Assembly (NCBI GenBank): GCA_013141115.1
Contig: JABFRP010000002.1
Location: 1,414,647-1,478,646, forward strand
From: Ferruginibacter sp.
Lineage (GTDB): Bacteria > Bacteroidota > Bacteroidia > Chitinophagales > Chitinophagaceae
Direction of reading: 5' to 3'
Length of the DNA: 64,000 bases
Shown: positions 1-64,000 of the stretch, in pieces
Layout of the letters: each line of letters starts with the position of its first letter
Numbering within the stretch: the first letter of the stretch is position 1
The notes under the pieces: model-generated
Databases searched by the model: none
The model's input: only the letters and a program-made list of their open reading frames with translations
Told to the model about the DNA's origin: nothing
Position numbers and translations under genes: made by a program

Positions 1-1
1 C

Positions 2-976
2 ATTGAATGGAAATGGCAACCCGTTACTATGAATGATTATCATTCAATAATAGATACTATTGTTGCTGAAAAAGAAAAAGGCGTTTATTTTCCGATGGTG
101 TTTAATATTTGTGATGGTGATGAAGTGAATGGTACTCCCGGCGTTTCTGTTGTAAAATTGCTGGACGAAAAGGGATTGATATATACAGGTTCCGACGAAT
201 ATTTTTATACTATCACCACTTCTAAAATTCCTATGAAGGAAGCTTTTGATGCTTGTGCTGTGCCCAATGCAAAATGGGAAGCCATCAAAACTAAAGAACA
301 ATACACCAATGGCATTTTTGATAGATTGGGAACACCGATAATTGTAAAACCTTCGGTAAGCGGCGGCAGTATGGGTGTGGGTGTAAAAAATGTGGTGGAA
401 AATAAAGCGGAGCTAAATGAACAGATCAGTAAAATGTTTGATGGCTACAGAGGCTGGAATTTGGCCACCGATGGCTTGATTGCCGAATCGTTTATTACCG
501 GCCCGGAGTTTACAGTACTTATTGTAGGTAGTTATGATGCACCCGATAATGCAAAAATTTATACTCCGGTAGAACGTATCTTTCATCCATCATTACCCGA
601 TAAAGAAAAATTTTTAAGCTTCGACCGCTTATGGGAAATTTATGAAGAAGAGGATGCTATGCCTAACGAAGGTAATTTTTACGAATATGAATTACCTGAT
701 GCCTCATTGATAGAAGCGATAAAAAAAATCAGCTGGGATTCTTACGTTGCCTGTAAAGGAAAAGGTTATACAAGGGTGGATGTTAGAATGGATAGCAGCA
801 CTAAAAAATTATACGTACTGGAAGTAAATGCACAATGCGGTTTAAGTGAAGATGAAAATTATACCTCTATTGGCGCTATCTTGCGCATGAGTAATAAAAC
901 ATTTGCAGAGCTGGTAGTTGAAATTATTAATGACGCATTTATGCGTAAATCTTTTGCCACCGATTACACGAATTAA
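2..976 (+). CDS. ATP-grasp ligase, D-Ala-D-Ala ligase-like (5' end cut by window)
   Basis: The reading frame is open from base 2 and looks coding before the first ATG at 29, so the true start lies upstream of the window. About 324 residues are visible. The glycine-rich ATP-binding stretch IVKPSVSGGSMGVGV and the metal-binding end VLEVNAQCGLSEDENY are the signatures of the D-alanine-D-alanine ligase branch of ATP-grasp enzymes, which join a carboxylate to an amine through an acyl-phosphate. The next gene, 15 bp downstream, is a second ATP-grasp protein. That pairing fits a small-peptide or peptide-modifying amidoligase better than the cell-wall Ddl enzyme. Substrate unknown; the family call is secure, the specific role is inference. 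Confidence 0.85.
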   Translation: MEWKWQPVTMNDYHSIIDTIVAEKEKGVYFPMVFNICDGDEVNGTPGVSVVKLLDEKGLIYTGSDEYFYTITTSKIPMKEAFDACAVPNAKWEAIKTKEQYTNGIFDRLGTPIIVKPSVSGGSMGVGVKNVVENKAELNEQISKMFDGYRGWNLATDGLIAESFITGPEFTVLIVGSYDAPDNAKIYTPVERIFHPSLPDKEKFLSFDRLWEIYEEEDAMPNEGNFYEYELPDASLIEAIKKISWDSYVACKGKGYTRVDVRMDSSTKKLYVLEVNAQCGLSEDENYTSIGAILRMSNKTFAELVVEIINDAFMRKSFATDYTN

Positions 977-991
977 CACGGATAAAATTCA

Positions 992-2488
992 ATGTCTCAC
1001 AACAGTACTATTTCTTCGCTTCAATCTTCGCCCATTACTCCTTCGGGAGGCGGAGGGGGCCTTAGGGTTTGTGTACTAGAACCTGATTATTCTACCACCA
1101 ATGTAGATTATAAAAATTATGATCCGCCAAGGGATCTGTCTGCTTTACTACCCAACGATACGGTAGATACCGTTTTTTTAAATAAACTCACCACCTACAA
1201 GCAACTTAAAGAATTACAGAAAAAAAATTACGACATCTTTGTAAACCTTTGCGAAGGTTATTTAGAATGGGAAGTGCCCAGCATTGATGTAATTTATACA
1301 TTAGAATTATTGAACCTGCCTTTTACCGGCCCCACTACTTTATTATACGATCCGCCAAAAGAATTGATGAAATATGTGGCCTATACCGAAGCTGTTAATA
1401 CTCCGGCTTATGCTTTAATCAACAGCATTGATGAAGTGGATACCGAATGTGTTCATTTAAAATATCCGCTGTTTGTAAAGCCTCATAAAGCCGGCGATAG
1501 TTTAGGTGTGGATGATAAAAGCCTGGTGCATAATATAAAAGATCTCAAACAAAAAGTTCAAGCCATCATCGACGAATATGGACCGTTATTGGTAGAAGAA
1601 TATATCAGCGGCAGAGAATTTACCGTAATGCTGGCTGCTAATGATGATGGTAAAACGGTTACTGTTTTTAAACCGGTGGAGTATATTTTTCCCGAAGGGA
1701 ATCAATTTAAAACTTATGCTTTAAAAACTTCTGAGTTACATCCCAATGCAAATATTGCCTGCAATAATCCGGAGCTGGAGTTAAAATTGAAAGAGGCTGC
1801 TACACAGATCTTTCGCAGTTTTGGCGGCGTGGGTTATGCCCGGTTAGATTTTAGGGTAAATGACAAAAACGAGATCTTCTTTTTAGAGATCAATTTTACC
1901 TGCTCTGTTTTTTATAAAGATGGTTACGAGGGTAGTGCAGATTATATCTTAAAACATGATGGTTTTGGGCAACAAAACTTCCTCCGTCATATTATTAAAG
2001 AAGGCAGGGCAAGATATGCCAGAAAGCAAAAAAAGTATGTGATGAAGGGCAATTCCACTGCCGGTTATGGCATTTTTGCCACGCAGGATATTGCCCAAAA
2101 TGAAGTTATTTTTAAAGGGGAAGAAATGGCCCAACGCATTGTAACCCAGCGCCATGTACAACAAAATTGGAACATTAAAGAAAAAGAAATATTTGCCCGC
2201 TACGCTTACCCCTTAAGCAATGAGGTATATTTGCTGTGGGATGATAACCCCGGCGGCTGGGCTCCGCAAAATCACAGTTGTAATGCTAATACCGGTTACT
2301 CCGGTTTAAATGTGGTTGCTTTGGCTGCCATTAAAAAAGGCGAAGAACTAACCCTCAACTACGCATCCTTTTTGGATGAAACTATGGAGCCCTTTAATTG
2401 CCAATGTGGTGCACCCAACTGTCGTGGTCTTATAACCGGAATTACCCATAATTCGGTTACCGAGAGAGAAAAACGGGCCACACTTTAA
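992..2488 (+). CDS. ATP-grasp ligase fused to SET-domain protein
   Basis: A 498-residue two-domain protein. Residues about 90-330 are a D-Ala-D-Ala ligase-like ATP-grasp module (LFVKPHKAGDSLGV, LVEEYISGREFTVML, metal-binding FFLEINFTC near 298). Residues about 347-480 are a SET domain: GNSTAGYGIFA at the start, the AdoMet/lysine-channel motif NHSCNAN at about 427-433, and a post-SET-like CQCGAPNC near the end. SET domains methylate lysine side chains. The fusion suggests one polypeptide that both ligates and methylates a substrate, or recognises a methyl-lysine-bearing peptide. It forms a probable operon with the preceding ATP-grasp gene (15-bp gap). Residues 1-30 are Ser/Gly-rich, so the exact start is uncertain. 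Family calls are strong; function is unknown. Confidence 0.85.
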   Translation: MSHNSTISSLQSSPITPSGGGGGLRVCVLEPDYSTTNVDYKNYDPPRDLSALLPNDTVDTVFLNKLTTYKQLKELQKKNYDIFVNLCEGYLEWEVPSIDVIYTLELLNLPFTGPTTLLYDPPKELMKYVAYTEAVNTPAYALINSIDEVDTECVHLKYPLFVKPHKAGDSLGVDDKSLVHNIKDLKQKVQAIIDEYGPLLVEEYISGREFTVMLAANDDGKTVTVFKPVEYIFPEGNQFKTYALKTSELHPNANIACNNPELELKLKEAATQIFRSFGGVGYARLDFRVNDKNEIFFLEINFTCSVFYKDGYEGSADYILKHDGFGQQNFLRHIIKEGRARYARKQKKYVMKGNSTAGYGIFATQDIAQNEVIFKGEEMAQRIVTQRHVQQNWNIKEKEIFARYAYPLSNEVYLLWDDNPGGWAPQNHSCNANTGYSGLNVVALAAIKKGEELTLNYASFLDETMEPFNCQCGAPNCRGLITGITHNSVTEREKRATL

Positions 2489-2543
2489 ACTAACCCCACT
2501 TCTTTCGGTCTTACACAAGCCCATTAAATTCTGGCTTCTCTTC

Positions 2544-2617
2544 TGTCATTTCGACCGTAGGGAGAAATCTGTTTGATGAAAAGATATGAAGCAGATTCCT
2601 CGTTCCTCGGAATGACA
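2544..2617. repeat. Bacteroidota-type intergenic palindrome
   Basis: An imperfect inverted repeat whose left arm begins TGTCATTTCGACC and whose right arm ends CCTCGGAATGACA, with 'gagaaatctg' and 'cagattcctcg' as inner halves. Elements of this kind are familiar as dispersed intergenic repeats in Bacteroidota. It covers the upstream in-frame ATG at 2573, so translation from that codon would start inside the repeat and give a spurious leader containing SSFLGMTK. Confidence 0.8.
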
Positions 2618-2665
2618 AAAGATAAAAACAGAAATTTAATTAACAAAACAACAACCGAGCAACCT

Positions 2666-3598
2666 ATGTCACGTTTTCAAATTTTAAAAAGCTTAATGAA
2701 CAAGCATCGCAGCCAGCTGGTGCTTACCTACATATTATTTTCACTAGAAATGTTAGGTGGTTTAATGCGTCCTTTCTTTTTGGGTTTAGCCATTAACGAT
2801 CTGTTGAAAGGCAGTTACCAGGGCCTAATTATACTTTCTATTGTACACATCGTTACACTTTGTATTGGCACATTACGCCATATGTACGATACCCGTACTT
2901 ATTCTGCCATTTATGTTTCATTAGTTACCAAATTTTTAAGCCGCCGTATTTATAAACAAGATGTAAGCAAGCTGAGTGCTCACTCTACTTTGGCAAGAGA
3001 GTTTGTAGATTTTTTAGAGTTTGACCTGGTATATGTAATTGAAGCGGCGTATAATTTATTGGGCTCATTAATATTGTTATTCTTTTACGATGCAGCAGTA
3101 GTAGGAATGTGTTTAGCAGTGTTGGTTCCCGTTATTGCAATCAGTTATGTTTATGGCAAGCGAATGAAAAAATTAAACAAATTAAAAAATGATGAGCTGG
3201 AGCAACAGGTAGATGTAATTGGTAGTGGCGATAAAAAAACATTGCACAATCACTATAACAATTTACGCAAGCTGCAAATAAAGATCAGCGATCAGGAAGC
3301 CTGGAACTTTGGCTTTATGGAATTTTTAGTGATGATTGTTTTAGGTGTGAGTTTATTAATTACTTACAAAACTTCCGGCGCAGCAATACTGGCCGGTAAT
3401 GTTGTAGGTATTTTCTTTTATGTAAGCAATTTTGCAAAAGGGCTGGAAACTATTCCTTACACCGTACAACGCCTTACTTCATTAACTGATATTACCAGAA
3501 GAATAGAATTACAGGTAGAAGACTTTCCTGAAGATAATAATAATTTGAAACCGGTGAGAAAAGAGAAGAGGGCGAAAATCAAAGAGTTGGCGGCGTAG
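2666..3598 (+). CDS. ABC transporter six-transmembrane domain protein without ATPase domain
   Basis: A 310-residue membrane protein resembling the transmembrane half of an ABC exporter (ABC six-TM domain family). Hydrophobic segments occur at roughly 20-40, 50-75, 130-160 and 240-275, with a long cytoplasmic-type helical stretch (KRMKKLNKLKNDELEQQ) between. No Walker A, signature or Walker B motif follows, and no separate ATPase gene is nearby. The start at 2666 (MSRFQIL) is preferred over the in-frame ATG at 2573 because the extra 31 codons derive largely from an intergenic palindrome. It follows the two ATP-grasp genes, so export of a ligase product is possible, but the spacer makes co-transcription uncertain. 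Confidence 0.75.
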   Translation: MSRFQILKSLMNKHRSQLVLTYILFSLEMLGGLMRPFFLGLAINDLLKGSYQGLIILSIVHIVTLCIGTLRHMYDTRTYSAIYVSLVTKFLSRRIYKQDVSKLSAHSTLAREFVDFLEFDLVYVIEAAYNLLGSLILLFFYDAAVVGMCLAVLVPVIAISYVYGKRMKKLNKLKNDELEQQVDVIGSGDKKTLHNHYNNLRKLQIKISDQEAWNFGFMEFLVMIVLGVSLLITYKTSGAAILAGNVVGIFFYVSNFAKGLETIPYTVQRLTSLTDITRRIELQVEDFPEDNNNLKPVRKEKRAKIKELAA

Positions 3599-3620
3599 GT
3601 TTTAATCAAAAAAATATTTT

Positions 3621-3653
3621 AAATCCATTTACTTGTTGTAAATGGATTTTTTA
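3621..3653 (+). terminator. Rho-independent terminator
   Basis: A 12-bp perfect stem (3621-3632 with 3638-3649, AAATCCATTTAC/GTAAATGGATTT) with a 5-nt loop is followed by T-rich sequence. It lies between the ABC membrane gene and the convergent YdeI-like gene, and fits termination of the former. Confidence 0.8.
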
Positions 3654-3704
3654 TTCTCTCTCATCTTCACCGTCATTTGGTTTTCAACCAACAACAAAAA
3701 AGTT

Positions 3705-4196
3705 TTACTCTTCCAACCACTTTGCATAAAACTTCTCTTTCTTAAACAATCTTGTTATCGATTCTGCGATCCTTTTTATTTTTGTTGCTTCCTGCTTTGC
3801 CTCATAAATCCACTTTATATAAAACTGTTGTTCACTTTCTGTTAATGTAAAAAAGAATTTTTTTGCCGCAGGCTCGTCTTGCAGGCATAGTAAAAAATCC
3901 TGCGGTATTTCTATCGGGCTGTTATCGGCGTATAAAATTACATGAATCATATCGCCTTCGGTTTTGCCAATAGCTTTTCTTATTTCGGCACGTACAGGTA
4001 AAAATAATTTGCCATTACCCATCGGCATTAATTTGTAGCGCTTTAATTCAAAACCATCAATACTGCCACTTACCTGCACCCACCCAAATTTGGCTTTTTT
4101 ATCCGGGGCAATCTCTTCAATAACAGCATATATCCAGCCGCCTTTACCGGGGTATTTATGCAGTTTGTATTTTTTATTTACCAGTGGTTTATCCAT
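3705..4196 (-). CDS. DUF1905 plus YdeI/OmpD-associated family protein
   Basis: A 163-residue protein. The N-terminal ~95 residues match the DUF1905 beta-barrel fold (HKYPGKGGWIYAVI at the start, then FGWVQVSGSIDGFELKRYKL and KAIGKTEGDMIHVIL). The C-terminal ~60 residues match the YdeI/OmpD-associated domain (FFTLTESEQQFYIKWIYEAK followed by ATKIKRIAESI). The molecular function of this pairing is not established. The last bases of the gene contain a run coding for FKKEKFYAKWLEE. It lies 7 bp downstream of the HD-domain gene, so the two are probably co-transcribed. Confidence 0.85.
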   Translation of the reverse strand: MDKPLVNKKYKLHKYPGKGGWIYAVIEEIAPDKKAKFGWVQVSGSIDGFELKRYKLMPMGNGKLFLPVRAEIRKAIGKTEGDMIHVILYADNSPIEIPQDFLLCLQDEPAAKKFFFTLTESEQQFYIKWIYEAKQEATKIKRIAESITRLFKKEKFYAKWLEE

Positions 4197-4203
4197 ACCA
4201 ATG

Positions 4204-4818
4204 CTACAGCAGCGCTAATTCTTTTTTCAAATTTTCCTTTGCCTGTAATTCAAATTTTGTATAAAAAAAGTCTGTTTTAAATATCCGTTCCATTTGCAAA
4301 AATTGTTGCAATACTTTTTTTCTTCCGGGTACATAAATCAATTCCGGAAAAAGCGAATATTCTTTTCTTACCTGTTTGTAATAAGTGGAGTATACTTCCC
4401 ATGGTTGGCCTAAAACAGACAGGTCGGCATCTGTAAAATAATTGGTATCACTATTATCACTTACCGCATGTTTTTTTGTTGCCATTATCTGGTTTACGCA
4501 ATTTTCAATTAGTGGTTCGGGCACCAAAATTGTTTTCATCCGGTAGGCTACAAATTCTGCACTCCTTTCTTCGTTAGAAGTTTTTAGCGGATTATAAATA
4601 ACATCATGGTAAAACAATGAAAACAAAATACAGTTCCAGTCATTGATGTATGTTTTAACTTCTAGCAGTTGTTGTAATAAATTTTCAAGATGTTCTAAAG
4701 TATGGTAGTGTCTTTTTTTATAAGAATAGTTGAGCTCTATTTCATTCCACAATTCCAGCTTCTTTCTTTCGTCGGAAGTATAGTTACTAATAAGGTTTAT
4801 AAAAATTTCTTTAAGCAC
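4204..4818 (-). CDS. Predicted HD-superfamily metal-dependent phosphohydrolase (COG4339 type)
   Basis: A 204-residue protein with the spaced metal ligands of the small HD-type family. The first is RHYHTLEHLENLL, then LFSLFYHDVIYNP with the HD pair, then EERSAEF, and finally a distal acidic TDADLSVLG. This family is predicted to hydrolyse phosphoesters, with no proven substrate. The start codon at 4818 is GTG; no nearby ATG keeps the conserved N-terminus. It lies 15 bp downstream of the zinc-finger gene and 7 bp upstream of the DUF1905 gene, suggesting a three-gene minus-strand unit. Confidence 0.85.
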   Translation of the reverse strand: MLKEIFINLISNYTSDERKKLELWNEIELNYSYKKRHYHTLEHLENLLQQLLEVKTYINDWNCILFSLFYHDVIYNPLKTSNEERSAEFVAYRMKTILVPEPLIENCVNQIMATKKHAVSDNSDTNYFTDADLSVLGQPWEVYSTYYKQVRKEYSLFPELIYVPGRKKVLQQFLQMERIFKTDFFYTKFELQAKENLKKELALL

Positions 4819-4833
4819 TGGCGAAAGTTTTAA

Positions 4834-5208
4834 TTATTCTTCGTCCTTTTTTACAATTAAATACCAGTTGTTTTCCAATGGTAAGTAACCGTATTCATAA
4901 CAGTAAAAATAAGTATTCCCGTTTTTGGTGCTGTATAAATAGGTATGGTATCTAAATTGAAAACCTTTTTCTATCAGTTTATCCCGGTTGGCTTTTGCGG
5001 TGGCTTCGCCATCGGGCAACAAGCTTTCTAATATGCGCCGGTTCTTTCCCAGCGCATTATTTACGTTGCGGATGAAGTTATTGGCAGCGCTTTTCAGGTC
5101 GTTATTGTAAGCGGCCCGGCAGTAATCATCACAAAATTTTTTGTCGCTGCGGCCTTTTACGGCTTTACCGCAACTCAAACAGATTTTTTCATCTTTTTGT
5201 TTCAACAT
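4834..5208 (-). CDS. Small zinc-ribbon protein of unknown function
   Basis: A 124-residue protein beginning MLKQKDEKICLSCGKAV. The pattern CLSCG...KKFCDDYCRAAYNN has four cysteines in two CxxC-like pairs, a zinc finger resembling those of DUF2116-like small proteins. The rest is basic and aromatic with no recognised domain (NGNTYFYCYEYGYLPL). The ATG at 5208 is preferred: an in-frame TTG at 5259 would add 17 residues with no zinc-finger context. It is divergent from ssb, with a 219-bp shared upstream region. Function unknown. Confidence 0.7.
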   Translation of the reverse strand: MLKQKDEKICLSCGKAVKGRSDKKFCDDYCRAAYNNDLKSAANNFIRNVNNALGKNRRILESLLPDGEATAKANRDKLIEKGFQFRYHTYLYSTKNGNTYFYCYEYGYLPLENNWYLIVKKDEE

Positions 5209-5427
5209 AGTACCAGCAAGGGTTTGGTGATAAAATTGATGTGGCTGTTTTGTATGCAACCGTTTACATACGGTTATAAAGGTAAGTAAAAGGATAATCT
5301 CCGGCTATCGCTTTTTTGCCATCGCATCTTTGCATTGTCAATCGGAAACAAACACAAATCTGGTTGGTTGAAATAAATTAAAAACCGCACGGCTTTAAAA
5401 CAACAGCACGGCACAAAACGAAAAAAC

Positions 5428-5775
5428 ATGTACGCATTAAAAAACAAAGTTCAATTGATTGGTAACCTGGGTAACGCACCAGAAGTAAAGAACACTGAAA
5501 ACGGTAAAAAGCTGGCCCGCTTTAGCATGGCCACCAACGAAACCTACCGTGGCCGTACCGGCGAAAAAATAACCGAAACCACCTGGCATAATGTGGTGGC
5601 CTGGGGTAAGGTGGCGGATATTGCCGAAAAGTTTTTAACTAAGGGTAAAGAAATTGCCATTGAAGGCAAATTGATCAATCGCAGCTACACCGATAAAGAC
5701 GGTATTAAAAGATACGTTACCGAAATACAGGTAAATGAGTTGCTGCTGATTGGCGGAGAAAAGCCTGCGGCTTAG
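5428..5775 (+). CDS. ssb: Single-stranded DNA-binding protein, short form
   Basis: A 115-residue OB-fold protein of the bacterial SSB family. It has the canonical opening (NKVQLIGNLGNAPEVK), FSMATNETY and ETTWHNVVAWGKVADI, and ends with the OB-fold strand TEIQVNELLLIGG. It lacks the long Gly/Gln linker and acidic C-terminal tip (DDIPF type) that recruit repair proteins in full-length SSB. It may therefore be a secondary SSB paralogue, with the main ssb elsewhere, although short SSBs also occur as the sole copy. It lies upstream of two helicase genes, separated by a repeat-flanked GxxExxY remnant. Confidence 0.9.
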   Translation: MYALKNKVQLIGNLGNAPEVKNTENGKKLARFSMATNETYRGRTGEKITETTWHNVVAWGKVADIAEKFLTKGKEIAIEGKLINRSYTDKDGIKRYVTEIQVNELLLIGGEKPAA

Positions 5776-5781
5776 GATATT

Positions 5782-5805
5782 GCCCGCAGATTACGCAGAT
5801 GTCGC
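5782..5805 (+). repeat. Left arm of inverted repeat bracketing the GxxExxY gene
   Basis: A 24-nt sequence beginning GCCCGCAGATTACGCAG. It pairs with 6262-6285 in inverted orientation with one mismatch. It is part of the AATCTGCGGGC-type dispersed repeat family that also occurs at 5825-5843 and 29526-29627. Confidence 0.85.
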
Positions 5806-5871
5806 TGATTATACTTTCTGCGTATTCAGCGAAATCTGCGGGCTGACTTAAATTCACAATAAATTTTTATT

Positions 5872-6250
5872 ATGTCTGAAAATGAAATTTCTTACCTGAT
5901 AAGAGGTGCTATTTTTAAAGTAATTAAAAAACTTGGGCCAGGTTTGTTCGAAAATGTTTACCAACATATTTTAAAAGTACGAACTGGAAAAACATGGTTT
6001 AAATGTAAAAATGGAAGTACCGTTGCCAGTTTTTTATGACAATATTAAATTTGATATTGGCTTTAGAATTGATTTACTCGTAAACGATAAAGTTATAATT
6101 GAAATAAAATCGGTTGAAAAAGTCGCTGAAGTTCATCATAAACAAACTATAACCTATTTGAAATTAACGGGTTTAAAATTGGGCATCTTGGTTAACTTTA
6201 ATTCCGATAATATTGCAAACGATATTTTTAGGAAAGTCAATAATTTATAA
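5872..6250 (+). pseudogene. GxxExxY family protein, broken by a one-base frameshift
   Basis: The frame starting at ATG 5872 gives MSENEISYLIRGAIFKV and LGPGLFENVYQHILK, the diagnostic N-terminal half of GxxExxY proteins (a small PD-(D/E)XK-like family of unknown role). At 5977 one extra G breaks the frame. Reading on from 5978 restores YELEKHGLNVKMEVPLP, then FDIGFRIDLLVNDKVIIEIK and YLKLTGLKLGILVNF, up to the stop at 6250. The rejoined protein is about 125 residues, the normal length for the family. The gene is bracketed by a near-perfect inverted repeat. The conserved reading on both sides means a recent mutation or a sequencing error. Confidence 0.9.
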
Positions 6251-6261
6251 AAATCTTTTCT

Positions 6262-6285
6262 GCGACATCTGCGTAATCAGCGGGC
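6262..6285 (-). repeat. Right arm of inverted repeat bracketing the GxxExxY gene
   Basis: The reverse complement of this 24-mer differs from 5782-5805 at one position only. The two arms delimit a ~504-bp unit that contains just the GxxExxY remnant. Confidence 0.85.
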
Positions 6286-6298
6286 AAATTTTATTAAC

Positions 6299-8764
6299 AT
6301 GGCACAAATAGAACGCAACGAAATATTTGAACTTGCTTTCAGGTTTATTACCGAAACGTCTGAAAACATTTTCCTTACCGGTAAAGCAGGTACCGGCAAA
6401 ACCACTTTTTTAAAATATTTAAAAGATAACTGTACCAAAAATGTGCTGGTAGCTGCACCAACCGGCGTTGCAGCAATTAATGCAGGTGGCGTTACGCTGC
6501 ACAGTTTATTTCAGTTACCCTTTCATCCGTTTTTACCTACCAGAAATCATAAAGAAGAATTACTGGGAAAAATAAGGTACAACAAACAGCGCCAGCAATT
6601 ACTGCGTAAAATGGAGTTGCTGGTAATTGATGAAATAAGTATGGTGCGTTGCGATGTGATGGATGCCATTGATACTATTTTAAAAAGTATCCGCCGCAAT
6701 TATGATACACCGTTTGGCGGCGTACAATTATTATGCATTGGCGATTTGCACCAGTTGCCGCCGGTGGCTCAAAATCATGAGTGGGCTATTTTGCAGGAAT
6801 ATTATACTTCGCCTTTCTTTTTTGATAGTGTGGCTATTAAAGAGCAAATGCCGTTATTAATTGAACTCAATAAAATTTACCGCCAAAAAGAAGACTCGTT
6901 TGTTCGATTGCTAAACAAGGTGCGCAACAACCAAATGGATGCAGATGATTTTGAAGACCTGCACATGCGTTATGATCCTTTATTTTCTCCCATGCCCGGC
7001 GAAAAATATATCACACTCACTTCTCACAATAAACAAGCGGCCGAAATAAACCAACAAAAAATAGAAAATTTATTTAGCAATCCCTTTACCTATAAAGCTG
7101 AAGTGGAAGAAGATTTTCCGGAACATATTTTTCCTGCGGAAGCTGAGCTGTTGTTGAAAGAAGGTGCACAGGTAATGTTTTTAAAAAATGATGTGGTTGC
7201 TAAAAGATATTTTAATGGTAAGATAGGAGTAATAAAAATATTGGAGAAAAATAAAATTATTGTGGATTGTGATGGGGTTGAAATTGAAGTGGCCAAAGAA
7301 ACCTGGGAAAATACCCGTTATACTTTAAACCGTAATGATGGCAAACTGGAGCAGGAAACCTTGGGCACTTTTACACAATACCCTTTGCGTTTGGCCTGGG
7401 CCATCACCATTCATAAAAGCCAGGGACTGACTTTTGAAAAAGTAATGATAGATGCCGGCGCTTCTTTCAGCAGCGGGCAGGTATATGTGGCGCTTAGCCG
7501 TTGTACCAGTTTAGAAGGTATTGTTTTATTGAGCAAACTTTCTTCTGCAACCCTGTTTAGTAATGATAATGTAATTAAAGGCCAGCAATCTTTAACACAC
7601 AGAGGCTCACTTGCTGAGCGATTTACTGGAGCCAGGCAGGTTTTTACACAACAATTGTTAAGCGATATTTTTTCATTCAATGATATTGAAATAGGGATTG
7701 CTTTATTGCTGCACCATATCACACAACAGCAGGATAAATTAAATGCTGAAAGTCTGCCCTGGATAGAAAATATCAAACAACATTTTATTACTGATAAATC
7801 TGTGGGGCTAAAATTTATTGATGTAGTAAGAGGTATAATGAAAGATGAGCCAGTGATTGAAAATAATACAGCTGCACAAAAACGGATCAGTGATGCCGCC
7901 AATCATTTTGAACCCAAATTTTTAGCGTATCAAAAAACAGTACAAAACCATCCGCTGATAACAGAGCATAAAGAAACCGCTAATATTATTAATGAGCAAC
8001 TGAATCAACTGGCTTTGGCAATCTATAGTTGCGTTTATTATTTACAGTATTGTAAACAAGCTTTTTCGGTAACTACTTTTTTGCAACACAAATTACAATT
8101 TGCGCAACACAAAATAAATCTTACCTGTTATGCAAGCGGCAAAAAAGAAACCTATACCGATGTTGCCAATACCGAATTGTATAATACATTAAAACGCTGG
8201 AGAGATATGAAAGTTGAAGAAGAAAGGGTAGCAATTTATATGGTGGCCAACCAGGCTACACTAAAAGAAATTGCAACTTATCTTCCTCTTAATAAAAAAG
8301 ATCTTTTACAAATTAGTGGCTTCGGTAAAGCCAAGGTAGAAAAATATGGTGATGAGATAATTGAGGCTGTGGAAGAGTTTTGCAACAGGAATGCCATTGA
8401 AACCAATATGGCTGAAAAACTAGTCAACCCAAAAAGAGAAAGAAAAGAAAAAAGTACTGTTGCAAAAGTTGATACCAAGGCTATTACTTACGACTTATAC
8501 AAAGAAGGAAAAAGTATTGAAGAAATAAGCAAAGAAAGAAATTTAGTTAAAGCAACAATTGAAGGGCATTTAGCACATTATGTTTTTACCGGGGAAATTA
8601 ATATTAACGATGTGGTGAGCAAGCAAAAACAGCAACAGATAAGAGATGCGATTCTCATTCATGGTTCTCTAAGCCATAAAACACTTATCGATAATTTACC
8701 GAAGGACATTAGTTATGGCGAAATAAAAATGGTGCTGGCCACAGGCAATACAACAACAGCCTGA
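6299..8764 (+). CDS. PIF1-like superfamily 1 helicase with HRDC and RecQ-type HTH tail
   Basis: An 821-residue helicase. The N-terminal ~430 residues form an SF1B core: Walker A FLTGKAGTGKTTFL (residues ~25-38), Walker B LLVIDEISMVRCDVMD (~107), GGVQLLCIGDLHQLPPV, and the C-terminal motifs ITIHKSQGLTFEKVMIDAG (~370) and GQVYVALSRC (~394). Residues ~634-700 resemble an HRDC domain (the IYMVANQATLKEIATYLP stretch, then ISGFGKAKVEKYG). Residues ~728-818 resemble the helix-turn-helix seen at the C-terminus of some RecQ proteins (KEGKSIEEISKERNL). PIF1/RecD2-type enzymes move 5'-3' and clear difficult structures or protein blocks. It is coupled to the following UvrD-like gene through a TGATG stop/start overlap. 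Confidence 0.9.
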   Translation: MAQIERNEIFELAFRFITETSENIFLTGKAGTGKTTFLKYLKDNCTKNVLVAAPTGVAAINAGGVTLHSLFQLPFHPFLPTRNHKEELLGKIRYNKQRQQLLRKMELLVIDEISMVRCDVMDAIDTILKSIRRNYDTPFGGVQLLCIGDLHQLPPVAQNHEWAILQEYYTSPFFFDSVAIKEQMPLLIELNKIYRQKEDSFVRLLNKVRNNQMDADDFEDLHMRYDPLFSPMPGEKYITLTSHNKQAAEINQQKIENLFSNPFTYKAEVEEDFPEHIFPAEAELLLKEGAQVMFLKNDVVAKRYFNGKIGVIKILEKNKIIVDCDGVEIEVAKETWENTRYTLNRNDGKLEQETLGTFTQYPLRLAWAITIHKSQGLTFEKVMIDAGASFSSGQVYVALSRCTSLEGIVLLSKLSSATLFSNDNVIKGQQSLTHRGSLAERFTGARQVFTQQLLSDIFSFNDIEIGIALLLHHITQQQDKLNAESLPWIENIKQHFITDKSVGLKFIDVVRGIMKDEPVIENNTAAQKRISDAANHFEPKFLAYQKTVQNHPLITEHKETANIINEQLNQLALAIYSCVYYLQYCKQAFSVTTFLQHKLQFAQHKINLTCYASGKKETYTDVANTELYNTLKRWRDMKVEEERVAIYMVANQATLKEIATYLPLNKKDLLQISGFGKAKVEKYGDEIIEAVEEFCNRNAIETNMAEKLVNPKRERKEKSTVAKVDTKAITYDLYKEGKSIEEISKERNLVKATIEGHLAHYVFTGEININDVVSKQKQQQIRDAILIHGSLSHKTLIDNLPKDISYGEIKMVLATGNTTTA

Positions 8765-10545
8765 TGAAATTAACACACGAACAAGAAGACATTATAAATT
8801 CTGCCGGCAATATTAAAATAAATGCCGTTGCAGGTTCTGGCAAAACCACAACCATTATTGAGTATGCCAAGGCCAGGCCAGTAACTGCTAAAATTTTATA
8901 CCTGGCTTTTAATAAATCGGTAAAGCTTGATGCAATAAAAAAGTTTACCGCAAAGGGTTTACAGAATGTTACTGTAGAAACAGCGCATTCGCTGGCCTAT
9001 AAAAATATTGTTTTCCGGCATCAATATAAAGTACGGGTGCAGGGTTATAAAACTCATGAAATTGCGGAACTGCTGGGTCTGCGGGGCAATGGTGAAAAAC
9101 ATCATGAGTATGTAATTGCCAACCATATCAATAAATTTATTGTGTTGTTTTGCAACAGTGATAAAACAAAAGTACAAGAAGTAAATTATTTAGAAACTAT
9201 CAGCGACGCTAAAGCCAAAACATTTGTAAAAACTTTTTATCATTTTATAGAAACACAAACCCGGCAATTGCTGGCCAAAATGGATAAAGGCGAAATAGAA
9301 ATTACGCATGATTTTTACCTCAAAAAATTTCAACTGCAAAACCCTGTTTTAGCTTTTGATTATATTTTGTTTGATGAAGGACAGGATGCTTCACCGGCAA
9401 TGCTGGATATTTTTTTAAAACAACCTGCAATAAAAGTAATTGTAGGTGATACGCACCAGCAAATTTATAGCTGGCGCTATGCGGTAAACTCTTTAGAAAA
9501 AACCAGTTTTACTACTTTTAATTTGAGTCATAGCTTTAGGTTTGGAGCTAATATTGCTAACCTGGCCACACAGGTTTTATTTTGGAAAGATGCTATTAGC
9601 GAAACAAAGCCCGTAACTATAAAAGGGCTGGGCACCAATACCGATACCAAAACAAAAGCCGTAATTGGCCGAACCAATTTGGGTTTGTTGTTAAAAGCCA
9701 TTGAATACGTAACAGAGAAAAAAAATATTCAGAAAATTTATTTCGAAGGCAATATTAATTCTTACACTTATGCAGATGAAGGTGCTTCTTTATATGATGT
9801 TTTAAATTTGCAGAATAATAAAAACTCTTTAATAAAAGATGCGTTAATAAAATCCATGGGATCTATAAAAGATTTAGAAGAGTACATTGAAAAAACGGAA
9901 GATGCCCAATTGAGTATGATGCTGGAGATTGTGAAAAAATACGGTAATGATATTTACAACATTATTAAAACAATCAAGCAAAAGCATGTTGAAAATGATG
10001 ATAAGGAAAAAGCAGAACTTGTTTTTTCTACAGTGCATCGTTGCAAGGGAATGGAATATGATTCGGTGCATTTGGTAAAAGATTTTATTACCGAAGATAA
10101 AGTACAGCGGCAGGCACATGAATTGGAAAATGATGAAAAGAAGATCAATAAACTAAATGAAGAAATAAATTTATTGTATGTGGCTATTACCCGAACCAAA
10201 AACACGCTGCATATTCCCGAAGAATTATTGCCCGCCGATTTTCCTAAACTGGCGCAAATACACATTATTAAAAAGGAGGAGCCTAAAGAAATAAAAGCTG
10301 CCGTACTTGAAACACCTAAATCAAAATATGGCCATTCAAAATATACCGGCAGTTCCGGCAAAACTTTTTCTGTAGAATTGGTACGAACAAAACATGGTGA
10401 GGCTGTTAAACCCTGGACTCAGGATGAGGATGAAAAATTAACAGAGATGTTCAATAACAATACTTCCGATTCGGAAATTATAAAACATTTTGGTAAAAAT
10501 GCGGGAGCTATCCGGGCAAGATTGAGGAAGCTGGGATTGAAATAA
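8764..10545 (+). CDS. UvrD/Rep-family (superfamily 1A) DNA helicase
   Basis: A 593-residue SF1A helicase. Walker A NAVAGSGKTTTIIEY is at ~19-33, Walker B FDEGQDASPAML near 205, DTHQQIYSWRYAV near 235, STVHRCKGMEYDSVHLVKD near 421 and LLYVAITRTKNTLH near 470. The core is shorter than UvrD or PcrA, which usually exceed 650 residues. The last ~50 residues (KPWTQDEDEKLTEMFNNN, then GAIRARLRKLGL) form a Myb/SANT-like or HTH tail seen in some helicases of this type. The start ATG overlaps the TGA of the upstream PIF1-like gene, so the two are translationally coupled and probably act in the same DNA-repair or replication-restart step. Confidence 0.88.
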   Translation: MKLTHEQEDIINSAGNIKINAVAGSGKTTTIIEYAKARPVTAKILYLAFNKSVKLDAIKKFTAKGLQNVTVETAHSLAYKNIVFRHQYKVRVQGYKTHEIAELLGLRGNGEKHHEYVIANHINKFIVLFCNSDKTKVQEVNYLETISDAKAKTFVKTFYHFIETQTRQLLAKMDKGEIEITHDFYLKKFQLQNPVLAFDYILFDEGQDASPAMLDIFLKQPAIKVIVGDTHQQIYSWRYAVNSLEKTSFTTFNLSHSFRFGANIANLATQVLFWKDAISETKPVTIKGLGTNTDTKTKAVIGRTNLGLLLKAIEYVTEKKNIQKIYFEGNINSYTYADEGASLYDVLNLQNNKNSLIKDALIKSMGSIKDLEEYIEKTEDAQLSMMLEIVKKYGNDIYNIIKTIKQKHVENDDKEKAELVFSTVHRCKGMEYDSVHLVKDFITEDKVQRQAHELENDEKKINKLNEEINLLYVAITRTKNTLHIPEELLPADFPKLAQIHIIKKEEPKEIKAAVLETPKSKYGHSKYTGSSGKTFSVELVRTKHGEAVKPWTQDEDEKLTEMFNNNTSDSEIIKHFGKNAGAIRARLRKLGLK

Positions 10546-10563
10546 ATCTGCCATAGATTACAG

Positions 10564-10651
10564 AGATTTTCACAAATTTTTTATAAATAAAAAAGTAGCC
10601 AATATTATTAGCTACCTTGAAATGCGTTTTTGGATTTATCCGTGAAAATCT
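10564..10651. repeat. Convergent-gene hairpin (10-bp arms) with inner short stem
   Basis: AGATTTTCAC at 10564-10573 is the exact reverse complement of 10642-10651. Inside it GTAGC (10595-10599) can pair with GCTAC (10611-10615). It fills the gap between the plus-strand helicase operon and the minus-strand cupin gene, overlapping the start of the gap next to the cupin stop. It could act as a terminator or be a degenerate intergenic palindrome. Confidence 0.45.
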
Positions 10652-10662
10652 TTGGCCAACCC

Positions 10663-11178
10663 TTATCTTCCAAAATCATCCTGTACTCTTACAATATCAT
10701 CTTCATCACTTGGGTTGCTGGCATCGGTATGGCGCCAGATCTCCGCAATAATGCCCCAGCCTTCTGTGCCTAATAAACGATGGCGCTCTCCTTGTTTTAA
10801 TTTTATGATATCACCAATTTTTAGATCTTTGGTTTCTTTTTCTTCGTCGGTATCGCTGGTTACAACACCTGCTGTACCACCAATGAGTTTCCAAATTTCG
10901 GCACGGCGGTGGTGGTACTGCCAGCTTAATCTTTTATTTGGTGCTACCACTAAAATTTTAGGGCTTAGTTTACCGCTAATATTTAATTCTTCTTTTGTAA
11001 GATGTGGAAAATATAACTGTATAAACTTTTCTGCTTCGCTTTCCTCAATTACAAAAAAGCCACCCCATGGCCTGGTACTATCTTGTTTATGAATTTTTAA
11101 ATGTTGGTGTTGCAGGTACTCAGCAACATGTTCAAATATTAATTCTTTGGGAGTGTCGTTGTGGAAATTTAAATGCAT
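10663..11178 (-). CDS. Cupin protein, mannose-6-phosphate isomerase type II-like
   Basis: A 171-residue single-domain cupin. LVVAPNKRLSWQYHHRRAEIW and IIKLKQGERHRLLGTEGWG correspond to the two cupin motifs with metal-binding histidines (HH...E and H). RPWGGFFVIEE near residue 38 is the typical opening of the C-terminal cupin of mannose-6-phosphate isomerase/GDP-mannose pyrophosphorylase (ManC/PMI type II) proteins. It may isomerise sugar phosphates for surface glycan synthesis, but no nucleotidyltransferase domain is attached and substrate cannot be told. It is convergent with the helicase operon. Family confident; specificity inferred. Confidence 0.8.
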   Translation of the reverse strand: MHLNFHNDTPKELIFEHVAEYLQHQHLKIHKQDSTRPWGGFFVIEESEAEKFIQLYFPHLTKEELNISGKLSPKILVVAPNKRLSWQYHHRRAEIWKLIGGTAGVVTSDTDEEKETKDLKIGDIIKLKQGERHRLLGTEGWGIIAEIWRHTDASNPSDEDDIVRVQDDFGR

Positions 11179-11292
11179 TATAAACTTTTTTGTTGTAAAC
11201 GTATTATTTTTAAAAATATTGAATAGAAGTAAAAAATTATCCGGTTGAAGAAAAACAAGTTTTTTTGATCTTCATAGTCTGCACACCAAAAC

Positions 11293-13161
11293 CTAACGCC
11301 CCATAAATACCATCAATATCTGCACATCACTAGGGTTTACGCCACTAATTCGGGAGGCTTGTCCTAAGGTTCTTGGTCGTATTTTTTTAAACTTCTGTTT
11401 AGCTTCTGTGCCCAATGAAACCAGCTTTTCGTAATCAAAACTATCTGGTATAACGAGGTCTTCCAACTGGCTCATTTTTGCTACCAGTTCTTTTTCCTTT
11501 TCTATATAAGTATCATATTTCAATTGTATTTCTACCTGTTCCAAACTGTCTTTGCTAAAACCTTCCAAAGCTTTTTTTAAAGAAAGTATTTGACTCATCA
11601 TGTTTCCCAACCCAATATTTGGCCTCAACAAAATTTGTGCAACTTTTTGTCTTGCTACTAACGTTGATGATTGTACGCTTTCTAAAAATGGATTGATTTC
11701 TTCCGGCTCCAGGCTAATGGAACTAAGTACTTCCTTCAGTTTTTCCACAGCTTCTCTTTTTACTTTTACCAATTCCATTCTTTCTTGCGAAGCCAATCCT
11801 AATCGGTAACTTTTTTCAGTCAATCGCAGGTCTGCATTATCCTGGCGCAACAAAGTGCGAAACTCTGCCCGGCTGGTAAACATGCGGTAAGGCTCATCTG
11901 TTCCTTTGTTAATCAGGTCATCTATCAACACACCTATATAAGCTTCACTTCTTTTCAAAACAACCGGTTCCTGCTCTTTTGCTTTTTGATGGGCATTTAT
12001 TCCGGCCATTAAACCCTGGCAAGCAGCTTCTTCGTAACCAGTAGTTCCGTTTATCTGGCCAGCAAAAAACAAGTTTTCTATCAGCTTGGTTTCAAGACTA
12101 AACTTAAGTTGTGTTGGTGGAAAAAAATCGTATTCAATAGCATAACCGGGCCTGAACATTCTGCAGTTTTCGAAACCAGCAACCGACCTAAGTGCTTTAA
12201 GCTGAACCTCTTCTGGTAAAGAAGAAGAAAAGCCATTCACGTAGATCTCTACAGTATTAAATCCTTCCGGCTCCACAAACAACTGGTGTCTATCTCTTTC
12301 GGCAAAGCGATTGATCTTATCTTCTATACTGGGACAATACCTTGGGCCTGTGCCCTGTATCCTTCCCTGGAACATCGGACTTTTTTCAAAACCTGTTTTT
12401 AAAATGTCGTGTACTTCGGGACTTGTATAAGTAATCCAGCAACTGCGTTGCTCTGCTACGGTTATTTTCTTGGTAGAGAGATAACTAAAACCCACCATTT
12501 CCTCATCTCCTTTCTGCTCTTCCATTTTGGAGTAATCCAAACTGCGGCCGTCAATCCTTGGTGGTGTTCCGGTTTTTAAGCGGTCGCTTTCAAAACCCAG
12601 TGATACTAATTGTTCAGTAATACCGGTAGCTGCTTTTTCTGCCATGCGGCCTCCGCCTAACCTCTTTTCTCCTATATGTATAACACCATTTAAAAAAGTA
12701 CCGTTGGTTAAAACCACAGATTTACTCTTGATTTCGTGCCCCAAACCTGTTGAAACGCCGTAAACACGGCCATTTTTTACTAAAAGGCCTTGTACCATAT
12801 CCTGGTAAAAGTCAACATTAGGTGTTTGCTCCAGCATTTCCCGCCATTTGGCAGCAAATAACATACGGTCGCTTTGTGCCCTTGGGCTCCACATTGCCGG
12901 ACCTTTACTACGGTTCAACATTCTAAATTGTATCATGCTTTCATCCGTAACAATACCGCTGTATCCACCCATAGCATCAATCTCTCTTACAATTTGGCCT
13001 TTGGCAATGCCACCCATTGCCGGATTACAACTCATTTGGGCAATGGTTTGCATATTCATGGTAATCAACAGCACTTTACTGCCCATATTGGCGGCGGCGG
13101 CGGCGGCTTCGCAACCGGCATGTCCGGCTCCAACTATTATTACATCGTATTCTGGAAACAT
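11293..13161 (-). CDS. mnmG: tRNA uridine-5-carboxymethylaminomethyl synthesis enzyme MnmG (GidA)
   Basis: A 622-residue FAD enzyme, normal length for the family. The N-terminal Rossmann motif is DVIIVGAGHAGCEAAAAAA. Other landmarks are MSCNPAMGGIAKGQIVREID, GTFLNGVIHIGEKRLGGGR, LKTGTPPRIDG, GTGPRYCPSIEDK and, near the C-terminus, LGQASRISGVNPSDV. With MnmE, the protein installs the carboxymethylaminomethyl group on the wobble uridine of certain tRNAs. In many bacteria mnmG lies near the chromosome origin and parAB. A parS-like palindrome lies 48 bp upstream of the start, between mnmG and ybeY. A TTTA-N19-TACCTTTG promoter-like match ends just before the ATG, so the mRNA may have almost no leader. 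Confidence 0.97.
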   Translation of the reverse strand: MFPEYDVIIVGAGHAGCEAAAAAANMGSKVLLITMNMQTIAQMSCNPAMGGIAKGQIVREIDAMGGYSGIVTDESMIQFRMLNRSKGPAMWSPRAQSDRMLFAAKWREMLEQTPNVDFYQDMVQGLLVKNGRVYGVSTGLGHEIKSKSVVLTNGTFLNGVIHIGEKRLGGGRMAEKAATGITEQLVSLGFESDRLKTGTPPRIDGRSLDYSKMEEQKGDEEMVGFSYLSTKKITVAEQRSCWITYTSPEVHDILKTGFEKSPMFQGRIQGTGPRYCPSIEDKINRFAERDRHQLFVEPEGFNTVEIYVNGFSSSLPEEVQLKALRSVAGFENCRMFRPGYAIEYDFFPPTQLKFSLETKLIENLFFAGQINGTTGYEEAACQGLMAGINAHQKAKEQEPVVLKRSEAYIGVLIDDLINKGTDEPYRMFTSRAEFRTLLRQDNADLRLTEKSYRLGLASQERMELVKVKREAVEKLKEVLSSISLEPEEINPFLESVQSSTLVARQKVAQILLRPNIGLGNMMSQILSLKKALEGFSKDSLEQVEIQLKYDTYIEKEKELVAKMSQLEDLVIPDSFDYEKLVSLGTEAKQKFKKIRPRTLGQASRISGVNPSDVQILMVFMGR

Positions 13162-13165
13162 TGGG

Positions 13166-13196
13166 CAAAGGTACGAATTGCCAAACAGGTATTAAA
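13166..13196 (-). promoter_or_regulatory. Putative mnmG promoter (TTTA-N19-TACCTTTG)
   Basis: On the minus strand, TACCTTTG at 13173-13166 fits the Bacteroidota -7 box TAnnTTTG exactly. A TTTA, one base from the TTTG -33 box, lies 19 bases upstream. The -7 box ends only 4 bases before the mnmG ATG, implying a leaderless or nearly leaderless transcript. Confidence 0.5.
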
Positions 13197-13208
13197 ATCA
13201 TCAAAAAT

Positions 13209-13265
13209 GAATGTTCCACGTGAAAAAATGTTCCCCGGTGGAACATTTTTTCACGTGGAACATTC
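13209..13265. other. 26-bp perfect palindrome with two parS-like sites; may also terminate ybeY
   Basis: The arms 13209-13234 and 13240-13265 are exact reverse complements around a 5-nt loop. Each arm carries TGTTCCACGTGAAAAA (13212-13227 and, inverted, 13247-13262). This differs at one base from the parS consensus TGTTNCACGTGAAACA bound by the segregation protein ParB. The inner AAAAAATGTTCC/GGAACATTTTTT stem also looks like a bidirectional terminator. The right arm overlaps the last codons and stop of ybeY. The position next to mnmG, often origin-proximal, supports a ParB-loading role. The double role is inference. Confidence 0.6.
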
Positions 13266-13688
13266 GCTAAAATATAAATTAATAAATTTCTCCTCGGCTA
13301 ACCTCATCTCCTTGGCATGTCTAATAGACTTGTCCTTATAACCACAAAGATGTAAGGCGCCATGAAAGATCACCCGGTGTAATTCCTCTTTAATACTTAC
13401 ACCCAAGGTGTTTGCATTATCCCTCACCCTATCAATACTGATATATACTTCCCCTGTTATTTTACCAGAGTTAGTATCAGAAAGGTCGAAGGTGATAATG
13501 TCGGTATAATAGTTATGCTGCAAGTGGCTTTTATTGATCTCTAAAAGATAATCATCTGAGCAAAAGATATAGGTGAGATTATCCAATGACTTTTTCTCTT
13601 TTTTAAATATGATATGTATAAACTGCTTTAAAGCTGTACGTTTTGTGAGAGAGATATTATGCTGTAGAAAAAAGAATTGTATTGTCAT
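13251..13688 (-). CDS. ybeY: rRNA maturation RNase YbeY
   Basis: A 145-residue protein with the YbeY metal-binding region HRVIFHGALHLCGYKDKS. The third canonical histidine of H-x3-H-x5-H is replaced in the KDK form; I recall this form from Bacteroidota homologues. Preceding motifs YIFCSDDYLLEINKSHL and YTDIITFDLSD are typical. The enzyme is linked to 16S rRNA 3'-end processing and ribosome quality control. Its last five codons (SECST) and stop are encoded within the parS-like palindrome. mnmG follows in the same direction, 89 bp downstream. Confidence 0.93.
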   Translation of the reverse strand: MTIQFFFLQHNISLTKRTALKQFIHIIFKKEKKSLDNLTYIFCSDDYLLEINKSHLQHNYYTDIITFDLSDTNSGKITGEVYISIDRVRDNANTLGVSIKEELHRVIFHGALHLCGYKDKSIRHAKEMRLAEEKFINLYFSECST

Positions 13689-13708
13689 AAGTATTTTCTA
13701 AAATCGAA

Positions 13709-13739
13709 TTTATTAAACAATTACGAATGAATACTTTTG
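13709..13739 (+). promoter_or_regulatory. Putative feoA-nadD promoter (TTTA-N19-TACTTTTG)
   Basis: TACTTTTG at 13732-13739 is an exact TAnnTTTG -7 box. A TTTA at 13709-13712 lies 19 bases upstream, one base off the TTTG -33 box. The ATG of the FeoA gene follows 20 bases after the box. Confidence 0.55.
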
Positions 13740-13759
13740 CAATAAATAAAACTATATAA

Positions 13760-14005
13760 ATGGAGAGGCGCTTATCGGAGATTGCTGTTGGAAAAGCCGT
13801 AATTATTAAACACTTTGAAAACGATGATATCTTTTTAAAGCTGATGGAGATGGGTTGCGTTCCGGGGGAGAAAATTATAATAGATCAGGTAGCTCCACTG
13901 GGTGACCCTATTTCTATTCAAGTTGCAGGCTATACCCTTAGTTTAAGATTAGATGAAGCAGAAAATATCTGGGTAGAAGAAATTGTACTGGAAACAAAAG
14001 CTTAA
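13760..14005 (+). CDS. feoA: FeoA-domain protein, stand-alone
   Basis: An 81-residue SH3-like FeoA protein. It opens MERRLSEIAVGKAVIIKH, with the conserved LMEMGCVPGEKIII core and PLGDPISIQVAGYTLSLR at the end. FeoA assists the FeoB ferrous iron transporter at the inner membrane. No feoB follows; instead nadD begins 27 bp downstream in the same direction. The feoB gene may be elsewhere, or this FeoA may have another role. Family call is firm. Confidence 0.88.
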   Translation: MERRLSEIAVGKAVIIKHFENDDIFLKLMEMGCVPGEKIIIDQVAPLGDPISIQVAGYTLSLRLDEAENIWVEEIVLETKA

Positions 14006-14032
14006 CCAATAAACCTAAAGCTTTAAATTATA

Positions 14033-14602
14033 ATGACAATTGGCTTATACTTTGGTTCCTTTAACCCTGTTCATGTTGGCCATTTAATTATAGCTAACCA
14101 CATTATTTCCAATACCAAACTAGACCAGGTTTGGTTTGTAGTTTCTCCACAAAATCCTTTCAAAAATTCCAACAGTTTACTAAACGAATATCACCGGTTA
14201 CACCTGGTAAATATTGCTATTGATGGAGAAAATAAATTAAGAGCCAGTAATGTGGAGTTCAAATTACCTAAACCCTCCTACACTATTGATACTTTAACGT
14301 ACCTGCACGAAAAGCATCCTGATTATAAATTTGCTATTGTAATGGGTAGTGACGGATTTCAAAACCTGGATAAGTGGAAGAATTATCAAACGCTTATAAA
14401 AAACTATAGTTTCTATATTTATAAAAGACCAGGCTTTGAAATAACTGAATCTTTTGGCGCAAACATTACAACTTTAGACGCTCCACTCCTTGATATCTCC
14501 AGTACAAGAATTAGGCAAATGATAAAAGACAGAAAATCTATCCGCTATTTAGTTACCGATGTGGTTAAAGAAGAAATTGAGAGAAATGGATATTATAAAT
14601 AA
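14033..14602 (+). CDS. nadD: Nicotinate-nucleotide adenylyltransferase NadD
   Basis: A 189-residue nucleotidylyltransferase. The substrate-binding GLYFGSFNPVHVGHL (residues 4-18) carries the HxGH-type motif, and the C-terminal ISSTRIRQMIKD supplies the ISSTxxR motif. WFVVSPQNPFK and FAIVMGSDGFQNLDKWKNY are NadD landmarks. It adenylylates nicotinate mononucleotide in NAD synthesis. nadA, an earlier step of the same pathway, lies about 3 kb away on the other strand. It is probably co-transcribed with feoA. Confidence 0.95.
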   Translation: MTIGLYFGSFNPVHVGHLIIANHIISNTKLDQVWFVVSPQNPFKNSNSLLNEYHRLHLVNIAIDGENKLRASNVEFKLPKPSYTIDTLTYLHEKHPDYKFAIVMGSDGFQNLDKWKNYQTLIKNYSFYIYKRPGFEITESFGANITTLDAPLLDISSTRIRQMIKDRKSIRYLVTDVVKEEIERNGYYK

Positions 14603-14619
14603 TTTTTATTATTAATATA

Positions 14620-15870
14620 TTAAAGCAACAATCCTAGTCCTAAACAAAATAAAACAATAAATGGAGCAGGAATTTTTGTAAACTGGAGAATTAAAAAAGT
14701 TCCTATTATAACCGTAATATTTAAAAAACTAATAGTATCGAAAGAAATAATAGAAACATCTTTTAAAAGATATAACGTAGCAGCCCACATAATACCAACC
14801 ACAACGGCATTAATACCCTCCAAAGCTCTATAAACAACAACATATTTTTTTAAGTACTGCCAAACCGGAAAGAAAAATAATACCAGTAATGCGCTGGGCA
14901 AAAAAATGGCTACTGCCCCAATAATACAGCCTAGTAAATGCATCTGCACTCCTTCATTCTTTAGCGCTATGCCTCCTGTAAAAGCAGCTATTGAAAAAAC
15001 CGGACCAGGAATAGCCCTAACCATTCCGGCACCTGTAAGTAATTCTTCTCTTTCAATTCTTATTACGTTTTGATTATTCCTTTGCACCCGCTCAGAGTTA
15101 GGTCTTGCAACATATTGATCCAACATTAATGGAATCAATACATCACCCCCACCAAAAACAAAACTTCCAAAACGGTAAAAGTTCTCAAAAAGATTAAATG
15201 CTTTTCTATTTTCCCAGTTCTGCTTTCTTGCTGCTTCACTTAAAGCACCAGCTACTAAAAAAATTAAAACAAACACCCAAATATTTGTCCAGCGTATATG
15301 CCTTGGCTTTATCACCTCTTTTTCCGGAATACGCTTACTACTAAAATTTGTGGCTATTCCCCCGGCCACTATTAACCCAGGAAAAATCCATGGAGTTTTA
15401 AATAAAAAATAAGTGGCCAACATAGCCACCAGCATAATAATTTGTGTAATAAAATTATTAATAGAAATCTTAAAGGCCTTAAATCCGGCGTAAGCCAAAA
15501 AACCAATCGCCATTGGTTGTATGAATTGAAATACACTAGAGTTCAAATTCTTTGTTCCAATACCGGTGACTAAAAAAGATAAAGCACCCATTAAAAAGGA
15601 AGCAGGTAAAATCCAAATTATTAAAGTTAAAACAGCAAGCGGTAAACCGCCCCGTTTATATCCAATTAATGTAAGTGTTTGAGTTGATGAGGCCCCTGGT
15701 AATAACTGGCAAAATGAATTATACTCGATCAATTCTTCTTTAGTAATATCCTTTCTTCTATCCACAAAAGTTTTAAGCATCATACCCATATGACCCTGCG
15801 GACCACCAAACGCTGTAATGCTGTGCAAAAAAACTGCTTTTAAAAAAGGAATATGCCGGAGTAGTACCAA
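14620..15870 (-). CDS. chrA: ChrA-family chromate/anion transporter
   Basis: A 416-residue inner-membrane protein with two homologous CHR halves. The first carries [14 protein letters not shown] (~residue 18) and [17 protein letters not shown]. The second carries [20 protein letters not shown] (~230) and [18 protein letters not shown]. About ten hydrophobic segments are visible. CHR proteins export chromate in resistant bacteria, but many relatives have unknown anion substrates. The start appears to be TTG at 15870; the frame upstream meets a stop five codons earlier, and the first ATG lies after the conserved FGGP motif. It starts 12 bp after the oxygenase stop codon, suggesting translational coupling. 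Confidence 0.9.
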
Positions 15871-15882
15871 TGTTGTAGTAAA

Positions 15883-16824
15883 TTATTTTTTCAAACCAAT
15901 TTCTCTAAGGCGTTCATCCAGGTATTCACCGGCTGTAGCATCGGCATATCCTTTTGGATGCTGCTCATCTACACAACTTTGCAAACATTGCAAACTCATG
16001 CTACTTTTTGGATGCAGGAAAAAAGGTATTGAAAAACGGGAAGTATGCCATAACTCTCTTGCGGGGTTTACCACACGATGAGTAGTACTGCGTAATTTAT
16101 TATTGGTTAGGCGCTGAAGCATATCACCAACGTTTACTACAATTTGTTCTGGCAAACTGGTTACGCCTACCCATTCATTTTGTTTGGTTAAAATTTGTAA
16201 CCCATCAGCAGACGCACCAACCAAAAGAGTAATCAAATTAATATCTTCATGTTGCTCGGCCCGTATAGCACTTTTTGGCTCGCTGGTAATTGGTGGGTAA
16301 TGTATTGAGCGTAAAATGGAATTTCCATTGTAAACATAATTATCAAAATAATACTCATCTAAACCCAGATATAAAGCTATAGCTTGCAATAATGATGTAC
16401 CCGACTTCTCAAATGCCCGATAAGCTTCTTCAAAAATTTTATTAAAAGATGCTATTTCTTTTACTTCAACATTTTCCGGATAATCTTCTTCCTTATAATT
16501 ATCCCGTGGTATTTGTCCGTATTGAAAAAATTCCTTTAAATCTGGTGCATCACTTCCCTTTGCATGTTCTTTACCAAAACTGGTATATCCCCTTTGTCCG
16601 GCCAACTCAGGTATTTCATATAATTTCTTTTGTTCCGAAGGAAGGGAAAAAAACTCCTGAACATATTTGTATAAATCAGCAATCAGTTCATAAGAAACAC
16701 CGTGATTTTTAACAGCTACAAACCCAACTTCTTCGTAAGCATTGCCTAACTGCTGTACAAAAGCCGCTTTACGAAGAGGATCTCCACTTAAAAATTCTGC
16801 CAGGTCAACTGAGGGAATTGCCAT
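15883..16824 (-). CDS. 2-oxoglutarate/Fe(II) oxygenase, isopenicillin-N-synthase-like family
   Basis: A 313-residue protein. The N-terminal DIOX_N region includes VQQLGNAYEEVGFVAVKNHG. The catalytic double-stranded beta-helix carries the iron ligands EQHEDINLITLL (HxD near residue 189) and STTHRVVNP (distal His near 248), and the 2-oxoglutarate arginine lies in the following RFSIPFF. Members oxidise diverse small molecules, and the substrate cannot be read from sequence. It is followed by the ChrA-like gene after 12 bp. A TACATTCG sequence (one base off the TAnnTTTG box) is at 16846-16853 on the minus strand, about 22 bp before the ATG. Confidence 0.9.
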   Translation of the reverse strand: MAIPSVDLAEFLSGDPLRKAAFVQQLGNAYEEVGFVAVKNHGVSYELIADLYKYVQEFFSLPSEQKKLYEIPELAGQRGYTSFGKEHAKGSDAPDLKEFFQYGQIPRDNYKEEDYPENVEVKEIASFNKIFEEAYRAFEKSGTSLLQAIALYLGLDEYYFDNYVYNGNSILRSIHYPPITSEPKSAIRAEQHEDINLITLLVGASADGLQILTKQNEWVGVTSLPEQIVVNVGDMLQRLTNNKLRSTTHRVVNPARELWHTSRFSIPFFLHPKSSMSLQCLQSCVDEQHPKGYADATAGEYLDERLREIGLKK

Positions 16825-16916
16825 ATAGTTTACTTTTATCTTTAACGAATGTAGATTTGTTTATGAAAAATTACAAAACTTATTCATTAAACGTACGAGA
16901 TAACAGCTATAATATT

Positions 16917-17921
16917 TTATAGCCCATACTTAGCACTTATCTCCAGCATTCTGTCAATTGGCTTTTTTGCAGCAAGCCGCAATGCTTCATCCATTATAAT
17001 TTCAGGTAATTCATATTTCATACATAAATACAATTTTTCCAATGTATTTAGTTTCATGTGAGGGCAATCATTACAGGCGCAACTGTTATTTGGTGGAGCT
17101 GGTATAAAAGTTTTAGCAGGGTTATTCTTTTGCATCTGATGTAAGATGCCTGTTTCGGTAACAACAATGTATTCAGTTGCATCATCCTTTTGAGTAAACT
17201 TTAATAATCCTGTAGTGCTGCCAATATAATCAGCAATTGCTAATACCGGTGCCTCACATTCAGGATGTGCAATCACTTTAGCTTTTGTATGTCGTATCTT
17301 AAGTTTAGTTATCTTTTCTAAACTAAAAATTTCATGTACCATACAGGCACCATTCCATAGTAGCATATTTCTACCCGTCTGTTTGTTAATATAAGCCCCA
17401 AGGTTACGATCTGGTGCAAAAATGATAGGTTGATCAGCCGGTAAACTTTCAATGATTTTTTGAGCGTTAGAAGAGGTACAAATAATATCACTTAAAGCCT
17501 TCATACCTGCAGAGCAATTAATGTAGGTAATTACTAAATGGTCTGGGTGCTTATCCTTAAATAATTTAAAGAGCGCCGGTGGTGCACTATCACTTAAAGA
17601 GCAACCCGCTTTTAAATCGGGCAGTAAAACTTTTTTTGAAGGATTTAAAATTTTTGCAGTTTCTGCCATAAAATGAACACCGGCAAAAACAATAATATCT
17701 GCTTCCGTTTTTTCAGCGGCTTGTGCAAGGCCCAAACTGTCCCCAATATAATCTGCCACATCCTGAATATCTGGCTCCTGGTAATAATGCGCCAGGATAA
17801 TGGCGTTCTTTTCTTTTTTTAATTTTTCAATTTCTGCAAACAAATCAATTTCCGGATCTACGGCAAGATCTAAAAAACCTGCGGCATCTAAATTATTTTT
17901 TGCGCTGTTAATATCTACCAT
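16917..17921 (-). CDS. nadA: Quinolinate synthase NadA
   Basis: A 334-residue [4Fe-4S] enzyme that condenses iminoaspartate with dihydroxyacetone phosphate in de novo NAD synthesis. Landmarks are [56 protein letters not shown] and [17 protein letters not shown]. The three cluster cysteines are expected in [15 protein letters not shown] and the CACNDCPHM stretch near the C-terminus. nadB and nadC are not in the window. The long AT-rich upstream gap separates it from the divergent ppiD-like gene. Confidence 0.96.
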
Positions 17922-18505
17922 AATATGTATTAATACTTATTATTTATATAATCACTTACTACTACTATGGGTGTTAATAAGTGCAAAGAAATTTATTTCT
18001 CTTTGATGTAAAATTAAAACCTTTTACTTATCCACCCTCATCCACACCTAATTAACATAAAAATAATTACTGATATAGATAAGTAAACTATCGCTGCTGC
18101 TGCTTTATATATTTTTACTTCATTAATTATAAACACAGGTTAATAAAAATTGAAGAGGAAAAATAAATCAGCCTTTTTTAAAAAAAGGTTGTTAATATCG
18201 GTGGTATAAATTGTCATCTTCCAACACTAAAATTTTAAAAATTGGCGAGGGCTAAACTTAAACCCATTTTATAAAGACTTTTTAATGAAGGAAATTGATG
18301 TTATTAACAGTAAAACCGGTTTATTAACAAACCGGTGTTTAAAACCCCGTAAACCCTGAATGTTAATAAAACAACCTGCATTAATCACTACTATACTTTT
18401 AAAACCCTGCCACTACTCAATATTAGCGGTATGGTAAGCTAAAATTTAAATGTTAATATCTTAATTTCCCCTATTTTTGCCGTCCATTTTAATTACAGGA
18501 AATAT
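17922..18505. other. 584-bp AT-rich non-coding region, candidate replication origin
   Basis: No plausible gene is present. Two sites one base off the DnaA box TTATCCACA lie exactly 10 bp apart (TTATCCACC at 18028-18036, TCATCCACA at 18038-18046). The 9-mer TGTTAATAA or its complement occurs exactly at 17972, 18301, 18321 and 18361, with one-base variants at 18138, 18190 and 18451. ACCGGTTT/AAACCGGT (18315-18322, 18329-18336) forms an 8-bp stem. Divergent flanking genes, parS-like sites ~5 kb away and dnaN ~15 kb away fit an origin neighbourhood. Base-composition skew could not be computed, so this remains a hypothesis. Confidence 0.4.
18472..18479 (+). promoter_or_regulatory. Putative -7 box upstream of ppiD-like gene
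   Basis: TATTTTTG matches TAnnTTTG exactly and lies 26 bp before the ATG at 18506. No clear -33 TTTG was seen at the usual distance. Confidence 0.4.
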
Positions 18506-20638
18506 ATGCAAGTAATTCAGACAATTCGTGATAAAGGAGCTGCAATAGTAATTGCAGTAATCGCTTTAAGTTTAATTGGCTTTATATTAATGGACGCCAA
18601 TTCCGGAAGCAGAAATTTTTCAAATTCGTTATCCAGTAATGTAGGTAAAGTTAATGGAGAGGCAATTGAAAGAGCTGATTTTGAGAAAAAATATAATGCT
18701 GCTTATCAAATGGCTCAGCAACAAGCTCAACAATCAGGAAGAACACCAGACCAGGCGCAAGTAAGGGAACAAGTGTGGAATCAAATGGTTGCCGAAAAGG
18801 TATTTTATGCCGAAGCAAAAAAATTAGGTATAGATTTTACTTCTAAAGAACTTTCAGCAATATTGGCTAGTAACGATCAGAACAATCCTTTTTTACAAGA
18901 TCAGAATATGATTGATCCGGCAACAGGTAAACTGGATGCATCTAAAGTAACCCAGGCTTTAGCTGATCTTAAAAAAGCAAAAGGCGAACGTCGGGAAATG
19001 ATAGATGCTCAATTGCTCGAACCACAAAAATTAACCAGTATATCATCTAAATATTTTGCGTTATTAAATGCAAGTGCTTACTATCCTACCTGGATGCATG
19101 AAAAAGATAAAGCAGATAGCAAAAATTTTGCAAATGTTTCTTTTGTAGCCATCTCTTATAATGTAATAAGTGATAGTACTATTAAAGTATCTGATGCCGA
19201 AATTGAAACTTATGTATCAAAACATAAAAACCAGTTTAAGCAGGAAGAAGGCCGTATGATATCCTATGTTGCTTTTAGCCAGTTACCTAACAGCGATGAT
19301 AGTGCTAAAACAAAAGAACTGGTGAACGGTTTAAAAGCCGGACTTGAAACAGAAACTAACACAGAAGCTTTTATAGCAAGAAACGCATCAACCATTCCAT
19401 ACGACAGTAGCTATAAGCCAAAAGCAAGAATTACTACTGTAGCAATTGATACTATTACTAAACAAGCAATCGGAACAGTTTATGGTCCTTATGTAGATAA
19501 TGGCAATTATGTATTGGCAAAAATGTTGGGTGTAAAAAACTTTCCGGATAGTGCAAAAGCAAGACATATATTGATACCAACTGTTGATCCGCAAACGGGC
19601 CAGCCTATTGCAGAAGATAGTGTTGCAAAAAAACAAGCCGATAGTATTTTTAATGCTATTAAAGCTGGTGCCGATTTTGGAGCATTAGCTGCACGCTTCT
19701 CATCAGATGGAAGTAAAGATAAAGGCGGCGACCTAGGAACGTTTGGATACGGAGCAATGGTGCCAGAGTTTAATGATTTTTGTTTTACAAAACCAGTTGG
19801 TTCAAAAGATGTGGTAAGAACTCAATTTGGATATCATATTATTGAAGTGATGAGCCAAAAAGGAAACAGCCCGGCTTATAAAATAGCTTTTTTAGCAAAG
19901 GAAATTTTACCCAGCGAAACCACTATCAGTAATGCTAATTTAAATGCTACCAAATTATCTGGCCAAAAAAATAGTAAAGAATTTGAAGCTTATGTTGCTA
20001 AAAATGGTTTACAAAAAATTACCTGGCCAACTATTATAAAAGAAAATGATTTTCAAATTGGCCAATTGCAGGATGCCAGGCAACTGGTACGTTGGGTTTT
20101 TGAAAGCAAGCAGGGTAATGTGAGTGAACCATTTAATATTGGCGACCAGTTTATAGTAGCCACTATTGACAAAGTACAAAGCGAAGGAACACAGGATGCA
20201 AAAACTGCAAGACCAATGGTAGAAGCTGCAGTACGCAACCAAAAGAAAGCCGCAGCTATTGTTGCAAAATTGGGCGCTAACCCAACATTAGAAAGTGCAG
20301 CCGCAGCTTACAGCAAACAGGTTGAAATTGCAGGGGCAGACAGCACACTTACTTTTAATAGCCAGGTACTTGCTAATGCATGGGCCGAGCCAAAAGTAAT
20401 TGGCGCTTGTTTTAATAAAGAAAACCAAAGTAAAGTATCGGCACCAATTGAAGGTGGAAGTGGAGTGTTTTTAGTAAAAGTAAACAGCATTGGCAGTAAA
20501 CCTGCAGATGCACAAGAAGTTGAAGCAATGCAAAAAACACAACAAACATCTAACCTGCGCAACCAGGCCGGAGCGGCATGGTTTGAAGGCTTAAAAAATC
20601 AGGCTACTATAAAAGATAGCCGCAGTAAATTTTATTAA
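18506..20638 (+). CDS. Membrane-anchored periplasmic peptidyl-prolyl isomerase (PpiD/SurA-like)
   Basis: A 710-residue protein with an N-terminal membrane anchor (AAIVIAVIALSLIGFILMD, ~12-30), a SurA_N-like chaperone region (EAIERADFEKKYNAAYQMAQ, then QVWNQMVAEKVFYAEAKKLG) and a parvulin domain at ~350-450 (ARHILIPTV, then ALAARFSSDGSKDKGGDLG and QFGYHIIEVM). The remaining ~250 residues are chaperone-like and unassigned. Such proteins help fold outer-membrane and periplasmic proteins. It is monocistronic: a terminator lies 27 bp after the stop. PpiD architecture is clear, but one-to-one orthology with E. coli PpiD is not claimed. Confidence 0.9.
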   Translation: MQVIQTIRDKGAAIVIAVIALSLIGFILMDANSGSRNFSNSLSSNVGKVNGEAIERADFEKKYNAAYQMAQQQAQQSGRTPDQAQVREQVWNQMVAEKVFYAEAKKLGIDFTSKELSAILASNDQNNPFLQDQNMIDPATGKLDASKVTQALADLKKAKGERREMIDAQLLEPQKLTSISSKYFALLNASAYYPTWMHEKDKADSKNFANVSFVAISYNVISDSTIKVSDAEIETYVSKHKNQFKQEEGRMISYVAFSQLPNSDDSAKTKELVNGLKAGLETETNTEAFIARNASTIPYDSSYKPKARITTVAIDTITKQAIGTVYGPYVDNGNYVLAKMLGVKNFPDSAKARHILIPTVDPQTGQPIAEDSVAKKQADSIFNAIKAGADFGALAARFSSDGSKDKGGDLGTFGYGAMVPEFNDFCFTKPVGSKDVVRTQFGYHIIEVMSQKGNSPAYKIAFLAKEILPSETTISNANLNATKLSGQKNSKEFEAYVAKNGLQKITWPTIIKENDFQIGQLQDARQLVRWVFESKQGNVSEPFNIGDQFIVATIDKVQSEGTQDAKTARPMVEAAVRNQKKAAAIVAKLGANPTLESAAAAYSKQVEIAGADSTLTFNSQVLANAWAEPKVIGACFNKENQSKVSAPIEGGSGVFLVKVNSIGSKPADAQEVEAMQKTQQTSNLRNQAGAAWFEGLKNQATIKDSRSKFY

Positions 20639-20664
20639 TAGTAATAACTAATATTTTTTTAAAG

Positions 20665-20694
20665 AGTCCTGGCCCGGTGCCGGGACTTTTTTTA
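20665..20694 (+). terminator. Rho-independent terminator of ppiD-like gene
   Basis: A 9-bp stem with one G-U pair (AGTCCTGGC, 20665-20673, with GCCGGGACT, 20679-20687) and a CCGGT loop is followed by a run of T. It lies 27 bp downstream of the stop codon. Confidence 0.88.
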
Positions 20695-20760
20695 TTTACG
20701 GGATAAAGAATTTTTTTGCACTGCCGCTTTGCCGGCAAATTATTGCTATAACTTTACATT

Positions 20761-21270
20761 ATGGAAGAAGCAATGATAAACAAGGTTGCAGAAAGTGGCA
20801 TTATTACACTAAACCTGGAAGATTATTATCCCAAAGGAGAAACAATACTGTTTGACCTGAAGGAATATTTATTTATGGGTTTGATATTAAAAGAGAAAGA
20901 TTACAGAGAGGCCTTAAAAAATTTAGACCTGGCCCCATACCAGGATAAAAACGTAGCACTTACCTGCACGGCAGATGCCATAATACCTATGTGGGCTTAT
21001 ATGCTTGCAGCCAGTTACCTGCAACCCGTTGCTAAAACAATTGTTTTTGGTAATGAAGATGTTTTGCTACAAACATTGTTTTTAAAAAATCTTTATACTA
21101 TCAACACCGCAGATTATGTAGATAAAAGAGTAGTAATAAAAGGTTGTGGTGAATTGCCGGTTACCGAATCGGCGTATGTGGAAATTACAAACCTACTCAG
21201 GCCTGTTGCAAAAAGTATTATGTATGGCGAACCCTGCAGCACAGTACCCATTTTTAAAAAGAAGTTGTGA
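20761..21270 (+). CDS. DUF2480 family protein
   Basis: A 169-residue protein recognised as DUF2480, a family I know only from Bacteroidota and whose function is unknown. Characteristic stretches are IITLNLEDYYPKGETILFDL, LKNLDLAPYQDKNVALTCTA, DAIIPMWAYMLAASYLQP and VIKGCGELPVTESAYVEIT. There is no signal peptide or membrane segment, so it is predicted to be cytoplasmic. TAACTTTA (20749-20756, one base off TAnnTTTG) lies only 4 bp before the ATG, suggesting a very short leader. It is convergent with corA. Confidence 0.8.
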   Translation: MEEAMINKVAESGIITLNLEDYYPKGETILFDLKEYLFMGLILKEKDYREALKNLDLAPYQDKNVALTCTADAIIPMWAYMLAASYLQPVAKTIVFGNEDVLLQTLFLKNLYTINTADYVDKRVVIKGCGELPVTESAYVEITNLLRPVAKSIMYGEPCSTVPIFKKKL

Positions 21271-21332
21271 GGCGTAAAGTAAATATGCAATAATAAAACC
21301 TTATTGACCACCGACGATTCACTATTGACGTA

Positions 21333-22430
21333 TTAAAACCACCCCCGCTTTCTAAAAACCCTTAGCATTGCCAGGGGAATAAACAACATTAAGCCTACCG
21401 AAATAAAGAACCCCCATTTGTTATGCAGCAATGGAATTGTTTCAAAATTCATCCCAAAAATACCTCCAATAACTGTTGCCGGAGCAAGCAAGCAGGTTAC
21501 CACCGTCATCACTTTCATCACTTCATTCATCTTTAAATTAACATTACTTAAATACAGATCATTTAAGTTCATCATCATATCACGATAGTTTTCTGCCAAT
21601 TCGTTTGCTTGTAAAATATGGTCGTACACATCTTTAAAATATTTTTCTGTACGTTCTTCAATCAATTCGTTATCGCTACGTAATATACCATTCACCAATT
21701 CCCTTACCGGCGCAATACTTCTTTTTAAAACAATCATTTCTTTACGCAGCATATTTATTTTAGCCAGGGTACGGGTGTTGGCATTGCGTACAATATCTTC
21801 TTCCAAACCTTCAATTTTTTCACCCAATTTTTCCATCACCACAAAATAATTATCCACTATCATATCAATTAAAGAGTAAAACAAATAGTCGGCTTTTTGC
21901 TGCCTAACTTTACTGCCACCTACTTTTAATCGTTCCCTTAAAGGGTTAAACACATCTCTTGATGCATCTTCCTGAAAACTGATGACAAAATTTTTACCCA
22001 GCACAATACTTATCTGTTCAGTTTCTACAGCCGAATCTTTTTGATTAAAGTACATCATGTTCAATAAACAAAATACCAGTCCGTCAATTTCGTCCATCTT
22101 TGGTCGTTGGCCAATACTTAAAATATCTTCGGTAATTAAATAATGAACACCATAATGAGTACATATTTTTTCTACATCAACTTTGCGCAGGCCATCTACA
22201 TTTAGCCAGGTTATTTTTGGAGAATCTAAATAGGGAAAACAATCCGGAACCTCTTTAAGCTCCTTCATATTTGCGGTGGCGGCATCGTAATCGTAAACAA
22301 AAAGATGGGTTTCTTCAGGTTCTACCCTTGGCGACTCAACAGTAGGGTTTACCTGCAATACTTTTTTAGTACGCAGCAGATCCAACGGATTTAATATGTA
22401 GGAGAAATATTTTTTACTTTGTTCAAACAT
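21333..22430 (-). CDS. corA: CorA-family magnesium/cobalt transporter
   Basis: A 365-residue channel protein. The cytoplasmic N-terminal region contains TWLNVDGLRKVDVEKICTHY, and a long helix-rich stalk leads to two C-terminal membrane segments. The signature GGIFGMNFETIP, which holds the GMN selectivity motif, is near residue 325 in the loop between them. CorA proteins form pentameric Mg2+ (and Co2+/Ni2+) channels in the inner membrane. The ATG at 22430 (MFEQSKKYF) is preferred over an in-frame TTG three codons earlier. It is convergent with the DUF2480 gene. Confidence 0.95.
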   Translation of the reverse strand: MFEQSKKYFSYILNPLDLLRTKKVLQVNPTVESPRVEPEETHLFVYDYDAATANMKELKEVPDCFPYLDSPKITWLNVDGLRKVDVEKICTHYGVHYLITEDILSIGQRPKMDEIDGLVFCLLNMMYFNQKDSAVETEQISIVLGKNFVISFQEDASRDVFNPLRERLKVGGSKVRQQKADYLFYSLIDMIVDNYFVVMEKLGEKIEGLEEDIVRNANTRTLAKINMLRKEMIVLKRSIAPVRELVNGILRSDNELIEERTEKYFKDVYDHILQANELAENYRDMMMNLNDLYLSNVNLKMNEVMKVMTVVTCLLAPATVIGGIFGMNFETIPLLHNKWGFFISVGLMLFIPLAMLRVFRKRGWF

Positions 22431-22618
22431 GTGTGGCAATTAGAAAACAATTTACAGAATATTTTTTACACACGGCTTTGTTTTAGCAGACTATAAATAA
22501 TGCAAATGAATCTATATCTGGGTAATAAAACAATTAACCACAACTTTATAAAATAGCCAAACAACGTAACAAAACCGTTAACTATACTACAAAAACCAAA
22601 GGTTTTCTACTATTTAAT

Positions 22619-22651
22619 GATACTAACAATTAATTGATATTTGTTAGTATC
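22619..22651. promoter_or_regulatory. 11-bp inverted repeat upstream of orphan sensor kinase
   Basis: GATACTAACAA (22619-22629) and TTGTTAGTATC (22641-22651) are exact complements around an 11-nt AT-rich loop, 114 bp before the kinase ATG. No T-tract follows, so it resembles an operator or binding site more than a terminator. Nothing else stands out in this 334-bp gap (22431-22764). Confidence 0.45.
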
Positions 22652-22764
22652 GAAAATACCTGTGTGAGAATGATAAAACAAAGCTGTCCCGTTTTTTAAT
22701 CCAAAACCAACAACTTGTATGTTAGTGGTAGCTGTACAATAAATTTCAATTACCACCCATATCC

Positions 22765-24474
22765 ATGAAAGCAAATTACGTAGAAGAACAATTTATACAG
22801 GCAAAAGAAAAGTCAGACCGGCTGATGAATTATTTTCTGATTGCTTTCTTTTTGATAGGCTTGTTATTGGCATTTTATTATGATACATGGCTAGTTGCAG
22901 TTGGAGTAGGTGGCCTTTCTTTACTGACCTATTATTCGGCCAAATTAATTTTACCCCACTCCAATCTGTATCAATATATTTTATCAGTTGTGCTAGGGTT
23001 TTTTATGGTGCAATTTATTTATCAGATGCATGGCATGTTTGAAATGCATTTTTTAGCATTTATAGGTAGTGCAATTTTAATTACCTACCGAAATTGCAAA
23101 TTGCAAATTCCCCTGGCAATAATAGTGATACTACACCATGCTGCATTTGGATATTTGCAAATTATGGGTTTTGATAAAATTTATTTTACCCAGCTCGATG
23201 ATATGACCATACACACTTTTATGATTCATATATCGCTTGCCGGGATTATTTTTTTTCTGTGCGGTTTGTGGGCATATAATTTTAATGTATCTGGCGAAAG
23301 CCAGGCAGTACAAAGTTTTGAGATAGGTAAATTACAAGAGGCCAGCCTGCAAAAAGATATAATGGTTGCAATGAGCGAAAGCCTTAAGAAAAGTAATGAA
23401 AAATTAAAAGCAGCCAATAGCGAACTGGAAAAAATATTCAATACTATTGATGAAGTGTTGTTTTCTATGGATATGATCAATTACCGTATTAAACACATAT
23501 CCATTGCATGTATAAAAGTGTATGGTTATACACCCGATGAGTTTATGGCAGACAGAGATTTGTGGTTAAATATTATTCATCATAAAGAAAAGTGTTTTGT
23601 TGGCAGAGAATACGAAAAGCTGGAAAACGGTAAAACCATTTTTAATAAATACCGGATTATACACAGAGATAAAAATATCCGTTGGGTAGAAACTAAAATG
23701 ATACCCACACTTGATAAAAGAGGCAGGCTTATACGTATTGACGGTATATGTAACGATGTAACGGAAAAAATAAAACTTGAAAAAAAGCTGGCAGAAGAAA
23801 GAGAGCAACAGGTAAGGCAAATAACGGTTGCAGTTATTGCCGCACAGGAAAAGGAACGATCTTTTTTAGGAGAAGAATTACACGACAATATAAACCCAAT
23901 TTTAGCCACAGCTAAATTATACATGGAATGCGCCATATCCCGAGATGATAGCCGGATCAACCTGATTAAAGACAGTAAAGATTTTATAATCACCGCTATG
24001 GACGAGATAAGAACACTATCAAAAAAATTAGTGCCGCCATCGCTGGGCGAAATTAGTTTGATTGAAGCTATAACTGATATGATTGATCAAATAACGAGAG
24101 TAAATAAACTGGAGTTTAGTACAAAGTGGGATTGCTATGATGAAAGTTTGCTAGATGACAAACTTAAACTGGCAATATACAGAATTACCCAGGAGCAATT
24201 TAACAACATATTGAAACATGCCCGGGCGCAAACAGTATTTATTACTTTACAGCAGCACGGTAACGAAGTTAAATTAAATATACAGGATGATGGAATAGGT
24301 TTTGATATAATGCAAAAAAGAAATGGCGTAGGATTGCAAAATATGAAGAGCCGGGCCGAGATGTTTAATGGAAGAGTTAGCATAAACTCAACACCTGGTA
24401 ATGGTTGCGAACTTACTATACTTTTTAATACATCAACAGAATTGATATCGGTAAAAAAAGAAATAAGGGCCTGA
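22765..24474 (+). CDS. Membrane sensor histidine kinase with PAS domain (HisKA_3 type)
   Basis: A 569-residue orphan sensor. About six hydrophobic helices span residues ~20-175, including AYNFNVSGE at the end. A PAS domain lies at ~215-335 (EKIFNTIDEVLFSMDM, GYTPDEFMADRDLWLNIIH, RWVETKMIPTLDKRGRLIRI). The dimerisation/phosphoacceptor region EKERSFLGEELHDNINPILA (His in ELHDN, ~370) and the ATPase domain IYRITQEQFNNILKHARAQ...DDGIGFDI...GVGLQNMKSRAEMFNG follow. HisKA_3 kinases usually pair with NarL/LuxR-type regulators, but none is adjacent. The inverted repeat 114 bp upstream may bind a regulator. The signal sensed is unknown. Confidence 0.9.
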   Translation: MKANYVEEQFIQAKEKSDRLMNYFLIAFFLIGLLLAFYYDTWLVAVGVGGLSLLTYYSAKLILPHSNLYQYILSVVLGFFMVQFIYQMHGMFEMHFLAFIGSAILITYRNCKLQIPLAIIVILHHAAFGYLQIMGFDKIYFTQLDDMTIHTFMIHISLAGIIFFLCGLWAYNFNVSGESQAVQSFEIGKLQEASLQKDIMVAMSESLKKSNEKLKAANSELEKIFNTIDEVLFSMDMINYRIKHISIACIKVYGYTPDEFMADRDLWLNIIHHKEKCFVGREYEKLENGKTIFNKYRIIHRDKNIRWVETKMIPTLDKRGRLIRIDGICNDVTEKIKLEKKLAEEREQQVRQITVAVIAAQEKERSFLGEELHDNINPILATAKLYMECAISRDDSRINLIKDSKDFIITAMDEIRTLSKKLVPPSLGEISLIEAITDMIDQITRVNKLEFSTKWDCYDESLLDDKLKLAIYRITQEQFNNILKHARAQTVFITLQQHGNEVKLNIQDDGIGFDIMQKRNGVGLQNMKSRAEMFNGRVSINSTPGNGCELTILFNTSTELISVKKEIRA

Positions 24475-24506
24475 CTATAGTTATAATGGCATTTACAAAA
24501 AAGCCA

Positions 24507-25580
24507 TTATAACTGTTCATATAATTTCCTCAGCTTTTCCCTTGTCATTATTTTTTCCCAATCTTTTCCCAGTGCATTTTCCCAAAGTGGCTTCATGCCC
24601 AGCGATACATCAATCATTTTATTAAAATCATCATCACTTAACCCGGCGCAAATATGTTGTGGTATATCAATGTTATTTTTTTCTACCATTATTTTAAATT
24701 CTTTCACCCCTTCAGGATAGTAGTCTTGTAGTTTATCAAATACAATACAATTACCAACACCGTGTTTAGTACCCAATAAATAACTTAAGCCATAGCTAAC
24801 CGCATGCGCCACACCCACCTGGCTGTAAGCAATACTCATTCCACCGGCATAAGAAGCCATCATCAGTTTTTCATCGCTGTCGGCATCCCAGCCGCTTTTG
24901 TTTACATATACTTCACGGCAAAGCTGCAGCGCTTTTTCACCATAGCTTTTGCTAAACTCATTAAGGTAAGTGCCGGTTAAACTTTCAATACAATGTATAT
25001 AGCAATCCATACCGGTATAAAAACGTTGGTTGGCAGGTGCATCAGCAGTAAGTTCCGGATCTAAAACTATTTGATCAAAAGGTGTAAAGTCGCTGTTCAT
25101 CCCCAGTTTTTTTGCCGGGCCTGTCAGCACTGTTGTTCTGCTTACCTCGGCACCTGTACCACTTAATGTAGGAATACCAACTTTGTATACGCCGGGTGAT
25201 TTAACCAAATCCCACCCCTGGTAATCGGCAGAAGAACCATGGTTGGTCATCATTAAAGAAACCGCTTTTGCTAAATCCATAGCAGAGCCGCCACCAATGC
25301 CAATTATACCACTTACTATACCAAAGGTTTCTTTCAGCTCCCTGGCAAGGTCATCCACATAAGTTGTTTTGGGCTCGTATGTAACATCTACAAAAATTAT
25401 TTTATCGTTACCACTAATTGGAATCCGGCTTGCAAGAGCCTTGCCTTCAAAAAAATGATCTACCAAAAATATCATTGGGGCACCGGCTTTTCTGTGCGGC
25501 GCAATTATTTCATCTAACTGATTAAAGCTACCACGGCCATAAATAACACAGCCCACCAATTTTAAATTTCTAAATGCCAT
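24507..25580 (-). CDS. Iron-containing alcohol dehydrogenase, possible KdnB (Kdo 8-oxidase)
   Basis: A 357-residue group III-type dehydrogenase. IIGIGGGSAMDLAKAVSLM binds the nucleotide, followed by GIPTLSGTGAEVSRTTVLTG. Metal-binding histidines lie in TGMDCYIHCIESLTGTYL, VGVAHAVSYGL and GTKHGVGNCIV. The opening FRNLKLVGCVIYGRGSFNQL and the nearby kdsB gene recall KdnB, which oxidises Kdo at C8 in the pathway to 8-amino-Kdo. The partner aminotransferase kdnA is not in the window, so this assignment is tentative. The ATG at 25580 (MAFRNL) fits better than an in-frame upstream start at 25619. A TACCTTCG near-consensus promoter box lies just upstream on the minus strand. Confidence 0.8.
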   Translation of the reverse strand: MAFRNLKLVGCVIYGRGSFNQLDEIIAPHRKAGAPMIFLVDHFFEGKALASRIPISGNDKIIFVDVTYEPKTTYVDDLARELKETFGIVSGIIGIGGGSAMDLAKAVSLMMTNHGSSADYQGWDLVKSPGVYKVGIPTLSGTGAEVSRTTVLTGPAKKLGMNSDFTPFDQIVLDPELTADAPANQRFYTGMDCYIHCIESLTGTYLNEFSKSYGEKALQLCREVYVNKSGWDADSDEKLMMASYAGGMSIAYSQVGVAHAVSYGLSYLLGTKHGVGNCIVFDKLQDYYPEGVKEFKIMVEKNNIDIPQHICAGLSDDDFNKMIDVSLGMKPLWENALGKDWEKIMTREKLRKLYEQL

Positions 25581-25682
25581 AAAAGTTGTTTTCTTTAAGC
25601 GAAGGTACAAGATTACCAAAATATGTAGGGCTCTCTATGGTAAAACCAGAAAAAAATGACATCTTGTTATAAAATAACCTTT

Positions 25683-27173
25683 ATGCCCAGGCAAGAACAA
25701 ACTATTGCACTTACCAACCTTGATAAAGAAACAGCGCTTGCCATAAGTTATCAGGCATTAAAAAACCTTAAATGGGATATTTTATTTGCCGGTGAAGAAA
25801 AGTTATTGGGTCAAACTATAAAAAAGTGGAATTCCAATCCGCAGCATGTGCTTATTACATACAATGGCAGTGAATTGAGCGTAAGCAGCGAAATGATTAA
25901 AGATGAGCTGCTGGATATAACAGGAAAAAATAAAAAAAACATAGCTGCATTTTTTGCAGCATTTGAAGTGGCTAAAAATAATATTTCTACAGATGCAATA
26001 GAAGCAAATAAGGATGCTATAACAGAGTTGAGATCAGTTACTGTAGCTGCAGCAGAGCAGGAGCAAAGAGATGTCGAAGAAATTGATAAGGCGATGAACT
26101 TATCGGGCAGCAATATGTATGTAACTTATGGTATTATAGCCATAAATGTGCTGCTGTTTATTTTGATGGTAGTAAATGGTGCCGGACTTTTTGAACCCAA
26201 TGGTTACGTACATATAAAATGGGGAAGTGATTATGCACCGCTTACATTAAGTGGCGATTGGTGGCGATTGGTTACTAATGTGTTTATTCATTTTGGTATT
26301 ATTCATTTAGCCATGAATATGTATTGCCTTTATACGGTAGGTGTTTACCTGGAGCCAATGCTGGGCAAAGCAAAATATACCGCTGCTTATTTATGTACCG
26401 GTGTGTTGGCAAGCATTGTAAGCCTTTGGTGGCATAACGATCCAGTGAATAGCGCAGGAGCTTCGGGGGCAGTGTTTGGTATGTACGGCTTGTTTTTGGC
26501 TTTGCTTACTACCAGCCTTATACCAAAGCAAATGAGGCAGCCTTTGCTGCAAAGCATTGTTATTTTTGTGGCATATAATTTATTTTATGGATTAAAGGGT
26601 GGCGTAGATAACGCTGCACATATTGGTGGTTTGCTAAGTGGTTTTGTTATTGGATATATCTATGTGTATGCTGTAAAAAAAGAAAAGCAGGAACAAAAAC
26701 TGCAATGGATAGTGCCTGCGGTAGTAATATTAACCCTGATTATTGCATTTAGTTATTTACAACAAAATAAAGTGGGTGATGAGGTTAGAACTGCTGGATT
26801 AAATGCCGGGTATAAAGACAATGATAAATATAATAATTCGCTCAACGAAATTGTAACTATAGAAGATAAAGCAGTGGCTCCATTAAGTGATACTACCTTA
26901 ACGGACCCTGAATTAAAAAATAAAATTGAAAACACCTGTTTTCCTTTGTGGAAACAAGCTGAAGATAAATTAAAGCAAATGCAGGCCTATGAAGTTTCTG
27001 CAGGTGTGCAAAAGAAAACAACAAAACTGTTAGAATATATACAGCTAAGAAGAAAAGAACTTGACGTATTTAATAAAATGATTGAAACACAAGATCAGGA
27101 AGCTCTGATACCGGCATTAAATGAAATAAGAGATAGCATTAGCGTAATTGGGGCAGCAATACAAAAATTATAA
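25683..27173 (+). CDS. Rhomboid-family intramembrane serine protease
   Basis: A 496-residue membrane protein. A cytoplasmic region of ~145 residues precedes the membrane core, with a charged stretch (AAEQEQRDVEEIDKAMNL). The core has rhomboid motifs: HFGIIHLAMNMYCLYTVGVY, the catalytic serine in NSAGASGAVFGMYGLFLALL (~260) and the catalytic histidine in NAAHIGGLLSGFVIGYIYVY (~315). The C-terminal ~110 residues are charged and helical. Rhomboids cleave membrane proteins within the bilayer; substrates are unknown here. The ATG at 25683 (MPRQEQ) is preferred over the in-frame ATG at 25656. The 3' end overlaps the convergent kdsB by 6 bp. Confidence 0.88.
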   Translation: MPRQEQTIALTNLDKETALAISYQALKNLKWDILFAGEEKLLGQTIKKWNSNPQHVLITYNGSELSVSSEMIKDELLDITGKNKKNIAAFFAAFEVAKNNISTDAIEANKDAITELRSVTVAAAEQEQRDVEEIDKAMNLSGSNMYVTYGIIAINVLLFILMVVNGAGLFEPNGYVHIKWGSDYAPLTLSGDWWRLVTNVFIHFGIIHLAMNMYCLYTVGVYLEPMLGKAKYTAAYLCTGVLASIVSLWWHNDPVNSAGASGAVFGMYGLFLALLTTSLIPKQMRQPLLQSIVIFVAYNLFYGLKGGVDNAAHIGGLLSGFVIGYIYVYAVKKEKQEQKLQWIVPAVVILTLIIAFSYLQQNKVGDEVRTAGLNAGYKDNDKYNNSLNEIVTIEDKAVAPLSDTTLTDPELKNKIENTCFPLWKQAEDKLKQMQAYEVSAGVQKKTTKLLEYIQLRRKELDVFNKMIETQDQEALIPALNEIRDSISVIGAAIQKL

Positions 27174-27884
27174 AAGCTTTGCCGCTCTTTCTAAATCTTC
27201 CGGGGTATCAATTTCAACCCCCATATATTTGGTAACCACCATTTTTAAGGGCACGCCATTTTCTAAGTAGCGGAGGCATTCCACTTTTTCGGCAGCTTCC
27301 AATGCGGTCATTGGCCAGCTGGTAAAATTCATCAGTGCCTGTTTGCGAAAAGCATATACACCAATATGTTCGTAATAAGTAATAGCCACCTCTTTATCTC
27401 TTGGGTAAGGAATAACTCTTCGGCTAAATAGTAGTGAGTTCATGTTTTTATCCACCACCACTTTTACATAATTAGGGTCCTTAATAAATTTTTCATCATA
27501 TAATACCTGCATCAATGAAGCCACCTGAACGCTTTCGTCGTTAAAAGTTTCTAATAGTTTTTGTAAGGGATCTTTTTGTACAAACGGTTCATCACCCTGA
27601 ACGTTTACAATTATATCCACTTCCATATCTGCAACTGCTTCTGCAATTCTATCGCTGCCGCTTTCGTGTGTTCTCACACTCATTTTTGCTTTACCGCCAT
27701 GCTGAGTTATCTCATTAAAAATAATTTCGCTGTCAGTTACTACCATTACTTCATCAAATAAGCCAGTGGCCAGTGTATTGTCATAAGTATGGCGGATAAC
27801 CGTTTTATCTTTTAATAACTGCATTAGCTTTGCAGGAAAACGGGTGGCAGCATAGCGTGCCGGTATCATGGCAATTTTCTTCAT
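27168..27884 (-). CDS. kdsB: 3-deoxy-manno-octulosonate cytidylyltransferase KdsB
   Basis: A 238-residue enzyme that activates Kdo to CMP-Kdo for lipopolysaccharide core synthesis. Conserved segments are MIPARYAATRFPAKLMQLL, TDSEIIFNEITQHGGKAKMS, RTHESGSDRIAEAVADMEV, IVNVQGDEPFVQKDPLQ and HIGVYAFRKQALMNFTSWPM. The ATG at 27884 is used instead of an adjacent upstream TTG. Its proximity to the KdnB-like dehydrogenase raises the possibility of an 8-amino-Kdo pathway, as in Shewanella, where KdsB prefers the amino sugar. Confidence 0.96.
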   Translation of the reverse strand: MKKIAMIPARYAATRFPAKLMQLLKDKTVIRHTYDNTLATGLFDEVMVVTDSEIIFNEITQHGGKAKMSVRTHESGSDRIAEAVADMEVDIIVNVQGDEPFVQKDPLQKLLETFNDESVQVASLMQVLYDEKFIKDPNYVKVVVDKNMNSLLFSRRVIPYPRDKEVAITYYEHIGVYAFRKQALMNFTSWPMTALEAAEKVECLRYLENGVPLKMVVTKYMGVEIDTPEDLERAAKLL

Positions 27885-28008
27885 CAAAAAATAATTAGGT
27901 ATAAAGTTACCAATTAAAAGCCCTGCCCATTAATGGAGAATAAAAAATTTATATAAAAATTACTTTTTAAAAATTATGCCAGCTTGTTAAAAAGCAAACG
28001 GATTTACT

Positions 28009-28016
28009 TATATTTG
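28009..28016 (+). promoter_or_regulatory. Putative -7 box for ATP-grasp/alpha-E operon
   Basis: TATATTTG fits TAnnTTTG exactly, 56 bp before the ATG at 28073. A TTG lies at 27984-27986, slightly further upstream than the usual spacing. Confidence 0.4.
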
Positions 28017-28072
28017 GTTGCCATATATTCTTTTCGATTGCAGGTCAATTTATATTTTATAAACTAACTGTT

Positions 28073-29522
28073 ATGCAAACTAGCGAACTGTTGCAATCGT
28101 ATTTGGTTGATGCCAACACCTGGGATGAGATGTACAAAGATGCATCTGTAAGGGAGCAGTATAAAAAAGCACTCGATTTTTTACAGCAGCTTTCTATTGA
28201 TGAACTGAATAAAAAAGAGGAGCTGGCCAAACGCCTTTTCATGAGCCAGGGTATTACATTTACTGTTTACAGCGATGGCGAGGGCATTGAAAAGATATTT
28301 CCTTTTGATATTATTCCCCGTATCATCACCGCTGCCGAGTGGGATTTTATTGAAAAAGGCATTAAGCAAAGGCTAAAGGCACTCAACCTTTTTTTAAAAG
28401 ATATTTACAGCAACCAGTTTATTATTAAAGATGGGGTGATGCCAGCACAAATGATATATAGTTGTCCGCATTATTTAAGGGAGATGCACAACTTTCCGGT
28501 GCCATATGATATTTATGTACACATATCGGGTATCGATCTTATTCGTGACAGTGATGGTTCATTCTATATTTTAGAAGATAACCTGCGTACGCCAAGCGGT
28601 GTAAGTTATATGCTGGAGAACAGGGAGATCACCAAGCGTATCTTTCCTGATTTGTTGCCGCACAATAATGTACGCAGCGTAACTGAATACCCAACTATAC
28701 TGCATAGAAATTTAATGTCGCTTTCGCCCAGGCAGATCTATAACCCAACTATTGTGTTATTAACACCAGGCATTTACAACTCTGCTTATTTTGAACATAC
28801 TACTTTAGCAAGAATGATGGGGGTGGAACTGGTAGAAGGAAAAGATCTGGTGGTAGACAATCATAAAGTATATATGAAAACCACCTCAGGCCTGCAGCAG
28901 GTAGATGTTATTTACCGCCGTGTGGATGATGAATATTTAGACCCGCTGGTTTTTGATCCCGGAAGTTTGCTGGGCGTTGCCGGAATTATGAGTGCTTACC
29001 GCAAAGGCAATGTAGCCATTGTAAATGCAGTGGGTAATGGCGTGGCGGATGACAAGGCCATTTACACTTTTGTTCCGGCCATGATCCGTTATTACTTAAA
29101 CGAAGAGCCGCTGTTAAAGAACGTGCCCACTTACCAGTTAGGTAAAGATGACGAAAGGGAACATGTGTTTAAAAATATTGAACGCATGGTAATTAAAAAA
29201 ACCAATGCCAGTGGCGGCTACGGTATGGTTGATGGGTAGTGCCGCAACCGAAAAGGAAATTGAGGAATACAAAAAAGAAGTGATCGTTAACCCGAGAGAA
29301 TTTATTGCTCAGCCCATCATTAGTTTGTCCAGTTGCCCCTGCTATATGGGTGGCGAATTAAAACCACGGAGAGTAGACTTAAGGCCTTATGCTTTATGCG
29401 GCCCAGGCGGAATAGAAATTGTACCCGGAGGTTTAACACGTGTGGCACTTAAAGAAGGGTCGCTGGTGGTAAACTCATCGCAGGGTGGAGGTAGTAAGGA
29501 TACCTGGGTGTTGATGGATTAA
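28073..29522 (+). pseudogene. Circularly permuted ATP-grasp protein (DUF404/DUF407), one-base frameshift
   Basis: The first frame, 28073-29239, gives 388 residues with PYDIYVHISGIDLIRDSDG, ILEDNLRTPSGVSYMLENR and VDVIYRRVDDEYLDPLVF, and stops abruptly after [12 protein letters not shown]. An extra G in the GG at 29227-29228 breaks the frame. The next frame continues [18 protein letters not shown] and YIAQP-like [13 protein letters not shown], ending [17 protein letters not shown] at 29522, which is the expected C-terminus. Restored length is about 482 residues, normal for the family. These proteins occur with alpha-E and transglutaminase-like genes, as here, in an uncharacterised peptide/amide-forming system. 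Sequencing error and true mutation cannot be told apart. Confidence 0.9.
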
Positions 29523-29525
29523 TCT

Positions 29526-29627
29526 CCCGCAGAATACGCAGAATACGCAGATATCGCAGAAGCGAATCTATTAGTATTAAGTTAAAAAATTAAAACTCAA
29601 TCTGCGCCTTCAGCGAAATCTGCGGGC
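29526..29627. repeat. Dispersed intergenic repeat, CCCGCAG...CTGCGGG type
   Basis: It opens CCCGCAGAATACGCAG and closes TTCAGCGAAATCTGCGGGC (29609-29627); the closing 19 bases are identical to 5825-5843. The arms are imperfectly complementary. It lies between the CP-ATP-grasp and alpha-E genes, so it is transcribed as part of that operon's spacer. Confidence 0.75.
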
Positions 29628-29644
29628 CAATTAAAAGAATAACA

Positions 29645-30580
29645 ATGTTAAGTAGAGTTGCCGATAGTTTATTTTGGATGAGCCGCTATATGGAAAGAGC
29701 GGACGGCATTTTAAGAATGCTGAAAATTAATTATGCTTCTTCGCAGGATGACATACAGGAATTTAGCTGGAAGCCCGTGCTAAGAATTTTCACCTTTTTA
29801 AAAGATGAAGATGCTGCGGCACTGGCAAAGAATACCAGGGCGGTTTTACAGTTTATGGTTACCGATAAAGACAATCCCAATTCGGTATTGAATATTGTAA
29901 CACAGGCAAGGGAGAATGGCCGCAGTGTGCAGGACCATATCACTAAAGAAATGTGGCAATGCCTTAACGATTTTTATCATACCGTACGGCAGGAAAGATT
30001 AATAGACCAGTTACAAAGAGAAGACCCTATTACCGTGCTGGATACATTAATAAAAGAAGGGCTTTTGTATTATGGCACCACCGATGTAACGATGGCAAGA
30101 GGCGAGGGCAACTCGTTTATTAATATTGGAAAGTTACTGGAACGTGCTATTCAGTCCGCAGATATTCTGGATATAAAATTCAGCGATCTGAATTATGAAC
30201 TGGATAAGCCGGCAGATACCACTTACTGGAAATACATGCTGATGTCCATCTCTGGGTATGAATTATATTTAAAAACCTACCGAGGAGGGTTTGAAGCAAA
30301 AAAAGTAATGGAACAGATCATTTTAAATGAAAATTTTCCCCGTTCGGTAATATACTCGGTGCGCCACCTGCACAATTATTTTAGCAGGTTGCAAAATAAC
30401 AGTAACAGTTATGGCTTTAATGAAATAGATTTTATGATTGGTAAACTGGAGAGTAAAATAAAATTCTCTACACCCGATACTATTATATTCGAAGGGCTGC
30501 ATCATTTTTTAACAGAAACTAAAATATCGCTTTTTGAAATTGGAAGCACATTAAGTAAAAATTATTTTGGCCACAGCTAA
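29645..30580 (+). CDS. Alpha-E domain protein (DUF403)
   Basis: A 311-residue, mainly helical protein with the family opening LSRVADSLFWMSRYMERADG, then ENGRSVQDHITKEMWQCLND and FINIGKLLERAIQSADILD. Alpha-E proteins accompany circularly permuted ATP-grasp and transglutaminase-like proteins in many bacteria. Comparative genomics predicts a shared role in forming or cleaving peptide or amide bonds, but the biochemistry is undetermined. It is the second gene of the probable trio, 122 bp after the ATP-grasp gene across a repeat. No signal peptide is present. Confidence 0.92.
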   Translation: MLSRVADSLFWMSRYMERADGILRMLKINYASSQDDIQEFSWKPVLRIFTFLKDEDAAALAKNTRAVLQFMVTDKDNPNSVLNIVTQARENGRSVQDHITKEMWQCLNDFYHTVRQERLIDQLQREDPITVLDTLIKEGLLYYGTTDVTMARGEGNSFINIGKLLERAIQSADILDIKFSDLNYELDKPADTTYWKYMLMSISGYELYLKTYRGGFEAKKVMEQIILNENFPRSVIYSVRHLHNYFSRLQNNSNSYGFNEIDFMIGKLESKIKFSTPDTIIFEGLHHFLTETKISLFEIGSTLSKNYFGHS

Positions 30581-30585
30581 GTGAG

Positions 30586-30676
30586 TGGTGAGTTGTGAAT
30601 GGTGAGTAGCGTTTTCCGGACGACACTTGCTTTATTAACTACAAACCACAAACTATTAACAACTCACAACTCACCA
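30586..30676. repeat. Intergenic inverted repeat (13-bp arms)
   Basis: TGGTGAGTTGTGA (30586-30598) is the exact reverse complement of 30664-30676, with related GTGAATGGTGAG and CTCACCATTCAC sequences beside each arm. It fills the gap between the alpha-E and transglutaminase genes. Confidence 0.8.
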
Positions 30677-30692
30677 TTCACAAACCCACGTC

Positions 30693-31664
30693 ATGCCTCA
30701 GTTTACCATACAGCACATTACTAAATATACATACCCCGAACCTGTCATGGACAGCGCTAACCAAATAATGCTGTTTCCGTTAAAAGATGAATTTCAGGAA
30801 GTAAAAAGCCAGCATATTTTTATAACCGGGGAACCGTTTTTGGAAATCTTTACAGATTATTATGGCAACGAGATCGGTTCGTTTATGAACATTGCAGCAC
30901 ATACGGAAATGCGCATTGAATCTACTATTTCTGTTGTAACTAAACCAAGGCTTTTACCGGCCGACGACCAGGATACCCCAACGCAATGGGCGCACCTGGA
31001 AGAAATAAAATACATTATCCCTTATATAGATTTTTTAAAGCAGGAAAATTTTAAAGACCTGGCGGAAGTAAAAGCAATTGCTGACGCAGGATTTTATAAA
31101 ACAGTTTCGGTGTTTACTGCAGTAAAACAATTGAACGAGTATGTGTACAATAACCTGAGTTACATAAAAGGCATAACCACAGTAGAAACAACCCTGGATG
31201 AAATTTGGCAGCTTAAGGCCGGCGTATGCCAGGATTTTGCACACATCTTACTGGTAATGCTGCGCTTGCTGGGCATACCGGCCCGTTATGTTAGCGGCTA
31301 TGTGTGCCCGCACGATAATAACCTGCGTGGCGAAGGTGCTACACATGCCTGGGTAGAAGCTTATATTCCTTTTTATGGCTGGCTGGGGGTAGACCCCACT
31401 AACAACTGTATGGTGAACGACCTGCATGTACGATTAGCCATTGGCAGAAGTTTTAGCGATTGCTCCCCCGTAAAAGGCACTTATAAAGGAACGGCTAAGC
31501 AAACTTTAGAAGTAGGTGTTTCTGTATCGTATGAAGATGGATCAGTTGCAGCTAATCAGGCAGCTATATTAACCGCACAGGTTATTGGCCAAGCAGTGAT
31601 AAGCGATAAAATTGATGGCAACTCTTACAGAAGGTATGTGCAAATGATACAGCAGCAGCAGTAG
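30693..31664 (+). CDS. Transglutaminase-like protein with bacterial N-terminal domain
   Basis: A 323-residue protein. Residues ~1-80 resemble the bacterial transglutaminase-like N-terminal domain (FTIQHITKYTYPEPVMDSAN). The papain-like core carries catalytic Cys in KAGVCQDFAHILLVMLRLLG (~175), His in GEGATHAWVEAYIP (~215) and Asp in GWLGVDPTNN (~230). It completes the trio with circularly permuted ATP-grasp and alpha-E proteins. Such a protein could form or hydrolyse peptide or isopeptide bonds; substrates unknown. It has no signal peptide, so is probably cytoplasmic. It ends in front of a strong 24-bp palindrome. Confidence 0.93.
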   Translation: MPQFTIQHITKYTYPEPVMDSANQIMLFPLKDEFQEVKSQHIFITGEPFLEIFTDYYGNEIGSFMNIAAHTEMRIESTISVVTKPRLLPADDQDTPTQWAHLEEIKYIIPYIDFLKQENFKDLAEVKAIADAGFYKTVSVFTAVKQLNEYVYNNLSYIKGITTVETTLDEIWQLKAGVCQDFAHILLVMLRLLGIPARYVSGYVCPHDNNLRGEGATHAWVEAYIPFYGWLGVDPTNNCMVNDLHVRLAIGRSFSDCSPVKGTYKGTAKQTLEVGVSVSYEDGSVAANQAAILTAQVIGQAVISDKIDGNSYRRYVQMIQQQQ

Positions 31665-31671
31665 GCCGGCG

Positions 31672-31738
31672 GTACATCGAAATTATTATTTCGATTCTTA
31701 GCAGTGTACAGCGTATCGAAATAATAATTTCGATGTAC
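31672..31738. repeat. 24-bp perfect inverted repeat between convergent genes
   Basis: The arms 31672-31695 and 31715-31738 are exact reverse complements, separated by 19 bases. Each arm also contains its own palindrome ATCGAAAT-TATT-ATTTCGAT-like. It lies between the converging transglutaminase and DUF2007 genes. No T-tract follows either arm. It could stop transcription by structure, or be a miniature palindromic element. Confidence 0.85.
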
Positions 31739-31758
31739 ATAAAACAAAGCGTGGTTTG

Positions 31759-32166
31759 TTAAAAACTGGCCGGTATTTCTGCAAAAATTGATTTGCAATT
31801 GGTACAAACATATTCTTTTTTATAAGTACTGCTTTGGCCATAAGCAACCTGGTTTTTTAATTTACCCCAAAAGCTCTCCGGGTTATTGATGGTTTCTTTT
31901 ACTTCCAAATTATTGGTATGGCACTTAGGGCAGGCAATGTCTTTTAAATAATTTTCTTCAGCCTCCTTTAATAATACTACCGCTGCCGGGTAATCCGTTT
32001 CAGCCACCATTAATTTTATGCCGCCTACCGCGGGGTTTAGCAAAGGATCAATAGTTACTATATTCTCGTCCTTTAAATGACACTGGATCTCGTTTTCCTG
32101 TAATAACCCCAGCGTCATATTGGCCAGCATATAATTATCGTAGGATGCTATTTGTTTAAAGTGCAT
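31759..32166 (-). CDS. DUF2007 domain protein with C-terminal zinc ribbon
   Basis: A 135-residue protein. The first ~70 residues match DUF2007 (YMLANMTLGLLQENEIQCHL, then GIKLMVAETDYPAAVVLLKE), a small alpha/beta signalling-like domain. The end has two CxxC pairs (ACPKCHTNN and VCTNCKSIF) that probably bind zinc. Function unknown. The ATG is 5 bp after the stop of the SPFH gene, so the pair is one transcription unit. Confidence 0.8.
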   Translation of the reverse strand: MHFKQIASYDNYMLANMTLGLLQENEIQCHLKDENIVTIDPLLNPAVGGIKLMVAETDYPAAVVLLKEAEENYLKDIACPKCHTNNLEVKETINNPESFWGKLKNQVAYGQSSTYKKEYVCTNCKSIFAEIPASF

Positions 32167-32171
32167 AATTT

Positions 32172-33077
32172 TTATTGTTTTCCATCAATTATCAATGGTG
32201 TATTTCCTTTACCCATTACAATTACTTTTGCATTGCTGCTAAGGGCCAGCTCTTTCATGGCCTTAATTTGTTCGTATTGCAATTGCTGATCGGTAAGGCC
32301 CGTATTAATAATGCGCTGGTAATCGGCAATACCCTGGGCTTCTACTCTTTTACGCTCGGCCTCCTGTTTTTCTTTTAATAATACAAATTCCATCTTTTTA
32401 GCATCCTGCTCGGCATTTATTTTAGATTCGATAGATGCTTTTACAGAATTGGGTAAGGTGATATTTCTTACCAGCAATTGTTCCAGCATTAAGCCGCGTT
32501 TTTTAAAATCTTCTTCAATGCTTTTATAAATGCGTTGCTGAAATTCATCCCTTTTATTACCAAACAGATCTACCGCCTGGTAGTACACCGCATTATCACG
32601 GATCTTTGTACGGGTAAGCGGCCGCACAATTTTATCTTCATAATCGTCGCCGGTTTCCTTTAATAATTTAGGTGCTTCGGTGGCTACTATCCGGTATAAA
32701 ACGGTAAGGTCTATCGTTACCTCCAGCCCATCGCTGGTTAAAACCCTTATCGCATCGTCGCCCGATTTATGGCCTTCATCATTTACACCACTCATGGTGT
32801 AGTTCTGTGTTTTTACATCTAATTTTTTTACATCCAGCAAAGGGTTAATGAAGTGTAAGCCACTTCCCATTACATCATTTTGAATACTGCCAAATAACAC
32901 TTTTACTCCAATTTGTCCTGCATCAATTTGTTTTACGCAGGAGGTAATAACACCCAGGGCAATAAAAACTACACCTAAAATACGGCCAGCGGGTTTAAAT
33001 TTTTGCAAAGAAGGATTGTTTTTTAAGAATACGCCGGAGGCAATAAAAGCAATAATGCCCAATACAATCAGGAACAT
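32172..33077 (-). CDS. Prohibitin/SPFH-family membrane protein
   Basis: A 301-residue SPFH (band 7) protein. Two hydrophobic stretches open it (FLIVLGIIAFIASGVFL and a segment at ~32-48), then the SPFH domain (QIGVKVLFGSIQNDVMGSGL, DGLEVTIDLTVLYRI, VRPLTRTKIRDNAVYY), and a Glu/Lys/Arg-rich helix (KEKQEAERKRVEAQGIADYQ). Such proteins form large membrane-associated rings that hold proteases such as FtsH or organise lipids. It could be the HflC/prohibitin homologue. It probably forms an operon with the DUF2007 gene. Confidence 0.9.
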   Translation of the reverse strand: MFLIVLGIIAFIASGVFLKNNPSLQKFKPAGRILGVVFIALGVITSCVKQIDAGQIGVKVLFGSIQNDVMGSGLHFINPLLDVKKLDVKTQNYTMSGVNDEGHKSGDDAIRVLTSDGLEVTIDLTVLYRIVATEAPKLLKETGDDYEDKIVRPLTRTKIRDNAVYYQAVDLFGNKRDEFQQRIYKSIEEDFKKRGLMLEQLLVRNITLPNSVKASIESKINAEQDAKKMEFVLLKEKQEAERKRVEAQGIADYQRIINTGLTDQQLQYEQIKAMKELALSSNAKVIVMGKGNTPLIIDGKQ

Positions 33078-33151
33078 GGTGGTTGAATTTAAGTATGTAA
33101 GTTCGGTAGAAGATTTAAGAAATATCTAAATCATTTTGCACAGGGTGAAAA

Positions 33152-33180
33152 TAAAAAACCGAAGCCAAAAACTCCGGTTT
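33152..33180 (-). terminator. Rho-independent terminator of dnaN
   Basis: On the minus strand a 9-bp stem (33172-33180 with 33156-33164, one G-U pair) with a 7-nt loop is followed by TTTTTT. It lies 58 bp downstream of the dnaN stop codon. Confidence 0.82.
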
Positions 33181-33237
33181 CAAATATATTATGCTCTCCG
33201 TCAGTTCTCCCCAACAAGTTGGGGACGGAGGGGGCTT

Positions 33238-34353
33238 TTAATTATTCAACATCAATGGCATTACCAGCATCAGCAGTTCTTCATTATCGCCCATTTCGGT
33301 AGGTTTAATAATACCCGCTTTTGTAGGCGTACTCAATTCCATATTTATTTCGCTGGTATCGGCGCCATTCAGCATTTCAATTAAAAATTTGGCGTTGAAA
33401 GCAATTTGCAGGTCTTCGCCATCATACTGGCAGGCCATGCGTTCGTTACCTTCAAAACTAAAATCCACATCCTGTGCGGCCAACTGTAATTCGCTGCCGC
33501 TGATGCTTAATGCCACCTGGTTGGTGCTTTTATTACTAAATACACTTACACGGCGCAGGGCATTTTGAAAATCGCTTTTGTTCACCGTCATTTTATAAGG
33601 ATTATCAACCGGTATTACCACTTTATAATCGGGAAAACGGGCATCTATCAACCGGCACACCAGTTCGGTACCGCCATGTTTTACAAATAAGTGATTGCTA
33701 TTATAGCTGATGTTCAGTTCATCTTCATTATCGGGTAAAGAACCTTTTAATAAGCTCAAAGGTTTTTTAGGTACAATGAAAGAATCTTTTTTAGGGCAGC
33801 TTACATCGGTACGGGTATAACGCACCAAACGGTGGGCATCAGTAGCAACGAAGGTCATCCCTTTTTTATCCAGTTCAAAAAACACCCCGGTCATGGCCGG
33901 GCGAAGGTCATCATTGCTTACCGCAAAAATGGCTTTGTTGATAGCAGTAACCAATGCGGTAGATGTCATGGTAAAACTGTTGGCATCATCAGCCGCTGGT
34001 TCTTTAGGAAAGTTATCGGGATTTTCTCCCATCACTTTATACTTACCATTATCGCTGGTTAATTCCACACCAAAATTCTTATCTATATTAAAAGTGAGTG
34101 GCTGCTCGGGTATGTTCTTTAAAGAATCCATCAGGATCTTTGCCGGGATACATACTTTGCCGCTGTCTTTGGCTTCAATATCCAGGTGTACTTTCATTAC
34201 GGTTTCCAGGTCGGTAGCCACTACGGTGAGTTTGTTTTTTTCAATTTCAAACAAAAAGTCTTCCAGGATGGGCAATACGGTATTGGCGTTAATTACACCG
34301 CTGATCTGTTGCAGTTGTTTCAGCAAAGCCGAAGACGAAACGATAAACTTCAT
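33238..34353 (-). CDS. dnaN: DNA polymerase III beta subunit (sliding clamp)
   Basis: A 371-residue three-domain clamp, normal length. It opens MKFIVSSSALLKQLQQISGV and includes LPILEDFLFEIEKNKLTVVA, TDLETVMKVHLDIEAKDSG, FVATDAHRLVRYTRTD and FNAKFLIEMLNG. The dimeric ring tethers DNA polymerase III to DNA. dnaN is often close to the replication origin; here dnaA, recF and gyrB are not neighbours, as is common in Bacteroidota. It is monocistronic with a terminator on its 3' side. Confidence 0.97.
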   Translation of the reverse strand: MKFIVSSSALLKQLQQISGVINANTVLPILEDFLFEIEKNKLTVVATDLETVMKVHLDIEAKDSGKVCIPAKILMDSLKNIPEQPLTFNIDKNFGVELTSDNGKYKVMGENPDNFPKEPAADDANSFTMTSTALVTAINKAIFAVSNDDLRPAMTGVFFELDKKGMTFVATDAHRLVRYTRTDVSCPKKDSFIVPKKPLSLLKGSLPDNEDELNISYNSNHLFVKHGGTELVCRLIDARFPDYKVVIPVDNPYKMTVNKSDFQNALRRVSVFSNKSTNQVALSISGSELQLAAQDVDFSFEGNERMACQYDGEDLQIAFNAKFLIEMLNGADTSEINMELSTPTKAGIIKPTEMGDNEELLMLVMPLMLNN

Positions 34354-34374
34354 AAAATATAGTTATTATAGCTC

Positions 34375-34382
34375 CAAAGATA
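34375..34382 (-). promoter_or_regulatory. Putative dnaN -7 box
   Basis: On the minus strand TATCTTTG fits TAnnTTTG exactly, 21 bp upstream of the ATG at 34353. No clear -33 box was seen. Confidence 0.45.
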
Positions 34383-34490
34383 AAAGATTGCTTGTAATGA
34401 AGATAATAAAAATTGCCCCGGCTGTGTATAAATAGGCAATATTGTGATTAAAGCTGCATTTTGCTGCAAGCAGTATATTTTTGTAGCTCT

Positions 34491-34958
34491 ATGAACACTC
34501 AAAAATTTACACCCCAACAGTCGCTCCCCAAGGCAAAACACTACTGCGCTTACCAGGAGCGCTGCCATGCCGAGGTAAAAGATAAGCTGTATGGTTTTGG
34601 GTTAAATAAAAAAGAAGTGGACGAGATCATCAGCATACTGATTGAAGAGAATTACTTAAATGAAGAACGTTTTGCCATTGCTTTTGCCGGTGGCCATTTT
34701 AGAACAAAAAAATGGGGCCGGGTAAAAATAAAATACCAGCTCAAACAAAAACAAGTTAGCGAATACTGTATTAAAAAAGCCCTGCGGCAAATTGACGAGG
34801 AAGATTATTTAAAGACCCTGCAAAAGCTTTTTGATGAAAAAGTAAAAACACTCAGGAGTGAAAAAAATATCTTTATCAAAAAAAGAAAATTACAGGATCA
34901 TTTGATGCAAAAAGGTTTTGAAACTGATTTGATAAGAGAGATGATGAATACGATTTAA
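34491..34958 (+). CDS. recX: Regulatory protein RecX
   Basis: A 155-residue helical-repeat protein with RecX motifs: KAKHYCAYQERCHAEVKDKL, VDEIISILIEENYLNEERFA and FRTKKWGRVKIKYQLKQK. RecX modulates RecA filaments. The ATG at 34491 is chosen because an upstream TTG at 34461 would add ten residues with no family similarity. A perfect TATTTTTG -7 box lies at 34476-34483, seven bp before this ATG and after the TTG. A transcript starting there could not use the TTG and would be nearly leaderless. recA is not adjacent. Confidence 0.88.
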   Translation: MNTQKFTPQQSLPKAKHYCAYQERCHAEVKDKLYGFGLNKKEVDEIISILIEENYLNEERFAIAFAGGHFRTKKWGRVKIKYQLKQKQVSEYCIKKALRQIDEEDYLKTLQKLFDEKVKTLRSEKNIFIKKRKLQDHLMQKGFETDLIREMMNTI

Positions 34959-34983
34959 TCCGCCTTCGGCGATTTTTTGGAAC

Positions 34984-35053
34984 GCAGATTTTTATGATGG
35001 TTAAGATTTTCGCAGATCAATCATAATTTATCATGTGCATCATAAAAATCTGC
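34984..35053. repeat. 16-bp perfect inverted repeat between convergent genes
   Basis: GCAGATTTTTATGATG (34984-34999) is the exact reverse complement of 35038-35053, with a second CGCAGAT and ATAATTTATCATG between. It separates recX and the 299-aa secreted-protein gene. It belongs to the CGCAGA-rich repeat style seen elsewhere in the window. A bidirectional terminator role is possible, but no clean T-run follows. Confidence 0.7.
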
Positions 35054-35102
35054 CTTCCCTTTTGAACATTGCAATTGCTTTTTAAAAAAACAATCCAATT
35101 TT

Positions 35103-36002
35103 TTATTCCTTCTTTTTACCTGCAACATTTTTATCAATTACAAAAAACACTTTAGGTTCACTCATACTTTCGCCATTGCCATCGGTTTGGTTTAAAGGCT
35201 GACCTAAATTGTCAAGTGTTTGTATGGTCCAGATAAATTTTTTGCCTTTTTGGGGCGATGCATTCAGGCTATCTGCTGCAGCAGTATACGGCATCATACT
35301 TAATTGTGGTTGCCATATAAATTGCGTGGTGCCTACAATATTTTTATCCAGCAATGGCTGGTTGCTTCTTAATGCCTGTACATCTTTTTGATTTTCTAAA
35401 ATTTCAAAAACCAGTAAACGATAAGTAACGGGAGTGGTTGAAGCAGGCACCACCGGCGTCCAACGGAAAGTTATGGCCGATTGTGCTATGGATTTGTTTA
35501 ACTCTTGTTCATTAGATGGCAACATTAAAGTGGGCAGTTGATAAGCCGCCAGGTAAAAAGTTTTACAGGTAACTGCCGATGCAGGTGCATAATCGGGAAC
35601 TCTTACCAATTGTACACAAATCATATAATTATCTGCAGGCAGCTTGCCTGTTTTTAATAATGCAGTTTGATGTTTGCCGGTAAAAACAATATTCTCCAAA
35701 GGCAAAACATCTAAAGCGTTTAAAATGGTTGATGCGCCGGCTAGTGGCGTATATGTTTTAGCTGTGTTTAAATTAGTGGCTCCAATTACAGTACCATCTA
35801 AAGTTTTTATTTCGGTCTTTATTTTTACATCAAACCTTACTGCTTGGCTGCTACCCATTATAAGCGTTAACACATCCCTGCGGTTTGCCCAATCTGATAA
35901 CCTGGCGGGTGGCCTGCCTGCTACTGTTAAGTTGATATTTATTTGTGATAACAGCGATTGTACGGTTATCATAAAACAAACTATTGCTATAATCTTTTTC
36001 AT
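35103..36002 (-). CDS. Secreted protein, paralogue of the 596-aa protein N-terminus
   Basis: A 299-residue protein with a signal peptide (KKIIAIVCFMITVQSLLSQ). It has the same order of motifs as the N-terminal ~275 residues of the 596-residue protein at the start of this operon. The motifs are PARLSDW/PAKIDDW, an APTLI/LPTLM strand, FRWTPVVP with PVTYRLLVF, LRSNQPL/MKSNQPI and FIWTIQTLDNLGQPL. The fold looks like an FN3-type beta-sandwich domain. No type IX sorting domain was recognised. It is the last of four genes packed with gaps of 2-23 bp, all exported. Function unknown; a structural part of a surface assembly is plausible. Confidence 0.75.
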   Translation of the reverse strand: MKKIIAIVCFMITVQSLLSQININLTVAGRPPARLSDWANRRDVLTLIMGSSQAVRFDVKIKTEIKTLDGTVIGATNLNTAKTYTPLAGASTILNALDVLPLENIVFTGKHQTALLKTGKLPADNYMICVQLVRVPDYAPASAVTCKTFYLAAYQLPTLMLPSNEQELNKSIAQSAITFRWTPVVPASTTPVTYRLLVFEILENQKDVQALRSNQPLLDKNIVGTTQFIWQPQLSMMPYTAAADSLNASPQKGKKFIWTIQTLDNLGQPLNQTDGNGESMSEPKVFFVIDKNVAGKKKE

Positions 36003-36004
36003 AG

Positions 36005-37735
36005 TTATTTGTTTTTCTTAGTATCAAATTTATATTGAAACCCGGTGCGGCAGGTGCTTTCTAAATAGTTAGCCCCAGCAGGAATTACAGAATTGCCGTA
36101 CTTAAAATAGTTGGTAGATAAATAGGTGTTCCAGCTAAACTGTTTGGTTATCTTCCAATCCACACTGCAGGAAGCGATGAGATTATTATCGCTTTTAAAT
36201 GAATTGAGTTTGGTTAAATTGTATTGCAACTGTCCACGCAATTGTACTTTCTTTTTAGCAACGGGCATACTTAACCCGCTGCTGAGGGTGGCCAGTGTTG
36301 TTTTTGCCATTGGCACATCATTGTAAAAATACATCAGGCTAAAATCGGGCGTAACGTCTTTAGTAAAAAAAGAAGGCACATAGGTAAGCAGGGCCGTGTG
36401 GGTATTGTTGCTGGTGGTTAACCCGGTTAAAACATCACGTTCATCGTATTTGCTGTAATTGTAACTAAGGCTAAGCAGGTGCATCATTTTTGTGTTGCTC
36501 CAGGTATAGGTGGGACTAATACCAAGATCATTACTTACATTTTTTATGCCGTAAGGATTAAGGCCGCTGGCGGTTTGAAAACCAAAATTATTATAGTTTA
36601 CATTCAGGCTCCACTTATCATTAAATTGAGTAAACCAGTTAAGGTTGCCAATAAACTGGTTGGCTTTTAAAGTGGTGTTGCTGATATTATTTACCCGCTG
36701 CCCAAGGCTGGCTACAATATTCATTTTATTTTTCCAGGTATTTAATTTTGTGTTGATAGTATAATCCAAACGATCGGGTTGCAGGTAAGGATAACCCACT
36801 GTTTGAAAACCAGCACCAAAATATTTACTACTGATACCGATATCAAAGTTCTTTCCTTTTTTACCCAGGGACCCGGTTGCAGCATAATCTCTTATAGTTG
36901 CAGTATGTGCTTTAATAAATGGTTCAAACGATTTTATTAATAAGCTGGATGCGGTATTTAAGTCGGTGGTAAAAACAGATTGGGCACCTTCTAATTTTAC
37001 ATACCAGCCTTTATTAAAATGCACATTGGTTATCATACTAATTACAAAACCTTCCTGTGGCTTAATAGTTAATGGCGGCGGTGCAGAAGAGCTAATGAGA
37101 TCTTTTCCCTTTGCAAAATTAAAAGCCACTTCATACTTATCTTCTTTTTCTTTACCAATTTGAAACATCCAGTTATTGCGTTTAAAGGCCCCGGTAATGC
37201 CGGGCAAAGGCGGCCCTGCAAAATAATTAATACCCGGCTGCGATGTACCCGTAAAAAATTTGATACGGTATTGTCCTGGCTTCAAATCAAAGCCTGCGCC
37301 AAACACACCAATGTCCCCCGTGCTTAATTCGCTGTAGCGTAAATATTGCGTACCCAATTGCAACTCGGCCCATTTGTATTTTGGATTAACCGCAATATTA
37401 TTTACCGGGTTGGTCATCCATTGTTTAAAATTTTGCTTTGGCCCGCCGGGAATAAAACCACTGTAAGGCCCGGCAAAGTTGGTGGGCAATGCTGCCAGGT
37501 TAATATTAAATGGCAAAGAGAAATTTTTACCAAATTGAAAGTTGGGCATAAAATTAAACCGCACCTGGTTCCATGGCCGGCGTGGGGTATAACCCGTCCA
37601 GCCAGCGGGGTTTCTGTCCAATCCATAACCTTCGTAACTAATACCCATGGTACCGCTTACACTTACTTTTGGTACTTGTGCTATGACTGATGTTGCACAG
37701 CATAAAAAGAATAAAACTATAATGGTTTTGTTCAT
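36005..37735 (-). CDS. Predicted outer-membrane beta-barrel protein
   Basis: A 576-residue exported protein (signal: KTIIVLFFLCCATSVIAQ). It is rich in alternating aromatic strands (NIAVNPKYKWAELQLGTQYL, WYVKLEGAQSVFT, WSLNVNYNNFGFQTASGL, KQFSWNTYLSTNYFKYG) and ends with a strand in CRTGFQYKFD. That is the pattern of a porin-like outer-membrane barrel. No TonB box or plug domain was recognised. The start is ATG 37735; an in-frame GTG at 37747 abuts the preceding stop. It is the third gene of the surface operon and follows the 1394-residue repeat protein by 12 bp. It may anchor or export its neighbours; this is inference. Confidence 0.7.
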   Translation of the reverse strand: MNKTIIVLFFLCCATSVIAQVPKVSVSGTMGISYEGYGLDRNPAGWTGYTPRRPWNQVRFNFMPNFQFGKNFSLPFNINLAALPTNFAGPYSGFIPGGPKQNFKQWMTNPVNNIAVNPKYKWAELQLGTQYLRYSELSTGDIGVFGAGFDLKPGQYRIKFFTGTSQPGINYFAGPPLPGITGAFKRNNWMFQIGKEKEDKYEVAFNFAKGKDLISSSAPPPLTIKPQEGFVISMITNVHFNKGWYVKLEGAQSVFTTDLNTASSLLIKSFEPFIKAHTATIRDYAATGSLGKKGKNFDIGISSKYFGAGFQTVGYPYLQPDRLDYTINTKLNTWKNKMNIVASLGQRVNNISNTTLKANQFIGNLNWFTQFNDKWSLNVNYNNFGFQTASGLNPYGIKNVSNDLGISPTYTWSNTKMMHLLSLSYNYSKYDERDVLTGLTTSNNTHTALLTYVPSFFTKDVTPDFSLMYFYNDVPMAKTTLATLSSGLSMPVAKKKVQLRGQLQYNLTKLNSFKSDNNLIASCSVDWKITKQFSWNTYLSTNYFKYGNSVIPAGANYLESTCRTGFQYKFDTKKNK

Positions 37736-37747
37736 GGTATTATTCAC

Positions 37748-40700
37748 TTATTTTTTGGGTTCGTTATTTACCGGCCTGTTTTTTATTTCTTTAATTTTTG
37801 CTTCTATTACCGGTATCAATTCCACATCACCGCGTTTTATACCTTTTGCTTTTAACTCTTTTAATTGTTTCAATTGTTGCTCCAATACTTCTGTTGTAAT
37901 TTCTTCCTGCTTAGTTGCTGCAGTAGCCGTTGGGTTATTACCATTTGTTGTTGGTAAACCGCCTGTAGGTTCGGCATTTTCTCCGCAAGTTTTACAATCG
38001 GTATTTACAGCCTCTTGTGTTATAGTAGTTGCATCTAAATCTTTATTGGGTAATCCAACGCCAGTACCACCTGTGGGATTATCATGGCCCGTAGTTGGTG
38101 GAATACTGTAGTCGAAGCAAACCACCACTTCACATTCTTTACAATCCCTGTCGCGGAAGGTAAACTTCACACATATTTTTCCATACAGCGTACAACAGGT
38201 AATGATTGATTTTGGCGGCAAAATAAACTGCATGTTTAATGATGCTGGCATAGTAAATCCGTTATAATCACTCCAGATTGTTTCTCTGGGATTTTGATGG
38301 GTATTGGTTAACGACGGTGTGAATTGAATAACCGGCGGCATAGTACCCATGGTAATACTATCTGCTACCGCCACATTGGTATTAATGTTGGATGCATTGT
38401 AAATACTACTCCAGGTATAGGGTAAATTTTTACAGGCAATACATTCGTTGCTAAAGCCACTTTGCAATGTAAAGCCTACCACTTCAGCTCTCAACTGTGT
38501 ATATAACATACCTGCCGGTGTAGTGATGTTAAAATTCTGACTTAACAAAGTATAGGGCGGAGCGGATGTAACATGCGTAATACTTTTTGTGGTTGGCTTT
38601 ACAGTGAGTTTAGGATCGCAGGGACAAACAGGACACACCACTTTAAAAATAAACTTACAGCTATCACAAATTTTATTACCGCATTTTCCATAAATAGCTA
38701 CAGTGTATAAACCGCCATCGTTGGTGGTAAAGCTGGCTGTGCCCGTACTTGTTGTAGTGCTTCCGTTTGGAAATGTAACTACTATTTGAACAGAGCCGCA
38801 ACTTGCAGGTACGCAGTTATATGCTGCTGAAAAATTGTAAGTGGTTTTGCATTTTAAAGTAATGGGCCCTTGATTTGTTTTGCAATCTAACTTGGTAGTA
38901 GTGCCAGTTCCCGGCCATGGTACAGCATCGCCAATTGGTACTGCTGTTTTAGCCAATCCCAGGTGTGGATTAATAATTACCTGGTTGCTTATGTATATAT
39001 TTCCCCAACTGCTTTTATTACAATTACAACCATCATCTTCTACTAAACCTACATCTATATCATTATTGGTTTGGCAGTTAAATGTAAATACGGCACTGGT
39101 AAAATTATTGGGGTTTACATCACTATTTAAAGCAGGGTTGCTGTTATTAATATTAGTAAGCATATAACCTGCAGGTGGTGTAACAGTAATGTAATAAGAG
39201 CCGGCGGCTAAGCCACAAAAGCTATAATAACCGGGGAAGCCATTGATGTTATTGGCAGAAACAACCGGTAAGCCTACCTGCACATTTGCTGCTGTATATA
39301 AGGTAATGGTGCATCCGTTAATGCCAGCTTCGCCAACATCCTGCAAGCCATTGTTGTTGGTATCAAACCAAACAAAATTACCAATGCAGCCGCAGCCTGT
39401 ATCTGCAATATTTACACAAACTTTTGGAGATTCGGAACCAATATATTGTACGGCATTTTGAAAAGCAGATGCTCCAAAACTATTCCAGCCCACCATACCC
39501 GCAGTTGCCCCCGGAGGCGTTTGTGCTTTGTATACAAATGTTTCTGTTTGCCCCGCACCTAATGTAAATGCACCAAAATCTATACGTACTGATTTTTGAT
39601 TTTGAATAACTCCAAGTGCCGGAATGTTCCATGTAACCGGCAGATCGCAACCAATGGTGGTATTGGGTACTATATACAAATCGGCAGGGGTTGCCCTGTT
39701 GGGTTGCGGATTGGTAGAATAAGTAATTGCAGAGGCACTGCCTAATGGTATGTAATTGGTTAAATAAACGGGCATGCTGCTACCTCTTACATTACAATTG
39801 ATCACATTAATATCGCTGCCAGATACGGACGTATTTGGTAAAAGATCGATCATACGTATTTGAGTAAAGGCTACATTGCCCGGGTTATTTACTTTTAGCC
39901 TGTAATAAACAGCCGCCCCGGGAGCAACGGTTACACAACTATCCCAAACCAGGCTGTCTTTACTTACCTCTTTTACTAATTTTAATGCCAGTTTCTTTTC
40001 GCACACATATACATGCGTGGAGTTATTCCACCAGTTTACTTCACTCATTGCCGCATTAGTTGCATCGTAGCAGTTGGCGGTATTGGTAAGCAGGCCAGCA
40101 GGCGCCATGCTGGTAATTTTTGCTTTAAAGTTTATTACATACCAATTGCTGCCTGTATTACATGATGCAGTAAGTGTGGGTAAATTCCATTGTAAGTTAG
40201 TAGTGGCGGATGATTCTGCATGTGCTACAGTAATACCGGTACCAGGTTGATTGGTAACTATACATTTTGTATAGGCAGCATAGGTTGCAAAAGTTGAACT
40301 GTTAGGAATATATTCCAACCCTGTGGGCAACACATCTTTTATACTGGCACCGGTTAAATTTGCATTACCATAATTTTGCACTGCTATCGAATAATTGATC
40401 GTATCATTTTCATTTAAGCAATACTGGTAGTCCCAATGATTGCACATGTCTTTAATAACTTCTACTTTGGGTATTTTAGCACTAATAACAAATGATGGAT
40501 TACAATTGTAATTACCATTGCTGGTAGTATAGGTTGCGCCGGTCATCGCTACCGTGTTGCCTACATTTACAGGCGCCAATGTATTCCACGTAGTGGCTAA
40601 TACAGTAAAATGAAGCTGGCCAAAACTTAAACTATTATTGCCATTAATACCCATATTGGAAGTAATAGCAAAATTGCTGATGGTACATGCACCGGGTATA

Positions 40701-41932
40701 TTAAATGGCGGAGCATAAAAGTTAATATTGGTTGCAGCCAGGGGCCCGGTAAATGTTTGTGTGTAAGGTCCGCAGGTTGTATTTACAGTAATGGTTACCC
40801 ACTTGCCTGCCGGTATAGCTGCCAGGCTAAACGAATCAACATGTATTTGCCCGGGAATGGGTGTACTATAGCCAATATTGTTCCAGTTAAGAGACGAAGG
40901 ATTACATTGATTGTAATACCCTAAATTAATATTAAGACTGGCAGGGCAACCAATAAAATATTGATAGCCTGCACCAAAATAGTAAGGAGAAGAGAATGTA
41001 CCACAATTATTACCGGGAACAGCGGCTACCAGCTTAATACATTCTGTATTGGAGTTCAACGTTTTTAAAACGCTGGTACAAACATTGGTTCCTTTTAATG
41101 TGGCGGTATTGCATTTTGTAAGGCCAATATCTCCTACAGGAAAAGTAACATGTATATAATAATCATAAACACCTGTTACTACATCTAAAGTATTTACACC
41201 ATTACCAATATTAAAAGAAACGGTTCCCACGCCTGTGGTAAACGGAATATTAGTTAACGTGCCGTCTTTTACATCTACAACCGTAGCATTAGCGGGCAAA
41301 TTATCTGTTATACTGGAGTTAGATAAATTAACGCAACCAGAACCGTTAGATACCCGGATATGATAATACACATCTAAAGGAGCCCCACAATTAACTACAT
41401 TATAATTAAATGGACTGCCGGCCGTGTAACCCTGGTACCAGGCGTAACTTCCGTATTGTATGTATTTGGTTATACTCCAGGTTTCGGTAGATGTGGCCGT
41501 AAGGGTGAGCGGGCTTGCAGCTACCGGTACAGGATGCTGGGTAGTTTGCGTAGTTGCATTTAAGGTACCAGTTAACCCTGCACATGCCATACCCGGCTTA
41601 AATTTAACACTGTAAGAAACGGAGTACGACCCGGTACTTTTTGCGCCTTCATTAAAGGTTAATGTAGTAGTGGTACCAACAGATGAAGTACTGTAAGTAC
41701 CATAGCCACACACATCAAAAATAGTATTGTTAAAGCTGGCTTTTATTTGTGTACCGGTGGCATTAATATTACTTATGGAATACTGAATATTAATAGTGTA
41801 ACAAGCACCGCAATTATTACTGGGGTTACCCGCTGATGATTGGGTAATACCTAATGTTTGTGTTTGAGCATAGCTGGCAAGATGGTTGGCTATTAGGCTG
41901 CAAAACAGGTATATATATTTTAAACGCTTCAT
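37748..41932 (-). CDS. Large secreted DUF11/SdrD-B repeat protein with Cys-rich C-terminal domain
   Basis: A 1394-residue exported protein (signal: YIYLFCSLIANHLASYAQ). Two DUF11-like modules span ~490-830 (e.g. INYSIAVQNYGNANLTGASI). A SdrD-type B domain spans ~845-985 (GNFVWFDTNNNGLQDVGEAG, then YYSFCGLAAGSYYITVTPPA). A Cys-rich domain at ~1103-1276 (CPC, ECIACK, TCC, CKECEVVVC) is shared with the 596-residue protein. The end (~1340-1394) is a Glu/Lys coiled coil (LEQQLKQLKELKAKGIKRG), not a type IX sorting domain. It is probably an adhesin-like or scaffold surface protein. It is the second gene of the LytTR-linked operon. Confidence 0.8.
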   Translation of the reverse strand: MKRLKYIYLFCSLIANHLASYAQTQTLGITQSSAGNPSNNCGACYTINIQYSISNINATGTQIKASFNNTIFDVCGYGTYSTSSVGTTTTLTFNEGAKSTGSYSVSYSVKFKPGMACAGLTGTLNATTQTTQHPVPVAASPLTLTATSTETWSITKYIQYGSYAWYQGYTAGSPFNYNVVNCGAPLDVYYHIRVSNGSGCVNLSNSSITDNLPANATVVDVKDGTLTNIPFTTGVGTVSFNIGNGVNTLDVVTGVYDYYIHVTFPVGDIGLTKCNTATLKGTNVCTSVLKTLNSNTECIKLVAAVPGNNCGTFSSPYYFGAGYQYFIGCPASLNINLGYYNQCNPSSLNWNNIGYSTPIPGQIHVDSFSLAAIPAGKWVTITVNTTCGPYTQTFTGPLAATNINFYAPPFNIPGACTISNFAITSNMGINGNNSLSFGQLHFTVLATTWNTLAPVNVGNTVAMTGATYTTSNGNYNCNPSFVISAKIPKVEVIKDMCNHWDYQYCLNENDTINYSIAVQNYGNANLTGASIKDVLPTGLEYIPNSSTFATYAAYTKCIVTNQPGTGITVAHAESSATTNLQWNLPTLTASCNTGSNWYVINFKAKITSMAPAGLLTNTANCYDATNAAMSEVNWWNNSTHVYVCEKKLALKLVKEVSKDSLVWDSCVTVAPGAAVYYRLKVNNPGNVAFTQIRMIDLLPNTSVSGSDINVINCNVRGSSMPVYLTNYIPLGSASAITYSTNPQPNRATPADLYIVPNTTIGCDLPVTWNIPALGVIQNQKSVRIDFGAFTLGAGQTETFVYKAQTPPGATAGMVGWNSFGASAFQNAVQYIGSESPKVCVNIADTGCGCIGNFVWFDTNNNGLQDVGEAGINGCTITLYTAANVQVGLPVVSANNINGFPGYYSFCGLAAGSYYITVTPPAGYMLTNINNSNPALNSDVNPNNFTSAVFTFNCQTNNDIDVGLVEDDGCNCNKSSWGNIYISNQVIINPHLGLAKTAVPIGDAVPWPGTGTTTKLDCKTNQGPITLKCKTTYNFSAAYNCVPASCGSVQIVVTFPNGSTTTSTGTASFTTNDGGLYTVAIYGKCGNKICDSCKFIFKVVCPVCPCDPKLTVKPTTKSITHVTSAPPYTLLSQNFNITTPAGMLYTQLRAEVVGFTLQSGFSNECIACKNLPYTWSSIYNASNINTNVAVADSITMGTMPPVIQFTPSLTNTHQNPRETIWSDYNGFTMPASLNMQFILPPKSIITCCTLYGKICVKFTFRDRDCKECEVVVCFDYSIPPTTGHDNPTGGTGVGLPNKDLDATTITQEAVNTDCKTCGENAEPTGGLPTTNGNNPTATAATKQEEITTEVLEQQLKQLKELKAKGIKRGDVELIPVIEAKIKEIKNRPVNNEPKK

Positions 41933-41955
41933 AAAAATATTTTAGTCTTGATTAA

Positions 41956-43746
41956 TTATTTTTGACAACCGGTAATTTTATAATTGTAACAAACCAGCTT
42001 ATTACAAACTGTACAATCTTCGTAAGTAATTACATACCGTATACAAAAATTTACCTCGGCATTGCAACAGCTTACCATTGGTGGAATACTAACTGTAAAA
42101 TTGATGGGCACGCCGGCACTAATGTTAATATCACCTAATGCATCAAGCTGGGCCGAGTGAGGCTGAGGAATAACACTGGTAAAGTTGCTGTTGGTGGTAG
42201 CGGCATTAATAAAGTTGCCAAAATAGCTATCGTTTTTATTACAGGTAATACAGTTTTCGTTTTCAGGTTTCATATCAAAATAAACCAGTTCGGCACGTAT
42301 TCTTTTTACTTTTTTAGGGGCTGATGCAACCAGTGCTGTAAAGTTCAACCCCCCGTTTCCGTTATTGGTAATATTTCCCTGCATACCAATATTAATGGTT
42401 ACTTCATCACAAGCGCTGCAAGGGCATTTAGGATATTTTAAACTATCAATTTCATTACGTGCATTTCTATTAGCATTAAATTTTAAAGCATCATCTACCA
42501 GGCCATAGTAAGTAAATTGTACGGGTAAGTTGGTGGCTGTTGTGTAATCAAACTGAAAGTTGTGTGTGCTGTTTGGCGCTAAAGACGCTGGTGTAAAACC
42601 AGACGCTGGTAATGGAGTAATATTACTGATAGTGCCCGAACTGGCTTCCAGTATATCGTTCATGGTAAGTGCGCCGTTATAGGTGCCACTCTTCATTCTT
42701 ATGTTGTTTCTTAAATTGGTGCCGGGGCCCGGGTTGGGATTTGCCGGATACCCTGTAAAGTTTAGCGCATCGTTTATTAAAATACTGTTTGAGCTGCTTA
42801 CCATATTTTTATAGTGCCCCCAAATATGGTATTTGAATAAACCATTTTGTTTTGGTAAACAAACAGCACTATCAATTTTAAATTCTGCATTGGCACCAGC
42901 CATCATTGCCTGTGGCGGGTTAGTAGGATTATTTTCTTTTACACTAAATGACCAGGGTTCGCTGGTTCCATTATTTCTTCCAACAGGCTTTCCCTCCTTG
43001 TTCAATGCCTGTACACTCCAGATGAATTCGCAGAGGTAAGGCGGCTTGCATGGGCCGGTGTATATATTGGTAATTACCGCCTGAGTAATGTTCTCCACAT
43101 CTTTTGTAGCGATGGGTTGGTTGCTTTTCATGGCAGCAGTACCGTTTTGCCCCTGCATTAATTGCCACACTTTTAAACGATACGTAACCGGATCTCTTGG
43201 TTTTGGTACCAATGGCGTCCATCTAAAACTTAGTGGCCGCTTTATTTCAGCTTCGGTGTAGGTTTTACCATTTTCGGGTGTGATCAATGTTGGTGGCGCA
43301 TAATCTTCTGCTTTTGCGCTCTCCACTTTAAACTCTTTGCACACTTCGTTGCTGATGGCAATACGATCCTGGTTGTAAAACTGAATGCAAAGCTGGTAAC
43401 TGCCTTCTTTTAATACAGTGCAGTTACTCATCATACCGGTAAGTTCGTTGGTAGTAAATGTTTTTACATCAAAAGGGCTCATGGGGTTAGCTGTAGCAAC
43501 ATTATTACCACAGATAACGGCGCCATTACTTTTAATTTGTATTACCAGCTTAGGCTCTTTCAATTGTACCGTTGGTGCTTTTTGTGCCGTAAGAATTAAT
43601 GCGGCAGGTACGCTTATCCAATCGTCGATCTTTGCAGGTAAAATATTTTTTACCTGGAAGCTCACAATTTTTATCTGGCTGATCTGGCTTAGTGCGGCGG
43701 TGCATGCAAAGCATGTTAATAGCAGCAGTAGTTGTAGTTTCTTCAT
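41956..43746 (-). CDS. Secreted two-module protein (FN3-like module plus Cys-rich module)
   Basis: A 596-residue exported protein (signal: KKLQLLLLLTCFACTAALSQ). Residues ~20-280 share a domain with the last operon protein (APPTLITPENGKTY, FRWTPLVPK, PVTYRLKVWQLMQG, FIWSVQALNKEGKPVG). Residues ~441-596 share the Cys-rich domain of the 1394-residue protein (CPCSACDE, ENCITCNKN, SCCNAEVNFC, EDCTVCNKLVCYNY). It therefore links the other two by common modules. It is the first gene of the operon, 98 bp after the response regulator, with a LytTR-like operator 57 bp before its ATG. Function unknown. Confidence 0.78.
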   Translation of the reverse strand: MKKLQLLLLLTCFACTAALSQISQIKIVSFQVKNILPAKIDDWISVPAALILTAQKAPTVQLKEPKLVIQIKSNGAVICGNNVATANPMSPFDVKTFTTNELTGMMSNCTVLKEGSYQLCIQFYNQDRIAISNEVCKEFKVESAKAEDYAPPTLITPENGKTYTEAEIKRPLSFRWTPLVPKPRDPVTYRLKVWQLMQGQNGTAAMKSNQPIATKDVENITQAVITNIYTGPCKPPYLCEFIWSVQALNKEGKPVGRNNGTSEPWSFSVKENNPTNPPQAMMAGANAEFKIDSAVCLPKQNGLFKYHIWGHYKNMVSSSNSILINDALNFTGYPANPNPGPGTNLRNNIRMKSGTYNGALTMNDILEASSGTISNITPLPASGFTPASLAPNSTHNFQFDYTTATNLPVQFTYYGLVDDALKFNANRNARNEIDSLKYPKCPCSACDEVTINIGMQGNITNNGNGGLNFTALVASAPKKVKRIRAELVYFDMKPENENCITCNKNDSYFGNFINAATTNSNFTSVIPQPHSAQLDALGDINISAGVPINFTVSIPPMVSCCNAEVNFCIRYVITYEDCTVCNKLVCYNYKITGCQK

Positions 43747-43802
43747 TGAAGCAATTTTTTTGCATCATAAAGATTAGAAGAAAGAATGAGGCTTTTTACC
43801 AG

Positions 43803-43836
43803 ATTGTATACTTGCGCTTTGGCATTGTATAAGCGC
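43803..43836 (-). promoter_or_regulatory. Putative LytTR operator upstream of the surface operon
   Basis: On the minus strand, two half-sites containing TATACAAT (plus-strand ATTGTATA at 43803-43810 and 43824-43831) are spaced exactly 21 bp. Each is preceded by GCGC. Two direct half-sites about two helical turns apart is the known layout for LytTR-family regulators. The same arrangement lies upstream of the sensor gene at 47583-47616. It ends 57 bp before the ATG of the 596-residue gene. Confidence 0.7.
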
Positions 43837-43844
43837 AGGAGTGG

Positions 43845-44606
43845 TTAGTTTTTTCGTTTGATCCATTTTTCAAACCGGGAAAGAAATTCTTCCTTGCGGC
43901 GGGTGGCTACGGGTAGTTCTTTACCATTTTCTAAAACTACATCGCCACCACTGCCTTTAATGTATTCTTTTATGTAAGAGAGGTTGATGATGTATTTATC
44001 ATGTATGCGGATGAAATTAGTTTCGGGCAATAGTTTTTCATATTCGCCTAACTGGCGGCTTACCATTATTTTTTTATCATCGCACAAATAAAAGTTGGTG
44101 TAGTTGCCGCTGCTTTCGCAATACATAATATCGGTAAGCTTTACAAATACCAAACCATTACTGGTTGAAAGTGGAATCTTTTCCGGCTCAGCCTGTTTAC
44201 TGCTTTGTTCTAATAAGGAGAAGAGGTTCCTGTTGATATTTTTTGATTCAATATTTTTTGTAGCGGTATTTACTGCCGCTACCAGTTTTTCGCTGTTAAT
44301 GGGTTTGGTAATATAGCCTGTGGCACGATGCTCAAAAGCTTCTACTGCGTGATGGCTGTAAGCGGTTACAAAGATCACTTCAAAATTTACCGACTCTAAT
44401 TTTTTAAGCAGGTCAAACCCGTTCAGGTGCGGCATTTCAATATCTAAAAAAACCAATTGCGGTTGTAATTCATTTATAAGCTGCAGGCCGTTTTTTGCAT
44501 CGGTTTCGGTAGCCATAATTTTTACATCGGGGCAATGCAGCTCCAGCATTTTTTGCAGCAGCTTTATATTCTTTGCTTCATCGTCAATAATTACGCAGTT
44601 GATCAT
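43845..44606 (-). CDS. LytTR-family response regulator
   Basis: A 253-residue regulator. The receiver domain (~1-120) has IIDDEAKNIKLLQKML, the phosphoacceptor Asp in PQLVFLDIEMPHLNGFDLL and FVTAYSHHAVEAFEHRATGY. The LytTR DNA-binding domain (~150-250) has ADIMYCESSGNYTNFYL-type sequence, RQLGEYEKLLPETNFIRIHD and KYIINLSYIKEY. Its ATG overlaps the TGA of the upstream sensor gene, so the two are translationally coupled. It probably binds the two 21-bp-period operators in this region, regulating its own operon and the four secreted-protein genes downstream. Confidence 0.95.
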   Translation of the reverse strand: MINCVIIDDEAKNIKLLQKMLELHCPDVKIMATETDAKNGLQLINELQPQLVFLDIEMPHLNGFDLLKKLESVNFEVIFVTAYSHHAVEAFEHRATGYITKPINSEKLVAAVNTATKNIESKNINRNLFSLLEQSSKQAEPEKIPLSTSNGLVFVKLTDIMYCESSGNYTNFYLCDDKKIMVSRQLGEYEKLLPETNFIRIHDKYIINLSYIKEYIKGSGGDVVLENGKELPVATRRKEEFLSRFEKWIKRKN

Positions 44607-47539
44607 GGTTTCAGGTCTAATGGAATTTTTACAATAATAGTGGTTCCGGCAGCATTACCGTAGTTATCTTTTTTATCAATAATTTCCTGTTGAATATTAT
44701 ACAGTTCGGCCCGGCGTTTAGAAATATTCATTCCCTTGCTCTGGTATTCGATATGCATTTTACTTTTTAATGCCGAAGCTTTTTCCCGGCCAATACCATT
44801 ATCATCTATTACACAAACTAAAAAATTATTTTCGTTTGTAGCACTAATATTAATTATGCCTTTTCTGTTTTCTAAAAAGCGCATGCCGTGCCGTATGGCA
44901 TTTTCTACATAAGGCTGCAGCAGCATGGCGGGTACAAAAACTTTTTCTACATCTACTGAAATGCAGGTGCTTATTTTATAGGCAAACTTATCTTCAAAGC
45001 GAAGTGTTTCCAACTGCAGGTAATTGTCCAGGTAATTCATTTCATCTTTTACCGAAATAATGGCAGCATCCGAATTGTCGATGGTGCTGCGCATTAATTC
45101 TGCAAATTTATCCAGGTACTTATCTGCCTGTGCATAATCCCTGTCGTAAATAAACCCTTTAATACTATTGAGGCAATTAAATATAAAATGCGGGTTGATC
45201 TGCGCTTTTAATGCCTGCATTTCCAGCTCGGTAATTCTTTTTTCGGTAAGTATTTTTTGTAATAACGTTTTTTGTTTTCTTTTATTCCTGCGCTGCTGTA
45301 TGTACATTATTGCCGCCAGCATTAATGCCACCACAAGTATTCTGAAAATATTGCTTTTCCAAAAAGGCGTACTTATTTCAAACCGCACCACAGCTTCGTT
45401 GGTACTAGGTTTTCCATCACGGCGAATGGCACGTATTTTTATTTTATAATTACCAAAGGGTAATTTTTTTAATTCAATTTTTTCGGTACGCTCCCATTTT
45501 CCATCATTAACACTGTATTCAAAAAAAGGAATAAACCCGGTGAGATCTACGCCTGAAAAATTGATGGTAATATTATTCTCATCGTAATTTAATGCATAAA
45601 ATTCTTTTAGCTCACCGGGCTTGCTGTTAATGGCAATACCCGAAATAAATGTAGCAATATTGGAAACCGGCAACCGGATGTAGGAAGATAAATAACTGAT
45701 GCCTTCGTTGGTGGCTGCATACACGGTGCTATCTTGTATGATAATATCATTTACCTGCTCGCCAATTAAACCATCTGCGGTGCCAAAGTAAGTGTTGTAA
45801 TAAGTAAACTGGTTGCCCTGGTAGGTATAATTTATCCTGTTTAATCCCTTGTTGGTGCCCAGCCAAAGTTCACCAGCCTTGTTACTGTATAAGGCTTTGC
45901 ATACATTCCCGGGAATAATATCTCCCAGTGCAATCGATGCGATCCATTTATTTTCTTTCATCAGCATCAGCGTATCGGTACCCAACCCTATCCACATTAA
46001 ATTATCTGGACTGCAGGCTATAGCATTTATTTTATACAAAAACCCTTTACGGTTTTCTCCAACCCGGGTTAATTTTTTTTGGTCCCATAAAAACAAACCC
46101 TCATTGCTGCCGATATAAATATTGCCGGAAAGATCGGCACCAAAACTTACCACTCTTTTAGCAATGCTGTCAATTACTTTTTTTGTTTTTAAATTATAAG
46201 TAAATGCGTAGGCATGGCCGCCCATTAACATAATAGAATCGTTAATAAGCAGCGCCGCCTTGGTACTGCGGCTATCCCAACCCCGAAAAGCTTTTTCAAC
46301 AGTCATGCTTTTTTCGTTTATCAAAAAAGAACCGGCTTGCGAAGCCACATAAAGCCCGTAATTGGTATTGATTATTGTACGTACCCAGGCATTGGTATTT
46401 TTATCAGGGTTTAACATGAGCTTTTTTACGTACAGCCCATCATAGCTTATCAACTCGCCGTAATTGTTGCCGGCAAAAATATTTTTGATTTTAATAAGCG
46501 TATTAAAATTCTGTTTCAGTTCAGGATTTTCTAATGACGATATTCTTTTTTGCTGCACTTTTACCAGGCCCCTGTCCATGGTGGATAGCCAGATATTATC
46601 ATCTTTATCTTCTTGTATATTTCTTACCGGTATGCCTTCTGCAGCAGAAACAATGGCAGAAAGTTCGAGTGTATTTTTATCTAACAGGTAAGTGGTACCG
46701 CTAACAGATGTTATAGCAAAGCGTTTTCCGGTTTTGCAAAATATACGCAGCTCAAACGGAAAAACTTTTTCTGTAATTAGTTGCACGGCACCAGTTTTAT
46801 CAAAACGATAATTAAGTATAGAGTTGGATGTAGCGATGTAAACATTGTTACCCACCGATTCGCAGGCGATGGCTTCTTTATTAACGGCATACCTGGCTTC
46901 AATTTTTCCATTGGTAAAATCTCTTATACTGTCTTCTGCAAAAATTAAAAATCTGCCCTTTTGATATTCTGTTATCTTCAATGGTGTTCGGGCTTTAAAA
47001 CTATAGTCTTTTAAAAATATTTGTGTTTTGTTGTTGGCATATATAAAGGTTTGCCTGTTGCCATTACTAAAGGCAACGCCGCTAAACTGCAGCAGGTGCG
47101 GCCTGTTAGAAGTACCCAATTGTATTTTAGCCAGCTCGGGATTTGTTTCGTCGTTTTCAAATCTATCGGTGGTGGGATTGTAATAGCAGGGCGAACGACG
47201 GAAAGGAATAACCCACAATGTATTGCTGCTGTCGGTAAACAGATCGGTTATTTCGTTATCGGTAAGGCCATCGGTAGTGCTGTAATTCCTGAATTTTTTT
47301 CCATCAAAGCGGCTCAGCCCAATTTCGGTAGCTATCCATAAAAAACCATTTTTATCAATGATGCTGCGGTATAGTGCATTGGAGGGTAAGCCATCTTTTA
47401 CGGTGTAAATAATGGTTTGGGTATTTTGAGCAATAGATAAAAACGGAAGTAAAACGCATGCAATAAGTACAACACAATACAAACCTGATTTTTTGTAAAG
47501 CAATTGCAGCACCCTTTTGTTTTTTATAAAATACAGCAT
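44603..47539 (-). CDS. Reg_prop/Y_Y_Y sensor histidine kinase, LytS-type
   Basis: A 978-residue sensor. After a signal/anchor (VVLIACVLLPFLSIAQ), Reg_prop beta-propeller repeats (DGLPSNALYRSIIDKNGFLW, DGLTDNEITDLF, GIPVRNIQEDKDDNIWLS) fill the periplasmic part. A Y_Y_Y-type domain (FFEYSVNDGKWE...GNYKIKIRAIRRDG), one transmembrane helix (ILVVALMLAAIMYI) and a His_kinase domain follow, with the phosphoacceptor in QINPHFIFNCLNSIKGF (His784) and an ATPase domain. The ATG at 47539 is chosen: the longer in-frame start at 47635 would lie inside the dinB terminator. A LytTR-like operator lies 44 bp upstream. Ligand unknown; glycan sensing is common for such propellers but not shown here. Confidence 0.9.
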   Translation of the reverse strand: MLYFIKNKRVLQLLYKKSGLYCVVLIACVLLPFLSIAQNTQTIIYTVKDGLPSNALYRSIIDKNGFLWIATEIGLSRFDGKKFRNYSTTDGLTDNEITDLFTDSSNTLWVIPFRRSPCYYNPTTDRFENDETNPELAKIQLGTSNRPHLLQFSGVAFSNGNRQTFIYANNKTQIFLKDYSFKARTPLKITEYQKGRFLIFAEDSIRDFTNGKIEARYAVNKEAIACESVGNNVYIATSNSILNYRFDKTGAVQLITEKVFPFELRIFCKTGKRFAITSVSGTTYLLDKNTLELSAIVSAAEGIPVRNIQEDKDDNIWLSTMDRGLVKVQQKRISSLENPELKQNFNTLIKIKNIFAGNNYGELISYDGLYVKKLMLNPDKNTNAWVRTIINTNYGLYVASQAGSFLINEKSMTVEKAFRGWDSRSTKAALLINDSIMLMGGHAYAFTYNLKTKKVIDSIAKRVVSFGADLSGNIYIGSNEGLFLWDQKKLTRVGENRKGFLYKINAIACSPDNLMWIGLGTDTLMLMKENKWIASIALGDIIPGNVCKALYSNKAGELWLGTNKGLNRINYTYQGNQFTYYNTYFGTADGLIGEQVNDIIIQDSTVYAATNEGISYLSSYIRLPVSNIATFISGIAINSKPGELKEFYALNYDENNITINFSGVDLTGFIPFFEYSVNDGKWERTEKIELKKLPFGNYKIKIRAIRRDGKPSTNEAVVRFEISTPFWKSNIFRILVVALMLAAIMYIQQRRNKRKQKTLLQKILTEKRITELEMQALKAQINPHFIFNCLNSIKGFIYDRDYAQADKYLDKFAELMRSTIDNSDAAIISVKDEMNYLDNYLQLETLRFEDKFAYKISTCISVDVEKVFVPAMLLQPYVENAIRHGMRFLENRKGIINISATNENNFLVCVIDDNGIGREKASALKSKMHIEYQSKGMNISKRRAELYNIQQEIIDKKDNYGNAAGTTIIVKIPLDLKP

Positions 47540-47582
47540 GCGGTTATAAATATAGAAAAAGCAAGTCAATAATTTTTGTTTG

Positions 47583-47616
47583 GCTGTATATCGCTGCTTT
47601 TTGATTGTATAAGCGC
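47583..47616 (-). promoter_or_regulatory. Putative LytTR operator upstream of the sensor gene
   Basis: On the minus strand GCGCTTATACAAT is followed 21 bp later by a degenerate copy ending TATACAGC (plus strand 47604-47611 and 47583-47590). The first 13 bases are identical to the site at 43803-43836, and the spacing is the same. A TATATTTA near-consensus -7 box lies between it and the ATG at 47539. It suggests autoregulation of the two-component pair. Confidence 0.68.
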
Positions 47617-47645
47617 AAAAAAACCGGAGTTGCATAACTCCGGTT
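47617..47645 (-). terminator. Rho-independent terminator of dinB-like gene
   Basis: On the minus strand CCGGAGTT and AACTCCGG form a perfect 8-bp stem around a 4-nt loop (ATGC), followed by seven T residues at 47623-47617. It lies about 25 bp past the DinB stop codon. Confidence 0.88.
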
Positions 47646-47668
47646 GATATAATTAATGGCTATACTTT

Positions 47669-48166
47669 TTATAATCCCATCTCATCGGCACTGGGCCCGT
47701 AACTGCCGGGTATAGGTACATTTAATAAACGAAGAAAAACACCCATTTGTGCACGGTGGTGAATGATCTGGCCAAAGCACATTCTTAATACATCGTGTTT
47801 ATTATCGTTTACCCAAATCTCTTCGCCGTTACGCATGATCCAGTTATCCGTCATTTGTTCATCTTTGCCACTTGCTAAAGCAGTTCTGCCCTGCACTAAA
47901 TTTTTTTCAAACAATGTTAGCAGCTCCGGGGTGCTGTTTATTTCTTCGGCCTGGTAAGGATTTTTAGCAAAGTCCAGTTCGGCGGTATTGATAACCATAC
48001 CAAACCAGGTAAAGATGTCGGCAATATGTGTGGCCAATACTTTAATGGTCATACTTTTTTGGTGTGGCTTCCAGTCGAATTTGTCTGTAGGAATAACGGA
48101 AAGCATTTTTCGTGTAGTTGCTACTTCTCTTTCCAGTTCTTGTTGAAATGCTGCAATTTGTGACAT
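47669..48166 (-). CDS. DinB-family protein
   Basis: A 165-residue four-helix-bundle protein of the DinB/YfiT superfamily. DKFDWKPHQKSMTIKVLATH and ATHIADIFTWFG near the start, and RMCFGQIIHHRAQMGVFLRL near the end, supply the conserved histidines that may bind a metal. Members include bacillithiol/mycothiol transferases and stress-induced proteins. The ATG at 48166 (MSQIAA) is preferred over an in-frame GTG at 48205. A WYL-type regulator gene lies upstream in the same direction, and a TGACA-N6-TGTCA palindrome lies 46 bp before the ATG, so it is probably that regulator's target. Confidence 0.85.
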   Translation of the reverse strand: MSQIAAFQQELEREVATTRKMLSVIPTDKFDWKPHQKSMTIKVLATHIADIFTWFGMVINTAELDFAKNPYQAEEINSTPELLTLFEKNLVQGRTALASGKDEQMTDNWIMRNGEEIWVNDNKHDVLRMCFGQIIHHRAQMGVFLRLLNVPIPGSYGPSADEMGL

Positions 48167-48212
48167 AGTTGTTTGTTTTAATTGTTTATACCACAAAGAA
48201 AACACGGTGTAA

Positions 48213-48228
48213 TGACAGCCTTATGTCA
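48213..48228. promoter_or_regulatory. Putative operator (TGACA-N6-TGTCA) upstream of dinB-like gene
   Basis: A perfect 5-bp inverted repeat, TGACAGCCTTATGTCA, lies between the WYL regulator gene and the DinB gene, 46 bp before the DinB ATG. The 6-nt spacer and position fit a dimeric HTH regulator such as the adjacent WYL protein. Confidence 0.5.
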
Positions 48229-48279
48229 GCAGGAAAAAGTTTATTTTAAAAAAGATTTTAATCGCCGCAGGCGGCTCTG

Positions 48280-49227
48280 TTACTTTACTTTGTTACCAAT
48301 TGAAACCAACACTTCTTTTACAATCTTCTTCAACTCTGGTGGGCTAACAATATCCGCATTATCGCCAAAATGCATATACCATCTGGCAAAGCCATTTAGC
48401 GATGCAGAAAGAAAAGTCATCTCCACTTTATCACCCACTTCTTTTTGCGACACAAAACCATTGTAATATTTCTGATCGCCAAAATACGGAATGATATGTT
48501 TATCTACCAAAAGCACCACGGTGTGCAATGTTTTTTCTTTAGATACTTTACATAAAAAACTTTTTAATGAAGGGTGCAGTTTTTCAAAATGTTCTTTGGC
48601 AACGGTAAGTTTATTTATGCTGCCAAATTTAAAAGTGCGGTAATCTTTACGCAGCCTGCAGTAAGCCACCATGTACCAATGCTCGCCTAAATAATAAATA
48701 CCTACCGGCTCCACATCACGTTTGCTGTGTTGCTGGTTGTGGTTGGCAAAATAATCCAGTTGTAAAATATTTTTTTGTGCAATGCTTTGCAGCACTTGTT
48801 GCAAATGAATAGTATCATTGGTTCTTTTAGGCACATACTGGTTTTCTATAACTTCAATATACTGCTCCATATCTTCCAGGTAATCTTTTTCGGTAAGCCG
48901 CAATACTGCTTTTACTTTTAGCATGGCCGTGCCGTAATTCTTTTTAGTGGAGTCATCGGTTAATTTCTCCACTAATTTTTCGGCAGTTAAAAAAGCAGTA
49001 GCCTCTTCTTTGGTAAACATCACCGGAGGTAAACGATACCCTTCCATTATAGAATAACCAACGCCTGCTTCACCAATGATGGGTACACCGGCTTCATCCA
49101 AAGCTTTTATATCGCGGTACACCGTACGCAAACTTAGTTTGAACTTGTCGGCTATTTCCTGTGCCTTAACTACACGCTTGGATTGCAGTTGAACAAGTAT
49201 GGCAGTAAGGCGATCGATGCGGTTCAT
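48280..49227 (-). CDS. HTH_11/WYL-domain transcriptional regulator (YafY family)
   Basis: A 315-residue regulator. The N-terminal winged helix is NRIDRLTAILVQLQSKRVV, then EIADKFKLSLRTVYRDIKAL and EAGVPIIGEAGVGYSIMEGY. The WYL domain follows at ~140-230 (HWYMVAYCRLRKDYRTFKFG), with a C-terminal WCX-like region (GFARWYMHFGDNADIVSPPE). YafY-type regulators often govern a neighbouring DinB, glyoxalase or reductase gene. Here DinB follows 113 bp downstream behind a palindrome. It is divergent from the MoxR operon. Confidence 0.9.
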   Translation of the reverse strand: MNRIDRLTAILVQLQSKRVVKAQEIADKFKLSLRTVYRDIKALDEAGVPIIGEAGVGYSIMEGYRLPPVMFTKEEATAFLTAEKLVEKLTDDSTKKNYGTAMLKVKAVLRLTEKDYLEDMEQYIEVIENQYVPKRTNDTIHLQQVLQSIAQKNILQLDYFANHNQQHSKRDVEPVGIYYLGEHWYMVAYCRLRKDYRTFKFGSINKLTVAKEHFEKLHPSLKSFLCKVSKEKTLHTVVLLVDKHIIPYFGDQKYYNGFVSQKEVGDKVEMTFLSASLNGFARWYMHFGDNADIVSPPELKKIVKEVLVSIGNKVK

Positions 49228-49386
49228 TGATTATGTTTTCATTTCAAAAATATCACTTTCACAGGTTAGTTATAAATGTTTATTTATACAAATCATCATT
49301 AAATATTTTAATGACGAATCAAAAAATATGTATAATATGCATATCATAATTTATTAGAAGAAAAAAACTTCAAAAACGTATCAGCA

Positions 49387-50331
49387 ATGGAAATACAAAT
49401 TTTACGGTCATTAACTGATGAATATAAACCCAGTGCTCAATTACTTGCTGCCATCAATACTGCACTTTTTTTGCAGCGTCCGTTGCTTTTGTCCGGCGAC
49501 CCCGGCACCGGGAAAACAGAATGTGCCAATTTTGTAGCACGACAGTTGAATTTACTGTATCCGTATACTTTTCTTTCAAAAAAAGCATTAAGATTTGATA
49601 CCAAATCCGGCTCGCAATCAAGCGACTTGTTTTATTCATATGATGCAGTATCTCATTTTGGTGATAAAACCAACCGGCCCAAAGAATCCTTTATTTCTTT
49701 CAACAGTTTTGGTTTAGCCCTGTTGGGTACTAATCTTTTTGATGCAAACCTTAAAAGGTTTATGAATTATGAGAAAGAGATCTTTAATAAAAACTCCTGC
49801 TTTGGTTCGGTAGTGCTGATAGATGAAATTGACAAAGCACCAAGAGACCTGCCAAATGATTTGTTGGCGGAACTGGAAAAGCCGCCATTTAAATTCAGCA
49901 TCAAAGAATTACCTGATTTTACTATAGAGCAAGATCCACGTTTTCCTGTGTTTACAATCATCACCAGTAATAACGAAAAAGGATTACCTGATGCCTTTTT
50001 AAGAAGATGTGTCTTTCATCATATCAGTTTTCCCGATTCGAGTGAATTGTTACAAATTGTAAAATCGAACCTGAAAACCAATAACGAACATTTTGAAACA
50101 GTGATTGACAGGTTTACCGAGTTAAGGCAAAAGAACCTGGTGAAAAGGCCGGCAACGTCGGAACTAATAGACTGGATCGCCTGCCTGCAGCAAAAAAAAT
50201 TGCTGAACAGTAATATGGCAAACTGGCGTGGTGCAGATGAGGAGTACAAAGCAAAACTTATTGAAACGCTTGGTATAATCACCAAGTCGCAAGCCGATTT
50301 TGAAACTGTAAGAAAAGAGATAATTGGATAG
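49387..50331 (+). CDS. MoxR-family AAA+ ATPase
   Basis: A 314-residue AAA+ protein. Walker A PLLLSGDPGTGKTECANFVA is at ~32-51, Walker B SVVLIDEIDKAPRDLPNDLL at ~141, sensor 1 FTIITSNNEKGLPDAFLRR at ~195 and the sensor-2/arginine region near VKRPATSELIDW. MoxR ATPases remodel or insert metals into partner proteins, usually acting with a vWA/CoxE-type protein. That fits the next gene, whose TTG start overlaps this gene by 8 bp. Together they resemble RavA-ViaA-style or MoxR-vWA systems. The target is unknown. Confidence 0.93.
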   Translation: MEIQILRSLTDEYKPSAQLLAAINTALFLQRPLLLSGDPGTGKTECANFVARQLNLLYPYTFLSKKALRFDTKSGSQSSDLFYSYDAVSHFGDKTNRPKESFISFNSFGLALLGTNLFDANLKRFMNYEKEIFNKNSCFGSVVLIDEIDKAPRDLPNDLLAELEKPPFKFSIKELPDFTIEQDPRFPVFTIITSNNEKGLPDAFLRRCVFHHISFPDSSELLQIVKSNLKTNNEHFETVIDRFTELRQKNLVKRPATSELIDWIACLQQKKLLNSNMANWRGADEEYKAKLIETLGIITKSQADFETVRKEIIG

Positions 50332-53017
50332 CCTGAAAGATAACATACAGGAAGCAGCACCCGATGGAACAGCTACTGTACCATTGGGTGCTTTTTTTGC
50401 TGTGTTACAACAAAATGGCTTTTCTGTAACGCCGGCACAGATCATTAATGCTAACCGTGTAATAATACAATACGCCAACTGGGTTAAAAACGAAGCGCAG
50501 CTTTGCATGTATCTTTCACCACTGTTTGCCAGCAGCGAAGACGAACAAATTTTATTTGAAAAACTTTTTAAAGAAAACTTTAAGAGCTACAGTTTAAATA
50601 TTTATCCCGAAAAGAAACGGGTGGTAAGTGTAGAGGAACGGGTTAAAAAAAACTGGAAGAAATTATTAGCTGCTTATATTGCTATTTGTTTGCTGGTTGT
50701 TTTTATAATTATCAGCACTTCATTGCGGCGAAATAAAATATTTGATCCGTACAAAATTGAAGTTTCAATATGGGATAAGAAAGATCCATCAAAAGAGACC
50801 AATAATCTTTTTCCTTTTGCAACCAAAACCAATGATAAGTTAGAGTTGGTTACTTCATGCAGGTATAATGAGAAAAAATCAGACCTGTTGGAAACAATGG
50901 TATTGTTCAATTGGGGCGACAGTACTGAGATTAATGCACTGCCATCGCATATTTATATAAAGCCTGGCAAATATCATTTAACAGCGTATATAAATGTTTT
51001 GTATAAGAATAACAGTTTAAGGAAAGATACTTTACACCGCACCGTAAATGTTTGTTCTTCCATAAATAGTTTAAATGTAAAAATTATTCCTGCTGCAGAT
51101 TCTTTAATTAAAGACAAAGAAATTAAGTTACAGGCAATTACAACAGCCAATGATAAATTGCATAAACTGGAATGGCATGTTGATAACGATAAGGTTTATA
51201 AGGGAAAGGAGATAACAGTACAATTTAAACAAGCCGGCTCGCATACTATCAGGTGCATTGCTGTATACGACAGCATTAATTCTCCCTGCAATATTGAAAA
51301 ATATATCAACCTTATCATTCACGATAAAAAAGATTTTTTAAAAGTTGATAAAAAGCCAGACACTGCGTTAAGTAAGCAGGAAGTAAGCACCACTACTGAA
51401 AAGAGGAACTACAATTTTTTACTTTACTTGTATAAAACCCTGGCAGCTATTTTTATTATACTAGCCGCATTTTTTATTTGGATGTGGAATAAAGAATTGA
51501 AGAATGCTGGCAAGATAAAGACCATTGTACTGGATAAATATAAAAAACTAGCCGGCTCCCTTACCTCAAAAAAAACACCTTCGGTTTTGCCTTTTAGAAA
51601 CCGAAACTATTTACCGGTGCATGAACAGGAGATAGATAATATTACAAAACTGATGCGGCAACGGGTTAAAGACAGTGTAAGTTTTTTGCATGTTGGTAAA
51701 ACCATTGCAAGGGCTATTGACAGGGGTGGTTTTTTTGACCCGGTAAAAGAAGCCCGAACAAGGCAGAGTGAATATTTAATATTGATAGATGAGTATAATA
51801 GTAACAGCCAGCAGGTAAAAATATTTGAATACCTGGCGCTGATGCTTAAAAGGCATAATGTGCTGACCGAAGTTTTTTATTACCGTAAGGAGCCAAAATT
51901 TTGTTACAGCATCAATGAACCGCAGGGCATAAGTTTAGAAAAATTATACAATAAATACCAGCGGCATATTCTTTTAATTTTTGGCGAAGCTTATCAACTG
52001 ATCAACACAACAGATAATAGTTTCGATAAGACTTATGAAGCGTTACTAAATCATTGGAAACACAAAGCAATTATAACACCGGTTTCTTTTAGCGACTGGC
52101 AGCAAAAAGAAAAAAATATAATATTGCCCAATATACCCATTGTACCTGCTGATATGGAGGGATTGGTATTACTTGCCGAAATGCTGATAGCAAAAGAAAA
52201 TGACGTGGATATTATATCCCGGTTGAAAAATAGCAAAGGCGTTTTTTATAGAACGGCCGGAATTAATTTTGAAAATATTAATGCCTTAATACGTTATTGC
52301 AATGATGCTAACTGGGCTATAAGCTATAAAGACGGAAAGCAGGTAAATGTTTTGTTTGAATGGATTGCAGCATTGGCTGTTTATCCTAAAATACGCTGGG
52401 AAATAACACTGGCGGTAGGTAAAGCCATTTTAGAAAAATATGGATTGGCTAAGGAACTGAATTATACAACCCTGCTTCGGGTAGTAAGAATAAGCTGGAT
52501 GAAAAACGGGGTAATGCCTGATGCTTTGCGTTTTGAATTACTGAAAAAACTTTCGCTGGACAATGAAAAAATTGCAAGAGAAACTATCTTGTTATTGTTA
52601 AAAGAAATTCCCGAACAGGAAGTTGATAATAACACTGGTAATGTAGCAGAAAAAGAAATTCAGCAGATCATTAATGAATTTACTTTGTATGCAAATGACC
52701 CGGTTTATTATTCCAGCTACAGGCAATCTAAATATATGTTTGAAAAACTGTGGAAAGAAAAGCAGGTAAAAGATTTGCCTACTGAACAATATTTTAAGAA
52801 CGAAGGGCAGCAATGGAAAACATTAATAAACAAAAGAAATTATAATACCGAAGCAATATCCAATACTGGTGTGGAAGAATACCTGCAAAGCACAGAAAAA
52901 GAAGAAACTATTTTAAGCAAGGTATATGCCGCCCTGGCCATTATAAGCCTGCTGGTATTTTTAACATCTATTGCTGCATTAAGGATATTATATATCTGGG
53001 ATAACTTTTTGCAATGA
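50324..53017 (+). CDS. Membrane-embedded CoxE/vWA-like partner of the MoxR ATPase
   Basis: An 897-residue protein, probable start TTG (coupled to the preceding gene). Residues ~20-90 resemble the helical N-terminus of CoxE/ViaA proteins (GAFFAVLQQNGFSVTPAQI, LCMYLSPLFASSEDEQILFE). Membrane helices lie at ~112-134 (LLAAYIAICLLVVFII), ~365-390 and ~872-893. The loop between the first two, ~230 residues, contains PKD-like beta-sandwich repeats (TMVLFNWGDSTEINAL, YIKPGKYHLTAYI). Residues ~430-620 look like a degenerate vWA fold in which the MIDAS DxSxS is replaced by LILIDEYNSNSQ. This MoxR partner with an extracytoplasmic PKD insert is unusual. Function unknown. Confidence 0.65.
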   Translation: MDSLKDNIQEAAPDGTATVPLGAFFAVLQQNGFSVTPAQIINANRVIIQYANWVKNEAQLCMYLSPLFASSEDEQILFEKLFKENFKSYSLNIYPEKKRVVSVEERVKKNWKKLLAAYIAICLLVVFIIISTSLRRNKIFDPYKIEVSIWDKKDPSKETNNLFPFATKTNDKLELVTSCRYNEKKSDLLETMVLFNWGDSTEINALPSHIYIKPGKYHLTAYINVLYKNNSLRKDTLHRTVNVCSSINSLNVKIIPAADSLIKDKEIKLQAITTANDKLHKLEWHVDNDKVYKGKEITVQFKQAGSHTIRCIAVYDSINSPCNIEKYINLIIHDKKDFLKVDKKPDTALSKQEVSTTTEKRNYNFLLYLYKTLAAIFIILAAFFIWMWNKELKNAGKIKTIVLDKYKKLAGSLTSKKTPSVLPFRNRNYLPVHEQEIDNITKLMRQRVKDSVSFLHVGKTIARAIDRGGFFDPVKEARTRQSEYLILIDEYNSNSQQVKIFEYLALMLKRHNVLTEVFYYRKEPKFCYSINEPQGISLEKLYNKYQRHILLIFGEAYQLINTTDNSFDKTYEALLNHWKHKAIITPVSFSDWQQKEKNIILPNIPIVPADMEGLVLLAEMLIAKENDVDIISRLKNSKGVFYRTAGINFENINALIRYCNDANWAISYKDGKQVNVLFEWIAALAVYPKIRWEITLAVGKAILEKYGLAKELNYTTLLRVVRISWMKNGVMPDALRFELLKKLSLDNEKIARETILLLLKEIPEQEVDNNTGNVAEKEIQQIINEFTLYANDPVYYSSYRQSKYMFEKLWKEKQVKDLPTEQYFKNEGQQWKTLINKRNYNTEAISNTGVEEYLQSTEKEETILSKVYAALAIISLLVFLTSIAALRILYIWDNFLQ

Positions 53018-53034
53018 AGAAACCTATGCCATAC

Positions 53035-54792
53035 TTACATTCTTGGCTTAGCAGGCAGTATTGCTTTGTCGAAATAATTAACACCACGAGTTTTTAGTTT
53101 GCGTCTAAAAACTTTATCTCCTGCTGTAACGTACAAAATATTAAAATCTGCCCCACCAAAATACATATTGGAAACTTGGTTGTTTGACGGAGGCACAGGT
53201 AGTATGGCATTTACACGGCCCAATTGATCCATAATTTGCAAACCGGTTTTGGTGGCTACGAATATTCTTCCGGCGGTATCGCATTTCAATCCGTCGGACC
53301 ATGCGTTGTAATCCATATCTGCAGTATGTAACCATCCATACCTTTGCTTAAAAGTTAATGCACCGTCAGCTTTTATTTTATATACCCATACCCAATGTGT
53401 GGCCGATTCGGTAACATATAATTGTGTTTGATCGGGCGACAGCGCAAGACCATTGGCAAATTTTATTCCTTCATCCACCACCAGCTTTTCTCCATTGGGG
53501 CGAATAAGGTATAACTTGCTTGGTCTTGTTACACCATCAGGAGATGTTACATAGATATTACCATTATAAGCAACTACAATATCGTTGCTGCCCATACTAT
53601 CGGCAACCACGGTTGCTGTTTCATTTTTATCGTAGCTTAAAATTTGTTTGGTACCTCCCGCTGCAGTGTATCTTTTTCCATCGGGGCCAAATGAGGTACC
53701 GCTTGCTCTTTTGCTATCAATATTCACCGTTGTTAATTTTTCATCCAGGCCAACTTTATATGTTTTTGAAGCAGGAATATCCTGGAAATAAATTTCACCA
53801 TTGGCATTAGCGGCAATGCCTTCTGTAAACTGGTAACCTTCTCCTACCAATTGCCATTCTTCACCTGGAATAAGCAAGTCGCTTAAAAACTGGTTTTTGC
53901 TTTTGCCTGTTGCTACAGTTGCCGGCCAGCCTTTCCATAACCAGCGCATGGCTTCCGGAAAAATAGCCGTACCCTGGTTACCGTTATGCCCGCCTTCGCC
54001 CCAAATATGATTTACTTCGTATCCTGCAAATATTAATGCCCTTTCCATAGTTTCATTGGCTTTCCACCAATCGCCGGCATAAATGTTCAGGTCATTAGCA
54101 CCATCCTGCAAAAAAATGCGAATAGGCTTAGGTTCGTATTTGCGGATGAGTATTGGGTAACGGTCGGCACCACGCAAACCAACATAAGTTCCAATGGCAC
54201 TAAACACTCTTGAAAAAGCTTCCGGATGTTCCCATGCCGCAGTAAAGGCACAAACAGCGCCACTGCTGCTGCCACCAATAGCACGATCGTTACCATTTTT
54301 TGATAAGCGTATTGCACGGCCATCGCTTGTTTTTTGTTTTTCCACTTCAGGCAAAATTTCTGTAAGCAGAAAACGGGCATAGGCATCACCCAAACCATCG
54401 TATTCAAAACTGCGGTTAAACCGGTCCAGTGTATTGGAGCCGCTGTCTGCCAATACTTTTCCCGGCGTAATAAATACGCCGATGGTTACTGGCATATCTT
54501 TTTTATGAATAAGATTGTCAAAAACCGTAGGCGCTTTCCATTGAATACCATCCTGGTTTACATATACACAGGCAGGTTGTTCGGCTTTGTATTGTTTTGG
54601 AATGTATATCCAGTAATCCCTTGTTGTGCCGGGGAATATTTTAGATTGATTGAAAGTGAATTTTAATATTTCTCCTTTGGGTACACCGGGCTGTTCTATG
54701 CTGGCAGAATCGATGGGGTATTTTTCGGGTGGTTGTTGTGCAAAAAGATTTGTTGCAATGAACATGCAGATGAAAGAAAGGAGTTGTTTCAT
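53035..54792 (-). CDS. Secreted fusion of Fes/IroE-type esterase and SMP-30/gluconolactonase-like propeller
   Basis: A 585-residue exported protein (signal: QLLSFICMFIATNLFAQ). Residues ~30-290 are an alpha/beta-hydrolase of the esterase family (RDYWIYIPKQYKAEQPACVY, nucleophile serine in RAIGGSSSGAVCAFTAAWEH, Asp in IFLQDGANDLN, His in GEGGHNGNQG). Residues ~310-580 form a six-bladed SMP-30-type propeller (ANANGEIYFQDIPASKTYKV, TSFGPDGKRYTAAGG, NGLALSPDQTQLYVTES, SDGLKCDTAGRIFVA). It probably acts on a sugar ester or lactone outside the cytoplasm. The ATG at 54792 is used over an in-frame TTG two codons earlier. It is convergent with the MoxR pair (18-bp gap). Confidence 0.87.
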   Translation of the reverse strand: MKQLLSFICMFIATNLFAQQPPEKYPIDSASIEQPGVPKGEILKFTFNQSKIFPGTTRDYWIYIPKQYKAEQPACVYVNQDGIQWKAPTVFDNLIHKKDMPVTIGVFITPGKVLADSGSNTLDRFNRSFEYDGLGDAYARFLLTEILPEVEKQKTSDGRAIRLSKNGNDRAIGGSSSGAVCAFTAAWEHPEAFSRVFSAIGTYVGLRGADRYPILIRKYEPKPIRIFLQDGANDLNIYAGDWWKANETMERALIFAGYEVNHIWGEGGHNGNQGTAIFPEAMRWLWKGWPATVATGKSKNQFLSDLLIPGEEWQLVGEGYQFTEGIAANANGEIYFQDIPASKTYKVGLDEKLTTVNIDSKRASGTSFGPDGKRYTAAGGTKQILSYDKNETATVVADSMGSNDIVVAYNGNIYVTSPDGVTRPSKLYLIRPNGEKLVVDEGIKFANGLALSPDQTQLYVTESATHWVWVYKIKADGALTFKQRYGWLHTADMDYNAWSDGLKCDTAGRIFVATKTGLQIMDQLGRVNAILPVPPSNNQVSNMYFGGADFNILYVTAGDKVFRRKLKTRGVNYFDKAILPAKPRM

Positions 54793-54949
54793 GGTCAATC
54801 GTTATAAGTGAGAAGGTTGAAACTAAAGATAGTAGGTTTATGAAGTAAAAGCAAAGTTGATTCAGGAATTTATTTTTAAGAAAAGTAATTACAGGTGTTT
54901 GATAAAAATGGCATGTAGAGGTGCTGAGATTTTTTTTGTATTTCCCTAT

Positions 54950-55045
54950 AGTTGGCACAGATACACCGACGCTCATTTACAGCCACGCATATCAGTGCCA
55001 GTGGGGTGGGGATAAGCTCTATCTAGGGTGGCAGAAAAAGTGGGA
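54950..55045. other. GC-rich block in an AT-rich spacer, nothing recognised
   Basis: The 265-bp gap between the esterase gene and the AT-rich hypothetical gene contains ~95 bases noticeably richer in G+C than either neighbour. It includes a CCACGCATATCAGTGCC...GTGGGGTGGGG stretch. It has a short minus-strand reading (RAYPHPTGTDMRGCK then stop) but no credible gene or hairpin. It may be a fragment of a vanished element. Confidence 0.25.
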
Positions 55046-55057
55046 TACTATTTATCA

Positions 55058-56029
55058 CTAAAATGGCAAGTCTTCTACTATATAAATATCATCGTTAGTT
55101 TTTGGGGGAATGTTAGGGATATATGGGATTTTAGTTAAAGATAAGTTTTCATTCTTACTTATATCAATTGGCCTTAAATGTAAAATAGAGTCAATAACAT
55201 ATTCTATACATTCTATACATTCTTTTGGCTGTGTTTTAACTTGCCTATCTTCAAACACCAAAACAATTCTCCCTCGTGAAATGCAATGCCTATAATATCT
55301 TAACTTAGTAGTTCTAGTATCAATTGAGGAGTATGGAAAGTCAATTTTAATATCTATTGCAATTTGATGTTTGTTCTTAAGATAAATTGTTGCTAAATCT
55401 GAATAGATATCAATTAGGAATGATTTTGCTAAAAAAGAATCTACAAATATCTGATTTGTTTGATAAAAAAGAGAGGTGTTTTTATCAGTTGAATAATTAG
55501 CTTGCGGTAGTTTACTTATGCTATTACAAATTTTATTATAACGAATATTAAATAGGTTTTCACTTGAAGTTATTTTCTTTATTTCATTATCATAATAATT
55601 TAACTCCTTAAAATAGAGACTCATTTTTTTATCATAATTCAAACATTCTTCATTATTTCTGTTCTTTATATTTTTAATTTCGTCATCATATTTTTCCTGA
55701 GATTTATAGCTTATATACAATCCGACTAAACCAAAACTTATAAAAGTCATTATCCAAAGTACAGAAGAATAACCTCTGAAATCCTTATCTTCATCACCAT
55801 AAACAAGTAACAAAATCGTTCCAAAAAAAGCTCCAAAAAAAATAATTTTTGTGATTATCTTAGACTTTTTGAGTGGTATTTGGATTTCCGTATGTTTCAA
55901 CGGTATTACTGGCGGCGAGGGCAATACCGGCACAAACTGAATAATTTTTTCATAATCTAGTGGAAAAAAAACGTGAGGATAGTGTGTGAAACTATCAAAG
56001 TCATTATGTGATTTTGTTCTTTTTTTCAT
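55058..56029 (-). CDS. Hypothetical membrane protein with possible DUF559-like PD-(D/E)XK C-terminus
   Basis: A 323-residue AT-rich, Lys/Asn/Ile-rich protein. Two membrane helices lie at ~58-78 and ~88-108 (IIFFGAFFGTILLLVYG and SVLWIMTFISFGLVGLYIS). A coiled-coil stretch (SQEKYDDEIKNIKNRNNEE) follows. The C-terminal ~120 residues show a DUF559-like order: IAIDIKIDFPY (acidic strand), then RTTKLRYYRHCISRGRIVLV and FEDRQVKTQPKECIECI. That is the shape of the small endonuclease fold in which a helix of aromatic/basic residues follows the acidic strand. Full catalytic residues could not be confirmed. Base use differs from its neighbours, suggesting recent acquisition. Function unknown. Confidence 0.55.
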   Translation of the reverse strand: MKKRTKSHNDFDSFTHYPHVFFPLDYEKIIQFVPVLPSPPVIPLKHTEIQIPLKKSKIITKIIFFGAFFGTILLLVYGDEDKDFRGYSSVLWIMTFISFGLVGLYISYKSQEKYDDEIKNIKNRNNEECLNYDKKMSLYFKELNYYDNEIKKITSSENLFNIRYNKICNSISKLPQANYSTDKNTSLFYQTNQIFVDSFLAKSFLIDIYSDLATIYLKNKHQIAIDIKIDFPYSSIDTRTTKLRYYRHCISRGRIVLVFEDRQVKTQPKECIECIEYVIDSILHLRPIDISKNENLSLTKIPYIPNIPPKTNDDIYIVEDLPF

Positions 56030-56145
56030 CTCGTAATTTTCTTTTCCATGAAATTGTTTATGAGGATTTTATTTTCAAGCTTCGTGATTTATTTTAAGTT
56101 ACACTTACCGATGTGAAGGTATAATGTTTTCGAATTCGCTATATA

Positions 56146-56174
56146 CAAAAAAACCGAAGTTTTTAAACTTCGGT
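56146..56174 (-). terminator. Rho-independent terminator
   Basis: On the minus strand ACCGAAGTTT and AAACTTCGGT form a perfect 10-bp stem (56153-56162, 56165-56174), followed by seven T residues at 56152-56146. It lies ~155 bp past the stop of the S74-like gene and may mark the end of its transcript. Confidence 0.85.
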
Positions 56175-56328
56175 CTGTTTAAAAATAGAATATTAAACCC
56201 TTTTTCTTAAAAGATAAATTACTGCAAAATTTGTTTTTGAGCTGCTGCTTAAGCACTTTTTTACGTTCATTTGTAATGGCAGTATACAAAGCCGCATCTT
56301 TAGCTACATATATTTGCAATTTATACTG

Positions 56329-56781
56329 TTACCTGGCAGCAGTGCTTTTTTTATTCTTCAAAGCCTCCACTTCTTCTGTTAATTTTTGTATTTGTTGCTG
56401 CTGTTGTTGAATAGAGGCAACTAAAACAGGAATTAAACTTGCTTCATCAATTGTTTTAATTTTCGTATCCCGGTAACTGTTTTTACCAAACATATACGAA
56501 ATACTTTTTTGCTTAACCATACTGGGAAACACCTGTTGTAATTCCTCTGCAATGAACCCATACTTTACCCCATGCTCCAGGTTGAGGTGTTTAAATTTTT
56601 GTATATCATATTCAAACGTTTTGGGGCTAAGCTGCACCAGCTTTTGCAATGGCGAACTGATGACCGCTACATTTTTTTTAATTTCACTATCAGTAACTGT
56701 TTGTGAAAATACCCTTCCTGATATAACTAATACTGCAAATAACAAGGATGCTTTTTTAATATTTTTATATGTATTGTACAT
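56329..56781 (-). CDS. Exported ICA/peptidase S74-type chaperone-domain protein
   Basis: A 150-residue protein: a signal-like N-terminus (KKASLLFAVLVISGRVFSQ) leads directly into an intramolecular-chaperone/S74-like segment (PKTFEYDIQKFKHLNLEHGV, KYGFIAEELQQVFPSMVKQ, TIDEASLIPVLVASIQQQQQ) and a C-terminal coiled coil. Homologous domains normally follow a large beta-rich passenger that they help trimerise. Here no passenger precedes it, so it may act in trans or be a trimmed remnant. The frame continues in phase for 48 codons past the TAA at 56329 (YKLQIYVAKDAALYTAITNE, ERKKVLKQQLKNKF) to 56185. That hints at a former longer end or readthrough. Confidence 0.7.
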   Translation of the reverse strand: MYNTYKNIKKASLLFAVLVISGRVFSQTVTDSEIKKNVAVISSPLQKLVQLSPKTFEYDIQKFKHLNLEHGVKYGFIAEELQQVFPSMVKQKSISYMFGKNSYRDTKIKTIDEASLIPVLVASIQQQQQQIQKLTEEVEALKNKKSTAAR

Positions 56782-56877
56782 AAGTTTATTATTTAAGTAG
56801 TGTAAAAAAAATACTGCGTTTTGGAAAACATTATCATCTATGTTTTCATCAATAAATAAAAATCAAATAAATAAAAC

Positions 56878-57255
56878 TTATGCCAGTTCGGGAGGAGGTG
56901 TTATTACGGGAAGAAAAACATCTTGTTTGCGTGCAATGTTATTTGCTGCAATACTTTTTGTGGCTAAAGTGCACCATATACCTGTGAAGCTGTACTGATT
57001 ATTTTCGAGAAAGAATTCTTTTAGTTCTGTTTCGGCTTTTTCTTCTGCATTTTTTTCAGCAGTACCTGTTTCCGTATTTATCAGTTTTTCTAGTCCAGCT
57101 ATTTTGCCTAATTGTGCCGATAGCATTGGCAAAACAGATACAATGCCTTTAAAAGCAAAAAGGGCGATGAAAAAAACAGTAATAATATATTTGAAACAGC
57201 TTTTTATCATAAAATATGTTGCAAAAATAGCTATATAACATTGCTTAAACAACAT
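56878..57255 (-). CDS. Small membrane protein of unknown function
   Basis: A 125-residue protein. A hydrophobic region at ~20-50 (YIITVFFIALFAFKGIVSVL) is followed by an Ala/Glu-rich stretch (LINTETGTAEKNAEEKAETE) and a C-terminal end containing FLPVITPPPELA. No known domain recognised. The start could also be the ATG at 57210 (MIKSCFK). Minus-strand neighbours are asnS upstream, behind a terminator, and the S74-like gene downstream. It may be monocistronic. Function unknown. Confidence 0.55.
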   Translation of the reverse strand: MLFKQCYIAIFATYFMIKSCFKYIITVFFIALFAFKGIVSVLPMLSAQLGKIAGLEKLINTETGTAEKNAEEKAETELKEFFLENNQYSFTGIWCTLATKSIAANNIARKQDVFLPVITPPPELA

Positions 57256-57288
57256 TTATGGCGCATTTTAAGATTTTATTTAGATACT

Positions 57289-57325
57289 ATAAGAAAGACC
57301 GGCATTTTATGCCGGTCTTTCTTAT
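57289..57325 (-). terminator. Rho-independent terminator of asnS
   Basis: A 17-bp perfect palindrome (57289-57305 with 57309-57325) with a 3-nt loop, AAAGACCGGCAT/ATGCCGGTCTTT at its core, lies 18 bp past the asnS stop. The arms carry A/T-rich ends that could serve as a U-tract on either strand. Confidence 0.88.
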
Positions 57326-57343
57326 AACTAGTTTTTCTATAAC

Positions 57344-58798
57344 CTAAAACTCCGCACTCTTCGGGTATCTTGGAAAAGGAATTACATCCCTGATATTTCC
57401 CATGCCGGTAACAAACTGTACCAAACGTTCAAAACCTAAACCAAAGCCTGCATGCGGGCAGGCACCAAACTTCCTGGTATCCAAATACCACCACAGTTCT
57501 TCTGCCGGAATATGCATTTCTTCCATACGTTTTAATAATTTGTCGATGCGCTCTTCTCTTTGGCTGCCGCCTACAATTTCGCCAATACCCGGTGCCAAAA
57601 TATCCATTGCAGCAACGGTTTGCCTTCCGGGCTCGCAATTATCATTCTGGCGCATGTAAAAAGCTTTTATTTCAGCAGGATAATCGGTGAGTATAACCGG
57701 TTTTTTAAAATGCTTTTCTACCAGGTATCTTTCGTGTTCGCTTTGTAAATCAACGCCCCATTTATCAACTAAGTATTGAAACTTTTTCTTTTTATTGTGA
57801 TTGCTTTCTCTTAAAATTTCTATCGCTTCAGTGTAGGTCAATCTTTGAAAATCATTTTCCACTACAAAATTTAATTTGTCGATGAGGCCCAGTTCGCTCC
57901 TGTCTTGCTGTGGTTTTTGTTTTTCTTCTTCTTCCAAACGCTGTGCTAAAAATTCCAGGTCTTCTTTATTATGCTCCATGGCATGTTTGATCACATACTT
58001 GATGAATGCTTCAGCAAGGTTCATATTATCTTCCAGGTCGTTGAACGCCACTTCGGGTTCAATCATCCAAAACTCTGCAAGGTGCCTGGTGGTATTACTG
58101 TTCTCTGCACGAAAAGTTGGCCCGAATGTATAAATATCACTAAAAGCCATAGCCGCTAATTCACCTTCCAGTTGCCCGCTAACGGTAAGGTTGGTGCTGC
58201 GGCCAAAAAAATCTGCTGCAAAATTAATAGAACCGTCATCATTTTTGGGTGCGTTACCATCTAAAGGCAAAGTAGTTACTTTAAACATTTCCCCGGCACC
58301 TTCTGCATCACTTGCAGTAATGATGGGTGTATGGAGGTATACGAATCCTTTATCATTAAAAAATTTATGTATGGCAAATGCAAGTGCATGGCGTACCCGG
58401 AAAACCGCACTGAAGGTATTGGTTCTAAAACGCAAATGAGCGATCTCTCTTAAAAATTCCAGGCTGTGTTTTTTGGGCTGCAAAGGAAATTTTTCGGCAT
58501 CGCTGTCGCCTAGTATTTCTATTTCCGTAGCTTTTAATTCTACTTTTTGTCCCTTGCCTAAAGAGGCAATTACTTCACCGGTGGCTTTAATACAAGCGCC
58601 GGTGGTTAAGCGCTTCAACAGCGCCTCATCAAACTTGCCCAGCTCGGCTACTATCTGGATATTGTTATTGGTGCTGCCATCATTTAATGCTATAAACTGG
58701 TTATTGCGGAAGGTACGTACCCAACCCATAACCGTGGCCTCGTAATTGGCTTCTTCGCTGGCCAATAATTCCTTGATCTTAATTCTTTTATTAAACAT
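57344..58798 (-). CDS. asnS: Asparaginyl-tRNA synthetase
   Basis: A 484-residue class IIb synthetase. The N-terminal OB-fold anticodon-binding domain contains [20 protein letters not shown]. Class II motifs follow: motif 1 in [19 protein letters not shown], motif 2 in [20 protein letters not shown] with [11 protein letters not shown], and motif 3 in [20 protein letters not shown]. It charges tRNA-Asn. The [17 protein letters not shown] stretch fits AsnRS rather than LysRS or AspRS. The stop is followed by a strong terminator. A minus-strand TATATTTG box at 58825-58818 lies 19 bp upstream of the ATG. Confidence 0.97.
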
Positions 58799-58840
58799 AA
58801 ATTCAATTTGTGGAGTGCAAATATAAATTATCTGGCATTA

Positions 58841-58909
58841 CCAGCAGAAATCGAAGAACAGCGCAGAAAAGAAAAGCATTCATCTGCGGATCTCTGTGAT
58901 TTCTGCAGG
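58841..58909. repeat. Degenerate CGCAGA-type intergenic repeat
   Basis: CCAGCAGAAATC (58841-58852) is the reverse complement of CCTGCAGAAATC's partner at 58898-58909 with one mismatch. An inner CAGCGCAG and CATCTGCGG echo the repeat family at 5782-5843 and 29526-29627. It lies in the asnS-rho divergent gap, which holds no other recognisable feature. Confidence 0.55.
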
Positions 58910-59086
58910 CATACTAAAAAAAATTGCATTTTTGCCAAAAAACAGCGTAATATTGCAACGGAATCCAACTGATAAGGTCTATCCAATCATTCGCTTCATC
59001 AGATACTCATATTCCAATCAATATAAATTCTCAATTACATTTTCAGATTTAAGACGGTTTTTTGAAGACATTATTTTCAACTTTTT

Positions 59087-60694
59087 ATGTACGATATTTC
59101 ACAACTGAACGACCTGCTCGTTCCTGAATTGCTTGACATTGCAGAACAACTCCGCATCTCTAATGCAAAAAAATTAAACAAACAGGATTTGATAACACAA
59201 ATTCTGGATAAACAATCCCGTATGAACTCAGCAAAAAACGAAGAGGAAAAACCTAAACGTAAACGCATTATTAAGCCTGCCGAAGGCGCAGCTGCCGAAG
59301 AACAACACGTGGCACCTGAAACTAAAATGGCAAGGCCAAAAAGAGCGGAAGCTGAAAAAAAGCAACCGGTAAAAAAAGTGGTTGAAGAACAGGAACAGGA
59401 AGAAGAAGAATTACAACCCATCACCAGTGAACAAAGTACCATACCCGCTGCCATTGCACAAATGCTGCAGGCCGAAGATGGTGATATACAACAGCCCGAA
59501 ACACAATTAGAAGAAACACCACCACAGCAAACCAAACAATTTCAGCAACGCAGAGAGCAACCCTCTTTCAATATAGAATTTGATGGTGTTATTTTAGGCG
59601 AAGGTGTTTTAGAAATGATGCCTGATGGCTATGGTTTTTTACGCAGCAGCGATTACAATTATTTGTCTTCTCCCGATGATATTTATGTTTCACCTTCTCA
59701 AATAAAATTGTTTGGATTAAAAACAGGTGATACTGTTTACGGAAGTGTTCGTCCGCCAAAAGAAGGCGAAAAATATTTTGCTTTATTAAAAGTAGATACC
59801 ATAAATGGTAAAAGGCCGGATGAAGTGAGAGACCGTGTGCCTTTTGATTACTTAACACCATTGTTCCCTTTTGAAAAATTAAACCTTTGTACCAAATCGG
59901 ATAATTACAGCACCAGGATAATGGATCTCTTTACGCCTATTGGTAAAGGCCAGCGTGGATTAATTGTTGCCCAGCCAAAAACGGGTAAAACCATGTTGCT
60001 GAAAGAACTGGCAAATGCCATTGCAGAAAATCATCCTGAATGTTATTTGATGATTGTTCTGGTAGACGAAAGGCCGGAAGAGGTTACCGATATGGAACGT
60101 AGTGTAAGGGCAGAAGTTATTGCCAGCACATTTGATGAACCAGCTGATAAACATGTAAAAGTTAGTACAATAGCTTTGCAAAAAGCAAAACGTTTGGTAG
60201 AATGCGGCCATGATGTGGTGATTTTGTTAGATAGCATTACCCGCTTGGCAAGAGCACACAATACCGTGGCGCCAAGCAGCGGTAAAGTATTAAGTGGTGG
60301 TGTGGAAGCCAACGCCATGCAAAAACCAAAACAGTTTTTTGGTGCGGCACGTAAAATAGAAAATGGCGGATCATTAACCATAATTGCAACTGCATTAGTA
60401 GATACCGGAAGTAAAATGGACGAGGTGATCTTTGAAGAATTTAAAGGAACCGGTAACATGGAATTACAACTGGAACGTAAATTATCTAACCGCAGAATTT
60501 ATCCTGCCATTGATATTGTGGCATCATCTACAAGGCGTGATGATCTGTTGCTGGATAAAGATACCTTCCAGCGCATGTGGGTATTGCGTAAGCATATGGC
60601 CGATATGAATCCTGAAGAGGCGATAAATACATTGCTTAAAAATATGAGAGGCACAAAAGATAATGCCGAGTTTTTAACCAGTATGAACGGATAA
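59087..60694 (+). CDS. rho: Transcription termination factor Rho
   Basis: A 535-residue hexameric RNA helicase. A Rho_N segment opens it ([20 protein letters not shown]), then a low-complexity acidic/basic linker at ~50-155 ([13 protein letters not shown]), the cold-shock-like RNA-binding domain ([39 protein letters not shown]), and the ATPase core with Walker [21 protein letters not shown] (~290) and [20 protein letters not shown]. It is longer than E. coli Rho (419 residues) because of the linker, which is common in this phylum. Monocistronic: a terminator follows. Confidence 0.97.
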
Positions 60695-60734
60695 GATTTA
60701 ATGAATAATTGAAAATGAACTAATGGATAATGAA

Positions 60735-60768
60735 AGCCGTCTCAATTTATTGAAGACGGCTTTTTTTT
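60735..60768 (+). terminator. Rho-independent terminator of rho
   Basis: AGCCGTCT (60735-60742) pairs with AGACGGCT (60754-60761) around an 11-nt loop, with eight T residues following. It lies ~40 bp past the rho stop. Confidence 0.88.
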
Positions 60769-60796
60769 CTTTGGTAACTTAGATGAATAAAATAAC

Positions 60797-61921
60797 ATGG
60801 CCATACAAAAAGTAACGATAGAGGAGTTTTTACAATTAGCCAAACAACATCCTGTTTTTGATGTACGCAGCCCGGGGGAGTATGTACATGCACATATACC
60901 CGGTGCCATAAGTTTGCCTTTATTTACAGATGAAGAAAGAAAAGTAGTAGGTACCGCTTACAAACAACAAAGCAAACAAACGGCAATAAAATTTGGCCTT
61001 GATTATTTTGGGGTGAAAATGCGTAGTATGGTAGAAGAAGTGGAGTCGTTGATGGTTGCCCGTAAAACGTTGGCCGGTAAAACTGCACCAACCACCAACG
61101 AACAACCAACCACCAACAACATTCTTGTTCATTGCTGGCGTGGCGGTATGCGTAGTGCAGGTGTAGCTTGGTTGCTGGATCTGTATGGGTTTAAGGTGTA
61201 TACATTAATTGGTGGTTACAAAGTATATCGTAAATGGGTACAGGCGCAATTTGAAAAAGAATATGCGTTTAAAATAATTGGCGGTTATACCGGCAGTGGA
61301 AAAACTTTAGTAATACAACAACTTGCACAGCAACAACAAAATATAATCGATCTGGAAGCATTGGCCAATCATAAAGGATCAGCATTTGGAGCATTAGGAG
61401 AAGAACCGCAACCGAAGCAGGAAATGTTTGAAAATCTTTTGGCAAAAAAGTTGGTGGATGTTAGTAGTAAGATAACAGATAGTGCTAATAATGATCAGCT
61501 ACCATCCAATATTTATTTAGAAGACGAAAGCCAGCGCATTGGCAACCTGCAAATACCGATGCCGCTTTGGTTTACAATGCGTAAATGCCCGGTGTATTTT
61601 TTAGATATCCCGTTTGAAGAAAGATTGAATTATATAACCGAAGAATATGGAAAGTTTAAAACGGAGCAATTGGTAAATGCTATCATCCGTATACAAAAAC
61701 GCCTGGGTGGATTAGAAACCAAAAATGCTATTACTCGCCTGCTGGAAAATAATCACAAAGCATGTTTCAGCATTTTACTTACCTATTACGATAAATTGTA
61801 CAATAAGGGCTTGCAAAACAGGGAAAATCTTTCGGCATTACTAAATAAAATACCATGTTTAAGCGTTGATACCACAACCAATACCCAAAATATTTTAATA
61901 TGCCATACCGTAACTACATAA
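60797..61921 (+). CDS. mnmH: tRNA 2-selenouridine synthase MnmH (SelU)
   Basis: A 374-residue two-domain protein. The N-terminal rhodanese-like domain (FDVRSPGEYVHAHIPGAISL) has its catalytic Cys in NILVHCWRGGMRSAGVAWLL (~115). The C-terminal P-loop domain carries GGYTGSGKTLVIQQLAQQQQ (~165) and YLEDESQRIGNLQIP. It replaces sulfur with selenium at C2 of the wobble uridine in tRNAs for Lys, Glu and Gln, using selenophosphate from SelD, which is encoded ~1.4 kb downstream. No selA or selB (selenocysteine insertion) is in view, so tRNA selenation may be the only selenium use here. The stop overlaps the start of the next gene by 22 bp. Confidence 0.95.
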   Translation: MAIQKVTIEEFLQLAKQHPVFDVRSPGEYVHAHIPGAISLPLFTDEERKVVGTAYKQQSKQTAIKFGLDYFGVKMRSMVEEVESLMVARKTLAGKTAPTTNEQPTTNNILVHCWRGGMRSAGVAWLLDLYGFKVYTLIGGYKVYRKWVQAQFEKEYAFKIIGGYTGSGKTLVIQQLAQQQQNIIDLEALANHKGSAFGALGEEPQPKQEMFENLLAKKLVDVSSKITDSANNDQLPSNIYLEDESQRIGNLQIPMPLWFTMRKCPVYFLDIPFEERLNYITEEYGKFKTEQLVNAIIRIQKRLGGLETKNAITRLLENNHKACFSILLTYYDKLYNKGLQNRENLSALLNKIPCLSVDTTTNTQNILICHTVTT

Positions 61922-63237
61922 AAATTATTTGTTGTTTGTTGTGCTGCTCTTTAAAACTATCGGCACAGCAAGATGTTACCGGCCTTTGGAAAGGCTTTAT
62001 GTATAACGATACCACCCAACAAAATTACCGTTACGAAATTGCTATCAGCGAAGAAAAGGGAAAACTTGTGGGCTACTCACACACTTATTTTATTTTAGAC
62101 GATAAAGAATATCACGGGGTAAAAAAATTAAAAATCAGGAGAGATGGGGATGATATTATAACAGAAGATATAGACCTGATTGTACACAACTACCCCATTG
62201 CACCCAACAAGGGTGTACATCAGCTAAACAGTTTGATATTAAAAATAAAAGATACTGTAATGATATTAAGCGGAGCTTACAAAACCAACCGCACAAGAAA
62301 TTTTCATCCGGTAACAGGCTATGTTCATGTAGAAAGAAAAAAAGATTACAGCCAAAGTGCATTGGTGCCGCATTTGCAGGAACTTAACTTGGCAAAAAAA
62401 TTATCTTTCTTAAAAGAAGACGCCAGCCAGTCAAATACAGCCACCACAATTCCTATATTAAAACCTATTCCATCAGATGAGGAAGAAAAGCTAATTATCA
62501 GCACTGCAAAAAAACAGCAACCGGATATTAAGATAGCACCAGCAACCGCAGTACCAGCAGTTAAAGAGACACCTCTTGCTAAAATTGAAACACCCAAACC
62601 AACAGAACCGGTTGTTAATAAACCAGTAGCCCCCAAAGTTCAGGAACCGGCTATAGCAAAATCGGAACCGGTAAAGCCAACACAGCCTGCAATAACCAAA
62701 CCAACAGCACCAGTTAAAAAACCTGAAGTTGCTGCTGTTAGCAAACCAGAGCCTGCTGTGGTTAGTAAACCTGTACCAACAAAACCGGCAGAAGTAGTGG
62801 TGGCTAAACCAGAACCACCAAAAGTTACAGCACCAGTTGCGGTAGCTAAAAAACAAGATCCGGTAGATCCATCAGCTGCAAAAGATGCTGCAAAAAGAAA
62901 GATCGAGAATATTCAGGCACTATATTTTAAATCGGATAGTTTGCAATTAACCTTATACGATAATGGTGAAGTAGATGGCGATACAGTAAGTGTGATTATG
63001 AATGGTGTGGTAATAATGCCTAAGGTTGGATTAAGTACCAATGCAGTTAAAAAAACAATTTATACACAGGATGCCGGTGATAGTATTCAGCTGGTAATGT
63101 ATGCCGAATCTTTAGGTAGTCTTCCTCCCAATACCGGCTTATTAATTGTGTATGATGGCAACGATCGTTATGAAATAAGATTTAGTGGCGATATGCAAAA
63201 AAGCTCGGCCATTGTTTTTAGAAAAAGAAAGGACTAG
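61900..63237 (+). CDS. Exported protein with Pro/Lys/Ala-rich linker, unknown function
   Basis: A 445-residue protein with a signal peptide (YIKIICCLLCCSLKLSAQQ). The N-terminal ~150 residues form a compact domain (VTGLWKGFMYNDTTQQNYRY, HTYFILDDKEYHGVKKLKIR). Residues ~195-330 are a low-complexity stretch of VAKPEP/KPT repeats likely spanning an extended linker. The end (~345-445) is another domain (LYFKSDSLQLTLYDNGEVDG, IQLVMYAESLGSLPPNTGL). No known domain recognised. The start overlaps mnmH by 22 bp, which points to coupled translation although the functions look unrelated. Function unknown. Confidence 0.6.
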   Translation: MPYRNYIKIICCLLCCSLKLSAQQDVTGLWKGFMYNDTTQQNYRYEIAISEEKGKLVGYSHTYFILDDKEYHGVKKLKIRRDGDDIITEDIDLIVHNYPIAPNKGVHQLNSLILKIKDTVMILSGAYKTNRTRNFHPVTGYVHVERKKDYSQSALVPHLQELNLAKKLSFLKEDASQSNTATTIPILKPIPSDEEEKLIISTAKKQQPDIKIAPATAVPAVKETPLAKIETPKPTEPVVNKPVAPKVQEPAIAKSEPVKPTQPAITKPTAPVKKPEVAAVSKPEPAVVSKPVPTKPAEVVVAKPEPPKVTAPVAVAKKQDPVDPSAAKDAAKRKIENIQALYFKSDSLQLTLYDNGEVDGDTVSVIMNGVVIMPKVGLSTNAVKKTIYTQDAGDSIQLVMYAESLGSLPPNTGLLIVYDGNDRYEIRFSGDMQKSSAIVFRKRKD

Positions 63238-63276
63238 CTAAGGATTACACAGCTATTCACAAAAATAGAATAAAAC

Positions 63277-63306
63277 GAAAGGGATTCAGCTAATTGGATC
63301 CCTTTC
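63277..63306 (+). terminator. Possible hairpin terminator before selD
   Basis: GAAAGGGAT (63277-63285) pairs with ATCCCTTTC (63298-63306) around a 12-nt loop. The bases after it are CTATTAAC rather than a T-run, so terminator strength is uncertain. Confidence 0.4.
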
Positions 63307-63364
63307 CTATTAACTAAAACCAATAAGGCGCAGGCTTATAAAACAGTATACCTAACTTTACGGC

Positions 63365-64000
63365 ATGAATGAAATAAAACTTACTCAATATTCTCACGGC
63401 GCAGGCTGCGGTTGCAAAATATCACCCAAAACTCTGGACGAAATTTTAAGCAGCAATTTTGCCATGCCCGATAATGATAAATTAATTGTGGGCAACCATA
63501 GTAAAGATGATGCAGCGGTATATGATTTGGATAATGGTACAGCTTTAATTTCCACCACCGATTTTTTTATGCCTATTGTAGATGACCCTTTTGAGTTTGG
63601 AAGAATTGCATCTGCCAATGCCATCAGCGATATTTATGCAATGGGTGGCAAACCCATTTTAGCTATTGCTATTTTAGGATGGCCCATAAATGTTTTACCA
63701 CCGGCTGTTGCACAAAAAGTAATTGAAGGCAGCAGAAGTATTTGTAAAGAAGCTGGCATTCCATTGGCAGGCGGACATAGTATTGATAGCCCCGAACCCA
63801 TTTTTGGTTTGGCCGTTAACGGTTTGGTGCCTATTGAAAATATCAAACAAAATAATTTAGCTAAAGAAGGTAATGTTTTGTTTTTAACCAAGCCATTAGG
63901 TGTAGGTATTTTAACTACTGCAGAAAAAAAAGGTATTTTAAAAGAAGAACATGTTGGCATTGCAGCAAAGCAAATGATGCAGCTGAATAAAGTGGGCGAA
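63365..64000 (+). CDS. selD: Selenophosphate synthetase SelD (3' end beyond window)
   Basis: The first 212 residues of SelD are visible; the gene runs off the window. The active-site segment [19 protein letters not shown] closely matches E. coli SelD and carries Cys at the catalytic position (residue ~15), not selenocysteine. [38 protein letters not shown] and [20 protein letters not shown] complete the ATP/metal-binding core. The enzyme makes selenophosphate from selenide and ATP, the donor for MnmH encoded upstream. TAACTTTA at 63353-63360, one base from TAnnTTTG, suggests its own promoter very close to the ATG. Confidence 0.96.

What the first reader, a model, noticed from the sequence alone, without database searches (positions are those of the whole stretch)
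35103..47616. LytTR-controlled four-gene surface system with shared modules
A LytS-type Reg_prop sensor and a coupled LytTR regulator precede four exported-protein genes separated by 2-23 bp. The encoded proteins share modules. The FN3-like domain is in the 299- and 596-aa proteins, the Cys-rich domain is in the 596- and 1394-aa proteins, and a predicted outer-membrane barrel sits between. This A / A+B / repeat+B / barrel design looks like one assembled surface structure. I do not recognise it as a described system.
Basis: partly seen in the sequence, partly recalled or inferred. Interest (0 to 1): 0.78.

Follow-up and report, generated by a model that had tools for sequence, protein, structure and literature searches.

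The report
Switch-controlled modular cell-surface anchoring operon
A Bacteroidota bacterium carries a conserved set of four exported proteins, apparently switched on by its own sensor-regulator pair, in which a probable outer-membrane barrel and its partner protein persist while the large adhesin-like protein beside them differs between lineages, which looks like an undescribed way of mounting proteins on the cell surface.

Summary
The order A+B, repeat+B, barrel (BAR), A recurs in 30 of 48 loci brought in by window-type BARs (11 others cut by contig ends, 3 without B, 4 of other kinds), in several Bacteroidota families. Module A is homologous to the head of the giant TANFOR-like proteins that directly follow BAR in most other loci examined: BAR–A is the shared core. 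Module B is a Cys-patterned, mostly C-terminal domain. LytTR control gains new support: a tandem repeat C[AG]CWTATACAATC, period 21 bp, before P596, the only exact match in the 5.4-Mb genome; four sites outside the training set all precede genes of this operon. A weaker copy precedes lytS. A+B plus cargo and BAR plus A have different closest relatives, as if exchanged as units. Nine relatives carry a PorE-like OmpA gene right after A. Best reading: a regulated surface-anchoring platform working like PorP/SprF–PorE, but with an unrelated barrel, an A adaptor and no recognised T9SS signal. Against it: B genes occur without BAR, A-like proteins occur without BAR, and regulator and site are missing in most relatives.

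The parts
44603..47635 (-). LytS-type sensor kinase (Reg_prop propeller, His_kinase); likely start 47539 (Met33)
43845..44606 (-). LytTR response regulator, 253 aa
   Evidence: 72-86% identical copies in L091, L098, L102, L105, L132
43802..43835 (-). tandem LytTR-type site (two 13-bp half-sites, period 21), ending 55 bp before the P596 start codon; only exact match of the pattern in the genome
47582..47615 (-). second, weaker tandem site, ending 42 bp before the likely lytS start: possible autoregulation; its score is not unusual genome-wide, its place is
47622..47645 (-). terminator-like hairpin (10 pairs plus T run) upstream of lytS
41956..43746 (-). P596: exported protein, module A + module B
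42907..43692 (-). module A of P596 (aa 19-280)
41962..42702 (-). module B of P596 (aa 349-595), Cys-rich, C-terminal
37748..41932 (-). P1394: exported 'cargo' with DUF11-type repeats, SdrD_B and module B
39044..39385 (-). SdrD_B domain of P1394 (aa 850-963)
   Evidence: E 2.1e-23
38102..38812 (-). module B of P1394 (aa 1041-1277), followed by a 117-aa tail
36005..37747 (-). BAR: probable outer-membrane beta-barrel, 580 aa from GTG (an ATG lies four codons in)
35103..36002 (-). P299: stand-alone module A, directly after BAR

Best explanation
A regulated surface-display operon. LytS (periplasmic propeller sensor) phosphorylates LytTR, which binds the tandem 21-bp-period site before P596, and possibly a weaker one before lytS, and switches on the four genes as one transcript. 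BAR is an outer-membrane beta-barrel; A (P299) is its dedicated partner, homologous to the N-terminal head of the giant TANFOR-like proteins that follow BAR elsewhere. BAR-A forms a platform that receives and holds the exported cargo (P1394, a DUF11/SdrD_B adhesin-like protein) and its companion P596, whose own A head docks on the platform and whose C-terminal Cys module B links it to, or sorts it with, the cargo. In some relatives a PorE-like OmpA protein encoded next to A ties the platform to peptidoglycan. Shown by sequence: gene set, homologies, conserved site, differing ancestry of the two units. Inferred: activation by LytTR, barrel topology, binding partners, export route (via or beside the T9SS whose SprA and cargo genes this genome has), function in adhesion.
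For: Full A+B / B / BAR / A set in 30 of 48 loci found with window-type BAR patterns. The gene directly after BAR matches an A model built only from giants in 45 of 47 loci (window included); a model built only from stand-alone A matches it in 27 of 43 other family loci, 9 more in a second pass, and in 6 of 8 phylum-level loci; ORFs more than four genes away 0 of 274 and 2 of 116. Stand-alone A vs giants' N-termini: hhalign 99.9%, E 3.5e-32, 282 columns. Of 18 TANFOR (TIGR02542) matches in 195 family genomes, 13 lie in the gene directly after a BAR by coordinates. Tandem site: 13 sites score >=29 in 1.94 Mb, all before A, A+B or BAR genes of this operon, 4 of them outside the training set; next best 21.9. 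With a model built without the window its best site precedes P596 (29.4) and its second precedes lytS (23.1). In L041, L042, L043, L051 the best site of each locus lies in the lytTR-to-B gap. PorE-like OmpA gene two genes after BAR in 9 distinct loci. Different ancestry: window vs L092 A+B 56%, cargo 31%, BAR 81%, A 70%; vs L121 75, 80, 66, 48%.
Against: Structure prediction was off, so folds and contacts are untested; barrel hits are weak. B genes next to LytS/LytTR occur in genomes where the BAR search found nothing (G014, G061, G113, G184). A-like proteins, many of ~360-430 aa, match in 60 of 195 genomes, some without any BAR (G001, G002, G015), so A is not confined to BAR. The window's own P1394 has 117 aa after B. 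No PorE-like gene in the window. Regulator and site are absent from most related operons; L099, L107, L115 and L185 have LytS and/or LytTR but no site. The lytS site (23.1) scores no better than two intergenic places and one coding place elsewhere in the genome (23.8, 22.8, 23.0). No T9SS CTD on the four proteins. TIGR02542 hits stand-alone A only weakly (3 of 22, best 0.0097; none for P299). In 26 of 39 loci the nearest BAR carries the same cargo group, so exchange is the minority case.
Confidence: 0.55

Rival explanations
1. Plain co-regulated adhesin operon: BAR is an ordinary porin-like barrel and does not hold or export the other proteins; A and B are generic Ig-like and Cys-stabilised surface domains.
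For: No direct evidence of contacts; B genes under LytTR without BAR; A-like proteins without BAR.
Against: BAR is followed directly by an A-headed protein in 45 of 47, 36 of 43 (two passes) and 6 of 8 loci with quite different neighbours; A models hit almost nothing else in those loci (0 of 274, 2 of 116 distant ORFs).
Confidence: 0.25
2. Classical T9SS type-B cargo with a PorP/SprF-type shuttle, diverged beyond recognition: BAR is the shuttle, B the C-terminal signal.
For: Same layout as described for type-B operons with PorE (PMC12618676 abstract and discussion, PMC9143113 abstract); PorE-like gene in 9 loci; SprA and CTD proteins in the genome.
Against: No PorP/SprF or CTD hit; B is ~240 aa with a Cys pattern and in 17 of 72 proteins, P1394 included, ends 103-494 aa before the C-terminus; B exists without BAR; A has no counterpart there.
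Confidence: 0.3
3. A TANFOR polymorphic-toxin locus whose toxins have been lost or not recognised.
For: A is homologous to TANFOR-type heads; TANFOR genes neighbour SprB/CTD proteins (PMC7073777) and here BAR.
Against: P299 ends after A, P596 ends in B, P1394 in B plus a 117-aa tail; no toxin family hit at E<=1; no ORF of 90 aa or more on its strand between P299 and the next gene at 33238-34353.
Confidence: 0.07
4. Chaperone-usher-like pilus: A is a periplasmic chaperone, BAR a small usher, P596/P1394 subunits.
For: Ig-like two-half A protein next to a probable barrel; Cys-rich module shared by two exported proteins.
Against: BAR is 580 aa without usher hits; A is also the head of giant proteins, unlike a free chaperone.
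Confidence: 0.05

Closest known systems
TANFOR domain-containing polymorphic toxins (TIGR02542; PMC7073777, parts 1-3 of 6 read, whole text term-searched)
   Same: Module A aligns over its whole length with the N-terminal region of TANFOR-like giants; similar neighbourhood (surface repeat proteins); 13 of 18 TANFOR matches in the family sample are in the gene after a BAR
   Different: Here A is a stand-alone 299-aa protein or is fused to B, without a toxin; the paper's main text has no occurrence of 'barrel', 'outer membrane protein' or 'porin'
[quoted passage not shown] PMC12618676 abstract, discussion, passages)
   Same: Large adhesin and dedicated OM barrel, and in 9 relatives an OmpA/CarboxypepD_reg-type protein, in one gene cluster
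   Different: BAR has no PorP/SprF hit, the four proteins no type A/B CTD, and module A has no counterpart
LytS/LytTR two-component systems with tandem direct-repeat sites (PMC4847170 and PMC6193735, passages)
   Same: Repeats of 9-11 nt with 11-13 nt spacers; autoregulatory repeats known; here ~10-bp cores with an 11-bp spacer
   Different: Reg_prop propeller sensor; TATACA-based motif; target is a surface operon
SdrD/MSCRAMM B-type repeats (10ps, 4jdz)
   Same: P1394 aa 850-963 is an SdrD_B domain (E 2.1e-23)
   Different: Gram-negative context; the protein ends in module B and a tail

Membership tests
TANFOR polymorphic toxins | N-terminal TANFOR domain (TIGR02542) | tested here: inconclusive
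   No hit for P299; 3 of 22 stand-alone A proteins, best 0.0097; but profile-profile homology to the heads of giants, E 3.5e-32, of which several carry sub-cut-off TIGR02542 matches
TANFOR polymorphic toxins | C-terminal toxin domain, own or in the next gene | tested here: not met
   No toxin family for the four proteins in Pfam or NCBIfam at E<=1
PorP/SprF shuttle | Sequence match to the PorP/SprF family (family recalled by name) | tested here: not met
   No hit for window BAR, L031 BAR or 36 BARs against Pfam at E<=0.05; fold not tested
T9SS cargo | Type A (TIGR04183) or type B (TIGR04131) C-terminal domain | tested here: not met
   No such hit in the four proteins at E<=1, although the genome has 84 TIGR04183 matches
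PorE-type peptidoglycan anchor in the operon | OmpA domain with CarboxypepD_reg | tested here: not met
   Absent beside the window operon; a homologous gene stands two genes after BAR in 9 distinct relatives (domains scanned in three)
LytS/LytTR two-component system | PF06580 sensor with Response_reg+LytTR regulator | tested here: met
LytTR target site | Two repeats of ~9-11 bp with 11-13 bp spacer before target genes | tested here: met
   binding itself not testable here
Outer-membrane beta-barrel | Barrel fold in the outer membrane | not testable with these tools
   Structure tool off; aromatic residue within the last 3 in 24 of 36, weak barrel hits

The most novel reading that the evidence does not exclude
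BAR plus the TANFOR/A head is an unrecognised, Bacteroidota-wide outer-membrane mounting or export route, parallel to the PorP/SprF branch of the T9SS: BAR accepts proteins through an N-terminal A head (TANFOR giants as one long chain; here as a separate adaptor plus an A+B companion), and lineages exchange adhesin, peptidase or hydrolase cassettes on it, in one branch under a dedicated LytS/LytTR switch.
Probability: 0.35. Interest if true: 0.85.

Novelty: new variant of a known kind. Interest (0 to 1): 0.68.

Why it matters
How TANFOR toxins leave the cell is open: the 2020 paper only hypothesises the T9SS. A probable barrel encoded directly before 13 of the 18 TANFOR matches in the family sample is a testable candidate partner. 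The window's operon is a version without a recognised toxin, with a predicted site for its own regulator, so the platform could be studied genetically in cultured relatives such as Limnovirga soli or Flavobacterium muglaense.

Tried and rejected
Structure prediction of BAR and P596 could not be run, so no fold search was made. PDB profile searches with BAR and A gave nothing better than E 0.24 and 0.79. PHROGs gave nothing below E 0.08. A ~155-aa gene after A in 20 loci looked like a fifth component but is RecX-like by eye (name recalled, no search) and reflects inherited neighbourhood. The sigma-70 scan was no better than shuffles (41 found, 41.8 expected). Universal LytTR control: rejected. 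B as a strict C-terminal signal: weakened (55 of 72 end within 70 aa; 13 end 103-128 aa and 4 end 483-494 aa before the C-terminus). The association of site and orthologous regulator (9 of 9 with, 3 of 25 without; Fisher 4e-6) is partly circular, since the motif was found in those nine loci. L031, L033, L035, L036, L037 are the same places as L122, L115, L129, L125, L119 and are counted once where 'distinct' is said. Of the 58 BAR places listed, 48 were fetched as 20-kb loci and counted; the rest are fragments or weak partial matches, with G016:C65 also not fetched. Of the 10 regions, chosen by hand, L180 and L181 (weak BAR matches) were left out of the 6-of-8 count.
Full report
OBSERVATION. 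All four begin with a signal-peptide-like stretch (read by eye). Pfam finds Reg_prop and His_kinase in the sensor, Response_reg and LytTR in the regulator, SdrD_B and DUF11 in P1394, and nothing above cut-off in P596, BAR and P299. NCBIfam adds the DUF11-type repeat TIGR01451 and no T9SS CTD. Module A: P596 vs P299 30%, E 4.5e-28; module B: P596 vs P1394 23%, E 7e-7.

CO-OCCURRENCE. The genome's family includes Limnovirga soli and Chitinophagaceae MAGs (inferred: G070 contig 34 and G068 contig 4 have the lengths and coordinates of NZ_WHPF01000004.1 and JANINS010000004.1). P596 matches in 31 of 195 family genomes, BAR in 42 of 195 and in 132 of 395 of the phylum, many of the latter weak partial matches to 800-930-aa proteins. 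By layout, six of the 195 family genomes hold the window-type BAR (G000, G024, G068, G070, G148, G189). A scan of named genomes with patterns from five window-type BARs, hence biased to that type, gave 48 loci. In 30 of 48 the order A+B, B-cargo, (0-4 further ORFs), BAR, A is present; 3 have A, another protein, BAR, A (L107, L108, L115); 11 are cut by contig ends; 4 are of other kinds (L133, L134, L136, L138). Hosts include Flavobacterium erciyesense and F. muglaense, two Lacihabitans strains and a Prolixibacteraceae MAG, besides Chitinophagaceae.

WHAT A IS. In 33 of 43 further family loci the gene after BAR encodes a protein of more than 1300 aa, often followed by a ~650-750-aa protein (two scanned: fn3 clear in one, weak in the other). 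The N-termini of these 33, chosen by position, strand and length, gave a profile that aligns with stand-alone A over 282 columns, 99.9% probability, E 3.5e-32; an HMM from them alone finds window P299 at 8e-29 and P596 at 2.4e-20. TIGR02542 (TANFOR) matches 18 places in 17 of 195 family genomes, best 2.8e-13, none above the curated cut-off; by coordinates 13 of the 18 lie in the gene directly after a BAR, 4 more (G071, G114, G150, G180) within about 12 kb of one, and 1 (G090) on a contig without a BAR match. Tally: the gene after BAR matches the giants-only model in 45 of 47 loci (window included; misses L134, L136; 2 more cut), and the stand-alone-A model in 27 of 43 family loci; of 14 same-strand misses 9 were found by a second-pass model, not L159, L160, L164, L168, L169; 6 of 8 phylum loci match (misses L182, L184). 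ORFs more than four genes away: 0 of 274 and 2 of 116. Against exclusivity, the A profile matches in 60 of 195 genomes, many being ~360-430-aa proteins, some in genomes without BAR (G001, G002, G015).

WHAT B IS. B is a ~240-aa domain, in most copies with the cysteine pattern CxxC ... CC-x6-C-x9-CxxC-x4-C. 72 proteins of the 49 loci (window plus 48) carry it; in 55 it ends within 70 aa of the C-terminus, in 13 (the window's P1394 among them, 117 aa) 103-128 aa before it, in 4 (L116, L123, L124, L129) 483-494 aa before it. Two of the four were scanned and end in a PF00144 (Beta-lactamase family) domain after PKD repeats (L129 as L035; L116). B genes also lie directly downstream of LytS/LytTR in L041, L042, L043 and L051, from genomes without a BAR match, which counts against an obligate B-BAR link.

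CONTROL. Upstream of the first gene in the nine loci with an orthologous LytTR there is a tandem repeat C[AG]CWTATACAATC with a period of exactly 21 bp. A weight matrix from these 18 half-sites finds 13 tandem sites scoring >=29 in 107 loci (1,935,286 bases, both strands); all 13 precede an A, A+B or BAR gene of this operon, and four (L103, L104, L109, L110) were not in the training set; the next score is 21.9. With the window left out of the model, the window's two best sites are 43835 (29.4, before P596) and 47615 (23.1, before lytS); the next is 12.4 and overlaps the first; the maximum of 60 Markov resamples of the window, one strand, was 18.4. In the 5.44-Mb assembly the pattern with up to 2 mismatches occurs 26 times (reversed control 11); the only exact match is the P596 site. 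The lytS site is a two-mismatch one and three other places score alike (L217 23.8 and L194 22.8 intergenic, L212 23.0 inside an ORF), so only its position speaks for it. In L041, L042, L043 and L051 (three of one genus) the best site of the locus (22.0-26.2) lies in the lytTR-B gap, and beside the 57%-identical LytTR of G044 a site scores 38.0. No site was found at L033/L115, L185, L190 or before the operons of L099 and L107. Passages in the literature give LytTR sites as repeats of 9-11 nt with 11-13 nt spacers (PMC4847170) and autoregulatory repeats mostly 12 bp apart (PMC6193735). A strong terminator-like hairpin lies at 47622-47645, so lytS more likely starts at 47539. LytS and/or LytTR (E<1e-30) is within 3.5 kb in 13 of 34 loci (L109 left out for lack of upstream sequence; the room seen elsewhere is 606 bases or more). 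In the same-genus genomes G126 and G193, which lack the operon, the best listed LytTR matches are 45% and 41% identical, like the window genome's own paralogues (43-44%); G034's is not listed (where at most 13 candidates a genome were scored).

CASSETTES. With B masked, the cargo proteins of 39 loci fall into nine single-linkage groups: they include DUF11/SdrD_B proteins, PKD-hydrolases and an M43 peptidase (L122, scanned as L031). In 26 of 39 loci the locus with the nearest BAR has the same cargo group, in 13 another (five groups are single loci). The window is one of the 13: its BAR and A are closest to L092 (81%, 70%), whose A+B and cargo are 56% and 31%; its A+B and cargo are closest to L121 (75%, 80%) and to the Prolixibacteraceae L126 (60%, 61%), whose BAR and A are 66/48% and 50/44% (14 loci compared, local alignments). 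I infer that A+B+cargo and BAR+A can be exchanged as two units.

FIFTH PART. A gene homologous to the OmpA/CarboxypepD_reg protein of L129 stands exactly two genes after BAR, on its strand, in 9 distinct loci (L122, L125-L131 without L128's exception: L125, L126, L127, L128, L129, L130, L131, and L185); weaker homologues lie elsewhere in L114, L124, L146, L149 and L154 (domains scanned in L031, L035 and L185). The window has none beside the operon; its genome holds relatives elsewhere (17 matches, best 8e-50). This resembles the layout described for PorP/SprF, type-B cargo and PorE (PMC12618676 discussion, PMC9143113 abstract).

MECHANISM. Shown: conserved gene set, homologies, site, differing ancestry of the units. 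Inferred: LytTR activates; BAR sits in the outer membrane; A docks on BAR; B joins or sorts P596 and cargo; display for adhesion. The genome has SprA and 84 TIGR04183 matches, so a T9SS is probably available, but the four proteins carry no known T9SS signal.

NOVELTY. Searches for TANFOR, TIGR02542, PorP/SprF with type B CTD, Reg_prop/LytTR and SdrD_B/LytTR texts (listings and abstracts seen) showed no description of this operon or of a barrel paired with TANFOR proteins; the library lacks most subscription journals. I file it as a new variant of a known kind: the parts resemble known ones, the combination does not.

Noticed in passing
L048:5812-19901 and similar loci L045, L047, L049, L056, L057, L059, L060: Another recurrent cluster round an A-like ~380-aa protein; in L048: 973 aa, A, OmpH-like 171 aa, 186 aa, 2034 aa, 243 aa, DUF6443 protein. 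No BAR match among the ORFs of these loci.
   Followed up: partly
L180:3421-8102: A 918-aa protein with a BAR-like stretch lies two genes after an A-like 389-aa protein and before a CHASE2-guanylate cyclase gene, hinting that A may also pair with a longer barrel family.
   Followed up: partly
L116:3803-9892, L129:3822-9950: Cargo proteins of ~2030-2042 aa with PKD repeats, module B and a C-terminal PF00144 (Beta-lactamase family) domain on the same BAR-A platform, in a Flavobacterium and a Chitinophagaceae MAG; L123 and L124 have the same tail length but were not scanned.
   Followed up: partly
window 34461-34958: RecX-like gene (by eye) is convergent with the operon here but co-oriented in 20 relatives: probable local inversion.
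   Followed up: no
L171, L176, L178: Intermediate layouts: large protein, BAR, ~490-aa protein (A match in L178), ~1600-1700-aa protein, further protein, as if the giant TANFOR-like protein were split after its head.
   Followed up: no
L189:3542-4258: Beside a LytTR 57% identical to the window's, a very strong tandem site (38.0) stands before a 192-aa gene without A, B or BAR match: possible other target of this regulator family.
   Followed up: no
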